DNA of 44,387 nt from an uncultured Pseudomonadota bacterium. GTDB lineage: Bacteria > Myxococcota_A > UBA796 > SXON01. The translations under genes and the position numbers were made by a program. This document shows, piece after piece, positions 1 to 44,387 of the stretch. The stretch's first letter is position 1; each line of letters starts with the position of its first letter. The notes beneath the pieces are model-generated. The model did no database searches. It saw only the letters and a program-made list of their open reading frames with translations, and was not told the origin of the DNA. The stretch is taken from NCBI GenBank assembly GCA_903921785.1, contig CAIXRH010000329.1, positions 1-44,387 of the forward strand. The letters run 5' to 3'.

Positions 1-2
1 CC

Positions 3-419
3 GCATCGGCGCCGGCGGCCGCGGCCAACCCAGGCGGCGAGCCGGCCGGGAGCGCGGACCGCGGCGCCGGCGCCCCGACGACCCTGCTGGTGGCGCCCTT
101 CCCCGCCGACGCGGACACCGCCACGGCCGCCGCCGCGCTCGTCTCCGTGGCCAAGGCCTGGGACCTCGCGGGCGGTCCCGCGCGGCGGATGACGCTGTGT
201 GTGCTCCCCACGGGCGCCGCGCTCGCCGAGGTGGCCGCCGGGCTCGGTCCCGAGGCCCTCGTGGTCGGGCCGCTCGCCGCCGGGCAGGCCACCTTCACCC
301 CGGGCGCGGGCCACGCCGCCACCTTCGCCGCCGATCCGGCCGACCCCACGCGACCGGCCGAGCGGGTGAACTACACCGACCTCCAAGCGCGGGTGAAGTT
401 GCTTTTCGAGCGCGTGTAG
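3..419 (+). CDS. C-terminal part of an unrecognised protein (5' end outside window)
   Basis: The reading frame is open from the first bases of the window to a TAG at 417-419, so 138 residues of a longer protein are visible. A GTG at 90 could be an internal start, but the frame upstream is also open and Ala/Pro/Gly-rich, like a linker, so I treat the gene as cut by the window edge. The visible end has a hydrophobic strand (TLLVAPF), an Ala-rich helix ending AKAWDL, then an ARRMTLCVLP strand. This strand-helix-strand pattern resembles the core of M28-type metallopeptidase domains, but the usual metal-binding His/Asp/Glu residues are not visible, so the link is weak. It ends with a charged helix. 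No function is assigned. Confidence 0.6.
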   Translation, partial: ASAPAAAANPGGEPAGSADRGAGAPTTLLVAPFPADADTATAAAALVSVAKAWDLAGGPARRMTLCVLPTGAALAEVAAGLGPEALVVGPLAAGQATFTPGAGHAATFAADPADPTRPAERVNYTDLQARVKLLFERV

Positions 420-461
420 GTCGTCGGGCCGAAACAACCGAACGCCGGGACGAGTCTGGTT

Positions 462-514
462 CCCCCTCTCGCCCCTCCTCCACCGTCGCGAGCCACGACC
501 GGCGTCGGCGGCGC
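462..514 (+). repeat. Dispersed intergenic repeat family A, copy A1
   Basis: This intergenic stretch has the pattern C/T-rich run, then CTCCACCGTCGCGAGCCA, then a GA and GGCGTCGGCG. The same ordered blocks recur at 9551-9606 (+), 4624-4680 (-) and partly at 9863-9895 (+). It lies between the end of the first gene and the lipoprotein start at 592. Its function is unknown. Confidence 0.6.
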
Positions 515-591
515 CGACGAGGCGCCCGCGTAATTGCGCTGGACGTCGGTGCCGGCCGCGGGCATCCTCTCCGTCGTTCCCCGAGGGTCAC

Positions 592-1167
592 GTGCTCGTC
601 TCCATCTTCGCCCTCGCCGCCTGCGGCACCGCCACGGACACCGCGGCCGATTCCGGCGCCCACGACACGGCCGACACTGCGACGGACACCGCGGACACCG
701 CGGACACCGACACCGGCGACACCGACGTCGACCCGGGCGGGCTCTTCTTCCACGCCACCGGCACCGTCGACGGGGCCGCGCGCACCTGGAGCTGCGACGA
801 GACCTCGCCCGGCTACGCGTTCTACTCGACGGTGCGCTCGGGCGATGGCCTCTACGCCCTCGGCGGCACCTGCGCCGACAGCTCCGGGTACTACGCCGAG
901 GTCGCCGCCACGACCGGCGAGCCGGCCTCCGCCGGCTGCGTCCCCGCCCAGTGGGGTGTCGCGGTGCTCAACCTCGCGAACTCCCAATCCTGGAACTGCG
1001 CCCTCGACGGCGCCACGACCCTGGAGGTGGTGGTGGACGAGCTCACCCCCGAGGGCGACGGCTCGGTGACCTGGGGCGGCAGCTTCCACGCCACCAGCGA
1101 CGGAACGTCCACCTACTTCGAGGCCGACCTCAGCGGGTCGTTCCGGTTCAAGGGTGTGCCCGGGTAG
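592..1167 (+). CDS. Secreted lipoprotein with Asp-Thr-rich tether, unknown function
   Basis: This 191-residue protein begins at GTG 592, preceded by an AGG-containing Shine-Dalgarno-like stretch. The N-terminus is a very short lipoprotein signal ending in the lipobox LAAC, so Cys11 or so would be lipidated. It is followed by about 35 residues built from DTA, DTD and DTG triplets, a flexible acidic tether encoded by a (GACACCGCG)-like DNA repeat. The remaining 130 residues form a small beta-rich domain with four Cys (near CDET, GGTCAD, AGCVP, WNCA) that could make two disulfides in the periplasm or outside the cell. I do not recognise the domain. The same D/T tether occurs in the lipoprotein at 39914 and near the C-terminus of the protein at 12126. 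Confidence 0.8.
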   Translation: MLVSIFALAACGTATDTAADSGAHDTADTATDTADTADTDTGDTDVDPGGLFFHATGTVDGAARTWSCDETSPGYAFYSTVRSGDGLYALGGTCADSSGYYAEVAATTGEPASAGCVPAQWGVAVLNLANSQSWNCALDGATTLEVVVDELTPEGDGSVTWGGSFHATSDGTSTYFEADLSGSFRFKGVPG

Positions 1168-1193
1168 CGGGCGCGCTCCCCACCCCCTGGCGC

Positions 1194-4100
1194 CTACTTG
1201 AACTCCACCGGCGCCGGCGGCGCCTTCACCGGCACCACCGGGTGCGCCGCCAGCTCCGCGAGCAGCAGCTCCACGGCCTTCTCCACCGACGGGTCCCGGC
1301 CGGCCGCCACGAGCTCCGGGCGGTCCACCACCTCCACGTCGGGGGCGACGCCCTCGTTCTCCACGGCCCACTTCCCGTCGTTGCCGAGGAAGCGGAAGGT
1401 GGGCACCTCGATGGCGCCGCCGTCCACGAGGCCGGGCTGGCCGGAGAGCCCGATGAGGCCGCCCCAGGTGCGCGTGCCGACGAGCGGGCCGAGCTTCAGC
1501 TCGCGGAAGTAGTAGGGGAACGCGTCGCCGCCGGAGCTGGAGAGCCCGTTGATGAGCATCGCCTTGGGGCCGCGGTGGCTCAGGAGCGGCGTGGGCGCCG
1601 GGTCCTGCCCGCGCACCTTCCACCAGCTCAGCGGCTGGCGGCCGAGCAGCTCCGCCATGCGGTCGGGGATGAACCCGCCGCCGTTGTAGCGGTCGTCGAT
1701 GATCAGCGCCTCCTTCGCCACCAGCGCCGGCATCCACCGCATCAGCGCGTTGTTGCCCTCCTGCGCCGTGTTCGGGACATGGACGTAGCCGATGCGTCCA
1801 CCCGAGAGCTTGTCCACCAGCGCGCGGCGCTCGGCCGTCCAGGCGAGGTAGCGGAGGTCGCGCTCGCTGGTGAGCGTACGTACCAGTACGGTGTGGGCGC
1901 CGTCTTCGGAGGGCCTGGTGTTCACCCGGAGCTCCACGAGCTGGTCGCCCTTGCCGTCGAGGAGCTGGTACACGTTGGCGACCGAGCTCGCCGGCACGCC
2001 GTCCACCCCGAGGAGCCAGTCGCCGACGTGCACGCCCACGCCGGGCTCGGTGAGCGGCGAGCGGGTGGCGGAGGCCCAGTTCTCCCCGGCGAAGATGCGG
2101 GTGATCCGGAACGGACCCCGTCCGCCCGGCGAGGGGGCGAATTCAGCGCCGAGCAGGCCGCTCTCCTTGCGCGGGGGCGCGTCGGGGTCGGGCGCCCGCT
2201 CCACGTACACGTGCCCGGCGTTCGCTTCGCCGGCCAGCTCGTGGAGGACGTAGTCGAGGTCGCCGGGGGTGGTCGCGGCGGCGGCGAGGGGGGCGTAGCG
2301 GTCGCGGATGGCCTCCCACCGCGGCAGCCCGCCGTGGACGCCGGGCTCGTAGAACCAGTCGCGGAGGATGCGCCACGCGTCGGTGTACTTCTGACGGCGC
2401 TCCACCATCGGGTCCACGCGGAGCTGGACTCCGGCGACGGGCACCACGGCGGCGGCGAGGTCCTGGTCCGGCTCCGCCTTCACGATCGACCAGCCGGCGT
2501 CGGCGTGCACGAGGAGGTGGGCGCCGTCGCCCGAGAGCTGGAAGTCCGCCACGTTGGCCGCGACCTTCCCGGCCTTCCGGTCCGCGATGGACCAGGTGAC
2601 GAGGTCGTGGGCCGGCGCGGCGATCGTGCCGCCGAGGGCAAAGACGGTCGTGGTGTTGGCGGCGAGGGCGCCGTAGTCCCCCGCGGGGAGGTCGAGGGCG
2701 ACGACGCGGTCGGCGAAGCCGGCGGGCTCCAGCTTCACGGCGGCGGGCTTGGGCGCGTCGGCGGGCTTGCCCTTCTTCGCGGGCGCGGTCGTTGCGGCGG
2801 TCGTTGCGGAGGCGGCCGCAGCGCCCTCGTCCGGCTTCGGAGCCCCCGCTTCGTCCGAGCGCGGCGGCGCGAAGGCGGGCCCGTCGGCGGCGACGCTCGC
2901 CGCGTACACCCGGGTGGGGTGGGTGTAGAGGTAGTTCTCCTCGAAGGAGCTCCAGGTGAACCCCGAGAAGTCCCGGTTGGAGAGGAAGTACAGCCACCGC
3001 CCCTGCGGGTCCCACGCCGGCGCCCAGTCGTTCTCCAGCCCGGACGTGAGCGCCCGCGGCGCCGCGCCCGCGGTCCACGCCCAGATCGTGGACAGGTACG
3101 CCTCGTTCGCCTTCACGTAGGCCAGCCACTTCGAGTCCGGCGACCACGCCACGTCGCGGATGTCGGAGGTGGCGCCACGGTCGACCTCGGTGAGCGCCCC
3201 GGAGGCGACGTCGAGCACGCGGAGGCGGAGGTCCTTGTCAGCGAAGGCGAGCTTCGCGGCGTCGGGCGACCACACCGGGGTGAACTTCCACGCCCCGCCC
3301 CCTCGGGTGAGCTGCCGCGGCGCGCCGGAGCCGTCCGCGGGGCGCACCCACACCTCGTACTCGCCGGTCGCGTCGGAGAGGTAGGCGAGCTGCTTGTTGT
3401 CCGGCGACCAGCTCACCCCGCGCTCCCGCGCCTGGGGCGAGTTGCTGAGGTTCCGGGCGGGACCGTCCTTCGCCGGCACCGTGAGCAGCTCGCCGCGGGC
3501 GGCGAACGCGACCCGCGCCGCGTCCGCGGAGAGGGACACCGACTCCACGGTGGCCTCCGCGTCCACGAAGTGGGGGAGGCTGCGCGGCGCGTCGTCGGCG
3601 AGGCGCACGGGGACGCGCACGGCCTCGGCCGCGCCCGCGTCGAAGCGCCACAACCAGCCGCCCTGCTCGAAGACCACCGCGTCCGGCCCGCCGGAGGTCC
3701 AGAGCACGTCGAAGTCGGTGAAGCGGGTCAGCGCCCGCGACGCGGTGGACTCCAGCTCCGCGTTCGCCGGCATCGCGTAGAGGTTCAGCGTGCCGGTGCG
3801 GTCGGAGGCGAAGTACACGGTGTCCCCGATCCAGGCGGGGTTCTGGTCCATGCCCACGTAGCGGGTGAGCTGCGCGGACGTGTGATGCACGAGGTCGTAG
3901 CTCCACACCTCCGGCGCGCGCCCGCCCCGGTACCGCTTCCACCCCCGCCAGTCGGCGTCGATCGGGGTGTAGACGAAGTGGCTGCCGTCGGGCGAGAGCG
4001 AGCCGCCGCCCGTCTCCGGCACCTCCATCGGCGCCTCCATCCCCCCGGCGAGGGGCACGAGGTACGGCTGGCCGCCGCGTTCGTCGAACGGGAGGCGGTT

Positions 4101-4589
4101 CATGCGCACCACCACGTTCTTCCCGTCCGGCGTCCAGTCGAGCACGCGGTAGTCGGTCCCGCCCCGGACCGGCAGCTCGCCCACGTCGTTGTACCAGGTG
4201 AGCTGCCGCGCCACGCCGCCAGCCGCCGGCACCACCCACACCTGACGGTTCCCGGTGTACTCGGCGGAGAACGCCACCCACTGGCCGTCCGGAGAGAACT
4301 TCGGGTAGAGCTCCTCGCCCGCGCCCGAGGTGAGCCGCTGGGCGGTGCCGCCGGCGCGGTCCACGATCCAAAGATCGCCGCCGTGGACGAAGACGATCTG
4401 CGTGCGGCTCACGTCGGGGTAGCGGAGGATGCGGGCTTCGTCCGGCGCGGGCGCCGGGGAGCCGGCGGCGGACACGGCGCCCGGGGCGGCGGCGCCCGGC
4501 GTCCCGGCGAGAGCCTGAGTGGCGGGCCCGGCCGCGGCGACCGCGGCGAGCATCAAGGTGGCGGCGACGACGGAGCGACGGAGGCGCAT
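1194..4589 (-). CDS. Tricorn-like protease (beta-propellers, PDZ, S41 peptidase)
   Basis: This 1131-residue protein is predicted to degrade peptides in the periplasm. I chose the ATG at 4589 because it begins a clean signal peptide (MRLRRS, then an Ala/Val-rich core ending TQALAG); the frame continues upstream to 4682, but that part is Pro-rich and unlike a signal. Residues about 50-350 and 380-650 contain repeated blades with SPDG, WSPD and LSPDG motifs, the WD40/PD40-type propellers of tricorn proteases. An Ala/Lys/Pro-rich linker follows, then a core region, a PDZ-like segment (VGVHVGDWLLGVDGVPA) and an S41 catalytic domain with RYNGGG and LSSSGGDAF. The serine before GGD (about residue 1019) is the likely nucleophile. 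It is divergent from the response regulator at 4715. Confidence 0.9.
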   Translation of the reverse strand: MRLRRSVVAATLMLAAVAAAGPATQALAGTPGAAAPGAVSAAGSPAPAPDEARILRYPDVSRTQIVFVHGGDLWIVDRAGGTAQRLTSGAGEELYPKFSPDGQWVAFSAEYTGNRQVWVVPAAGGVARQLTWYNDVGELPVRGGTDYRVLDWTPDGKNVVVRMNRLPFDERGGQPYLVPLAGGMEAPMEVPETGGGSLSPDGSHFVYTPIDADWRGWKRYRGGRAPEVWSYDLVHHTSAQLTRYVGMDQNPAWIGDTVYFASDRTGTLNLYAMPANAELESTASRALTRFTDFDVLWTSGGPDAVVFEQGGWLWRFDAGAAEAVRVPVRLADDAPRSLPHFVDAEATVESVSLSADAARVAFAARGELLTVPAKDGPARNLSNSPQARERGVSWSPDNKQLAYLSDATGEYEVWVRPADGSGAPRQLTRGGGAWKFTPVWSPDAAKLAFADKDLRLRVLDVASGALTEVDRGATSDIRDVAWSPDSKWLAYVKANEAYLSTIWAWTAGAAPRALTSGLENDWAPAWDPQGRWLYFLSNRDFSGFTWSSFEENYLYTHPTRVYAASVAADGPAFAPPRSDEAGAPKPDEGAAAASATTAATTAPAKKGKPADAPKPAAVKLEPAGFADRVVALDLPAGDYGALAANTTTVFALGGTIAAPAHDLVTWSIADRKAGKVAANVADFQLSGDGAHLLVHADAGWSIVKAEPDQDLAAAVVPVAGVQLRVDPMVERRQKYTDAWRILRDWFYEPGVHGGLPRWEAIRDRYAPLAAAATTPGDLDYVLHELAGEANAGHVYVERAPDPDAPPRKESGLLGAEFAPSPGGRGPFRITRIFAGENWASATRSPLTEPGVGVHVGDWLLGVDGVPASSVANVYQLLDGKGDQLVELRVNTRPSEDGAHTVLVRTLTSERDLRYLAWTAERRALVDKLSGGRIGYVHVPNTAQEGNNALMRWMPALVAKEALIIDDRYNGGGFIPDRMAELLGRQPLSWWKVRGQDPAPTPLLSHRGPKAMLINGLSSSGGDAFPYYFRELKLGPLVGTRTWGGLIGLSGQPGLVDGGAIEVPTFRFLGNDGKWAVENEGVAPDVEVVDRPELVAAGRDPSVEKAVELLLAELAAHPVVPVKAPPAPVEFK

Positions 4590-4623
4590 GGGCACTTCGG
4601 GGGGCGGCGGCAGCGTATCCGCG

Positions 4624-4680
4624 GCGCCCGCCGACGCCCGTCCTGGCTCGCGAGGGTGGAGATGGGCCGGGAGGGGGGAC
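4624..4680 (-). repeat. Dispersed repeat family A, copy A3
   Basis: Read on the minus strand, this intergenic segment shows a C-rich run, a CCACCCTCGCGAGCCAGGA core and GGGCGTCGGCGGGCGCCG, matching A1 and A2. It occupies most of the space between the divergent tricorn-like and response-regulator genes, so the promoters of both must lie in or beside it. Confidence 0.6.
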
Positions 4681-4714
4681 AACCGCCGTGGTAGACGGGG
4701 AGCGGGAGCGCACG

Positions 4715-6121
<1,407 letters not shown>

Positions 6122-6185
6122 GCCCCCGGGCCCGCCCCGGCGTCGGCGCGTCGGCCTCCGCCGCCCCGTGGGGCGCCGAGCGTGC

Positions 6186-6214
6186 TTGCGGGACCCCAGG
6201 CGCGCGCGTACACT
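6186..6214 (+). promoter_or_regulatory. Probable sigma-70-type promoter for the radical SAM gene at 6231
   Basis: TTGCGG (6186-6191) and TACACT (6209-6214) are separated by 17 bases. An AAAGAGG ribosome site follows before the GTG at 6231. This suggests the radical SAM gene can be transcribed separately from the regulator upstream. Confidence 0.5.
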
Positions 6215-6230
6215 CCAAAGAGGCCCGAAC

Positions 6231-8147
6231 GTGCGTACGCTGCTGATCTTGCCGCCGGTGACGCAGACGAACGCGCCGTACGCCTCGCTGCCCTACCTCG
6301 CCGGCTTCCTGCGTTCGCGCGGGCACGACGTGGAGTCGGCGGACCTGAACCTCGACTTCCACCTCAAGCTCCTGTCGGTGGACGGCCTCACGCGGATCCG
6401 CGCGGAGCTCCTGGCAAAGCAGGCCCCGCCCACGCCCACCCTCAGCCTGTTCCTCTCCGCGTTCGACGACTACGCGGCGACCATCACCCCGGTCATCCGC
6501 TTCTTGCAGGGGGGCGACCCGTCGTTGGCCGTACGCCTGGTGGACCGTACGTTCCTGCCCGAAGGCCCCCGGTTCTCGACCATCCTCATGCGCCCAGACA
6601 TCCTCCGGCTCTTCGGGCTGCTCGGCACGGATGACCTCGCGAAGTACATCGCCAGCCGGTACGTGGAGGACCTCCTCAACGTGGTCCGCGAGGGCATCGA
6701 TCCGGAGTTCGGCTCGATCCACGCGGCGAGCCAGGCGTCGTTCAACCCGGCGCTGAAGAGCCTGCTGCGGGCCCGGGAGACGCCGACGTGCGTCGACACG
6801 ATGTTCGAAGAGGTCGTGGTCGACCGGATGGAGCGCACGAAGCCCGAGGTGGTCGGGGTGACCGTCCCCTTCCCCTCCAACCTGATGTCGGCCCTGCGCA
6901 TCGGCGACATCCTCCGCCGGCGGTACCCGGCGGTCCGGCGGGTGATGGGCGGCGGATACGTCTACACCAAGCTCCGTCATCTCTCCGACCCCCGCGTCTT
7001 CGACTTCGTCGACGACCTGGTCTTCGACGACGGCGAGCGCCCGTTCGAGCTCCTCCTGGAGAACCTCGCCCAGAAGGGAACCACGCGGCTACGAACGTGG
7101 CGGCGCGAAGGCGGGGTGATCACCAAGGGCGAGCCCGCAGCCGACGGCAACGCCGTGAGCGACGTGCCGTTCAAGGACCTGCCCGGCCCAGATTACCGCG
7201 GCATCAAGCTCCACGAATACCTCCGACGCATCGAGCTGCCGAACCCCGTCCACCGCCTGCTCGTCGACTATCCGTGGAACAAGATGGTGCTGGCCCACGG
7301 CTGCTACTGGAAGAAGTGTGCGTTCTGCGACGTGCACCTCGACTACGTCGGCCGGTTCGAGCCCCTGCACGTCGACCAGTTGGTCGCCCAGATCAAGGCC
7401 GTCGTCGCCGAGACGGGGCGTACGGGCTTCCACTTCGTCGATGAAGCCGCGCCGCCGGCGCTGCTCAAGGCGCTGTCCATCGCGCTCATCGAGCAGAAGC
7501 TCAAGGTCTCCTGGTGGGGGAACATCCGCTTCGACAAGCAGTTCACCCCTGAGGTGGCCGCGCTGATGGCCAAGGCGGGGTGCGTGGCGGTGACCGGCGG
7601 GCTCGAGGTCGCCTCCCCGCGCCTGTTGAAGAAGATCAACAAGGGCGTCGACATCGAGCAGGGCGCCCGGGTGATGCGGGCGTTCAGCCAGAGCCGGATC
7701 AAGGTCCACGCCTACCTGATGTACGGGTTCCCCACCCAGACCGACCAGGAGACGATCGACTCGCTGGAGATCGTGCGGCAGCTCTTCCAGGCGGGCTGCC
7801 TGCACTCGGCCTACTGGCACCGGTTCTACGCGACCGAACACAGCCCGATCGGGCGGGATCCGGCGGAGTACGGCATCAAGCTCATGCCCACGCCCGCTCC
7901 GCCCGAGGGGATGTTCGCCCAGTACATCCTCCCCTTCGTCGACAAGACGGCCGCCAACCACGACAAGTTCGGCGACGGCCTGCAGCTCTCCCTGTTCAAC
8001 TACATGGGCGGCGCCGGGCTCGAACACCCGCTCCAGGCGTGGTTCCGCCACCCGGTGCCGAAGCCCACGGTGGAGGGCACCCTCATCCGTCGCGCCCTCG
8101 GCGCCGCCTCGCCGTCCCCGCCGCCTCCGGGGCGGGAGGTTGGGTGA
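6231..8147 (+). CDS. B12-binding-type radical SAM protein with a CX4CX2C cluster motif
   Basis: This 638-residue protein starts at GTG 6231, 6 bases after an AAAGAGG ribosome site and in front of RTLLILPPVTQTNAPY, the usual N-terminal strand and loop of cobalamin-binding radical SAM enzymes (ASLPYLAGFLRSRGHDV follows). A long insertion of about 200 residues, largely helical, separates this from the second half of the Rossmann domain (VVGVTVPFPSNLMSALRIGDIL, then MGGGYV). The cluster-binding motif is GCYWKKCAFC with Cys358, Cys363 and Cys366, spacing CX4CX2C rather than the classical CX3CX2C. The TIM-barrel core follows (FHFVDEAAPP, VTGGLEVASPRLL, YLMYGFPTQTDQE). The chemistry cannot be predicted. 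It sits between a sigma-54 regulator and a histidine kinase and overlaps the kinase gene by 8 bases. Confidence 0.88.
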   Translation: MRTLLILPPVTQTNAPYASLPYLAGFLRSRGHDVESADLNLDFHLKLLSVDGLTRIRAELLAKQAPPTPTLSLFLSAFDDYAATITPVIRFLQGGDPSLAVRLVDRTFLPEGPRFSTILMRPDILRLFGLLGTDDLAKYIASRYVEDLLNVVREGIDPEFGSIHAASQASFNPALKSLLRARETPTCVDTMFEEVVVDRMERTKPEVVGVTVPFPSNLMSALRIGDILRRRYPAVRRVMGGGYVYTKLRHLSDPRVFDFVDDLVFDDGERPFELLLENLAQKGTTRLRTWRREGGVITKGEPAADGNAVSDVPFKDLPGPDYRGIKLHEYLRRIELPNPVHRLLVDYPWNKMVLAHGCYWKKCAFCDVHLDYVGRFEPLHVDQLVAQIKAVVAETGRTGFHFVDEAAPPALLKALSIALIEQKLKVSWWGNIRFDKQFTPEVAALMAKAGCVAVTGGLEVASPRLLKKINKGVDIEQGARVMRAFSQSRIKVHAYLMYGFPTQTDQETIDSLEIVRQLFQAGCLHSAYWHRFYATEHSPIGRDPAEYGIKLMPTPAPPEGMFAQYILPFVDKTAANHDKFGDGLQLSLFNYMGGAGLEHPLQAWFRHPVPKPTVEGTLIRRALGAASPSPPPPGREVG

Positions 8148-9480
8148 GCCCGCCGCCACCCCCTGGCACCGGCGCCTCGCGGCCCGCTACGCCGCGGCGT
8201 TGGCGGCCGGGGCGCTCGGCTCGGCGCTCCTCGCCGCCGTCCCGCTCTACCTGTTCGCGGCGGGACTCCTCCAACAAGCGCTGGTAGACCGCCTCGAAGG
8301 CACCACCGAGCTCGCCGCGCTCGACCTCGCCGGGGCCGCGTCCGCCGCCCGCCTGGAGACCCTCCGCGAGGAGGCCGACCTCGACGCCCTCTACGTCGCG
8401 GACGACGCCGGACACGTGCTGCTCGCCGCCTCCGCCACCCCGGTCACGCTGACGCCGGCCGATCTCGGCGCCCTCGCGGAAGCCGCCGGCCCCGGCGCGG
8501 ACGCCGCCTGCACCGCCATCCAGCTCGACCCCGGTGGGGAGCCGTTCCTCAGCGCGTTCGCCCCGACGGCCACCCCCGGGAGGATCCTCGGCGCGCGCGC
8601 CGCCGCGCCCTACCTGGATCGCCTGGAGTCGTTCCGCAGCCTCTTCGCCGGGGCCGCCCTGGCCTGGGGCGCCGGGGTGGCGCTCCTCGGGGCCGTGCTC
8701 GGCGCGCGCCTCACCCGCCCGATCGCCCGCTTGCAGGCGGCCGCCGCGCAGCTCGCCGCCGGCGCTTCCCCCGCGCCGCCCGAGCCCGGCGGGGCCGCAG
8801 AGCTCGACGCTTTACAGGAAGCTTTTGCCACGATGGCCGCCGCCGTACGCCAGCGCGAGCGGGGCCTCCGCGCCCTCTCCGGCGCCGTCGCGCATGAGGT
8901 GCGCAACCCCGCCAGCGCGCTGCGGCTGCACCTCGGGCTCCTCCGCCGCGAGCTCGCCGCCGGCAGCGCCGACGCCGCCGTCCGTCGGGTGCCCGTGCTG
9001 GAGCACGAGCTCGACCTCCTCGACGCCACGGTGGACGGCTTCCTGGTCTTCGCCCGCGACCGCGCCGCCCGCCGCGCCCCCGCGGCCCTCGCGCCGCTGC
9101 TCCACCGCGCGAGCGACGGCGCGGCGGTGAGCGCCCCCGACGCCACCGTCGTGGTGGACGCGCTCCTCCTCGAGCGGGCCGTCGCCAACCTGGTGAAGAA
9201 CGCCCGGGAGGCCGGCGGCGATCCGGTGCGCATCGAGGCCACGGTCGCCGCGGGCGTGCTGGTGGTCGACGTCGTGGACCGCGGGCCGGGCTTCCCGGCG
9301 GAGCTGCTTGGGCGCGCGTTCGAGCCGTTCGTCTCCGGGCGGGAGGACGGCTCGGGCCTCGGGCTCGCCATCGTGGCGGCGGTGGCGGCGGCGCACGGCG
9401 GCGAGGCCACGGTGGCCGAGTCGGCGCCGGGCCGGACGGTGGTGCGGCTGCGGATGCCGGCGGGCGCCGCGGCGGGCTGA
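8140..9480 (+). CDS. Membrane sensor histidine kinase (NtrB-like)
   Basis: This 446-residue kinase is read from a TTG at 8140 that overlaps the end of the preceding gene by 8 bases; GGAGG lies directly in front of it, closer than usual, so the start is not certain. It has one membrane helix near residues 18-42, an extracytoplasmic sensor of about 125 residues, and a second helix near 168-191. A HAMP-like region follows, then the H-box AVAHEVRNPAS with His252, and the ATPase with N-box NLVKNAREAGG (near 350), DRGPG and GSGLGLAIV. The sensor domain is not recognised. The H-box sequence is typical of kinases that pair with NtrC-type regulators, so the regulator at 4715 is the expected partner. 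Coupling to the radical SAM gene suggests a shared signal or regulated activity. Confidence 0.92.
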   Translation: MGEPAATPWHRRLAARYAAALAAGALGSALLAAVPLYLFAAGLLQQALVDRLEGTTELAALDLAGAASAARLETLREEADLDALYVADDAGHVLLAASATPVTLTPADLGALAEAAGPGADAACTAIQLDPGGEPFLSAFAPTATPGRILGARAAAPYLDRLESFRSLFAGAALAWGAGVALLGAVLGARLTRPIARLQAAAAQLAAGASPAPPEPGGAAELDALQEAFATMAAAVRQRERGLRALSGAVAHEVRNPASALRLHLGLLRRELAAGSADAAVRRVPVLEHELDLLDATVDGFLVFARDRAARRAPAALAPLLHRASDGAAVSAPDATVVVDALLLERAVANLVKNAREAGGDPVRIEATVAAGVLVVDVVDRGPGFPAELLGRAFEPFVSGREDGSGLGLAIVAAVAAAHGGEATVAESAPGRTVVRLRMPAGAAAG

Positions 9481-9535
9481 CGGGCACGGTTGGAGAGGCG
9501 GTCCGGCTTGGGTCCGGCAGGGTCCGCGGCGGCGG

Positions 9536-9550
9536 CTTTGTTTTTTTTGG
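9536..9550 (+). terminator. T-rich tract after the histidine kinase, possible transcription end
   Basis: CTTTG followed by eight T residues is striking in this GC-rich DNA and lies about 60 bases after the kinase stop. I could not find a convincing stem directly upstream, so a classical Rho-independent terminator is not established. Confidence 0.3.
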
Positions 9551-9606
9551 CCTCCCCTCCCGGCCCTCCTCCACCGTCGCGAGCCAAGATAAGCGTCGGC
9601 GGGCGG
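9551..9606 (+). repeat. Dispersed repeat family A, copy A2
   Basis: The stretch contains a C-rich lead, the CTCCACCGTCGCGAGCCA core and a GCGTCGGCGGGCGG end, matching A1 (462-514) and A3 (4624-4680, minus). Confidence 0.6.
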
Positions 9607-9701
9607 GGCCGGGGGGTCGGGTTGGCGGTGGGGGCGGCGGGGGCGGCGGGGAGCGCCAAACACGTCGCCAGTCTTCCCGCGAATAGCTTCAACCTACCTC
9701 C

Positions 9702-9736
9702 CCTTCTCCCTCCGGGAGAAGGTGGCGCGCAGCGCC
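9702..9736. repeat. Double-hairpin palindromic element (REP-like)
   Basis: Two stems follow each other: CCTTCTCCC (9702-9710) pairs with GGGAGAAGG (9714-9722) around a 3-base loop, and GGCGC (9724-9728) pairs with GCGCC (9732-9736) around GCA. The sequence then continues GGATGAGGGG. This layout is like interspersed palindromic elements known from many proteobacteria, and it could also end transcription. Confidence 0.5.
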
Positions 9737-9823
9737 GGATGAGGGGACTCACGGCGCCCGAACCCGGACCGCCCTGCCCCTGACATCGGGCCGATCGCGC
9801 GCCCTCCCGTCGTTCCTACTCCT

Positions 9824-9853
9824 GGCCCACCCTGGGCTGGCCCACCCTGGGCT
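9824..9853 (+). repeat. 15-base tandem duplication
   Basis: GGCCCACCCTGGGCT occurs twice with no spacer (9824-9838 and 9839-9853). Each unit contains the near-palindrome CCCACCCTGGGC. Confidence 0.75.
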
Positions 9854-9862
9854 GGCCGCCCC

Positions 9863-9895
9863 CGGCTCGTGAGCCAGGACAAACGTCGCTGCGCC
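9863..9895 (+). repeat. Dispersed repeat family A, partial copy A4
   Basis: CGGCTCGTGAGCCAGGAC followed by AAACGTCGCTGCGCC matches the second half of family A. The C-rich first half is missing. Confidence 0.4.
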
Positions 9896-9931
9896 CATGG
9901 CAGAGCTGGCGATCGAACCTCACTACCGCCC

Positions 9932-9967
9932 GTCAATTCGATTTGACATCTCCCTGACATTTCAAAT
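9932..9967 (+). promoter_or_regulatory. AT-richer regulatory island with TTGACA and inverted repeats
   Basis: GTCAA (9932-9936) and TTGAC (9943-9947) form an inverted repeat that includes a perfect TTGACA -35 hexamer at 9943-9948. TGACAT occurs twice, 11 bases apart. ATTTGA (9941-9946) and TCAAAT (9962-9967) form a second inverted repeat. No clear -10 box lies at the right distance, so this may be an operator rather than a promoter. A second weak promoter, TTCACG (10020-10025) and TAGCCT (10044-10049) with 18 bases between, is closer to the gene at 10071. Confidence 0.4.
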
Positions 9968-9980
9968 TCTCAGCCTGCTA

Positions 9981-10013
9981 AGCTGGAGCTGGAGCTGGAG
10001 CTGGAGCTGGAGC
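9981..10013 (+). repeat. Five-unit AGCTGG hexamer tandem repeat
   Basis: AGCTGG is repeated five times perfectly (9981-10010) and followed by AGC. It lies 58 bases upstream of the gene at 10071, between the two candidate promoters. Such perfect short repeats can change copy number by slippage. Confidence 0.85.
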
Positions 10014-10070
10014 AGAGCCTTCACGTCGCGACGCCGAGCGGGGTAGCCTTCGGGCACACCTGGGCAATCA

Positions 10071-10502
10071 ATGAGCACCTGCTACCGAGTCTTCTCCCTG
10101 TTCGACAAGCTGCGTGTGGTGACGGACGGTGTGACCGGCGTCAACGGCGTGTACGCCTACGTCGACCTCAACGTGCCGGGGCTCTCCCAGGCGGTCCTGG
10201 TGGCGCTGGCGCTGGAGCTGATCACCCTGCAGCACGGCGCGTCGGGCACCGGCGGGGAGAACCTCGAGTGGAACGTCGAGCTGATCTCCGGGTACGACCG
10301 GGACAACGAGCTCCCGGCCGTGCCGGTGGTGGGCACCGACATCCACACCAACGACACGCCGGCTCGGTCGGGCCCCTACACCACGATGACCAACTTCCTC
10401 CCGCACTCCCGCTTGCGGTTGAGGTTCCGGAACGCGGCGAACGTGTCGGGCGTGCAGAGCGCCATCTTGAGCGCCACCCTCCTCGTGAAGATCGCGACGT
10501 GA
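10071..10502 (+). CDS. Small beta-rich protein, unknown function
   Basis: The 143-residue product starts at ATG 10071, with no strong ribosome site. There is no signal peptide or membrane segment. The sequence alternates short hydrophobic stretches with turns (RVVTDGV, YAYVDLNV, ELITLQHG, NVELISGY, LRLRFRN, SATLLVKI), which suggests a compact beta-sandwich. It carries one Cys at residue 4. I do not recognise the family. It overlaps the next gene by four bases (GTGA, 10499-10502), so the two are translated together, and it follows an unusual repeat-rich leader. The neighbours suggest a role with an extracellular or carbohydrate-linked protein set, but this is inference only. A structural virion-like protein was considered but no other phage gene is present. 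Confidence 0.75.
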   Translation: MSTCYRVFSLFDKLRVVTDGVTGVNGVYAYVDLNVPGLSQAVLVALALELITLQHGASGTGGENLEWNVELISGYDRDNELPAVPVVGTDIHTNDTPARSGPYTTMTNFLPHSRLRLRFRNAANVSGVQSAILSATLLVKIAT

Positions 10503-12136
10503 CCCGCGCGTGCGCCTGCACGGCCACGAACGTGGTCGGGGCCACGACGGACACCTGCGAGTGCCTCGCCTGCGCCACCGCGCGGGCAAAGGCGAAGCTG
10601 CCCGCGGGAATCCCCGATGCACGGGGGCAGGCGAACGCAAGGGCCGGGGCCGGGGCTCCGGGGCGGGCGGCCGCCTCCGCGGCGCCGGGATCGGCCGCAG
10701 GGAAGGCGGTTCCGCCGGGCTGGCACGAACTTGGCGAGGCGGGGAGGTGGAACGTTGTGGGTCGGGGAGCGCCGGCGTTCGGAGCGGCCGATTCGGCGCC
10801 CCACGGATCGCGGGATGCGCCCGACGCGCGCAGCGCAGCACGAGCCCAGAACGAGGCGCCCCAGATCGAGGGGGCTGCCGAAGGCGTGCACGGCGGGGTC
10901 ATCATCCCGCCCGACTGGAACGAGCTGGGCGTCCACGGCTGTTTCCGGGACCTCCTCAGCCGGATGGTGGAGGAGCGGGCTGCCAACGGAGCGGGTGTGG
11001 AGTTCTTCGCCACTCCGGTGTTCACCATCCCGGGTTTGCGGACCGAGTTCCAGCCGCCGACCACACAGGCCGCTGTGGACTACCACAACGCCAATCTCGA
11101 AGCGAACGAACCCGCGACCACCCGCCTGATGCTGGCGATCTCCACCGACGGGGTGCGGTGGACCAAGACGGGGCTCGTCGTGGCCAATTGCGGCAGCGTG
11201 CCCGCGCTCGCGGTGGAAGACGATGTCCTCTACCTCTACTACCAGGGGCTGCGTGGCGACGCGAAGAGCCCGGGGATGATGCGTGACGTAGCGGGGGATG
11301 ACCTTGCGGGCACCCCTGGGAGCGTGATCTGTGTCGCGAGCTCGCGGGACCTGCTCAATTGGACCTATCGAGTGATCGGCGACGATGGGGTCGGGATCGA
11401 GTACGGCCCGGACGCACCCGCCCCGAACGCCGCCGACCCCAGCGTAGTGCGGGGTACGGCCGGGTGGTTGTTGTACTACACCCTTCACTGGGACGAACTC
11501 GGACGGGCCGCGTGCGGAGAGGACCCCACCTTCCCGTACAAGCGCGCTGCGACGTTCGTGGCCGACGCGGCCCGGCTGGACGACTTCTACTGGACGCAGC
11601 GAGCCGCGAGGGTCTTCCCGGTCAACGTGCACGAGGCCAGCGCGGAGGACCCCAGCGTACTGATGGTACACCTGCGCGACGGAACCTATTTCTATCAGTA
11701 CGCGGCGGCCTGGATCGCCGCCGCCCCAGACGCACCGACTGGGAGCCCCTCCGGATGGCTCGCGATGCTCGACGCGGATGGACAGTCGCTCCTCGCGTAC
11801 GAGTCGATCCGCCCGACCTGCTCGGACCGCGAGGTGCGGCTCGACAACCCCTTGCTGCCAGAGGTCGTCGTGCGGAAGGACGGGACGTCGGTTACGTGGC
11901 TGGCTTCCGTTCGCGATCCGAACGACAAGGCGTTCGAGCCGTACACGATCACGGTAGCGGTGACGCCCGCGGAGTGCACCGCAGGCGCGGTGAGCACGGA
12001 CGGGGGAAGCGCCTGTGCTCCGGTGCTCGAGGCGGATGAACCCTATGAGGTCGGCGGCATCTTCGGCACCGCCACCGCGATGCTCATGGGCTGTTACGTC
12101 ATGGTCTACCAGACGGGGGTCCCCGGTGCCTACTAG
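10499..12136 (+). CDS. Beta-propeller protein, GH43/GH32-like, with Cys-rich N-terminus
   Basis: The start is GTG 10499, which shares four bases with the previous stop; the upstream frame is a shadow of that gene. The 545-residue product has three parts. Residues 5-25 carry five cysteines spaced CXC-X12-CXCXXC, a possible metal-binding knuckle. Residues 26-145 are Ala/Gly/Arg-rich and contain the motif PPXWXELG twice (72-79 and 137-144). From about 160 the protein looks like a five-bladed propeller of the kind found in glycoside hydrolase families 43 and 32: STDGVRWTKTGLVV (215 on), PALAVEDDVLYLYYQG, NAADPSVV (near 310), WLLYYT. No classical signal peptide is seen, which is odd next to secreted neighbours. 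Whether the catalytic acids are present is uncertain, so glycosidase activity is not claimed. It overlaps the next gene by 11 bases. Confidence 0.8.
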   Translation: MTRACACTATNVVGATTDTCECLACATARAKAKLPAGIPDARGQANARAGAGAPGRAAASAAPGSAAGKAVPPGWHELGEAGRWNVVGRGAPAFGAADSAPHGSRDAPDARSAARAQNEAPQIEGAAEGVHGGVIIPPDWNELGVHGCFRDLLSRMVEERAANGAGVEFFATPVFTIPGLRTEFQPPTTQAAVDYHNANLEANEPATTRLMLAISTDGVRWTKTGLVVANCGSVPALAVEDDVLYLYYQGLRGDAKSPGMMRDVAGDDLAGTPGSVICVASSRDLLNWTYRVIGDDGVGIEYGPDAPAPNAADPSVVRGTAGWLLYYTLHWDELGRAACGEDPTFPYKRAATFVADAARLDDFYWTQRAARVFPVNVHEASAEDPSVLMVHLRDGTYFYQYAAAWIAAAPDAPTGSPSGWLAMLDADGQSLLAYESIRPTCSDREVRLDNPLLPEVVVRKDGTSVTWLASVRDPNDKAFEPYTITVAVTPAECTAGAVSTDGGSACAPVLEADEPYEVGGIFGTATAMLMGCYVMVYQTGVPGAY

Positions 12137-14024
12137 CCCTGATGGAAGGCCCGTCCTCGCCGCATTCGGCGGCTGTTCCCTGCTCGTCCTCACGATTCCG
12201 GGCCTTGCCCACGCAGGCGACATCGATCTTGCGATGAACCGGACAGAGCTCTACGGGGTCCAGGCCGGTGGGGACCCCCCAGCGCTCGGGTGGCGCGCGG
12301 CGGGAGGCGACTTCGATGGCGATGGCTACGCCGACCTCGCGCTGGCCGAGCCGGGCGTGGACCTCGTCTTGGTGTACGCGGGCTCCGCCTCGGGAATGCA
12401 GTCCACCGCACGGGAGGTGAGCGCGCAGACCTTCAACCCGGGTCCCGAAGGCCTCTACGGTCCGTCACTCGCGGTGGGGGACACCGACGCCGACGGATAC
12501 GACGATCTGGGCGTCGGGGTCTGGGATGTGCCGGGTGAGCTCGCGGTGTATTTCGGCGGGCCCGGGGGCCTCACCCTGGACTCGGAGGTGGTGCTCGCTC
12601 GTCCGCCCGATGGGGGTGACCTCTCGGCCAGCGGATTTGCACAGGAGGCGGCGGGCGGGGGAGACATGAACGGCGACGGGTATGCGGATATCCTCGTGTC
12701 CGACCCCACTTGGGGCAAGACAAATGGAACCGCAGGCGATGCCGAGGGCGCGTTGTTCGTCTACGAGGGGGGACCAGACGGGCCCGATCCGTGCCCGCAC
12801 CTCATTCCGAATCGGATTCCGGACGATGATGGGAGCTCAAGGCCGTTTGGCGACCTCGGCGCCGGAGACCTGAACGGCGACGGGTATTCCGATGTCGCTG
12901 CCGCGTGCTTCACCTGCGCGGGTGACCAGTCTCCGTATGTGTTCGCGCTCGGCTCCGCGGACTGGAACGTCGAGCTGCAGACGGGCCCCCTCGATGCGTT
13001 CATGGTCGCCGTGGCCGGCGACCTTGACGCCGACGGGTTCGTCGACCTCGCGATCACGAACTGGGGCTACCCGACAAATCCCGGGACGGACGACGCCACC
13101 GTGATTGTCTACGGATCACCCTCCGGGCCAGACCCCGACGCCACCGCGACGATCGCCAGCGGGAGCTTGCACATGGGGCGCGTCGGGGACGTGGACGCGG
13201 ACGGGTACGAAGACCTTGCATTGGTCCTCGACGAGGGTGTTCAGTTGGTATTCGGCGCGTCGGCGCGCCTGGAAGACCCACCGGCACTCTGGCTGCCCGT
13301 GCCCGAGACCGAGCGCGGGTTCACCGTGGCGACCACGGTTGTTGGAGGGTTCGACATGAACGGCGATGGTCGCTCGGAGTTGGTCACCGGCGATGGCGAC
13401 TACTGGGACAACAAGGGAAGGCTGTTCGTCGACTCCCCCACCTGCCTCTGGTACGCCGACACCGACGCCGATGGCCACGGCGACCCGGCGGTGACCCAAA
13501 CGACCTGCCACGACCCCGGCACCGGCTGGATCGCGGTGCCCGACGACTGTGACGATTCCGACCCCGCGCGCTCCGGCTCCGTCTGGTTCCCCGACGCCGA
13601 CGGAGATGGCTACGGCACAGGCCAGGGTGTCCTCGCCTGCGAGCAGCCCGCGAACACCGCCACCGAGAACCACGACTGCGACGACGCCGACGCAGGGGTG
13701 AGTCCCGGCGCCGAAGACTCCACCGCCGATGGGTTGGACCAGGACTGCGATGGCCATGACGGGCCCTGGGCGTTCGACACCGGTGGGGACTGCCCGGACC
13801 TGTACGACACCGACACGGCGGACACCGCCGACACGGGCGCCCTCGACACCGCCGACACCGCGACCCTCGACACGGCCGACACCAGCCCCGCGGATGACGA
13901 CACTGGCCACGGCTCGCCCCGCGACCCCGGCTGCGGCTGCAACACCCCCGCGAGCCCGGGCCGCCCGGCGGCCGCGGCGCTCCTCGCGCTCGTCGCGGCC
14001 TGCGCCACCCGCCGCCGGGCGTAG
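12126..14024 (+). CDS. Surface FG-GAP / MopE-type calcium-binding protein with MYXO-CTERM tail
   Basis: The chosen start is GTG 12126, inside the end of the previous gene; it gives a signal peptide (AFGGCSLLVLTIPGLAHAG). The 632-residue product then has at least seven FG-GAP/VCBS repeats, each with a calcium loop such as GDFDGDGYAD, GDTDADGYDD, GDMNGDGYAD, GDLNGDGYSD, GDLDADGFVD and FDMNGDGRSE. These fold as an integrin-like propeller. After about residue 435 come MopE-type motifs (DDCDDSD, DADGDGYG, CDDADAG, GLDQDCDGHDG), then a DTADT-rich linker. The C-terminus is GCGCN, a hydrophobic helix and CATRRRA, a MYXO-CTERM sorting tail that retains proteins at the outer surface. It is the strongest taxonomic marker here. 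Its partner is probably the propeller protein upstream. Confidence 0.93.
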   Translation: MPTSPDGRPVLAAFGGCSLLVLTIPGLAHAGDIDLAMNRTELYGVQAGGDPPALGWRAAGGDFDGDGYADLALAEPGVDLVLVYAGSASGMQSTAREVSAQTFNPGPEGLYGPSLAVGDTDADGYDDLGVGVWDVPGELAVYFGGPGGLTLDSEVVLARPPDGGDLSASGFAQEAAGGGDMNGDGYADILVSDPTWGKTNGTAGDAEGALFVYEGGPDGPDPCPHLIPNRIPDDDGSSRPFGDLGAGDLNGDGYSDVAAACFTCAGDQSPYVFALGSADWNVELQTGPLDAFMVAVAGDLDADGFVDLAITNWGYPTNPGTDDATVIVYGSPSGPDPDATATIASGSLHMGRVGDVDADGYEDLALVLDEGVQLVFGASARLEDPPALWLPVPETERGFTVATTVVGGFDMNGDGRSELVTGDGDYWDNKGRLFVDSPTCLWYADTDADGHGDPAVTQTTCHDPGTGWIAVPDDCDDSDPARSGSVWFPDADGDGYGTGQGVLACEQPANTATENHDCDDADAGVSPGAEDSTADGLDQDCDGHDGPWAFDTGGDCPDLYDTDTADTADTGALDTADTATLDTADTSPADDDTGHGSPRDPGCGCNTPASPGRPAAAALLALVAACATRRRA

Positions 14025-14053
14025 GCGACTTCGCGGTCCAGCCCGCCCGCCGA

Positions 14054-14130
14054 GCCATTCTCGCCGCGGCGGCTCCTCGACCGCCAACACCTCCGGCCGG
14101 GCACGCCGGGGCACCCGCGCCGCTCCTTGG
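14054..14130 (-). repeat. Dispersed repeat family B, copy B1 (77 bases)
   Basis: Read on the minus strand this has CCAAGGAGCGGCGCGGG, then CCCCGGCGTGCC, GGCGGTCGAGGAGCCGCCG and GAGAATGGC. It has the same length and order as B2 at 18951-19027; comparing by eye, about 67 of 77 positions agree. It lies between the MYXO-CTERM gene and the next operon. Confidence 0.8.
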
Positions 14131-14310
14131 GCAGACCGGGCGCCGGAAATCCACCGCCCCGCCGGAGATCCACCGCTCCCGCGCCGCCTCGCCGCCGCCC
14201 CACCGCCCCGATCGCCGCCCCTTTCGCCCCGACCCCGCCCGTTCTGGCCGTCGGCCCGCGCCCGCCCCCCGGCACGGCCCTTGCCATGTCCCGACCGCCC
14301 CGAGGTCCGG

Positions 14311-15258
14311 ATGTCGTTCTCCTTCCTGCTGCTCGCCCACGCCGCCCACGCCGCCGAGCCCGCGGCGCCAGCCGCCCCCGCGGACGCCGACTCCGGCGAG
14401 GACGAGGTGAGCGAGGAACAGTCGGTCGACGGCTACACCGAGCTCGAAGACGCCCAGGCCGGCCGCGCGGGGACCCTGGAGGAGCGGCTGTGGCTCACCT
14501 GGGGCTACGTGCCGGCGGAGGGCTACACGCCGAGCGACACGCTGGAGCTCTCCTACACCGGCAAGGGGCTCCTGAAGAACACGGAGTTCGACCTCGCGCA
14601 GTATTTCGAGCACGATGACGTGGACAACACGACGGGGTTCACTCTCGGCTGGATGCAGCGCTGGGTGAAGGACGGCGGCCGCAAAAGCGCGATCCCGAGC
14701 ATCGGCACCCTCACCGAGTACTACCTGCGTACGCCGGGGGTCATCAACCTCCCCGAATTCGCGCCGGGCGCCACCGTCGGCGATCACGTCGCCGAGGTGC
14801 TCACCGTGGCCAAGTACGTGGGCCCCGGCACGCTGTACCTCAACGGGGAAGCGCAGATGCAGCTGTTCAACAGCGAGATCTGCGTCACCGAGGACGACGT
14901 GGCGATCCAGCCCAAGGACGCCCCGGACCAGAACGGCCCCGCCGCGCCGAACTACGACGGCTGCGACTACTGGGCGCCGTTCACCCTCGTCGCGCGCATC
15001 GGGTACAAGCTCCCGGTGATCCCCGACAAGCTCGACGTGGAGCTCGACTTCACCCACGAGACCAACGAGTTCGCCACCCAGGAGGCCTCGGACACCCTGC
15101 CGGAGCCCGAGCCTCACTACCCCTACGAGATGGGCAACGTCGCGGTGATGTGGCACATCAACGACCACTGGACCCTGAGCCCCGGGGTACTCTTCGGCCT
15201 CGACGGCCACGAGGAGACGCCGACCTATGAGGCCGGCATCTTCCTCCTCCACGAGTAG
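14311..15258 (+). CDS. Outer-membrane beta-barrel-like protein, unknown substrate
   Basis: The 315-residue product starts at ATG 14311, with AGG upstream and a short signal peptide (SFSFLLLAHAAHAA). An acidic segment follows (SGEDEVSEEQ), then repeated amphipathic strands separated by turns: FTLGWMQRWV, TLTEYYLRTP, TLYLNGEAQMQLF, FTLVARIGYKLP, LDVELDFTHET, VAVMWHINDHWTLSPGVLFGL. Alternating hydrophobic and polar residues with aromatic ends indicate an outer-membrane barrel. Two cysteines (ICVTED and GCDYW) could form a disulfide in a loop. It is followed after 3 bases by a DUF347 membrane protein and then another barrel-like protein, so the three probably act together across the envelope. Confidence 0.78.
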   Translation: MSFSFLLLAHAAHAAEPAAPAAPADADSGEDEVSEEQSVDGYTELEDAQAGRAGTLEERLWLTWGYVPAEGYTPSDTLELSYTGKGLLKNTEFDLAQYFEHDDVDNTTGFTLGWMQRWVKDGGRKSAIPSIGTLTEYYLRTPGVINLPEFAPGATVGDHVAEVLTVAKYVGPGTLYLNGEAQMQLFNSEICVTEDDVAIQPKDAPDQNGPAAPNYDGCDYWAPFTLVARIGYKLPVIPDKLDVELDFTHETNEFATQEASDTLPEPEPHYPYEMGNVAVMWHINDHWTLSPGVLFGLDGHEETPTYEAGIFLLHE

Positions 15259-15261
15259 GGC

Positions 15262-16008
15262 ATGAGCAAGCTCCCGAAGATCACCCTCGCGTTCTGGATC
15301 ATGAAGATCGCCGCCACCACCCTCGGGGAGACGGCGGGCGACATGCTCTCGATGACCCTGAAGGTCGGCTACGTCGCGAGCAGCATCCTCCTGTTCCTGG
15401 GCTTCCTCGTCACCGTGGCGCTGCAGCTCCGGGCGAAGCGGTACATCCCCGGCCTGTACTGGCTGGTGATCGTGGCCACCAGCACCAGCGGCACCACCAT
15501 CAGCGACATGATGGATCGCACGTTCGAGCTCGGCTATCCGGCGGGGTCGGCGATCCTGCTCACCATCCTCGCGGCGATCTTCGCCTTCTGGTACTCCACC
15601 GGCGAGTCCCTGGCGGTGGACGAAGCGCATTCCCCGAGGGTGGAGCTCCTGTACTGGACGACCATCCTCTTCTCCAACACCCTCGGCACGGCCCTCGGCG
15701 ACTTCCTCGCGGACAGCTCGGGGCTCGGCTTCGCGGGCGGCGCGGCGCTCATCGGCGGGCTCATCGCCCTGGTGGTGGTGCTGCACTTCACCACCCGGCT
15801 CTCCAAGGTCGCGCTGTTCTGGATCGCCTTCGTGCTCACCCGGCCCTTCGGCGCGCAGTTCGGGGACGTCCTCACCAAGAGCCACGAGAAGGGCGGGCTC
15901 GACCTCGGCACCATGGGCTCCTCGGCGGTGCTGGCCGGAATCCTCCTGATCTTCGTGCTCCGGGCGACGAAGCAGGAGGCGACGCACCCACCGGCGGCCG
16001 CGGCGTGA
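15262..16008 (+). CDS. DUF347 (COG4705-like) polytopic inner-membrane protein
   Basis: The 248-residue product begins at ATG 15262, 3 bases after the previous stop. It has about eight membrane helices arranged as four internal repeats, each with a Thr/Pro-X-Gly-X4-Asp signature: TLGETAGDML, TSGTTISDMMD, TLGTALGDFL and PFGAQFGDVL. This repeat pattern is characteristic of DUF347, a family annotated as membrane-anchored proteins of unknown function. The repeated Gly-Asp in membrane helices could line a pathway for a small ion or metal, which is inference. The last 4 bases overlap the start of the next gene (GTGA), showing translational coupling. Confidence 0.88.
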   Translation: MSKLPKITLAFWIMKIAATTLGETAGDMLSMTLKVGYVASSILLFLGFLVTVALQLRAKRYIPGLYWLVIVATSTSGTTISDMMDRTFELGYPAGSAILLTILAAIFAFWYSTGESLAVDEAHSPRVELLYWTTILFSNTLGTALGDFLADSSGLGFAGGAALIGGLIALVVVLHFTTRLSKVALFWIAFVLTRPFGAQFGDVLTKSHEKGGLDLGTMGSSAVLAGILLIFVLRATKQEATHPPAAAA

Positions 16009-16739
16009 TCCTCGCGGTCGCGCTGGCGTGGGCGGAGGCCGACACGGCGGGCGACACGGAGGTCGAACCTGCGTACCCGTCCAGCCCGCCGATCTCGATC
16101 GACGACGCCGAGACCGTGGAGCGCGGCCACGTCGAGATCAACCTCACGATGGGCGCGGAGGGCGGCGCCGAGGGCTGGTCGACCGAGAGCCCGCTCGTGG
16201 ACGCCAACTACGGCCTCACCGACAACATCCACGTCAACGCCGAGATCCCGCTCACGCTGGTGGGCGGCGCCGCCCCGGTGTCCGTGGGGCTGGGCCAGGC
16301 CGCGGTCGCGGTCAAGGTGCGGCTGGTGCACCTGCCGAAGCTGCAGCTCGCCGTTCACCCCGCGGTGGCGCTGCCGCCGATCCCCAGCGTCTCCGTCGAG
16401 CCCGACGCCCCGGTCACGTTCACCCTCCCCGTGGTGCTCGACGTGGCCCTCGGCGACACCGGCGCCGGCGTGGGTGTGCAGCTCTCCCGCACGTTTTCGC
16501 CCGAGGGGGCCTGGGGCGCCGCCGTCGGCTTCGCGACGCCCGTGGCCGACGGCAGCGTCGTGATGTTCGACTACACCCAGGACGCCGCGGCGGACCTCAC
16601 CCTCGGCGAGGGCTGGTTCGAGGTGGGCTTCGTCCACGAGCGGCTGTTCGGCGCGGAGGCGCTCACGCTGCTCACGTCGCTGGGGCGGTCCACGGAGGGC
16701 GGGAGCGCGGCGATGGTCGGGGTGCAGGTGGGGATCTGA
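16005..16739 (+). CDS. Secreted, probable outer-membrane protein coupled to DUF347 gene
   Basis: The 244-residue product starts at GTG 16005, overlapping the DUF347 stop. The short N-terminus (ILAVALAWAEA) is a likely signal peptide. An acidic stretch is followed by RGHVEINLTMG and DANYGLTDNIHVNAEIPLTLV, the strand pattern of small outer-membrane barrels of the transporter type (MetA-pathway-like). Further strands continue to the end (VAVKVRLVHL, LTLLTSLGRS, AAMVGVQVGI). It is a different protein from the barrel at 14311. With the DUF347 gene between them, these two could form a channel pair, or one could be a receptor. Substrate is unknown. Confidence 0.75.
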   Translation: MILAVALAWAEADTAGDTEVEPAYPSSPPISIDDAETVERGHVEINLTMGAEGGAEGWSTESPLVDANYGLTDNIHVNAEIPLTLVGGAAPVSVGLGQAAVAVKVRLVHLPKLQLAVHPAVALPPIPSVSVEPDAPVTFTLPVVLDVALGDTGAGVGVQLSRTFSPEGAWGAAVGFATPVADGSVVMFDYTQDAAADLTLGEGWFEVGFVHERLFGAEALTLLTSLGRSTEGGSAAMVGVQVGI

Positions 16740-16745
16740 GGCGCC

Positions 16746-17558
16746 TCACCCCCCGACCACCCACGGCAAGTGCTGCCCCGGCCACCGCCGCACATGCGCC
16801 GCGAGCCGGGTGAGAGCGGCCGCCGGAGCCTCCTCCGGGCCGAGCTCCACGCGCCATCGTTTGTCGCGCGAACGGTGCACCAGCACCGCCACCACCGGCG
16901 CCGCGCCCGACGCTTCGCCCACCGGCGTCCCGGCCACCGCACCGTTTTCGAGCGCGGTCGCGACATCCCGCACCGGGCGCGCGGGACGGACCACGCAGGC
17001 GACCGCCCTCCCCTCCCCCGCCGCCCGGTTCGCCGCCTCAACGCTGCGCTCCCAGAGCACCGGCACCTGCCCCCGTGCCGCGGCGAAGCGCGCTTGGAGC
17101 CGGCGGTCCGTCGCGTCGGCGGCCTCGGGCTCCGGCGCGTCCACCACCGCGAGGCCGGGCCGCGCGGCCGCCAGCGCGCGCAGCGTGAGCAGCGGGTGGG
17201 GGGCGGAGAGCAGCAGGAAGCGGCTCGCTCCCTCGGGGATCGAGCTCACTTCGACGTAGCGCCCGAGCCACTCCGGCTCCAGACGGCCCACGAGGAGGTC
17301 CTCCAGGCGCCGTTGCAGGTCGAGGTCGTGGGCTTCCCGGAGGAGCGCCTCGGCCGTACGCACGTTCGCGCCAAAGATGTCGTGCGCCGCCGCCAACCAC
17401 GCGGCCGCACGCGCACCGCGGGTCTGCAGCTCCAGCCGCCAGCTCAGCCCCGCCAGCGCCCGCAGCACCTCCGGCTCCTCGGGCGGCAAGCCGTTGCGCG
17501 CGAGCTCCACGAGGGTGAGGCGGAGGAGACCGGCAGCGGCGGCGGAGAGGCGGGACAC
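16746..17558 (-). CDS. Degenerate LpxL-type lipid acyltransferase (LPLAT-like)
   Basis: The 270-residue product starts at GTG 17558, one base downstream of the end of the MalG-like gene. Its layout follows the lipid A acyltransferase family: an N-terminal segment with repeated Leu/Arg helices, a LGRYVEVSSIPEGASRFLLLSAPHP region, and later GTPVGEASGAAPVVAVLVHRS followed by WRVELGPE, as in the second half of LpxL. The catalytic motif, normally His-X4-Asp/Glu, is HPLLTL here and has lost the acid. Its membrane helix is weak as well. It is either a non-catalytic relative or a diverged enzyme. It converges on the DUF347 operon. Confidence 0.5.
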   Translation of the reverse strand: MSRLSAAAAGLLRLTLVELARNGLPPEEPEVLRALAGLSWRLELQTRGARAAAWLAAAHDIFGANVRTAEALLREAHDLDLQRRLEDLLVGRLEPEWLGRYVEVSSIPEGASRFLLLSAPHPLLTLRALAAARPGLAVVDAPEPEAADATDRRLQARFAAARGQVPVLWERSVEAANRAAGEGRAVACVVRPARPVRDVATALENGAVAGTPVGEASGAAPVVAVLVHRSRDKRWRVELGPEEAPAAALTRLAAHVRRWPGQHLPWVVGG

Positions 17559-17559
17559 G

Positions 17560-18399
17560 CTACCCCTTCACCCCGCCCGCCGTGAGCCCCTCGACGAGCT
17601 GCTTCTGCAACGCGAAGAACAACGCGGTGACCGGCACGCTCACCAGGATGGCTCCCGCGGCGAACCGCCCCCACTCCGCGCCGAATTCGCCGACGTAGCC
17701 GTTGAGCACCACCGGCAGCGTGTACGCCCGCTCGTCGCCCATGAGCGTGGCCGCGAGGATGAACTCGTTCCAGGCGGTCATGAACGCGAAGAGCGCGGTG
17801 ACGGCCAGCGCGGGCCGCGCGAGCGGCAGGATGATCGTGGTGAAGGTCTTCCACTTCGAAGCGCCGTCCATCATCGCGGCCTCCTCGAGCTCCTTGGGGA
17901 TGGTGTCGAAGTAGCCCTTGAGGTTCCAGGTCGCGAACGGCACGGAGGTGGTGCTGTAGACGAGCACGAGGCCCGTCATGGAATCGAGCAGGTGCAACGC
18001 GTCGAGCAGGATGTACAGCGGGATGGCCATCACCACCCCGGGGAACATCTGCGTGAGGAGGAACGTCGCCATCAGCCGGTCGCGACCGGGGAAGCTCCAT
18101 CGCGACAGCGCGTAGCCCGCCGTGCAGGCGAGCCCCACGCCGACAATCGAGGTCGCGACGCTCACCGCGAGGCTGTTGAAGAGCTGCCGACCGAACAACC
18201 AGCGGCCGTCCGCGCTGGTGGTGCTCACGACGGCGGTGAAATTGTCCAGGGTCCAGCCGCCGTCGAGCCCCAGGGAGAACCCCTGGGAGGGCGAGAGCGC
18301 CATGCGCACCACCCACACGATCGGCAGCAGCGTCGCGACCGTGACCAGCACCAGCCCGGCGTGGGTGGCGGCGACACGGACGGGCGACGGGGCGCGCAT
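17560..18399 (-). CDS. ABC sugar transporter permease, MalG-like
   Basis: The 279-residue inner-membrane permease has six predicted helices and the EAA loop that contacts the ATPase (EEAAMMDGASKWKTF followed by IILPLARPALA), then AWNEFILAATLM, typical of MalG-type carbohydrate permeases. A MalG-like extra periplasmic loop is seen after the first helix (SLGLDGGWTLDNFTAVV). The start is ATG 18399. No MalF, MalE or MalK gene is adjacent, so its partners must lie elsewhere or have been lost. Given the alpha-glucan genes at 23953-29829, maltodextrin import is plausible. The next gene is 1 base downstream. Confidence 0.9.
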   Translation of the reverse strand: MRAPSPVRVAATHAGLVLVTVATLLPIVWVVRMALSPSQGFSLGLDGGWTLDNFTAVVSTTSADGRWLFGRQLFNSLAVSVATSIVGVGLACTAGYALSRWSFPGRDRLMATFLLTQMFPGVVMAIPLYILLDALHLLDSMTGLVLVYSTTSVPFATWNLKGYFDTIPKELEEAAMMDGASKWKTFTTIILPLARPALAVTALFAFMTAWNEFILAATLMGDERAYTLPVVLNGYVGEFGAEWGRFAAGAILVSVPVTALFFALQKQLVEGLTAGGVKG

Positions 18400-18443
18400 C
18401 CCCGGACGGTATCACCGGGGGGGCGTGCCGGCTCCCGCGCCCC

Positions 18444-18908
18444 TCACCCCTTCAGCGCCACGCACACCGCCCGCCCCACGCCGAACCGGTGCACGTCGGG
18501 GAGGAACCCGGCCGCACGCGCCCACCGCTCCACCACCGCCACGGTCGGGGCGTGCTCGATCGCGTCGCCGAACTGCTCGGGTTCGTCCACGTCCTTCTTG
18601 GGGACGGACCACATCACGTCGCCGACGACGAGGAGCGCGCGGGCGGGGAGCCGGCGGCCGAGGTCGAGGAGCAGCGCCTCCTGGTCGGCGGGGCGGAGGC
18701 GGCGGAGGTGGTCGTGGAGGACCACCACGCTCGTGCCGGGCGGAAACGGCGCGGCGGCCGCCGACAACGCGCGGACCTCAACCCGCGCGACGCGAGGCGC
18801 CAACGCCGCCACCAACGCGGGATCGTCGCCCAGCACGACCACTACGTCCTGCGGATGCGGCGCCGCCGCTTCCACCACCACCCGCCGCGTGACGTCCGAC
18901 CAGTCCAT
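18444..18908 (-). CDS. Short methyltransferase-like protein
   Basis: The 154-residue product has the beta/alpha order of the class I SAM-dependent methyltransferase fold: VVVVLGDDPALVAAL, VARVEVRALSAAA, TSVVVLHDHLRRL, ALLVVGDVMW and a C-terminal AAGFLPDVHRFG. The first glycine-rich motif is abnormal (VLGDDPAL rather than GXGXG), so SAM binding is doubtful. It ends before the MalG-like gene but is 44 bases away. It is divergent from the M48 protease. Confidence 0.6.
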   Translation of the reverse strand: MDWSDVTRRVVVEAAAPHPQDVVVVLGDDPALVAALAPRVARVEVRALSAAAAPFPPGTSVVVLHDHLRRLRPADQEALLLDLGRRLPARALLVVGDVMWSVPKKDVDEPEQFGDAIEHAPTVAVVERWARAAGFLPDVHRFGVGRAVCVALKG

Positions 18909-18950
18909 TCGAAGCCGAAGTTAACCCCGACAGGCCGAGGGACGGGGCGT

Positions 18951-19027
18951 CCAAGGAGCGGCGCGGGGGCCCCGGCGTGCCCCCCGGCCGGCGTCGGCGG
19001 TCGAGGAGCCGCCGGGGGGAGAATGGC
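18951..19027 (+). repeat. Dispersed repeat family B, copy B2 (77 bases)
   Basis: This segment begins CCAAGGAGCGGCGCGGGG and continues through GGCGTCGGCGGTCGAGGAGCC to GAGAATGGC. It matches B1 over its full length in the opposite orientation. It fills the divergent gap before the M48 protease gene. Confidence 0.8.
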
Positions 19028-19098
19028 ACGACGGACCAGCTGCAGGTGGCAGGCGGGGACCCGCCGGCTACATTCGCGCTTCTCCCTCCCGAGTTCCG

Positions 19099-20859
19099 AT
19101 GCTCCTCCTCCTCGGCGCCGCCTTCGCCGGCAGCCCCTTCGCCGACCTCGCGGCGACCAAGGCCACCACCGCCGCCGACGAGTACTCCATCGGGCGCGAG
19201 CTGGTGGCGAGCGAGCTGTGGCTGAGCGGCCCGTGGAACAACGAGGAGCAGCAGCTCCGCGTGGAGCGCATCGCCCGGCGCGTCGTCGCAGCGAGCGATC
19301 GTCCCGACCTGGTGTTCAACGTCACCCTGGTCAACGACGGAGAGATCAACGCCTGCGCGCTGCCCGGCGGGTTCTTGTTCGTGAACCGCGGGCTCCTGGA
19401 GAAGGTCACCGACGATGAGCTCGCGTTCGTGGTGGGCCACGAGCTCAGCCACGTCATCCTCCGGCACGCAGCCAGCACCGTGAACCTGCAGGACGCCACC
19501 ACGGCGGCCTCCTCGCTCTCCGGGGCGCGCGCCGCCGGGGACCGCGCCACGGCCGCCGTGAAGGAGGAGGAGCTGTACCTGATGATGGCCGGCCACTCTC
19601 GGCAACTGGAGCTCGAAGCCGATCTCTACGGCATGCTCTACACCGTCCGCGCCGGGTACCCCGCCGCCGCGGCCTCCGACGCGCTCGCGCTCATCCAGAA
19701 AGAAGTGGGCGACGTGTCGGCGAGCGAGCTGCCGTGGGCCAGCCACCCGATGTTCACCGAGCGCATCGCCGAGCTCCACAAGGGGGAGACGAGCATCCGC
19801 TCCACCGTTGGGGAGTTCGACGCGGGCGTGGCCGCGCTCCGCTACGGCCGCGCCACGGCGGCGGCCGAGTGTTTCCAGAAGTTCCTCACCCTCTTCCCCC
19901 AGAGCCCCGCCGGCTGGGCGGACCTCGGCGCCGCCTGGCTCACCGTGGCCGTGGCCGAGTCCACCGACCCGTGGGTGGACATGCTGCCGCTGCACACCAC
20001 CTCCGGGGTCACGGTGCGCAATGCCGGCAGCGTCGCTCGCGAGCGCGCCCGGGACGCGCTCATCCACGCGGCCAGCCTCGATCCCGGCGATCCCGTCACC
20101 CTGGGGCTGCTCGGCGTGCTCGCGCGTATGGAGGACGATCCGGTGTCCGCTCGGCACTTCTTCGAGCGCGGCCTCTCCATCGACCCCGACGTGGCCGCGC
20201 TCCACGTGGACCTCGGGAACGTCGCGGCAGGGGAGGGCAAGCTCGACGAGGCGCTCCGGGAGTGGGAGAAGGCCACCAGGCTTGCGCCGGGCGCGCCCGA
20301 GCCCCGAGTGAACACCGCGCGGGCCTACACCAGCAAGAAGCAGAAGAAGAAGGCGACCGAAGCGTGGACGGCGCTGCTCAACGACCCGAAGTGGGGCGGC
20401 GAGGCCGCGGCCGCGCTCGACACGCTGGGCACGAAGGCGAAGGCCGCCAAACCCGCGGCGAAGGGCGCCGAGCAGATGATCTTCCCGACCGGCGCCATCG
20501 CCCCCGGCGACGCGATGGCGGCGGTGACCCCCATCCTCGGCAAGCCCGACTTCACCCTGGACATGAGCGAGGAGGGGGATGGTTCTTCGGTGTACTACGC
20601 CTGGGACGAATCGGGCGCCGAGCTGCTCGTCACCCACGACCGGGTGATCAGCGTGGCCGTCTTCGACGAGGCCGAGGCGCACACCACCAGCGGCGTCACC
20701 CTCGGGGGCCCGGAGTCCACGGTGATCAACACCTGGGGCGAGCCCGACGATGTGCAGGAGTTCGGCCACGGCCGCACCATGCAGTGGACCACCCGCGGCT
20801 ACGGCGTGGGGATCACCGAAGGGGTGATCACCGAGCTGGACCTGTTCCGGCCCGAGTAG
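19099..20859 (+). CDS. M48 metalloprotease with TPR repeats (BepA-like)
   Basis: The 586-residue product starts at ATG 19099 with a short signal-like N-terminus (LLLLGAAFAG). The M48 domain (about 10-240) contains the zinc site HELSH (His114, His118) in VGHELSHVILRHA and the third ligand Glu171 in the ELEADLYG motif, plus GGFLFVNRGLL typical of the family. TPR-like helices follow (about 245-420), with the pattern AAECFQKFLTLFPQSPAGWADLG and LHVDLGNVAAGEGK. A C-terminal domain of about 130 residues contains a conserved-looking GVTLGGPES. Periplasmic proteases of this type check outer-membrane protein assembly, which suits an envelope-rich gene neighbourhood. The final 32 bases overlap, tail to tail, the end of the SGNH gene. 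Confidence 0.9.
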   Translation: MLLLLGAAFAGSPFADLAATKATTAADEYSIGRELVASELWLSGPWNNEEQQLRVERIARRVVAASDRPDLVFNVTLVNDGEINACALPGGFLFVNRGLLEKVTDDELAFVVGHELSHVILRHAASTVNLQDATTAASSLSGARAAGDRATAAVKEEELYLMMAGHSRQLELEADLYGMLYTVRAGYPAAAASDALALIQKEVGDVSASELPWASHPMFTERIAELHKGETSIRSTVGEFDAGVAALRYGRATAAAECFQKFLTLFPQSPAGWADLGAAWLTVAVAESTDPWVDMLPLHTTSGVTVRNAGSVARERARDALIHAASLDPGDPVTLGLLGVLARMEDDPVSARHFFERGLSIDPDVAALHVDLGNVAAGEGKLDEALREWEKATRLAPGAPEPRVNTARAYTSKKQKKKATEAWTALLNDPKWGGEAAAALDTLGTKAKAAKPAAKGAEQMIFPTGAIAPGDAMAAVTPILGKPDFTLDMSEEGDGSSVYYAWDESGAELLVTHDRVISVAVFDEAEAHTTSGVTLGGPESTVINTWGEPDDVQEFGHGRTMQWTTRGYGVGITEGVITELDLFRPE

Positions 20860-22279
20860 GCTCCGCGTCCCCGAGGAGGGCAGCCACGAAGCGCGCGCCG
20901 ACCTCCTTGTAGCCTTCGCCGCTGAGGTGGATGAGGTCCCCGGCGGCGAGGCGCGGCTCCGCCCCGAAGTACCAGCGCAACATCGAGCCCGGGCCACCCA
21001 TCGCGGTCTGCAGGTCCCAGGTGGCGCAGCCGAACTCGGGCCCGACCTCGCGCTGCACCCGGGCGACCCACTCCGTGGCCGGCCAGATGGCGTACACGCT
21101 GCCCTTCACCTTCTTGCCGCGGTCGCTCGGGCCGACGAGCACACAGGCGGCGTCGGGCATGAGCGCGCGCATGCGGCTGAGCGAGGTCCGGAGGGAGGCG
21201 GTGTAGCTCTCGGGGGTGAGCTTCCGGTCGTTCGCTTCGTTGGTGCCGTAGGCGAGGACCACGAGGTCGGGGCGCTTGCGGTCGAGGAACGGCGCCATCA
21301 ACGTCGGGTCCCACTTCTGCCAGCTCGAGGCGGTGCGCCCGGTGACCCCCATGGCGTCCACGATCACGCCCGAGGTGTCCCGCTCCATCCACACCCCGTA
21401 CAGTCGCACGTTGCCCTCGGCGGAGACCCGGAGGCGGTGGGGGCCGTCGGTGGTCTCGAGCACGGCCATGCCCGGGCCGGTGTCCCCGGCGGCCGGGACG
21501 ATCACCGGCGAGGCGTCGTCCACGGTGAGCGAGAGGGTGCCGGCGCCGGGTTCCCTCAGGAACGCCACCTCGAAGCGGCTCACCGAGCGCCCCTGGGGGT
21601 TGGACTTCGCGGTCTGCACCCAGCCGAAGGCGTCGATCGTGGGGGACACGTCGAGGCCGGCGGGGCCGTAGCGGCCGTCGTCCCGGCCGTCCTTCCGCTC
21701 GACGAAGTCGCTGAGCCAGGTGCCGCCCGCGCAGAGGTTGGTGTCGCTGGCGCGGTAGCCGACCCAGGGCGGTCCGGGCATCACAAAACCGTGCCCGGCA
21801 TCGCCGAAGCGGTCCTGGAGCAGGCGACGGACGGTGCCGGTCCAGAACTCGCCGGCCACGTGGCTCGCGCCCCAGAAGGAGACGCGGGTGGCGCCGTGGT
21901 GGGCGGCGGCGCGCATGAAGACGTCCCGCACCCGGTCGATGTCGGCGTCCTTCCCGCGGAGCGGCTCCAACGGCACCGCCGAGACGTCGTAGGGGCCGTC
22001 GAGCTGCAGCCGGGTCCGATCCGGGCCGACGATCTCGGGGTTCACCGCCTTCTTGTCCGTGTCGAGGTTCACGGTGGGGACGGGCGGCGCGGGGGTCTCG
22101 GTCGAGGCGCTCGTGGCGGTGGACGGCGCGGACTCGTCCTCCGCCTTCGAGCGCGGCGCCCGGACCTTGGCCTTGGTGCTGCACTCCTCCGCGGGCGGAC
22201 CGGCGGTGGCGGGGAGGTGGTACACCTGCACCCAGGCGGGCTCGGCGGCGCTGGCGGTGAGGAAGGCGAGGAGCAGCAT
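20828..22279 (-). CDS. SGNH-hydrolase, Ape1-like carbohydrate/peptidoglycan esterase
   Basis: The chosen ATG at 22279 gives a signal peptide (MLLLAFLTASA); a GTG at 22297 is an alternative. The 483-residue product has a low-complexity linker (residues 30-70), then SGNH blocks: block I SFWGASHVAGEFWTG with Ser139 as nucleophile, block III AYGTNEAND and block V DLIHLSGEGY with Asp448 and His451. An inserted beta domain lies between blocks I and III. The combination of SHVAGEF and RRLLQDRFGDAGHGFV resembles peptidoglycan O-acetylesterases of the Ape1 type. Block I is unusual, because the Asp of the common GDS is Ala (GAS). Substrate is inferred only. Confidence 0.85.
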   Translation of the reverse strand: MLLLAFLTASAAEPAWVQVYHLPATAGPPAEECSTKAKVRAPRSKAEDESAPSTATSASTETPAPPVPTVNLDTDKKAVNPEIVGPDRTRLQLDGPYDVSAVPLEPLRGKDADIDRVRDVFMRAAAHHGATRVSFWGASHVAGEFWTGTVRRLLQDRFGDAGHGFVMPGPPWVGYRASDTNLCAGGTWLSDFVERKDGRDDGRYGPAGLDVSPTIDAFGWVQTAKSNPQGRSVSRFEVAFLREPGAGTLSLTVDDASPVIVPAAGDTGPGMAVLETTDGPHRLRVSAEGNVRLYGVWMERDTSGVIVDAMGVTGRTASSWQKWDPTLMAPFLDRKRPDLVVLAYGTNEANDRKLTPESYTASLRTSLSRMRALMPDAACVLVGPSDRGKKVKGSVYAIWPATEWVARVQREVGPEFGCATWDLQTAMGGPGSMLRWYFGAEPRLAAGDLIHLSGEGYKEVGARFVAALLGDAEPTRAGTGPAR

Positions 22280-22409
22280 GCGGAGCGCCAAGATCACATG
22301 CGCGAGCCCCGCGGCCCACGTCTGGAGCGAACAAAAGCGCGGGTGGTCCACGCCGGACGCGACCCGGCGGCCGGTCCGCCGATTCCGTGGTGGAGCGCGC
22401 CGCCCCTCG

Positions 22410-22484
22410 CCCTTCTCGCCCCCGCGGCTCCTCGACCGCGGCGTCGCCGGTCGGGCAGGCCGGTGGGGCACCTCCAGCCCTTGG
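22410..22484 (-). repeat. Dispersed repeat family B, copy B3
   Basis: On the minus strand this has GTGCCCCACCGGCCTGCCC, then CGCGGTCGAGGAGCCGCG and GAGAAGGGC. It is more diverged from B1/B2 but close to B4 in its first half. It lies between the divergent SGNH and HTTM-operon genes. Confidence 0.65.
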
Positions 22485-22570
22485 GCAGGTTCGGGGCTGT
22501 CGGTCGACCGGCCGACCGCCAAACGCCCGCGCGCGCTCGCGTCGCCGGGGCTCCGGGGCTACGTGAGGGC

Positions 22571-23038
22571 ATGGCCGAGCGCTTCCGCGAGCTGAAGCTG
22601 TTGTCGCTCTTCGCGCTCACCTTGTTCTTCCTGCTCGCGTACCGCCAGGCGCTCACCAACCTCGGCGTGGCGAAGTCGCCGGCCGGGGTGCCGCACCTCC
22701 AGAACCTCACCTGGCTGGGGCGCTGGAAGATGTTCACCGAGCTGCGCAACCACCACACCGACTTCGTGGCCGAGGCGCAGGCGCCCGAGGGAACCTGGGT
22801 GACGATCGACCTCGCGAAACGCTACGTCCTGCACTGGGACGAGGGCCCCGGCTACCAGCGGGACGACTTCTACGCCGACCCCGGCCGCCTCGCCGAGCTC
22901 GCCACCGACCTCTGCCGGGATGGCGGTTCCACCTCGATCCGCTTCACGCTCTACACCTGGGACAAGACCCGCGGGCAGGTGGCGCAGCCGCGCACCAACG
23001 AGAAGACCACCGACCTCGGGAGGTTCACGTGCCACTGA
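22571..23038 (+). CDS. Small membrane-anchored protein coupled to HTTM gene
   Basis: The 155-residue product starts at ATG 22571. A single membrane helix (LLSLFALTLFFLLAYRQAL) near residues 10-28 is followed by an extracytoplasmic domain of about 120 residues. The segment WLGRWKMFTELRNHHTDFVAEA followed by EGTWVTIDL looks like the accessory non-membrane region found in some HTTM proteins, where a W-X-MF motif is common. It has two Cys (LCRDG and FTCH) that could pair. It overlaps the HTTM gene by 10 bases, so the two proteins probably work as a pair. Function unknown. Confidence 0.75.
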   Translation: MAERFRELKLLSLFALTLFFLLAYRQALTNLGVAKSPAGVPHLQNLTWLGRWKMFTELRNHHTDFVAEAQAPEGTWVTIDLAKRYVLHWDEGPGYQRDDFYADPGRLAELATDLCRDGGSTSIRFTLYTWDKTRGQVAQPRTNEKTTDLGRFTCH

Positions 23039-23919
23039 GCCGCCCCGTCCTCGACGAGCTGTTCCGCCCGCGCTGGGGCGGGGGCTGGGCCGTCGCCCGG
23101 GTGCTCTTCGCGCTCGCCGCCTTGGAAGAGCATAAAGACCGGTTCATCCACATCGGGGATGCGTTCCGGCACCCGACGATGGTCTTCAACGCCGGGCCGC
23201 TCCACATCGCGAACCACGTGCTGATCAGCCAGCCGGCCGCCTACGCGATCTGGGCGCTCGGCCTGGTGGGGCTCGGGGGGATGCTCTACGGGGGAAAGTG
23301 GGCGAAGCCGGGCGTCCTCCTTTGGTTCCTGGCCTATTTCGCCGTCGTGATCAGCTGCGGCCTCACGGTCCGGGTGCCCGAGCGGTTCATCGTGTGGGCC
23401 ACGGCCGCGTTCTTGATGAGCCCCATCGGGGAGACCGGCCTGCTGCGGAGGCGTGCTTCCCCGTATGCGCGGATGTTCCTCCTCGTGGTCTACGGCTCCC
23501 TGTACCTCTCCACCGGCGTGATGAAGTCGGTGGAGGAGCCCGCCTGGTGGGACGGCACCGCGCTGTCCTACGACCTCGTCGACCGCTGGCACGCCGGCGA
23601 CGCCGTGGACGCCTGGGCCAGCAGCCAGCACTGGGTCTGCTTCATCGGCTCCTGGTACACGATCCTCTTCGAGGTCGGGTTCGTCTTCCTCGTGGGGTTC
23701 CCCAGGCTCAACCGCTACGTGCTCCTGATGGGGCTGGGGATGCACCTCTTCATCGACGTGCTGATGGAGGTCGGGCCGCTCGGCACCATGGCGATGTCGC
23801 TCTACCCGGTGCTGCTCAACCCGGAGGACGGCGAGTACCTCTGGGAGAAGCTCACGAAGATTGTGCCGCCGATCGGGAGGCTGGCGGCGTGGGGGGAGCG
23901 GATGGGCGGGCGAGGCTGA
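23029..23919 (+). CDS. HTTM-family polytopic membrane protein
   Basis: The 296-residue product starts at GTG 23029, inside the end of the previous gene. It has about seven hydrophobic segments and the HTTM signature YGSLYLSTGVMKS followed by WWDGTALSYDL, related to the membrane part of vitamin K-dependent gamma-carboxylase. An N-terminal pattern ARVLFALAALEE is also typical. In bacteria these proteins have no proven function; carboxylation of target residues is not established. The soluble part seen in many family members is missing here and appears to be carried by the separate small gene upstream. Confidence 0.88.
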   Translation: MPLSRPVLDELFRPRWGGGWAVARVLFALAALEEHKDRFIHIGDAFRHPTMVFNAGPLHIANHVLISQPAAYAIWALGLVGLGGMLYGGKWAKPGVLLWFLAYFAVVISCGLTVRVPERFIVWATAAFLMSPIGETGLLRRRASPYARMFLLVVYGSLYLSTGVMKSVEEPAWWDGTALSYDLVDRWHAGDAVDAWASSQHWVCFIGSWYTILFEVGFVFLVGFPRLNRYVLLMGLGMHLFIDVLMEVGPLGTMAMSLYPVLLNPEDGEYLWEKLTKIVPPIGRLAAWGERMGGRG

Positions 23920-23952
23920 TGGGGCGCGGGGCGGCCAAAAGAGCGCCCCGAC

Positions 23953-25494
23953 CTACTCCCACTTCACCTCGAGCGCTTTCGGCGCCCCGAGGCTCCAGAG
24001 GTTGCCGCCGGGCGCCCAGCTCACCGACCCGTCGGCGTGGGTGATCGCCAGCTTGTAGAGCTCGGCGTCCGCGCCCAGCTTCACCCGGCCGGGCACGACC
24101 GGCGCCGCGGCGGGGCTCCAGTCGCCGAGCGCTGCGGTGCTGCCGACCAGGCGCAGGGTGTCGCCGGGGGCGAGCGGCGGGGGGTTGGGGACGGTCACCT
24201 TCGTCCAGCCGGCACGGAGCTTCGGCGCCTCTCCGGTCGGCTTCTCGACGCTGACGCTGTGGGGCGCCAGGGTGAGGCCGAGGAAGCCGACGGGCCCGTC
24301 GCCGCCGTTGTAGGTGACCCACCGAGTGTCGGTCGCGGAGTGGCGCTCCACGACGAACCAGTCGTCGCCGAGGCCGAGAGTGCGGGAGGCGCCGTCGCGG
24401 AGGGCGGGCGTGGTCTTGCGGGTGAGCGCGAGGTTGCGGATCAGCGTGGTTCGCGCCCGCCAGGCCGACTCTTCTTCAGGCGAACCGGCCACCCAGCGCA
24501 TGTCCGCGCGGTTGTCGGGCTCTCCGGCGCCGGTCGCGCCCCACTCGGTGCCCCAGGTGATCATCGGGCGGCCGCGGAGCGCGAAGAGCAGCTCCAAGGC
24601 GAGGTCCACCCGGGCGGCGTCGTCGTGGCAGGCGGTGGTGATGCGCGAGGTGTCGTGGTTGTCGAGGAAGGTGATCCAGGCGTCGCCGGGGAGGCCGGCG
24701 GAGCGGTCGATGACGGCGGGGATCGCGGCGGCCGGCTTGTCGTCGCAGACGACGTCGCGGAGCGCGTAGTGCAGGGGGAAGTCGAAGGCGCTGTCGAGGT
24801 GGTCGGCGGCACGTTCGTCCATCACGGTCTTCACGTTGCCGTCGAAGACCTCGCCCCAGAGCTGGAAGCTCCCGGGGGCGTGCGCGTGGACGTCCTTGGC
24901 GATCTTCGCGACGAACTCGGGGTCGAGGTGCCGCACGGCGTCGAGCCGGAACGCGACGGGCTGGGCCTTGTGGAGCCAGTGGTACGAGGCGTCCCGGAGC
25001 CAGGCGTAGACCTCGGGGTTGCCCTGGTCGAGGTCCGGCAGCCCGTGGACGTCGTGGGTGCGCACCTCGTCCGGATCGTCCCAGTGAACGATGGGGCCGA
25101 AGTGGTGGAACCACGTGGGACGCGCGGCGACCCAGGCGTGGTCCGGCGCGACGTGGTTGTAGACCATGTCGAGCACGAGGCCGATCTTGCGGTGGTGGAG
25201 CGCGTCCACGAGGTGGCCGAGGTCGGCGTCGTTGCCGAAGCGAGGCTCCAGGCGGTCGAGGTCCTCGGTCCAGTAGCCGTGGAAGGCGCCGTTTTCGTAG
25301 AACTTCGTGTCCCGCATCTTGGCGATGGGGCCGAGCCAGAGCGTGTCCACGCCCAGGGCGGCGAGCTCGTCCACGTGGCGGGTGAGGCCGGCGAGGTCCC
25401 CGCCGTGGAACGCCTGGGGATCAGCGGGGTCCACCCCGAGGTCGTTGGTCGGGTCGCCGTTGGCGAACCGGTCGACCAGGAGGAAGTAGATCAC
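23953..25494 (-). CDS. GH13 alpha-amylase with C-terminal CBM20-like starch-binding domain
   Basis: The GTG at 25494 overlaps the previous stop (GTGA) and begins the first barrel strand directly (IYFLLVDRFANG), so no signal peptide is visible. The 513-residue enzyme has all GH13 regions: DMVYNHV, FRLDAVRH with nucleophile Asp185, LWGEVFDG with acid Glu215, and FLDNHD with Asp281. The C-terminal 70 residues have the starch-binding pattern STAALGDWSPAAAP, YKLAITH and VSWAPGGNLW. It would cut alpha-1,4-glucans. As the last gene of the operon, and without a signal, it may act inside the cell or be exported by another route. A start further upstream would lie inside the lipoprotein gene. Confidence 0.9.
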   Translation of the reverse strand: MIYFLLVDRFANGDPTNDLGVDPADPQAFHGGDLAGLTRHVDELAALGVDTLWLGPIAKMRDTKFYENGAFHGYWTEDLDRLEPRFGNDADLGHLVDALHHRKIGLVLDMVYNHVAPDHAWVAARPTWFHHFGPIVHWDDPDEVRTHDVHGLPDLDQGNPEVYAWLRDASYHWLHKAQPVAFRLDAVRHLDPEFVAKIAKDVHAHAPGSFQLWGEVFDGNVKTVMDERAADHLDSAFDFPLHYALRDVVCDDKPAAAIPAVIDRSAGLPGDAWITFLDNHDTSRITTACHDDAARVDLALELLFALRGRPMITWGTEWGATGAGEPDNRADMRWVAGSPEEESAWRARTTLIRNLALTRKTTPALRDGASRTLGLGDDWFVVERHSATDTRWVTYNGGDGPVGFLGLTLAPHSVSVEKPTGEAPKLRAGWTKVTVPNPPPLAPGDTLRLVGSTAALGDWSPAAAPVVPGRVKLGADAELYKLAITHADGSVSWAPGGNLWSLGAPKALEVKWE

Positions 25495-26003
25495 CCGCCG
25501 CTCCGCAGCCACCCGTCGAGCAGCTCGCCGACCCGCCGCGAGACGACCGGCGCAGCGGCCTCCACGGCGTCCGCCTCGCGCTGGTGGTGGTAGCGGAGGA
25601 AGACCGGCACGTCGAACGCCGCTTCCTGCACATGCTTGCCGCCCACGGCGAGGGTCACCTTCACCCCGACGGTCCAGCGGTACTGCCCGCTGAGCTCGGA
25701 GTAGAAGACGGGGGCCGTCTCCACCAGGAGCGTCGCGTCCGTGCCGAGCACCTCCAGCCGCTGATCGGTCTGCCGCTTGTCGGTGAAGGCGCCGAGCTTG
25801 GCGGGTGCTTCTTCCAGGGTCGGCGAGAGCTTCCGCAGCCGGGCTTCGGCGAGGAGCGCGTCGTCGAGGGCCTTGGGGGTGTCGGACGCTGCGGCGTCCC
25901 CCGCGGCGTCGAGCACCCCGACGACCGTGAGCGGCCGGTCGGCGCCGGTGAGCACCGGGCCGGTCGGCTTGATGCAGGCGAGGAAGAGAAGGCTCAGAAC
26001 CAT
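25491..26003 (-). CDS. Small lipoprotein of the alpha-glucan operon
   Basis: The 170-residue product starts at ATG 26003. The N-terminus MVLSLLFLACIKP contains lipobox LAC, giving lipidation at Cys10. The mature part has a helical middle and a C-terminal beta pattern (GQYRWTVGVKVTL, KHVQEAAFDVPVFL), similar in shape to small outer-membrane accessory proteins, but I do not recognise the family. It overlaps the porin gene by 10 bases and the amylase gene by 4. Its position suggests an accessory to the porin or a glucan-binding component. Confidence 0.8.
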   Translation of the reverse strand: MVLSLLFLACIKPTGPVLTGADRPLTVVGVLDAAGDAAASDTPKALDDALLAEARLRKLSPTLEEAPAKLGAFTDKRQTDQRLEVLGTDATLLVETAPVFYSELSGQYRWTVGVKVTLAVGGKHVQEAAFDVPVFLRYHHQREADAVEAAAPVVSRRVGELLDGWLRSGG

Positions 26004-27436
26004 GCTTCCGCCTCGAGCGCCAGCACGTTGTGCCAGTGGCGCTCCACGTTGCCGAAGTCGTTGTACTGGTCGAGGGAATCGACGAAGGAGTTGCCGAACG
26101 CGTTGTTCTGCGTGCTGTACTGGACGCCGTAGAGGAGCCGGAGGCTGGGGCGGGTGTAGATGCCCGGGCCGAGCGGGTTGAGCACCACGCCGGCCTTCCC
26201 CTGCGCGGTGACCCGGGTGTCGTCGTCGCCGTACTCCAGGCCCACCGAGTCGGCGGCGCCGTCGGTGCTGGCGAAGAGCGAGTCCTTGTGGTCGCGGAAG
26301 GTGTTCCCGTTGTGGGAGACCTCCTGGGCGAGGCTACCTTCGAGGAGCAGGTGGACGGTCGGTGAGAGGTACACCTGGTTCCGGAGGACCACGGACATGA
26401 AGGTGCGGTCGTCGTCCGTCGGCTTGAGGTCGTTGTCGCCGTCTTCGTAGTCGCCGTAGAGGCCGGCGAGCGCAATGTCCCAGCGGTCGGGCACCACAGC
26501 GAGCTGGAGCTCGTCGCCCACGTTGAGCTGGGTGCGCTCGTCGGTGAGGTCGTGGAGGTAGATGTCGATCGACTCGCCGTCGTAGGTCTCGGTGGTGTAC
26601 GACTTCGGGTGGAGCAGGGTGTAGTTCGCGTAGAGCGAGTTCCACCGCAGCGGGCCGAAGCCGCCGAAGCCGAGGTAGCCGACCGCCTTCCACGAGGCGG
26701 CGTCGGTGGCCTCGGGGTTGGGGAAGTCGGCGAGCTGGCCGGGGTGGTCCATCACCCAGGACTGCACGACCTCGCCGCGGGCGTAGTCTTCGTAGTCCAC
26801 GCCCGGGGTGCGGTACGGGGCGAAGCGGTTCCCGAGCACCATCGGCTCGTAGTAGCCCTGGCCGCCCGCGCCGATCTCGAAGTGGTCGGCGACGTTCACC
26901 CGGGCGGTGATGCCCCCGGAGAGCACGGTGTTGTACTCGGCGCCCTTGAGGTTCCAGCCGGCGTCGCCGCCGCCGACTGTGAGCTCGAACCCGGGCGTCT
27001 GGTACCGCGCCTGCGCGCCCACCGTGTCGAAGAGCACCTGCGCCGGGCGCATGTCGTAGAGCCCGAGGTCCCCGAAGTTGCTCTCCAGGGTGCCGAGCCG
27101 CCAGGTGACGTCCTGGAGGCCGACGTTGCCGGCCTGTGCGTAGAGCTGCGAGAGCCGCAGGTAGGCGAGGGAGCCGTTGCCGGCGTCGGCGTTCGCGACC
27201 GTGCCGCCCTCGATCTTGGCGTGGATGTCGGTCCACGGGGCGAGGCTGCCGGGCTTCCGCTCGAGGATGCCCTGGCGGAGCTCAAGCGCCGCGTAGGGGC
27301 CCTCGTTCATCAGCCGGCCGTAGAGGTTCCAGTAGCCGAGCTTCCCGTCGCCGCCCTCCATGTCGGGGCGGGTCATGATGCGCACGTAGCCGCCGACGTC
27401 CGCCGCCGCGGCGATCGCTGCGAAGAGGAGGATCAT
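25994..27436 (-). CDS. Outer-membrane carbohydrate porin, maltoporin-like
   Basis: ATG 27436 overlaps the debranching enzyme stop (ATGA). The 480-residue product has a short signal (MILLFAAIAAAA), then GGYVRIMTRPDMEG and a long series of beta strands ending in an aromatic-terminated strand (ALEAEAWF), as required for outer-membrane insertion. Segments such as RPSLRLLYGVQYS near the C-terminus resemble the LamB family. Many Asp/Tyr/Trp residues in loops fit sugar binding. Its place between a surface debranching enzyme and an amylase makes uptake of maltodextrins likely. No TonB box or plug domain is visible, so passive or facilitated diffusion is expected. Confidence 0.82.
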   Translation of the reverse strand: MILLFAAIAAAADVGGYVRIMTRPDMEGGDGKLGYWNLYGRLMNEGPYAALELRQGILERKPGSLAPWTDIHAKIEGGTVANADAGNGSLAYLRLSQLYAQAGNVGLQDVTWRLGTLESNFGDLGLYDMRPAQVLFDTVGAQARYQTPGFELTVGGGDAGWNLKGAEYNTVLSGGITARVNVADHFEIGAGGQGYYEPMVLGNRFAPYRTPGVDYEDYARGEVVQSWVMDHPGQLADFPNPEATDAASWKAVGYLGFGGFGPLRWNSLYANYTLLHPKSYTTETYDGESIDIYLHDLTDERTQLNVGDELQLAVVPDRWDIALAGLYGDYEDGDNDLKPTDDDRTFMSVVLRNQVYLSPTVHLLLEGSLAQEVSHNGNTFRDHKDSLFASTDGAADSVGLEYGDDDTRVTAQGKAGVVLNPLGPGIYTRPSLRLLYGVQYSTQNNAFGNSFVDSLDQYNDFGNVERHWHNVLALEAEAWF

Positions 27437-29829
27437 TGTGCCTCCTCCAGGAGCACGACGCTGGAGCCGACCGCGGTGTAGCTCCCGCCCACGACCGTGC
27501 CGTCCGTGGGGGTGATGTTCGCCGACGTGCGCAGGTCGTGGCCTTCGCCGGCGAGCCACGCGTCGTCGTCGAAGTACGCCTGGGTGTCGACCACCCGCGT
27601 CCACGAGCCGGAGGGTAGGGTGAACGCCGTGTCCGACCTGTTCATGTTCAGGAGCATCACGACACCCGGCTTGCCGGACCACGGCTGGCCGCTCGCGCCG
27701 TCGTCCGCCCAGTGGACCATCAGCGCGCGCGAACCCCAGTCGGGATCGCCGGAGTTGCCGGTGTTGCGCCATTGGAAGGGCATCGACCCGCCGTACTCCT
27801 TCGGGGCGAAGGCGTAGGTGTGGGAGAGCCGGAAACGCACCAGCTCGCCCACGAAGTCCTTCATGCGCCACCGTTCGTCGTGGCTCTCCCACTCGCCCCA
27901 GCGGAACCAGTTGAACTCGTTGTCCGCGCCGGTGGAGTAGGCGTTGTTGTTGCCGTACTGGGTGCGCAGCCACTCGTCCCCGCCGTAGATCATCGGGGTG
28001 CCCTCGGAGACCATCATCGCCACGTAGAGGTCGCGCATGAGCTGGCGTTTGAAGGCCTCGGCGTCCATCCCCCAGTCGCGGGAGCGGTTGTTGCTCTCGC
28101 CGCTGTCGGTGTCGCACCAGGGGGAGGCGGCGTCTTGGCAGCAGGTGGGGTTGAGCGGCCCGCAGAAGTTGTTCTTCTCGTCGTAGGAGAGCAGGTCGTA
28201 CATCGTGAAGCCGTCGTGGCAGGTCACGAAGTTGACCGAGTGGTAGGGCTTACGATCGTTGTTCCCGTAGCGGGCCGCGGAGCCGGTCATCACCCCGCCG
28301 CCATCGATGCCGTTCTCCGCGGAGTTCATCACCCAGCCGTCGTTGTTCACGATGGAGCGCCACCAGTCACGGAAGCTCGCGTTCCACTCGCCCCAGCCGG
28401 TGGCGTCGTCGGTCGACGACTTGGGGAAATTCCCGATGGAGGTGTAGCTGCCTCCCGCGGTCCACGGCTCGGCGATGATGCGGGTCTGGTACTGCTGGAG
28501 CACCGGGTCGTCCGCGATGTCCTGGAGCACGGTCTGCGCGGGATCGTCCCAGTTGTTGTAGTCGCCGTCCTTCTCGCCGAGGATGCCGGCGAGGTCGAAC
28601 CGGAAGCCGTCGATGTGCAGGTCCTCGACCATGTAGTGCAGCGAGTCGAGGATCAACCTCCGCATCGGGGTGTAGTTGGGGCGGGTCTCGTTGCCGACGC
28701 CGGTGTTGTTCCAGTAGCCGGTCTTGTCGGTGGAGAGGGCGTAGTAGCTGTCGTTGTCGAGGCCGCGGAGGTTGTAGACCGTCGCCGCCTCGACCGTGTC
28801 GAGGTTGTAGGTGCCCGAGGCGCCGAGCACGGCGTCCGTGTAGATGCGATCGCGCCAGAGGCCGCCTTCGCCGGTGTGGTTGTAGACCACGTCCACCACC
28901 ACCTCGATGTTCTCCTGGTGCAAGGCGTCCACCATCGCCTTGAACTCGTCCATCACCGCGCTCGGCTCGGCGTCCGCCGCGTAGTCGGCCGAGAAGCTGA
29001 GCTCGGGCGCGAAGAAGCTGATGGTGTTGTAGCCCCAGTAGCCGCCGTCGAGCGGCTTTTCGTGGATCGGCAGGAGCTCCACCGCCGTGATCCCCAGCTC
29101 CGCAAGGTAGTCGGCGTGCTCGGCGAGGCCGCGGAAGGTGCCCGGGTGATCCACCCCGAGGACGCCGTTGGCGGTGAACCCCTTGGGGTGCACCTCGTAG
29201 AGCACCAGGTCGTTCCAGTCGTGGCCTTCGAGCGTGCCGTCTTCGCGGCCGGTGCGCCAGGCGGCCTCCCCGTCGCTCCACGCGTACTCGCTCTCGGCGA
29301 CAAGGCTTTTGGCGGAGGCGCCCCAGGTGCACTGCTCACGGCGGCTCTCGCCGGTGCCGGCAGAGCCGCGGCCCCAGTCGTGGTCGCGGGTGAGCGCCTT
29401 GCCCCAGGGGTCGGTGAGCAGCTTGTTGGGGTTGAACCGGTTGCCCGCGCCATCCACATCCGCGACGTAGCCTTCGAGACTGCCGCAGTAGAAGTCGGAG
29501 GTGTAGGTCCAGTTCGGGCCCCAGGCCACGAACGCGTAGGCCTGGCCGACGCCCACGCCCTCCACGTAGAGGTTCCACACGTCCCCGAAGCGCTCCATCG
29601 GGAAGCGTTGGGTGGGCTGATCCGCCTCCGGGTCGTCGAAGATCAGTAATTCCACGCGCTCGGCCGCCTTGGCGTACACCCCGAAGTTCACCCCGCGATC
29701 CACCACCGTGGGCCCGAGCACGTTGAGCGCCGCCACGTCCTCCGTGGCGAGCGACGGCGCGACCGCTTCGGTGTGGTACAGGCGGGTGTACTCGTCCGGC
29801 GTGCAGGCGAGGCTGAGGAGGAGCACCAT
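27433..29829 (-). CDS. Lipoprotein GH13 isoamylase / glycogen-debranching-type enzyme
   Basis: The 798-residue product starts at ATG 29829 with MVLLLSLACTP, a lipobox giving lipidation at Cys9 and anchoring the enzyme in a membrane, probably the outer one. Residues 30-150 form a CBM48-like beta domain (VDRGVNFGVYAKAAERVELLIF). The barrel has the isoamylase regions DVVYNHTGEGG, FRFDLAGILG (nucleophile Asp412), IAEPW (Glu454) and VTCHDG (Asp539), plus EWNASFRDWWR typical of debranching enzymes. Six or so Cys, including CCQDAASPWC, suggest disulfides and an exported location. It would cleave alpha-1,6 branches of glycogen or starch. It is the first gene of a four-gene operon. Confidence 0.93.
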   Translation of the reverse strand: MVLLLSLACTPDEYTRLYHTEAVAPSLATEDVAALNVLGPTVVDRGVNFGVYAKAAERVELLIFDDPEADQPTQRFPMERFGDVWNLYVEGVGVGQAYAFVAWGPNWTYTSDFYCGSLEGYVADVDGAGNRFNPNKLLTDPWGKALTRDHDWGRGSAGTGESRREQCTWGASAKSLVAESEYAWSDGEAAWRTGREDGTLEGHDWNDLVLYEVHPKGFTANGVLGVDHPGTFRGLAEHADYLAELGITAVELLPIHEKPLDGGYWGYNTISFFAPELSFSADYAADAEPSAVMDEFKAMVDALHQENIEVVVDVVYNHTGEGGLWRDRIYTDAVLGASGTYNLDTVEAATVYNLRGLDNDSYYALSTDKTGYWNNTGVGNETRPNYTPMRRLILDSLHYMVEDLHIDGFRFDLAGILGEKDGDYNNWDDPAQTVLQDIADDPVLQQYQTRIIAEPWTAGGSYTSIGNFPKSSTDDATGWGEWNASFRDWWRSIVNNDGWVMNSAENGIDGGGVMTGSAARYGNNDRKPYHSVNFVTCHDGFTMYDLLSYDEKNNFCGPLNPTCCQDAASPWCDTDSGESNNRSRDWGMDAEAFKRQLMRDLYVAMMVSEGTPMIYGGDEWLRTQYGNNNAYSTGADNEFNWFRWGEWESHDERWRMKDFVGELVRFRLSHTYAFAPKEYGGSMPFQWRNTGNSGDPDWGSRALMVHWADDGASGQPWSGKPGVVMLLNMNRSDTAFTLPSGSWTRVVDTQAYFDDDAWLAGEGHDLRTSANITPTDGTVVGGSYTAVGSSVVLLEEAQ

Positions 29830-29890
29830 CCCCGCCCCTTAGCCGCTCGTCACCCGCCTCACCAAACCCGTGAACAGGGAGCGACCGTGC

Positions 29891-29920
29891 TTGCGATCCG
29901 GTACCTCGGCGCGCGACACT
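29891..29920 (+). promoter_or_regulatory. Candidate promoter of the tandem radical SAM operon
   Basis: TTGCGA (29891-29896) and GACACT (29915-29920) are 18 bases apart. AGG lies before the ATG at 29942. The same TTGCG / ACACT pattern is seen in front of the radical SAM gene at 6231. Confidence 0.4.
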
Positions 29921-29941
29921 CCCAGGTCGAGGTTCGTGCCC

Positions 29942-31345
29942 ATGCGCGTCATGCTCATCCGTCCGCCGGCGAAGCACACCGTGGAGAGCGAGGTGCCCGA
30001 AGCCGTGTCGGCGGAGAACCTCAGCTACCCGCCGCTGGCGCTGATGTCGATCGCCCAATTCCTCCGCGATCGGAGCCATCACGAGGTCACCATCCTCGAC
30101 GCGCAGCTCGATGATCTCGCGTACGAGGTGGTCGACGCGAAGATCCGCGAGTGGAAGCCGGATGTGGTGGGCGTCACCGCCTTCACCGTCCAGCTCGTCG
30201 ACGTGCTCAAGACCGTGAGCACCGCCAAGGCCGCGGGCGCGAAGTACGTCGTCGTCGGCGGTCCCCATGTGAGCGACTTCCCGAAAGAATGTGTCGGCCT
30301 GCCGGGGGTGGATGCGGTGGTGAAGGGCGAAGGCCAGAAGCCGATGCTCGACCTCTGCGACGCCTGGGAGAAGGGCGAGACCCCCAAGGGCATCCCCGGG
30401 GTCATGGCCCACCCCGACGACCCGGTGCCCGAGCAGGACGTCTACTACAGCAACAACCTCGATGATTACCCGATCATCGACCGCACGATGGTGGATTACC
30501 GCCGCTACTACGACGTGATGGGCAAGGGCGGCATCTTCACCACCCTCATCTCGTCCCGCGGCTGCCCCTACCGCTGCACGTTCTGCAACACGCCCCGTCA
30601 CCGCTACCGCGTGATGACGCCGGCGCGGGTCTGCGAGGAGATCAAGGCCTGCCTCGACCTCGGGATCGAGGAGTTCTACTTCGTCGACGACACCTTCAAC
30701 ATCACCAACCAGCGGGTGATCGACCTCTGCGACGCCATTCTCGAGCGCGGGCTGAAGCTCCGCTGGACGGTGCGCTTCCGCGTGAAGGGCGTGAACCGCG
30801 AGCTCTTGGAGAAGATGAAGGCCGCCGGCTGCCACCGCATCCAGTTCGGGGTGGAGCAGGGCACCGAAGAGGGCCTGCTGCGGCTGAAGAAGGACGTGAC
30901 GGTGCGCGAGATCGAGAGCGCCTTCAAGCTCTGCCGCGAGATCGGCATCAACACCGTGGCCTACTTCATGATCGGCACCCCGGTGGAGCGCTCCCGGGAG
31001 GACGTGATGGACACCATCGCCTACTCCATCAAGCTCGACCCCGACTTCGTGATGTTCAACGTGCTCACTCCGTTCCCGGGCACGACGCTCTACGACGAAG
31101 GGATGCGCGACGGCGTGCTCGACCTCACCCCGTGGGCCGAGTTCATGCGCAAGCCCAACGAAGACTTCAAGGCGCAGGTGTGGGATGAACACTTCACCCG
31201 CGCCGAGCTCCGCGAAATGCTGGACCTCGCCTACAAGCGCTTTTACTGGCGCCCGAAGTTCGTGGCCCGCAACCTCACCCAGATCCAGTCCCCCAAGGAC
31301 TTCATGCGCAAGGCCACCGCCGGCTTCCGCATGCTCGTGGCCTAG
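29942..31345 (+). CDS. B12-binding-type radical SAM protein
   Basis: The 467-residue product is read from ATG 29942, where MRVMLIRPP begins the cobalamin-binding Rossmann domain (PPLALMSIAQFLR, DVVGVTAFTVQL, YVVVGGPHVS, VVKGEGQ). The radical SAM core has the classical CX3CX2C site GCPYRCTFC (Cys208, Cys212, Cys215), FYFVDDTFN, IQFGVEQGTEEGL and FMIGTPVE. A C-terminal helical region follows. The layout is that of the large family including methyltransferases and lipid-modifying enzymes; the substrate cannot be read from sequence. The frame upstream of 29942 is open for 24 codons but does not look like the family. It is 25 bases before a second radical SAM gene, which suggests an operon. It is divergent from the glucan operon. 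Confidence 0.92.
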   Translation: MRVMLIRPPAKHTVESEVPEAVSAENLSYPPLALMSIAQFLRDRSHHEVTILDAQLDDLAYEVVDAKIREWKPDVVGVTAFTVQLVDVLKTVSTAKAAGAKYVVVGGPHVSDFPKECVGLPGVDAVVKGEGQKPMLDLCDAWEKGETPKGIPGVMAHPDDPVPEQDVYYSNNLDDYPIIDRTMVDYRRYYDVMGKGGIFTTLISSRGCPYRCTFCNTPRHRYRVMTPARVCEEIKACLDLGIEEFYFVDDTFNITNQRVIDLCDAILERGLKLRWTVRFRVKGVNRELLEKMKAAGCHRIQFGVEQGTEEGLLRLKKDVTVREIESAFKLCREIGINTVAYFMIGTPVERSREDVMDTIAYSIKLDPDFVMFNVLTPFPGTTLYDEGMRDGVLDLTPWAEFMRKPNEDFKAQVWDEHFTRAELREMLDLAYKRFYWRPKFVARNLTQIQSPKDFMRKATAGFRMLVA

Positions 31346-31370
31346 TTAGACCCCCCTGCGAGGTACCGGA

Positions 31371-32954
31371 ATGGTCGCGTCTCCCGAGAACGTCTCCCCG
31401 AAAGCAGGTCAGAAGCCCTTCAACGTGGTGCTGATGACCATCTACTCGGTGGAGAACGCCGGCATCCGCTACGTCTCCGCCGCGCTGGACCGCGCCGGGT
31501 TCGACACCAGCGTGATCTTCCTGCGTGACTGGCGCCACAACATGCTGGACATGCCGACGGAGAAGGAGATCCAGCTCGCCCTCGGGGTGATCCGCGAGAA
31601 GAAGGCCGACCTCATCGGCCTCGGCTTCATGTCGTCCTTGTTCCCGATGGCCAAGGAGGTCACCCGGCGCATCAAGGAGGCGTTCCCCGACATCCCGATC
31701 GTGTGGGGCGGCATCCACCCCACGTCGTGTCCCGAAGAGTGTATCCCCCACGTGGACTACGTTTGCGTGGGCGAAGGTGAAGTCGCGGCGATCGACCTGG
31801 CGACTGCGATGCGCGACGGCACCGACGACACCACGATCCCCAACGTCTACGCCAACAAGAACGGGAAGATCTACGTCAACAAGCCGCGTCCGCTCATCAA
31901 GGACATGGACTGGCTGCCGTACCCCGACACCCGCGATGAGAACAAGTACTATATCGAAGGCGACAAGATGACGATCGAGGAGCCCTGGAAGCGGGGCGCC
32001 GAGTACCGCATCTACTTCAGCCGCGGCTGCCCGTACAACTGCTCCTACTGCTACGTCTCCATCTTGCGCGACGTGTACGACGAGAAGGGCAAGGAGTTCT
32101 ACCGGGCGCGCTCGGTGGAGCACATCCTCGGCGAGCTCGAGCACATGAAGGCCACGTTCCCCAAGATCGCCCGGATCAAGGTGGACGACGACACCAGCTT
32201 CGCCTTCGGGCAGGAGTGGATGGACGAGTTCCTGGCCAAGTACCCGAGCCGGATCGGCATCCCCTTCGAGTGCCTGCTCATCCCGCCGATGCTCCGCGAG
32301 GACATGCTCACCAAGCTCAAGGAGGCGGGGCTCATCCGGGTTCAGACCGGCATCGAGTCCGGCTCGTCGAAGGAGTCCAAGGAGCTGCACAACCGCTCCC
32401 CGGGCAACCAGGCGATCCTCAAGTTCGGGGAGTTCAACAAGAAGCTCCAGATGGACATCGTGTACGACGTCATCATCGACAACCCGTACGCGACCGAAGA
32501 GATGAAGCTCGAAACGGCCGAGTTCCTGCTGGAGCTGCCGCGGCCGTACTCGATCTACTTCTACAGCCTCAACTACTTCCCCCACACCTCGCTCACCCGC
32601 AAGATGTTGGCGGACGGGCTGCTCGACCCCAACGAGGTCGAGGGCCGGGCCACGAAGTCCTGGCGCCAGTTCCGCGTCTCGATGGACTGGCCCCGCTCGG
32701 ATGAAGACAAGTTCTACCTGGCGATCTACTGCCTCGCGTCGAAGAACTTCGTGCCGAAGTCGTTCATCCGCAAGCTCATCGACGAGCGCGAGTACTGGAA
32801 GAAGCCCGAGAACATCGACCGGATGTACTACCTCGCCTGGGGCGCCAACTACCTGCGCATGGCGCACGTGGGGTGGCAGTACTGGCGCCGCGGCGAGCTC
32901 ACCTGGTTCAAGGTGAAGCAGTACGGCAGCCTCAAGAAGATGATCTCGCAGTAG
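31371..32954 (+). CDS. Second B12-binding-type radical SAM protein
   Basis: The 527-residue product starts at ATG 31371 with AGG upstream. Its N-terminal Rossmann region (FNVVLMTIYSVENAGIRYVSAAL, DLIGLGFMSSL, IVWGGIHPT, YVCVGEGE) matches cobalamin-binding proteins. The core has GCPYNCSYC (Cys220, Cys224, Cys227), IKVDDDTSF and VQTGIESGS. The C-terminal 130 residues are rich in Trp, Tyr and basic residues (YLAWGANYLRMAHVGWQYWRR), perhaps a membrane- or substrate-binding part. It is only distantly related to its neighbour, so the pair is not a recent duplication. The last 23 bases overlap, tail to tail, the DUF2239 gene. Confidence 0.92.
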   Translation: MVASPENVSPKAGQKPFNVVLMTIYSVENAGIRYVSAALDRAGFDTSVIFLRDWRHNMLDMPTEKEIQLALGVIREKKADLIGLGFMSSLFPMAKEVTRRIKEAFPDIPIVWGGIHPTSCPEECIPHVDYVCVGEGEVAAIDLATAMRDGTDDTTIPNVYANKNGKIYVNKPRPLIKDMDWLPYPDTRDENKYYIEGDKMTIEEPWKRGAEYRIYFSRGCPYNCSYCYVSILRDVYDEKGKEFYRARSVEHILGELEHMKATFPKIARIKVDDDTSFAFGQEWMDEFLAKYPSRIGIPFECLLIPPMLREDMLTKLKEAGLIRVQTGIESGSSKESKELHNRSPGNQAILKFGEFNKKLQMDIVYDVIIDNPYATEEMKLETAEFLLELPRPYSIYFYSLNYFPHTSLTRKMLADGLLDPNEVEGRATKSWRQFRVSMDWPRSDEDKFYLAIYCLASKNFVPKSFIRKLIDEREYWKKPENIDRMYYLAWGANYLRMAHVGWQYWRRGELTWFKVKQYGSLKKMISQ

Positions 32955-33546
32955 GGGCGTCGCGGACCGCCTCGGCCGCCGCGCTCGCCAGCCGAAGCAC
33001 GTGCGCCTGCACATCCGGCGGCCACGCGGCGGTCTCTGCCTCCAAGCGAACCAGGTTCCCGGCGTATAACGCCCGGGAGGCCTCCTCGTAGCCGGGGAGG
33101 TCCCCGGCGATCGCCGACATGAAGCGGCCCGCGGCTTCGCGGAGCTGGCGCGCCCGCGCCGGGCCCGCATCCGCCCGCATGGCGCCCTCCACGAGCCGCC
33201 GCAGCGCCGCCGACGCCCCGCTCGGCTGCCGCTCCAACCACGCCCAGTGTCGCGGCAAAAGCGTGACCTCCCGCGCGGTGACACCGAGCTTCGGGCGCCC
33301 CGGCCGGCGCGCTTCGGCGCCTTCTCCCTGTGTTCCCTCCCCGCCGGCTCCCGCCGTCCCACCGCCGACACCCTCGGGCCCGGCGCCATGCAGATCGAGC
33401 TCCACCTGCCGCCCAGTCTCGTCCTCGAAGACGAACCACGGCGGATCGGGCGCCCACGCCGGATGAGCGCGCAGGGCCGCGGCGAGGGCAGGAAAGGGGC
33501 CATGGGCGATGCGGACGCCGTCGAGGAACGCGGACCAGGTCGTCAT
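32932..33546 (-). CDS. DUF2239 family protein
   Basis: The 204-residue product starts at ATG 33546. An N-terminal segment (TTWSAFLDGVRIAHGPFPALAAAL, then FVFEDETGRQVELDLHG) is followed by a Gly/Glu linker and the very conserved block GRPKLGVTAREVTLLPRHW followed by LERQPSGASAALRRLVE, which is diagnostic of DUF2239. The C-terminal helical half follows. The family function is unknown; the block looks like a helical DNA- or protein-binding region, which is inference. The start is supported by a promoter whose -10 box lies 7 bases upstream, so the message would begin at or next to the ATG. A second ATG at 33555 lies inside the -10 box and is unlikely. Confidence 0.9.
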   Translation of the reverse strand: MTTWSAFLDGVRIAHGPFPALAAALRAHPAWAPDPPWFVFEDETGRQVELDLHGAGPEGVGGGTAGAGGEGTQGEGAEARRPGRPKLGVTAREVTLLPRHWAWLERQPSGASAALRRLVEGAMRADAGPARARQLREAAGRFMSAIAGDLPGYEEASRALYAGNLVRLEAETAAWPPDVQAHVLRLASAAAEAVRDAPTARSSS

Positions 33547-33553
33547 GGGGCCC

Positions 33554-33596
33554 ATATTACCCGGGTGAAATCGTCCGACAATACTACCCGGGTAAT
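33554..33596 (-). promoter_or_regulatory. Promoter of DUF2239 gene with paired palindromic operators
   Basis: On the minus strand, TTGTCG and TAATAT are 16 bases apart, with TAATAT (33554-33559) 7 bases from the ATG. ATTACCCGGGT (33556-33566) and ACCCGGGTAAT (33586-33596) are perfect inverted copies, each holding the 8-base palindrome ACCCGGGT. One overlaps the -10 box and the other lies just upstream of the -35 box. A dimeric regulator binding both would block the promoter. The regulator is not identified. Confidence 0.65.
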
Positions 33597-33640
33597 CATG
33601 GTCAGGGGGTGGAGGTCGAGCCACGCCCTGCCGGGCGTTG

Positions 33641-33675
33641 AGCGGGGGAGGTCGAGGAGCCACGGTCGGCGGGCC
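33641..33675 (+). repeat. Dispersed repeat family B, partial copy B5
   Basis: This short stretch contains GGTCGAGGAGCCACGGTCGGCG, shared with B4 at the end of the window. Only the core of the family is present. The rest of 33597-33735 holds nothing else I recognise. Confidence 0.45.
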
Positions 33676-33735
33676 AGCCTCCGCGGGCGCCACCTGCCGA
33701 CCCGCGCCGAGCGCGGCGGCGCGCCGCCGCCGCCG

Positions 33736-35307
33736 TCACTCCACCGTGACCTGGAGCCGGGCCCGAACCGGCAGATCGGCGAACTCGCTGTCCGCGTGGC
33801 CGGGCAGGTGGACCACCAGGCGGCCCACCGCCTCCGCGTCCCCGAGCCCGAAGTGGGCGGCCGCCGGCACCGAGGTGGAGTTGCCGGTTCCCCCTGCGTA
33901 CAACCATCTCCGCTGCGTCACCCCGGCCACCTCCACCTCGACCCACCCGCCCGCGCCCTCCCGGTTCCCCGGGGGCCCCGCCACGCTCACGGTGACCCAG
34001 GCCCGGTCGTTGCACGCCCCGTGCGACACCCACACCGGCTCGTCCTTGGGGCTGTGGACCACGTCGAGCGTCCCGTCGTGGTCGAGGTCGAGCACCGCGA
34101 GGCCGCGGCCCTCGTCGGGGCTGTCGAAGCCGGCGTCGGGCCCGTGGGCGACGAACGCGCCGTCCTCCCAGAGCCAGAGGGCGTCGGGCTGGTCCTGGGG
34201 GTTGTCGCCGACCGCCTCGTCGTCGGAGCCGGGGCCGAACGCCATGGCGGCGTCCAGGTCGCCGTCGTTGTCGAGGTCCTCCAGGGCGCTGCCCCAGCTC
34301 ACGACCTGGCTCTCCAGCGGGCTGCGGTCCATCCGCAGGGCCTGCGCCGCGTCGAACCAGCGCCCGTCGCCGCTGAGCATCAGGTGGAGCGACGCCCAGT
34401 CGCTCACCAGCGCGTCGGGCACCCCATCGGCGTTTACGTCCGCGTAGGAGACGCCCATGCCCGAGATGACGAGGTTCAGGCCCTGGTCGGGCGCGGCGGT
34501 GAAGTGGCCCGTGCCATCGTTGAGGAAAAGCGTGTTCCCGCCGTGCTCGAGCCCCTCGTGGTTCACGATGTAGAGGTCGAGGTCGTCGTCGCCGTCGAAG
34601 TCGAGGAGCGTCGTGGCCTTGGTGAAGGCCGAGATCGCCTCCTCGGGGAGGCGCGAGGTGATGTCCTCGAAGGCCCCGTCCTCACGCCGGCGGATGAGCA
34701 GATCGCGCGGGTCGGCGTCGGAGGTGCCGTCGTTCGCCGTCACCGCGTCCAGCCGGCCGTCGCCATCGAGGTCGCCCCAGGCGAGCGACCGCACCTTGGT
34801 GTAGGCCCCTTCCTCCACCCAGCTCGGCCAGCCCACCAGCTCCGCCTGCGTGAACACGCCCGAACCGTCGTTGATCCACTCCGTCGCCACGCCGTAGCGG
34901 TCGTAGTAGAGGATGTCGAGGTCGCCGTCGTCATCGAGGTCGAACGCCGAGGTGAGGATGGACATGTCGTCGTAGGCGAGGCGGGAGGCCGTCTCGTCGA
35001 CGAAGCCGAGCGTGTCGGTGCCCATGAGCACCATCAACCCGTCCATGGTGTTCAGCAGGAGGTCGACACGATCATCGCCGTCGAAGTCGGCCACCGTGAC
35101 GCCGGTGCCCCAGCCCGAGAGCGCGTCCTGCGCGTGCAGGCCCGGGTCGTCGGTGAGCGTCGTGAAGCGCACCTTCCCGTCGGGGTCCGGCGCGGCGCAC
35201 GGGATGGTCGGGAGCAGCTCTACCCCCGGGGGCAGGGCGCCGCCCTCCGAGTCGCGCACATCGCTGTCCGAACCGGGGTGACAGGCGAGGGCGTAGAGGA
35301 GCCACAC
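33736..35307 (-). CDS. Lipoprotein with FG-GAP repeats and UnbV/ASPIC-like C-terminus
   Basis: The 523-residue product starts at GTG 35307 (VWLLYALACHP), with lipobox LAC. An acidic linker (GSDSDVRDSEGG) precedes six or more FG-GAP/VCBS calcium loops: DFDGDDRVD, DLDDDGDLD, DLDGDGRLD, DFDGDDDLD, DVNADGVPD, DLDNDGDLD and DLDHDGTLD. The C-terminal 110 residues match the ASPIC/UnbV pattern (RAWVTVSVAGPPGNREGAGGWVEVEV, YAGGTGNSTSVPAAAHFGLGDAEAVGRLVV). It is a surface-exposed adhesin-like or ligand-binding protein of unknown target. It stands alone and points toward the DUF2239 gene. Confidence 0.92.
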   Translation of the reverse strand: MWLLYALACHPGSDSDVRDSEGGALPPGVELLPTIPCAAPDPDGKVRFTTLTDDPGLHAQDALSGWGTGVTVADFDGDDRVDLLLNTMDGLMVLMGTDTLGFVDETASRLAYDDMSILTSAFDLDDDGDLDILYYDRYGVATEWINDGSGVFTQAELVGWPSWVEEGAYTKVRSLAWGDLDGDGRLDAVTANDGTSDADPRDLLIRRREDGAFEDITSRLPEEAISAFTKATTLLDFDGDDDLDLYIVNHEGLEHGGNTLFLNDGTGHFTAAPDQGLNLVISGMGVSYADVNADGVPDALVSDWASLHLMLSGDGRWFDAAQALRMDRSPLESQVVSWGSALEDLDNDGDLDAAMAFGPGSDDEAVGDNPQDQPDALWLWEDGAFVAHGPDAGFDSPDEGRGLAVLDLDHDGTLDVVHSPKDEPVWVSHGACNDRAWVTVSVAGPPGNREGAGGWVEVEVAGVTQRRWLYAGGTGNSTSVPAAAHFGLGDAEAVGRLVVHLPGHADSEFADLPVRARLQVTVE

Positions 35308-35349
35308 GCGGGTGCGCTATCACGACTGGCGGGCGGATTCAGGGCGCGG

Positions 35350-35730
35350 CTACGCCGGCGGGATCCACGGCGGGCCGACGAGGTAGCCAGGTCCTTCCCA
35401 GGGCGTGCCGGCGGTGAGATCGTGCACCGCGACGATGATGCCCTCTTCGATGCGGAAGCTCATCACGTGGGCCGGGCGGCTGAAGGTGAGCAGGGCCGCT
35501 GCGGTGGCCTCCACGTCGACATCGCCCGTGTCCCGGAAGGCCACGTACGTCCCCGGGGCGCTCACCGAGCATCGGGACGCCCCCACGGAGAATTCGTGGC
35601 GGCAGAGGTCCATGATGCGATCACCGACCAGCATCGCGACGACGTCGGGCCGGGCGCTGGCCCAGGTCGAGCCGGGCCCGACGGCGCCAGCGAGGACCGG
35701 GACGGCCAAGAGCAGGGGGCGCAGGAACAT
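35350..35730 (-). CDS. Small secreted protein, unknown function
   Basis: The 126-residue product starts at ATG 35730, placed 4 bases after a good GGAGG ribosome site. A signal peptide (MFLRPLLLAVPVLAGAVGPG, cleaved near WASA) precedes a mature domain of about 100 residues with two Cys (DLCRHEF and SRCSVSAP) likely to pair. The pattern VVAMLVGDRIMDL, TYVAFRDTG and VMSFRIEEGIIVAVHDL suggests a small alpha/beta fold, somewhat like SnoaL-type domains. No name is assigned. The upstream extension of the frame to 36384 is an artefact overlapping the methyltransferase gene. Confidence 0.7.
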   Translation of the reverse strand: MFLRPLLLAVPVLAGAVGPGSTWASARPDVVAMLVGDRIMDLCRHEFSVGASRCSVSAPGTYVAFRDTGDVDVEATAAALLTFSRPAHVMSFRIEEGIIVAVHDLTAGTPWEGPGYLVGPPWIPPA

Positions 35731-35846
35731 GGACCTCCGGGATCCGCGGGGAGACGGCTCCACGGCGGCCTGCCCCCCATCGGTCAGCGGCGTCGACACT
35801 TGAGGCGCGGGCGGGGGTGGGACGGGGTCAGGGCCCGTCCCCTCCC

Positions 35847-36452
35847 TCACCCCCGCCGCGCGACCCCGCGGATCGTCTCGGCCACCAGGACGTTCGCCCC
35901 GGGCATCGGCTCGCGGCGCATGGACTCGGGGAGGAAGCCCGCCGCTTCGATGAGCTCGCCGGTCGGGCGCGCGAGGTGACAGTTCCCGGCGAGCCGCCGC
36001 CATACAGGCTGCGCCAACTCCTGGTAGCGCCGGGTGCGAGCGTTCACCGAGGCGACGTGCTCGTAGTACACCAGCCGCCCGCCCGGTCGGAGCACCCGCC
36101 GCAGCTCGGCCAACGACGCGGCGGGGTCGCGGACCGAGCAAAGGACGAGCGTGCCGACGACGACATCGAACGAAGCATCCGCGAAGGGAAGCTTCTCGGC
36201 GCGCGCATCGACCACCTCCAGCTCGCGGGGCGCCCGTTCGAGCAGGCGGGCGCGCATGTGTCGGTCGGGCTCGGTGACCACCAGGTGGTCTACAGCCGCG
36301 GGGTAGTGCGCCAGGTTGGCCCCGGTGCCGGCGCCGATCTCGAGGACATCCCCGGCGACGCCGGCGAGCAACTCCCGCCGCCAACCCGCCGCGAACCTCC
36401 GCTCCGGGCCTGCCATCCCCCAGTCATAGAACCACGCGCCAAGCCACGACAT
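35847..36452 (-). CDS. SAM-dependent methyltransferase (UbiE-like)
   Basis: The 201-residue product starts at ATG 36452. Class I methyltransferase motifs are clear: VLEIGAGTGANLAHYP (motif I), LVVTEPDRHM, VDARAEKLPFADASFDVVVGTLVLCSV, and a post-motif region LRRVLRPGGRLVYYEHV. N-terminal WFYDWGMAGPERRF is like small-molecule or lipid methyltransferases of the UbiE/PmtA group. The substrate is unknown; a quinone or phospholipid head group is possible. It is divergent from the gene at 36535. Confidence 0.92.
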   Translation of the reverse strand: MSWLGAWFYDWGMAGPERRFAAGWRRELLAGVAGDVLEIGAGTGANLAHYPAAVDHLVVTEPDRHMRARLLERAPRELEVVDARAEKLPFADASFDVVVGTLVLCSVRDPAASLAELRRVLRPGGRLVYYEHVASVNARTRRYQELAQPVWRRLAGNCHLARPTGELIEAAGFLPESMRREPMPGANVLVAETIRGVARRG

Positions 36453-36534
36453 GCGCCGGCATATCGCGCGCCTCGCGACGGAGCGGGGGGGGCGCTGGGG
36501 GTCCGCCGCGATCAGCGATACGAACAGGCGGAGG

Positions 36535-38328
36535 GTGACGTTGGGCCTCTGTTCCTGGCTCCTCGTGCTGTTCACCTCCCTCGTGCCGGAAGCCCGGGCC
36601 GAGGACGGTGGCGCCGTGGCGAACGACTGGCGCACACTCGCGCAGGCACGTGGAGACGCCGGGTTCTACGTGGCCCGGGACGCGCTCGCGCGCCGGGCCC
36701 TGATGATCAGCCCAGGGCAAGCGGAGCGGCTGGACGCGCTCAAGCTCCTCGCCGACACCGCCGCCCGCACCGGCGACTGGACCGTGGTTGAGGCCATCTC
36801 GCCGAACCTCGACGCGCCCGGGCCCGACTGTCAGTGCGACGACCTCGCGTGGCACGCCGCGCGCGCCTTCCAGCGCACCGCGGACCGCCAGGCAACCGCG
36901 CGCTGGCTCGACGCCGTCCGCCCCGACACGCCGGCCGGCGCCGAGGTGCGGCTGTGGAAGGCGCAGCGGACACTCCGCACCGCCGCGGCGGGCGCGGCGG
37001 ACGCGGCGATCCCCATGCTCACGGAGCTGGTCCGTCCGCCGCGCGGCGCCGGCCGGGCACCCCCCGACGTGCAGCGGCGCGCCGCGATCCTCCTCGGCCG
37101 GACCCTCTGCGGCCACGGGCGCTTCAACGAGGGCTGGGCCGCCCTGAACACCCCCATCGCGAAGGGGGCTCCCGCGCTCGATGGGCTGGAGGCGAGGGCA
37201 TGGTGCGCCGTGGACGGTGGGCACCTCGCCAAGCTCGGGCCGCTGCTCCCGCAGCTCGAGGCGGCCGCGAAACCTGGCCTGTGGATGCCCGGTCTCCCGC
37301 TGCTCCGGGCGATCGCCGCCGGCACCGACAGAGACCCGTCCGCGCTCCGCGCTGGCCTGCTCGCCGCCCGCGCGGAGTACCTGCCGCCGTGGAAGCAGGC
37401 GCAGGCCGCGGCGGTCGACATCGCCCGCGGCGGCGACCCCGCCGTCGTGCTGACCGACGGGGGCGGGCTGCCGCACGCGCTGGTGGAGCGGCTCAACGCC
37501 AGCGACGCCATCCAGGGCCTCAACAGCCGCCTCCGCGAGCTTGACCGGGAGGAGCACACCACGACCGACCCCACCATCCTCGCCGAGCTCCGCGCCGAAC
37601 GGGTGCAGACCGGCGCCCGCACCGCCCGGGTCGTGAGCACCCTCCTCGAGGGCTACGCCGGTGAGCTGGGCTGGCTCGCGGAGGCCGCGGCCGCCCGGCT
37701 CTACGCGTCGAGCCTGCCGCCACGCCACCTCTCCCCGGCGCTGCTCGACGCGGAGACGCGCCGCTCCGCGGCCGCTCTCCGGGCGCTGCTCGCGGATCCG
37801 ACGAATCCCCCGTGGCTCCCGGAGCGCCCCGGAGCGGCGTTCCGACTGGCGCTCCTGGAGTTGGGCGCGGTTCCCACGGCCAGCACCATCACCAGCCTCC
37901 GCACCGTGCTCGCCTCGCCGTCGTTCGATCGTCGGGACGACGCGACCTGGACCCTCGCGATGCAGCTCCTCGACGCCGGACGCACCGACGACGCGAGACG
38001 GGAGCTCCGCCGACTCACCCTGGCTCACGGCCCCCACGCCTGGGCGGCCACCGCCGCGCTCGGCGACCTCGCCTTCGCCCGCGGGGACTTCGCCTCGGCC
38101 GCACTGGCGTACGCCGCCGCGGAGAACGCCCCCGACCCGCAGGTTGCGCGCTACGCCACCTACCGTCGGGCGTGGACCTGGTGGGCGATGAACAACCCGA
38201 CCGAGGCCACGCGCACGCTGCGCCGGGTGATCGACGACCCCACCACCCCCGAGTCGATCCGCCGCAGCGCCCGCGTCGAGGCCGCGCGGCTGGCGACCTG
38301 CCGGACGCCGGGGAGCTGCGCGCCCTGA
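36535..38328 (+). CDS. Secreted alpha-helical (TPR-like) protein
   Basis: I chose GTG 36535, which gives a signal peptide (TLGLCSWLLVLFTSLVPEARA); TTG 36541 also has a well-spaced GGAGG, and ATG 36451 is in frame but overlaps the start of the divergent gene, so it is less likely. The 597-residue product is almost entirely helical, with TPR-like stretches (ALARRALMISPGQAERLDALKLLADTA, ARRELRRLTLAHGPHAWAATAALGDLAFARGDFASAALAYAAAENAP). Two Cys pairs (CQCDD and CRTPGSC) are present. This organisation resembles the superhelical arm of soluble lytic transglycosylases or lipoprotein-scaffold proteins, but no catalytic domain is attached. Confidence 0.75.
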   Translation: MTLGLCSWLLVLFTSLVPEARAEDGGAVANDWRTLAQARGDAGFYVARDALARRALMISPGQAERLDALKLLADTAARTGDWTVVEAISPNLDAPGPDCQCDDLAWHAARAFQRTADRQATARWLDAVRPDTPAGAEVRLWKAQRTLRTAAAGAADAAIPMLTELVRPPRGAGRAPPDVQRRAAILLGRTLCGHGRFNEGWAALNTPIAKGAPALDGLEARAWCAVDGGHLAKLGPLLPQLEAAAKPGLWMPGLPLLRAIAAGTDRDPSALRAGLLAARAEYLPPWKQAQAAAVDIARGGDPAVVLTDGGGLPHALVERLNASDAIQGLNSRLRELDREEHTTTDPTILAELRAERVQTGARTARVVSTLLEGYAGELGWLAEAAAARLYASSLPPRHLSPALLDAETRRSAAALRALLADPTNPPWLPERPGAAFRLALLELGAVPTASTITSLRTVLASPSFDRRDDATWTLAMQLLDAGRTDDARRELRRLTLAHGPHAWAATAALGDLAFARGDFASAALAYAAAENAPDPQVARYATYRRAWTWWAMNNPTEATRTLRRVIDDPTTPESIRRSARVEAARLATCRTPGSCAP

Positions 38329-38380
38329 CGGGGGGAGGGCCCGGGAGGCAGGCGGTCTGCGCCCCACCCCCCCGCCTCCC

Positions 38381-38626
38381 CTACTCCAGCTTCGCCTTCA
38401 CGAACGCCACGATCGCGTTCGCGTGACCGTGCCCCATCGCGTGCTCGGCCTTGAGCCACTCCACGACCTCCATGTGGCGCTGCCCGGGCAGGCGGTCCAC
38501 GACGAGGTCGAGCCAGTGCTGGATGGGCCGGCCGTAGTTCTTCTCGATGCTCGGGAAGTAGGAAGCGGGCCCCTTGATCTTCTCGCCGGGGGCGATCACG
38601 GGGGCGACAACGCGCGGATCGGGCAT
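38381..38626 (-). CDS. DUF4287 domain protein
   Basis: The 81-residue product starts at ATG 38626 with a strong AGGAGG ribosome site. It contains FPSIEKNYGRPIQHWLDLV and VVEWLKAEHAMGHGHANAIVAFVKAK, the full DUF4287 pattern. The family is small, cytoplasmic and of unknown function, and is often found near stress or resistance genes. It is divergent from the LarA-like gene. Confidence 0.9.
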   Translation of the reverse strand: MPDPRVVAPVIAPGEKIKGPASYFPSIEKNYGRPIQHWLDLVVDRLPGQRHMEVVEWLKAEHAMGHGHANAIVAFVKAKLE

Positions 38627-38685
38627 GAGACCTCCTGCGGCGGAGTCGGGTCGCCCGCCGCGCCGCCAACGTTACTCCCTGCGCC

Positions 38686-39744
38686 ATGCCCGGCCACCTC
38701 ACCCCCGCCGCCGCGATCGCCGCCAACCCCCCGCCTCGGGGCGCCCGCGTGCGCATCGCCATCCCCGACGGCACCCGCCCGGTGGACGTCCCCGCCGCCC
38801 TCCAGGCCCTCCGCCCCTGGACCGGCGACGCCGTGGCCGTGGTGGGCCTCGGCCTCCACCGCCCGATGGCGCCGACCGAGCTCCCGGGGAGCCCCTACCC
38901 GCTCCTCCAGCATGACCCCGACGACACCATCCCCACCCGCACGGTGGACGGCATCCCCGGCGGCGTCTCCCGAACGCTCGCCGGCGCCGACGTGATCCTC
39001 GGGGTAGGCATCGTGGAGCTGCACCAGTATGCGGGGTTCTCCGGAGGTCACAAGGCGGTCGCCGTGGGCCTCGGCGCCCGCGCCACGATCGACGCGCTCC
39101 ACCACCGCGACCGCGTCACCGCGCCCGGGGTGGTGCTCGGCAACCTCGACGGCAACCCGTTCCGCGAGGCGGTGGACGGCCTCGGCGACGCCTCCGGCCT
39201 CGCCTGGGTGCTCAACGTCGCCGGGGGCCGCTGGTTCGCCGGGGAACCGCGGAGGGTTTTGCGCGAAGCTGCGGCGTCGCTCGACTGCTGGCTGGACGTG
39301 CCGGTCGCCGCGCGCGCCGCGGTCCTCCTGGTTCCGCCCCGGAAGGCGGTGAACTTCTACCAGGCGAGCCGCGCCGCCACCTACCTCGGGCTCAGCGCCC
39401 GCCCCCCGCTGGTCGACGGGGCCACGCTCTACCTCGACGCCGCCTGCCCCGAGGGCATGGGCGAAGGCTCCGGCGAACGGGCGTTCGCGGCGTTGGCGCA
39501 GCAGGTACCGTACCCATGGGCGGATGTGCTCACCGGTGCGCCCCCCGAAGGCGGCGGCACCCAGCGCCTGGTGATGCTCGCGCAGCTCCTCCAGCGTTAC
39601 CGCCTGGTCGTGGGCGGCTGCGTGAACCCCGCGCCGCTGCGCGCCTGCGGCATCGAGGCCCACGCCGCGCCCGCCGCCGCCCTCGCCCCCGCGGACGCGC
39701 TTGTCGTCGCCGACCCGTTCGGGAAGCTGCCGCGGTTGGGGTGA
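38686..39744 (+). CDS. LarA-like nickel-pincer lactate racemase family protein
   Basis: The 352-residue product starts at ATG 38686. It shows the LarA N-terminal pattern (VRIAIPDGTRPVDVPAAL, VGLGLHRPMAPTEL) and the second conserved block HQYAGFSGGHKAVAVGLG, which contains the conserved His and Lys that bind the cofactor in LarA. LarA uses a nickel pincer cofactor made by LarB, LarC and LarE, none of which is near. The protein is somewhat shorter than the usual 420 residues. Family members racemise or epimerise different alpha-hydroxy acids, so the true substrate may not be lactate. Confidence 0.85.
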   Translation: MPGHLTPAAAIAANPPPRGARVRIAIPDGTRPVDVPAALQALRPWTGDAVAVVGLGLHRPMAPTELPGSPYPLLQHDPDDTIPTRTVDGIPGGVSRTLAGADVILGVGIVELHQYAGFSGGHKAVAVGLGARATIDALHHRDRVTAPGVVLGNLDGNPFREAVDGLGDASGLAWVLNVAGGRWFAGEPRRVLREAAASLDCWLDVPVAARAAVLLVPPRKAVNFYQASRAATYLGLSARPPLVDGATLYLDAACPEGMGEGSGERAFAALAQQVPYPWADVLTGAPPEGGGTQRLVMLAQLLQRYRLVVGGCVNPAPLRACGIEAHAAPAAALAPADALVVADPFGKLPRLG

Positions 39745-39913
39745 GGTCGCCCCGGCGGCCTCCGCGCCCGCACCCGCCGTCAGGGCCACGGAGGCGCCGC
39801 GGCAGGGATTGACCGGAGGCCCCCCCGGGGCCGGAGGGAAAGCCCGGCGACCGGCCGCAGGCCGGGCGGCCGCCGTCGGTGTCCTGGTTACGCTGCCGCG
39901 TTCTGGAGCGACC

Positions 39914-40609
39914 ATGTCCTTCGTCCTCATCAGCCTCTTCGCCTGCGGCACCACCGACACCACCGACACCTCCGGCGGCGGTGGCGACACCGGCCCCGGC
40001 GAGGCCGACGAAATCCCCTGGACCGGCGACTGCCCCGCCGCGTCCGGCGTCATCGACGGCGCCCACCTCGAGTACGTCTACACCGCCACGTGGGAGGAGC
40101 ACAACGACCGTTCCGGCGGCTGGACGTACGATGTCTCCGCGAACGGGGACGGCACCTACACCGGCGTGATGACCATCGAGGTCGCGGGCGTGAACAACAC
40201 CATGGAGGAGGTCGACACCCTCGGCTACGGCTGCGACGCCGACGGACTCTGGCTGGTCAGCAAGCGGGTCGACTCCACGGTCACCGTCTACGAACCCTAC
40301 GAGGGCTTCCTCGAGTACACCCTTGATGCCCCGGTGCTCCTCATGCCGGTCGACATGGAAACCGGCACCAAGTGGAAGACCGAGTACGCCGGGTCCACGA
40401 TGAACGAGCTGGACCAGAAGCGGGCGATCAACGAGTCCTACGTCACCGAGGTGATGGGCAACGAGGCGGTCGACGTGCCCGCCGGCAGCTGGACCGCCAT
40501 GCGGTGGACCCGCACCTCCAGCCTCGGCACCGAGACCAACAGCTGGGTGGTGAGCGGCCTCGGCCTGGTGAAGGACGATGACAGCGACCTCACCGTGGCG
40601 CCGAAGTAG
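39914..40609 (+). CDS. Lipoprotein with Asp-Thr tether, unknown function
   Basis: The 231-residue product starts at ATG 39914. Its N-terminus MSFVLISLFACGT holds a lipobox (LFAC), and the next 20 residues are the D/T/G tether (TDTTDTSGGGGDTG). The mature domain is beta-rich with repeats of alternating strands (AHLEYVYTATWEE, TYTGVMTIEVAG, GLWLVSKRV) and a C-terminal VDVPAGSWTAMRWTRTS and SWVVSGLGLVKD, a layout seen in DUF3108-like proteins. One disulfide is possible (GDCPAA and YGCDAD). Location is probably the outer membrane. No function is claimed. Confidence 0.85.
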   Translation: MSFVLISLFACGTTDTTDTSGGGGDTGPGEADEIPWTGDCPAASGVIDGAHLEYVYTATWEEHNDRSGGWTYDVSANGDGTYTGVMTIEVAGVNNTMEEVDTLGYGCDADGLWLVSKRVDSTVTVYEPYEGFLEYTLDAPVLLMPVDMETGTKWKTEYAGSTMNELDQKRAINESYVTEVMGNEAVDVPAGSWTAMRWTRTSSLGTETNSWVVSGLGLVKDDDSDLTVAPK

Positions 40610-40627
40610 GCACCCGGCGCGGCGACC

Positions 40628-42328
40628 TCACCGCACCATCGACACCGCCACCTTCACCTCGTCGGTGCCCTTCCGGGGCAGCTTCTTCCGGCGTAGCTCC
40701 TGCTCGATGCAGGCGCGGGTGGGCTCGTAGGCGTAGTTGAGCAGGTTCGCCCGCTCCACCGTACCGTCCGCCGCCACGATCACCTCGATGGCGAGGTAAG
40801 GCGGCGACTTGCACGCCTTCTCCGCGGCCGGCCCGGCTTCGCCGAGCGCGTAGGCGATGCCCTGCCAGTCGGCCTTGGCCACCGGGTCGGTCTCGTGGCC
40901 GGTGAGCGGGGTGGACGTGTCGAGCGTGGTCCACCACCACACCCCCCCGACCAACGCCGCGACGACGGCGCCCATGGCGGCGAGCGCGAGGCACCCGAAG
41001 GAGGTCTTGGCCGCGGTGCTGGAGCTCGTGCGCTCCACCGTGGTGCTCGGCCCGGGGATGTTCGACCGGCGGGCGCCCGCCGTGGTCGAGGTGCGCACCC
41101 CGCCGGCCGGCGGGGCCGGCGTCGGGCCCGTGCCCGCCGGGGTGACCGACGGCAGCGTGTCGGGCTCCACCGGGCGCACCGGCGCGGGCACGCCGAGAGC
41201 GCTCACCTGCCCAGCCACCGGCGCGGCGCCGCCACGGCTGATCGTGTGCGTGGAGACCGCCCCCGCCGGCGCGATGGCCCCGCCCGACGGGCGCTGTGGC
41301 TCCATCGGCCCACCGAGGAGGGTGATCGGCCCGGGGTCGTTGCCGAGGGCGATCGCGTGGAGGCGCTCGGCCAGGATGTCGATCCCGCAGCGGTCGCCCG
41401 GGTCGGGCATCATTGCGGCGGCGAGGGAGTCTTCCAACCAGCGGCGTTCGTCGCCCTCGAGGTGGGGGAGCTTCGGCGGGAGGTGGCGGAGCAGGTGGTC
41501 GCGCTGATCTTCGGGATCGAGCTCGGCCATGAAGTCGGCGACCGGCCGGGCGGTGAGGCAGAAGTAGAGCAGCGCGCCGACGGCGTAGACGTCCGTCGCC
41601 GGCTCGGGCGCCATGCCCTCGAACTGCTCAGGCGCGGCGTACTGCGGGGTGCCGATGAACGCCCCGACGCGGGTGAGCCGATCGCCCACGCCGCCGAAGA
41701 CCTTGGCGATCCCGAAGTCGGCCACCCGCACCCGGGGCACGTCGTGGAGCTCCACCTCGGCCTCGATGAGCACGTTCTCGGGCTTCAGGTCGCGGTGGAT
41801 GACGCCCTGCCGATGCGCCACGGCCAGCGCGTCGCACACCTGCATCGCCACGGCGGCGGCCGCGCGCGGCGGCAGCACGCCCACGCGCCGCAGGTGGTCG
41901 AGCAACGAGCCCCCCGCCTCGAACTTGGTGACCAGGTAGGGCGAGTGGCCCGAGCGGTGCACGAAGCCGCGGCACTCCACGATCTGCGGGTGGTTGAGCC
42001 CCTGGAGGATCTGCGCCTCGGTGGCCAACCGCCGCAGGTACGGCCCCTGGTCCCGCTGCTGGTAGAGCACCTTGACCGCGAGCAGCGGCCCCATCTCATC
42101 GACCTCACCGACCTCCCGCGCCAGGTAGGTGACGCCCGCGCCGCCGATCGCGAGCCGACGATGCACCCGGTACGTGCGATCGATGAGCTCGCCGGGCTCG
42201 AGCAGCTCGCCCCACCCGTTGGTCGGACGCACGTTGCGGCACCCGAGGTTCGGGCACCGTTCCGCATCGGACGCAAAGGTCGTGAGGCAGCGGCTGCAGT
42301 AGCGGGTACGGGGCTCGCCCTCGGCCAT
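40628..42328 (-). CDS. Ser/Thr protein kinase with N-terminal zinc ribbon and AgmX/TonB-like C-terminus
   Basis: The 566-residue product starts at ATG 42328. A zinc-ribbon-like N-terminus has Cys11, Cys14, Cys25 and Cys30. The kinase domain (about 45-320) has IGGAGVTYLA (slightly modified Gly loop), AVKVL with the ATP-binding lysine, VIHRDLKPEN with catalytic Asp180, VADFGIAK and APEQFEG, so it should be active. A Pro-rich linker follows, a membrane helix (FGCLALAAMGAVVAALVGG) near 440-460, and an extracytoplasmic C-terminus of about 100 residues ending in IEVIVAADGTVERANLL, a pattern found in AgmX/PglI-type and TonB-C-like domains of myxobacteria. It would phosphorylate cytoplasmic targets in response to envelope signals. 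It is divergent from the Ald-like gene. Confidence 0.93.
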   Translation of the reverse strand: MAEGEPRTRYCSRCLTTFASDAERCPNLGCRNVRPTNGWGELLEPGELIDRTYRVHRRLAIGGAGVTYLAREVGEVDEMGPLLAVKVLYQQRDQGPYLRRLATEAQILQGLNHPQIVECRGFVHRSGHSPYLVTKFEAGGSLLDHLRRVGVLPPRAAAAVAMQVCDALAVAHRQGVIHRDLKPENVLIEAEVELHDVPRVRVADFGIAKVFGGVGDRLTRVGAFIGTPQYAAPEQFEGMAPEPATDVYAVGALLYFCLTARPVADFMAELDPEDQRDHLLRHLPPKLPHLEGDERRWLEDSLAAAMMPDPGDRCGIDILAERLHAIALGNDPGPITLLGGPMEPQRPSGGAIAPAGAVSTHTISRGGAAPVAGQVSALGVPAPVRPVEPDTLPSVTPAGTGPTPAPPAGGVRTSTTAGARRSNIPGPSTTVERTSSSTAAKTSFGCLALAAMGAVVAALVGGVWWWTTLDTSTPLTGHETDPVAKADWQGIAYALGEAGPAAEKACKSPPYLAIEVIVAADGTVERANLLNYAYEPTRACIEQELRRKKLPRKGTDEVKVAVSMVR

Positions 42329-42388
42329 TGTGGCTCCGCCTAACCTACAACCGGCGATCCGAGCCTCCCGTCGTCGCGTCCGCGCCGC

Positions 42389-42417
42389 TTGAATCCGGCG
42401 ACCACCCCCGGTAGGCT
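42389..42417 (+). promoter_or_regulatory. Promoter of the alanine-dehydrogenase-like gene
   Basis: TTGAAT (42389-42394) and TAGGCT (42412-42417) have a 17-base spacer. Only 6 bases separate the -10 box from the ATG at 42424, so the transcript probably starts at the initiation codon (leaderless). Confidence 0.6.
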
Positions 42418-42423
42418 GTCGGC

Positions 42424-43551
42424 ATGCGCTACGGAGTGCTCCGCGAGACCCTTCCCGGCGAGCGCCGGGTCCCCCTCACCCCCGAAGGCGCGCGTGTGCT
42501 CGCCGGGCAGGATCACGTGGTGATCGTCGAGGCCGGCGTGGGCACCGGCTCGGGGTTCTCCGACACCGAATACCTCGCCGCGGGGGCGCAGATCGCCTTC
42601 AACGCCCGGGAGGTCTGCGCCCACGCCGACGTGGTGTTGCGCGTACACCCGCCCTCCCCCGCGGAGGTGGAGCTGCTCCGGCCCCGCACCACCCTGGTGG
42701 CCTTCCTGCACCTCGCCGGGCAGCCCCCCGCGCTCCACGAGGCGCTGCAGAAAGCGAGCGCGTCCACCCTCTCGTTGGAGATGGTTCGCGAAGGGATCGA
42801 CGAACACCCCATCCTGGAGCCGCTCTCCGCGATCGGCGGCCGGGTGGCGGTGACCATGGCGGCCTGGCACCTCACCAGCCCCGGCAACGGCCCGGGGATC
42901 CTCCTCGGCGGCTCGCCCGGCGTGCCCCCGGCCCTGGTGCTGGTCATCGGCGGCGGCGCCGCGGGCTCGGCCGCAGCGGCGGAGGCGGCGGCGCTCGGCG
43001 CCCAGGTCGTGGTCCTCGACCGCGATCCGCGGCGGCTGGTGCGGCTGGAGCGCAGCCTCGGGCGCTGCGTGATCACCGCAGAGGCCAGCGAGTACCACCT
43101 GGTGCGGTACCTCGAGCAGGCGGACGTGGTCATCGGCGCCGTGGCCGTGCGCGGGGAGCCCGCCCCGAAGGTGCTGCGCCGGGGCCACATGCGCTCGATG
43201 AAAGAAGGCGCCCTGTTCATCGACATGTCGATCGACGAGGGCGGCTGCGCCGAGACCAGCCGGGCCACCACCGCCGCCAACCCGGTCTTCGAGGCCGAGG
43301 GTGTGCGCCACATCTGCATCCCCAACCTCCCCAGCGAGGTCGCGCGCACCTCCTCGCGGGCGCTCGGGGCGAGCCTTCTGCCCTACCTCACGGCGCTCGG
43401 CGGTGGGCTCACGGCGGCGCTCCAGCGGGGCGGGGCCTTGCGCCACGCCGTCGGCTTCCTGGACGGGCGGCTGGTGAACCGCGGGCTGCGGCGTTTCATC
43501 GCTGCGCCGTACGTCTCTCTCGATGAGGTCGTGCCGCTCGCGGAGGAGTGA
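42424..43551 (+). CDS. Alanine-dehydrogenase family protein with altered catalytic lysine
   Basis: The 375-residue product starts at ATG 42424 and aligns with bacterial alanine dehydrogenase along its whole length. Substrate Arg15 is present (GERRVPLTP), as are His96 (FLHLA), the NAD motif LVIGGGAAGSAAAA, IGAVAVRGEPAPK, and Asp271 in SIDEGGC followed by ET. The lysine that polarises the substrate in characterised enzymes (Lys74/75) is replaced by His75 (LRVHPP instead of LKVKEP), at the same distance from His96. Activity as a normal alanine dehydrogenase is therefore uncertain. It could use another amino or keto acid, or be a regulatory or binding protein. No partner gene is adjacent. Confidence 0.88.
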   Translation: MRYGVLRETLPGERRVPLTPEGARVLAGQDHVVIVEAGVGTGSGFSDTEYLAAGAQIAFNAREVCAHADVVLRVHPPSPAEVELLRPRTTLVAFLHLAGQPPALHEALQKASASTLSLEMVREGIDEHPILEPLSAIGGRVAVTMAAWHLTSPGNGPGILLGGSPGVPPALVLVIGGGAAGSAAAAEAAALGAQVVVLDRDPRRLVRLERSLGRCVITAEASEYHLVRYLEQADVVIGAVAVRGEPAPKVLRRGHMRSMKEGALFIDMSIDEGGCAETSRATTAANPVFEAEGVRHICIPNLPSEVARTSSRALGASLLPYLTALGGGLTAALQRGGALRHAVGFLDGRLVNRGLRRFIAAPYVSLDEVVPLAEE

Positions 43552-43577
43552 CCCAGCCGTGGTAGAGTGCGGCTCGC

Positions 43578-44282
43578 GTGGCGCTCCTCCCCACCCCCGC
43601 CCTGCAAGCCGTCTTCGGCATCGGTGCCCTCGGGGCCGGCGTGGGGGCGTGGCTGGCGGCACGGGCCTGGCGCACGGCGCGGCTCATCTCGTCCACGCCG
43701 CCCACCGCCATCTCCGCGCTCACCGCCGGGCTGCATGAAGTGCAGGGCGCGGTGCACGGAGAAGGCTCCCTCACCGCCCCGATGAGCCAGCGGCCCTGCC
43801 TCTACTGGCGCTTCCTCATCGAGCAGCGCCGGCAGAACAAGTGGGAGACGCTGGTCGACCGGAAGGCGTCCGTCCCCTGCTGGCTGGACGACGGCGGCGG
43901 TCGCCTCGAGCTCGACGTCCCTTCGGCGGACGTGATCCTGTCCAAAGCCGAGCACGCCACCGGCGGGATCTTCGGCGTCCCCAGCGCCGAGCTCACCCGG
44001 GTGCTCGAAGCGCTCGGCGACAACCCGCCCAACCTCCAGGGCCCCTACGTGCGCTACCGCGAGGAGCTCATCACCGACGGGGACAGGCTCCACGCCGTCG
44101 GCACCGTGGTGCAGGTGGAGGAGACCTGGCGGCTCCGCTCGGAGGGCGACGTGCACGTGCTCTCCGACCGCGACGAGGGGGAGGTCGTCCGGTACGAAGA
44201 GCGCATGGCGCTTCGCTGGGCCGGCGCCGCGGTGGTGGGCTTGGGCCTCGCGGTGTGGGCGGCGCTGGAGCTGCTCGGGTAG
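43578..44282 (+). CDS. GIDE-domain (MUL1-like) membrane protein
   Basis: The 234-residue product starts at GTG 43578. It has a membrane helix near residues 8-28, a cytoplasmic or periplasmic domain and a C-terminal membrane helix (WAGAAVVGLGLAVWAALELLG). Between them are the GIDE features: SSTPPTAISALTAGLHEVQGAV, LTAPMSQRPCLYWRFLIEQ, WETLVDR, VPCWLDDGGGRLELDVPSADV and YREELITDGDRLHAVGTV. The GIDE domain is shared with eukaryotic MUL1/MAPL E3 ligases, where it lies between two membrane helices; bacterial copies have no RING finger and no known role. It is 26 bases after the Ald-like gene. Confidence 0.85.
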   Translation: MALLPTPALQAVFGIGALGAGVGAWLAARAWRTARLISSTPPTAISALTAGLHEVQGAVHGEGSLTAPMSQRPCLYWRFLIEQRRQNKWETLVDRKASVPCWLDDGGGRLELDVPSADVILSKAEHATGGIFGVPSAELTRVLEALGDNPPNLQGPYVRYREELITDGDRLHAVGTVVQVEETWRLRSEGDVHVLSDRDEGEVVRYEERMALRWAGAAVVGLGLAVWAALELLG

Positions 44283-44290
44283 CTCCGGGG

Positions 44291-44381
44291 CAGCCCGAAG
44301 GGGTCGAGGGGCCGTTGCGCCCCACCCGCCTGCCGCCCGGTCGGCGTCGGCGGTCGAGGAGCCACGGTCGGCGAGAATGGC
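44291..44381 (+). repeat. Dispersed repeat family B, copy B4
   Basis: The segment has GCGCCCCACCCGCCTGCC, then GGCGTCGGCGGTCGAGGAG, CCACGGTCGGCGAGAATGGC. It combines the first half seen in B3 with the second half seen in B1/B2. It sits after the last gene, near the window end. Confidence 0.65.
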
Positions 44382-44387
44382 GGGGCG

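Follow-up and report, generated by a model that had tools for sequence, protein, structure and literature searches.

A conserved four-gene operon of Myxococcota with a maltoporin-fold barrel: a candidate route for alpha-glucan uptake

Gene content of the operon

The window (the whole 44,387-nucleotide stretch of DNA that was analysed) contains four minus-strand genes that span positions 29829–23953, overlap by 4, 10 and 4 bases, and are flanked at both ends by plus-strand open reading frames. A prior sequence-only reading had described them as an overlapping operon for a lipoprotein debranching enzyme, a maltoporin-like barrel, a small lipoprotein and a GH13 amylase; the coordinates agree exactly, and profile and fold matches support all four identities.

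The first gene (27433..29829, minus strand, ATG start) encodes a 798-residue GH13 and CBM48 protein with the signal MVLLLSLAC and the lipobox LSLAC, and a lipobox is also present on the debranching enzymes of relatives. The best model is the NCBIfam GlgX model, CBM48 is matched at 42.7 bits, and the relatives in the PDB are GlgX, Isa1 and isoamylase. On these matches the enzyme is of the GlgX/isoamylase type, and we name no finer subfamily because its GlgX score of 403 bits lies under the equivalog cut-off of 640.9.

An ATGA junction (27433..27436, minus strand) leads into the barrel gene (25994..27436, minus strand, ATG start), whose 480-residue product ends in a C-terminal Phe. This protein matches Pfam LamB (PF02264) at 32.1 bits, above the gathering cut-off of 25.1, with the match covering the C-terminal half only. 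A search of PDB sequences with the barrel profile gave nothing useful, as maltoporin structures lie out of profile reach, and it is because sequence profiles miss these structures that we regard the barrel as a remote maltoporin. An AlphaFold2 model built from 37 relatives (mean pLDDT 86.7) found its best Foldseek matches in E. coli maltoporin (1mal, E 1.6e-14) and Salmonella maltoporin (1mpr, TM 0.70 on target), followed by ScrY. DSSP assigned about 18-20 strand segments to the model, the maltoporin family being defined by exactly 18. As modelled, the barrel has a maltoporin fold.

The third gene (25491..26003, minus strand, ATG start) overlaps the barrel gene by 10 bases (25994..26003, minus strand) and encodes a 170-residue lipoprotein with the lipobox LFLAC. 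It has no match in Pfam or the curated NCBIfam models, and a search of PDB sequences with its profile returned nothing useful; an identity as MalM (PF07148) was ruled out for want of a profile match. Its lipid-anchor Cys is invariant in 24 diverse relatives, and the protein retains 50-62% identity within the window's genus. Its predicted structure (mean pLDDT 91.8) resembles the outer-membrane-lipoprotein folds of PqiC/DUF330, TolB-N, GNA1162, LptE, CsgG and PelC in Foldseek (E about 1e-5, prob 1.0, modest TM of roughly 0.3-0.57). These proteins have a similar small alpha/beta fold; unlike them, the lipoprotein is fused to an amylase in relatives, and no sequence kinship with them is detectable. 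Two of them, LptE and PelC, are anchored by lipid and act as partners of outer-membrane barrels, an analogy which suggests that the small lipoprotein may dock to the pore.

The last gene (23953..25494, minus strand) begins at a GTGA junction (25491..25494, minus strand), where its GTG start codon lies over the lipoprotein stop codon. It encodes a leaderless, 513-residue GH13 alpha-amylase with a C-terminal CBM20 domain, in which the catalytic residues D185/E215/D281 are invariant across 34/34 relatives. The starch-binding domain proposed from the sequence alone stays under the CBM20 cut-off in the window protein itself but is matched in 14/15 members of the relatives' alignment.

Conservation and the lipoprotein–amylase fusion

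We found the small lipoprotein in 45/94 genomes of relatives; in all 40 of these 45 loci that were read out it adjoins the barrel, mostly within the same four-gene order. A barrel-alignment scan across 84,980 species genomes, some of them also in the relatives' set, yielded 80 retained loci, including those of Myxococcus xanthus, Pyxidicoccus, Archangium and Kofleriaceae. The lipoprotein domain lies directly downstream of the barrel in 72/72 of the loci with enough DNA, the amylase is downstream in 61/67 with room, and the debranching gene is upstream on the same strand in 62/73 with room. The genes are therefore not scattered in relatives, the outcome that would have told against the sequence-only reading: no barrel of the 72 is separated from its lipoprotein, and the recurrence of the gene order across the phylum argues that the cluster is not due to chance. 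Seven loci of the relatives' set have no downstream amylase, and some of these carry a different GH13 gene upstream of the debranching gene. A search of a set of papers found no account of this porin–lipoprotein–amylase cluster, nor of recoding in an amylase gene; the Sandaracinus genome paper lists a debranching enzyme and amylases under neighbouring accession numbers and does not mention a porin or lipoprotein (PMC5010890).

The small lipoprotein and the amylase share a single open reading frame in about 30 loci, among which are those of M. xanthus, Pyxidicoccus and Kofleriaceae; there the lipoprotein makes up the lipidated N-terminal part, followed by a linker and then the amylase. The fused form is that of cultured myxobacteria and occurs in every sampled Myxococcus and Pyxidicoccus genome; in the window's relatives, the lipoprotein is split off from the amylase. 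The barrel tree divides along similar lines (support 100/98), all the fusions falling in one clade of 45 and none in the other, of 31, which includes the window. By sequence, then, the small lipoprotein corresponds to the N-terminal amylase domain of M. xanthus and its kin, so that the earlier description of a lipoprotein with no recognised family is accurate as regards profile matches but too sparing as regards its relationships.

Frame changes in the fused gene of relatives

Several relatives encode the two domains in different reading frames. In three genomes of one lineage (L105, L107 and L144) and one of another (L137), the frames meet in the linker at a run of exactly ten A, which is the sole run of that length in each 18–21 kb locus (4/4 genomes), three of the four genomes having 61–64% GC. 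One added A or a -1 shift would give the complete fusion, and the unshifted product is a free lipoprotein. The barrel tree forces two origins of this A10 join. As at the A9 slippage site of T. thermophilus dnaX, the A-tract lies between two products. Slippage on A runs nine bases long is known from bacteria (PMC1088944). Phase variation or an assembly error may instead account for the A10 loci, though the run has the same length in all four genomes.

A second type of frame change occurs in eleven Archangium-like genomes, where the fused gene shifts +1 at one codon within the amylase part, immediately ahead of the catalytic nucleophile. The frame-change site, CGGAGGTGGCTTC, reads as CGGAGGTGG, one variable base (N, either C or G) and TTC, and is otherwise invariant across the 11 genomes; in it a near-perfect Shine–Dalgarno match is paired with a CTT codon (10/11), after which CGA follows in 8/11. 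Catalytic residues past the site are retained. The ratio pN/pS is 0.59 downstream and 0.49 upstream of the site, values that are uncorrected, near saturation and weakly informative. An assembly error is unlikely because the change is carried by 11 divergent genomes; in L114, which is nested in the same clade, the gene is split and unshifted. The arrangement resembles the programmed +1 frameshift of prfB, which also pairs an SD-like element with a CTT slip site, and in which AGGGGG stands three bases before CTTT (PMC12421855). In contrast to prfB, the SD-like element here abuts the slip codon and the A-site holds no stop codon, and, in contrast to both prfB and dnaX, the frame changes affect a glycoside-hydrolase lipoprotein gene and are found in relatives of the window.

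With both the change and its signal conserved in divergent genomes (the +1 motif in 11, and A10 in four from two lineages), the frame changes appear to be recoding in relatives, with a fused product predicted. A further relative, L159, has the lipoprotein twice, once free and once, in a similar version, as a domain joined to the amylase. Taken together, the A10 run, the +1 site, the L159 duplication and gene splitting in the window's clade suggest selection for an amylase-free lipoprotein, and the sequences point to a controlled output of free and amylase-bearing forms. We hypothesize, at about even odds, that the lipoprotein is a pore partner needed in both forms, and that Myxococcota tune the proportion of the two at a single gene in four or more ways: by splitting the gene so that stop and start codons overlap, as in the window's genus; by duplication into free and fused copies; by A10 transcriptional slippage or a -1 shift, evolved twice; and by a Shine–Dalgarno-stimulated +1 ribosomal frameshift in the Archangium-like clade.

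Location of the amylase, uptake route and significance

The amylase of the window has neither a signal peptide nor a lipobox, and the possibility that an overlooked start further upstream supplies a signal peptide was ruled out, as none lies in frame. Leaderless amylases that start at the first catalytic beta-strand occur in 12 genomes, from the window's genus and one sister genus, and in all 12 the residue-1 codon is GTG (eight genomes) or TTG (four), a coincidence with a joint probability of about 2e-6 given codon usage and ignoring phylogeny; the homologous codon is GTG or TTG in 0/22 other relatives. Since the Shine–Dalgarno matches before these genes are mostly poor, translational coupling to the lipoprotein gene fits the arrangement. 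In L029 and L031, an opposite-strand gene, identified by eye as Uma2-like, intervenes between lipoprotein and amylase, and the amylase must therefore start on its own there; its start residue is unchanged. Where the gene is split outside the window's close kin, most amylases carry a lipobox or a signal peptide of their own. Because it lacks an export signal and starts at the first catalytic strand, the amylase of the window's genus is probably cytoplasmic. For the same reason, the surface location that the sequence-only reading gave to the whole set is not supported, and the sequences of the lipoproteins fit either the surface or the periplasm.

C250 and C289 speak against a cytoplasmic amylase, as a disulfide would suit an exported protein: both are invariant in 34/34 relatives, leaderless forms included, so that the loss of cysteines that might have marked a cytoplasmic enzyme is not seen. 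If the disulfide forms, the leaderless amylase may still leave the cytoplasm by an unconventional route. The entire set, amylase included, would then act outside the cell, with the amylase exported by such a route or as a recoded lipoprotein fusion (through a frameshift or stop readthrough), in line with the fusion or own signal that nearly all other lineages give the enzyme and with the apparent recoding of the same gene in other relatives. We consider this unlikely, if the strongest of the alternatives. The frame relations at the junction vary among sister species (a -1 overlap, an in-frame TGA or TAG, a 600-bp insert) with no common slippery site, L031 is barred from making a fusion by further stops and by the opposite-strand gene, and the first codon of the amylase is always a start codon. 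On the same grounds we rejected recoding at the window's own junction as the main reading.

Somewhat less probable still is that the small lipoprotein is a passive lipid anchor left by gene fission that does nothing by itself in the window's genus. Such an origin would accord with its equivalence to the anchor domain of fused amylases, but the lipoprotein stays beside the barrel in 72/72 loci, even in lineages whose amylase bears a lipobox itself or does not lie downstream, L159 maintains a free copy besides the fused one, and the level of identity within the genus speaks for conservation. Sus-like uptake through an unlinked TonB-dependent receptor, with the barrel leaking small products only, is very improbable: generic TonB-receptor-like sequences occur in the genome, but a genome-wide search gave zero matches to SusD (PF07980) and none above the cut-off to SusC (TIGR04056), and the barrel has the maltoporin fold and is always within the cluster.

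We thus favor, with a probability of roughly two in three, the reading that the operon is a Myxococcota version of maltoporin-centred alpha-glucan uptake, in which the tether has been split off and the amylase is cytoplasmic in the window's genus. The alpha-glucan substrate is proposed from the protein families. An outer-membrane-anchored debranching enzyme would trim branches off starch or glycogen, the LamB-like pore would let linear maltodextrins across the outer membrane, and a MalE-MalF-type ABC transporter of the inner membrane would import them; a protein with MalE-like and MalF-like domains is encoded on contig C44. The small lipoprotein would dock to the pore and, in many Myxococcota, tether the amylase there. 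In the window's genus, with the tether split off, the amylase would be translated alone from a GTG or TTG codon coupled to the lipoprotein stop codon and would most likely finish maltodextrins in the cytoplasm. An exported GH13 and GH15 pair is encoded on another contig, C128, and in sister species such a pair, with a lipoprotein GH13, is directly convergent with the operon; this amylase-glucoamylase pair may have taken over the work outside the cell. Since the genome encodes GspD above the cut-off, type II secretion may carry the lipoproteins to the surface, as it does PulA.

The enteric maltose and pullulan scheme comprises LamB, MalEFGK, MalM and the lipoprotein PulA with its type II secretion system, and the operon resembles this LamB/Mal–Pul design rather than Sus. 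Shared features are a LamB-fold porin, a lipoprotein debranching enzyme, a MalE-MalF-like ABC protein and, elsewhere in the genome, GspD. Unlike the enteric system, the myxococcotal enzymes and porin lie in one operon, the debranching enzyme is of the GlgX/isoamylase type and not a pullulanase, the lipoprotein family has no MalM match and is fused to the amylase in relatives, and MalE and MalF are combined in one chain. Like Bacteroidetes Sus (SusA-G), the operon groups an outer-membrane pore with several glucan enzymes that carry lipid anchors, but SusC and SusD are absent and the barrel is of a non-TonB, maltoporin type. The earlier view of a porin-based system free of SusC and SusD is upheld, while its portrayal as a compact alternative to Sus must be weighed against the enteric precedent.

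The operon is a candidate outer-membrane route for storage glucans in myxobacteria, many of which are predators, and it is testable in M. xanthus, where lipoprotein and amylase are one gene. A lipoprotein family found across Myxococcota can now be named by its partner and position. Of most interest, and beyond what the sequence-only reading had seen, is how lipoprotein and amylase are linked as modules. Two conserved frame changes in the gene for a carbohydrate enzyme offer a possible natural experiment on why a cell would keep a tether both with and without its enzyme. If true, control over the ratio of free to amylase-bearing lipoprotein would give programmed recoding a new cellular purpose.

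Candidate recoding sites in the lipoprotein and amylase genes

In 11 Archangium-like genomes (loci L117, L118, L120, L140, L164, L165, L166, L167, L169, L170 and L172), the sequence CGGAGGTGG[C/G]TTC is invariant within the amylase and accompanied by a +1 frame change, making it, from sequence, a candidate for SD-stimulated +1 frameshifting. At four other loci, a tract of exactly ten A residues (A10) lies between the lipoprotein and amylase domains (L105:11978, L107:11981, L144:12014 and L137:12310), with the two domains in different frames on either side. These tracts represent a candidate programmed slippage site in two independent lineages. A further slippage site could be the C9 tract at L131:6492, which sits at the end of a contig, just 3' of the lipoprotein domain.

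Operon rearrangements and record labels

In L159, from a genome represented by a single contig, a free lipoprotein comes first, and after it an amylase that carries another, lipoprotein-like domain as a fusion (3521-4609, lipoprotein-strand coordinates). In L029 and L031, a Uma2-like gene, identified by eye, is inserted on the opposite strand between lipoprotein and amylase; despite this disruption of the operon, the amylase retains its leaderless start. Records L074, L111, L112, L122 and L130 are titled Klebsiella pneumoniae or Comamonas, yet their barrels are of myxobacterial type, that of L130 clustering with Myxococcus; these records are likely mislabelled.

Other glucan genes

The window genome also encodes MalE-like and MalF-like domains in one protein (contig C44, L194 2585-4849, minus strand), adjoined by a phosphoglucomutase-family gene. 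An exported GH13 lipoprotein and GH15 pair lies downstream of the operon, convergent with it, in the sister species (L068-L074), and on a different contig from the operon in the window genome (L195).
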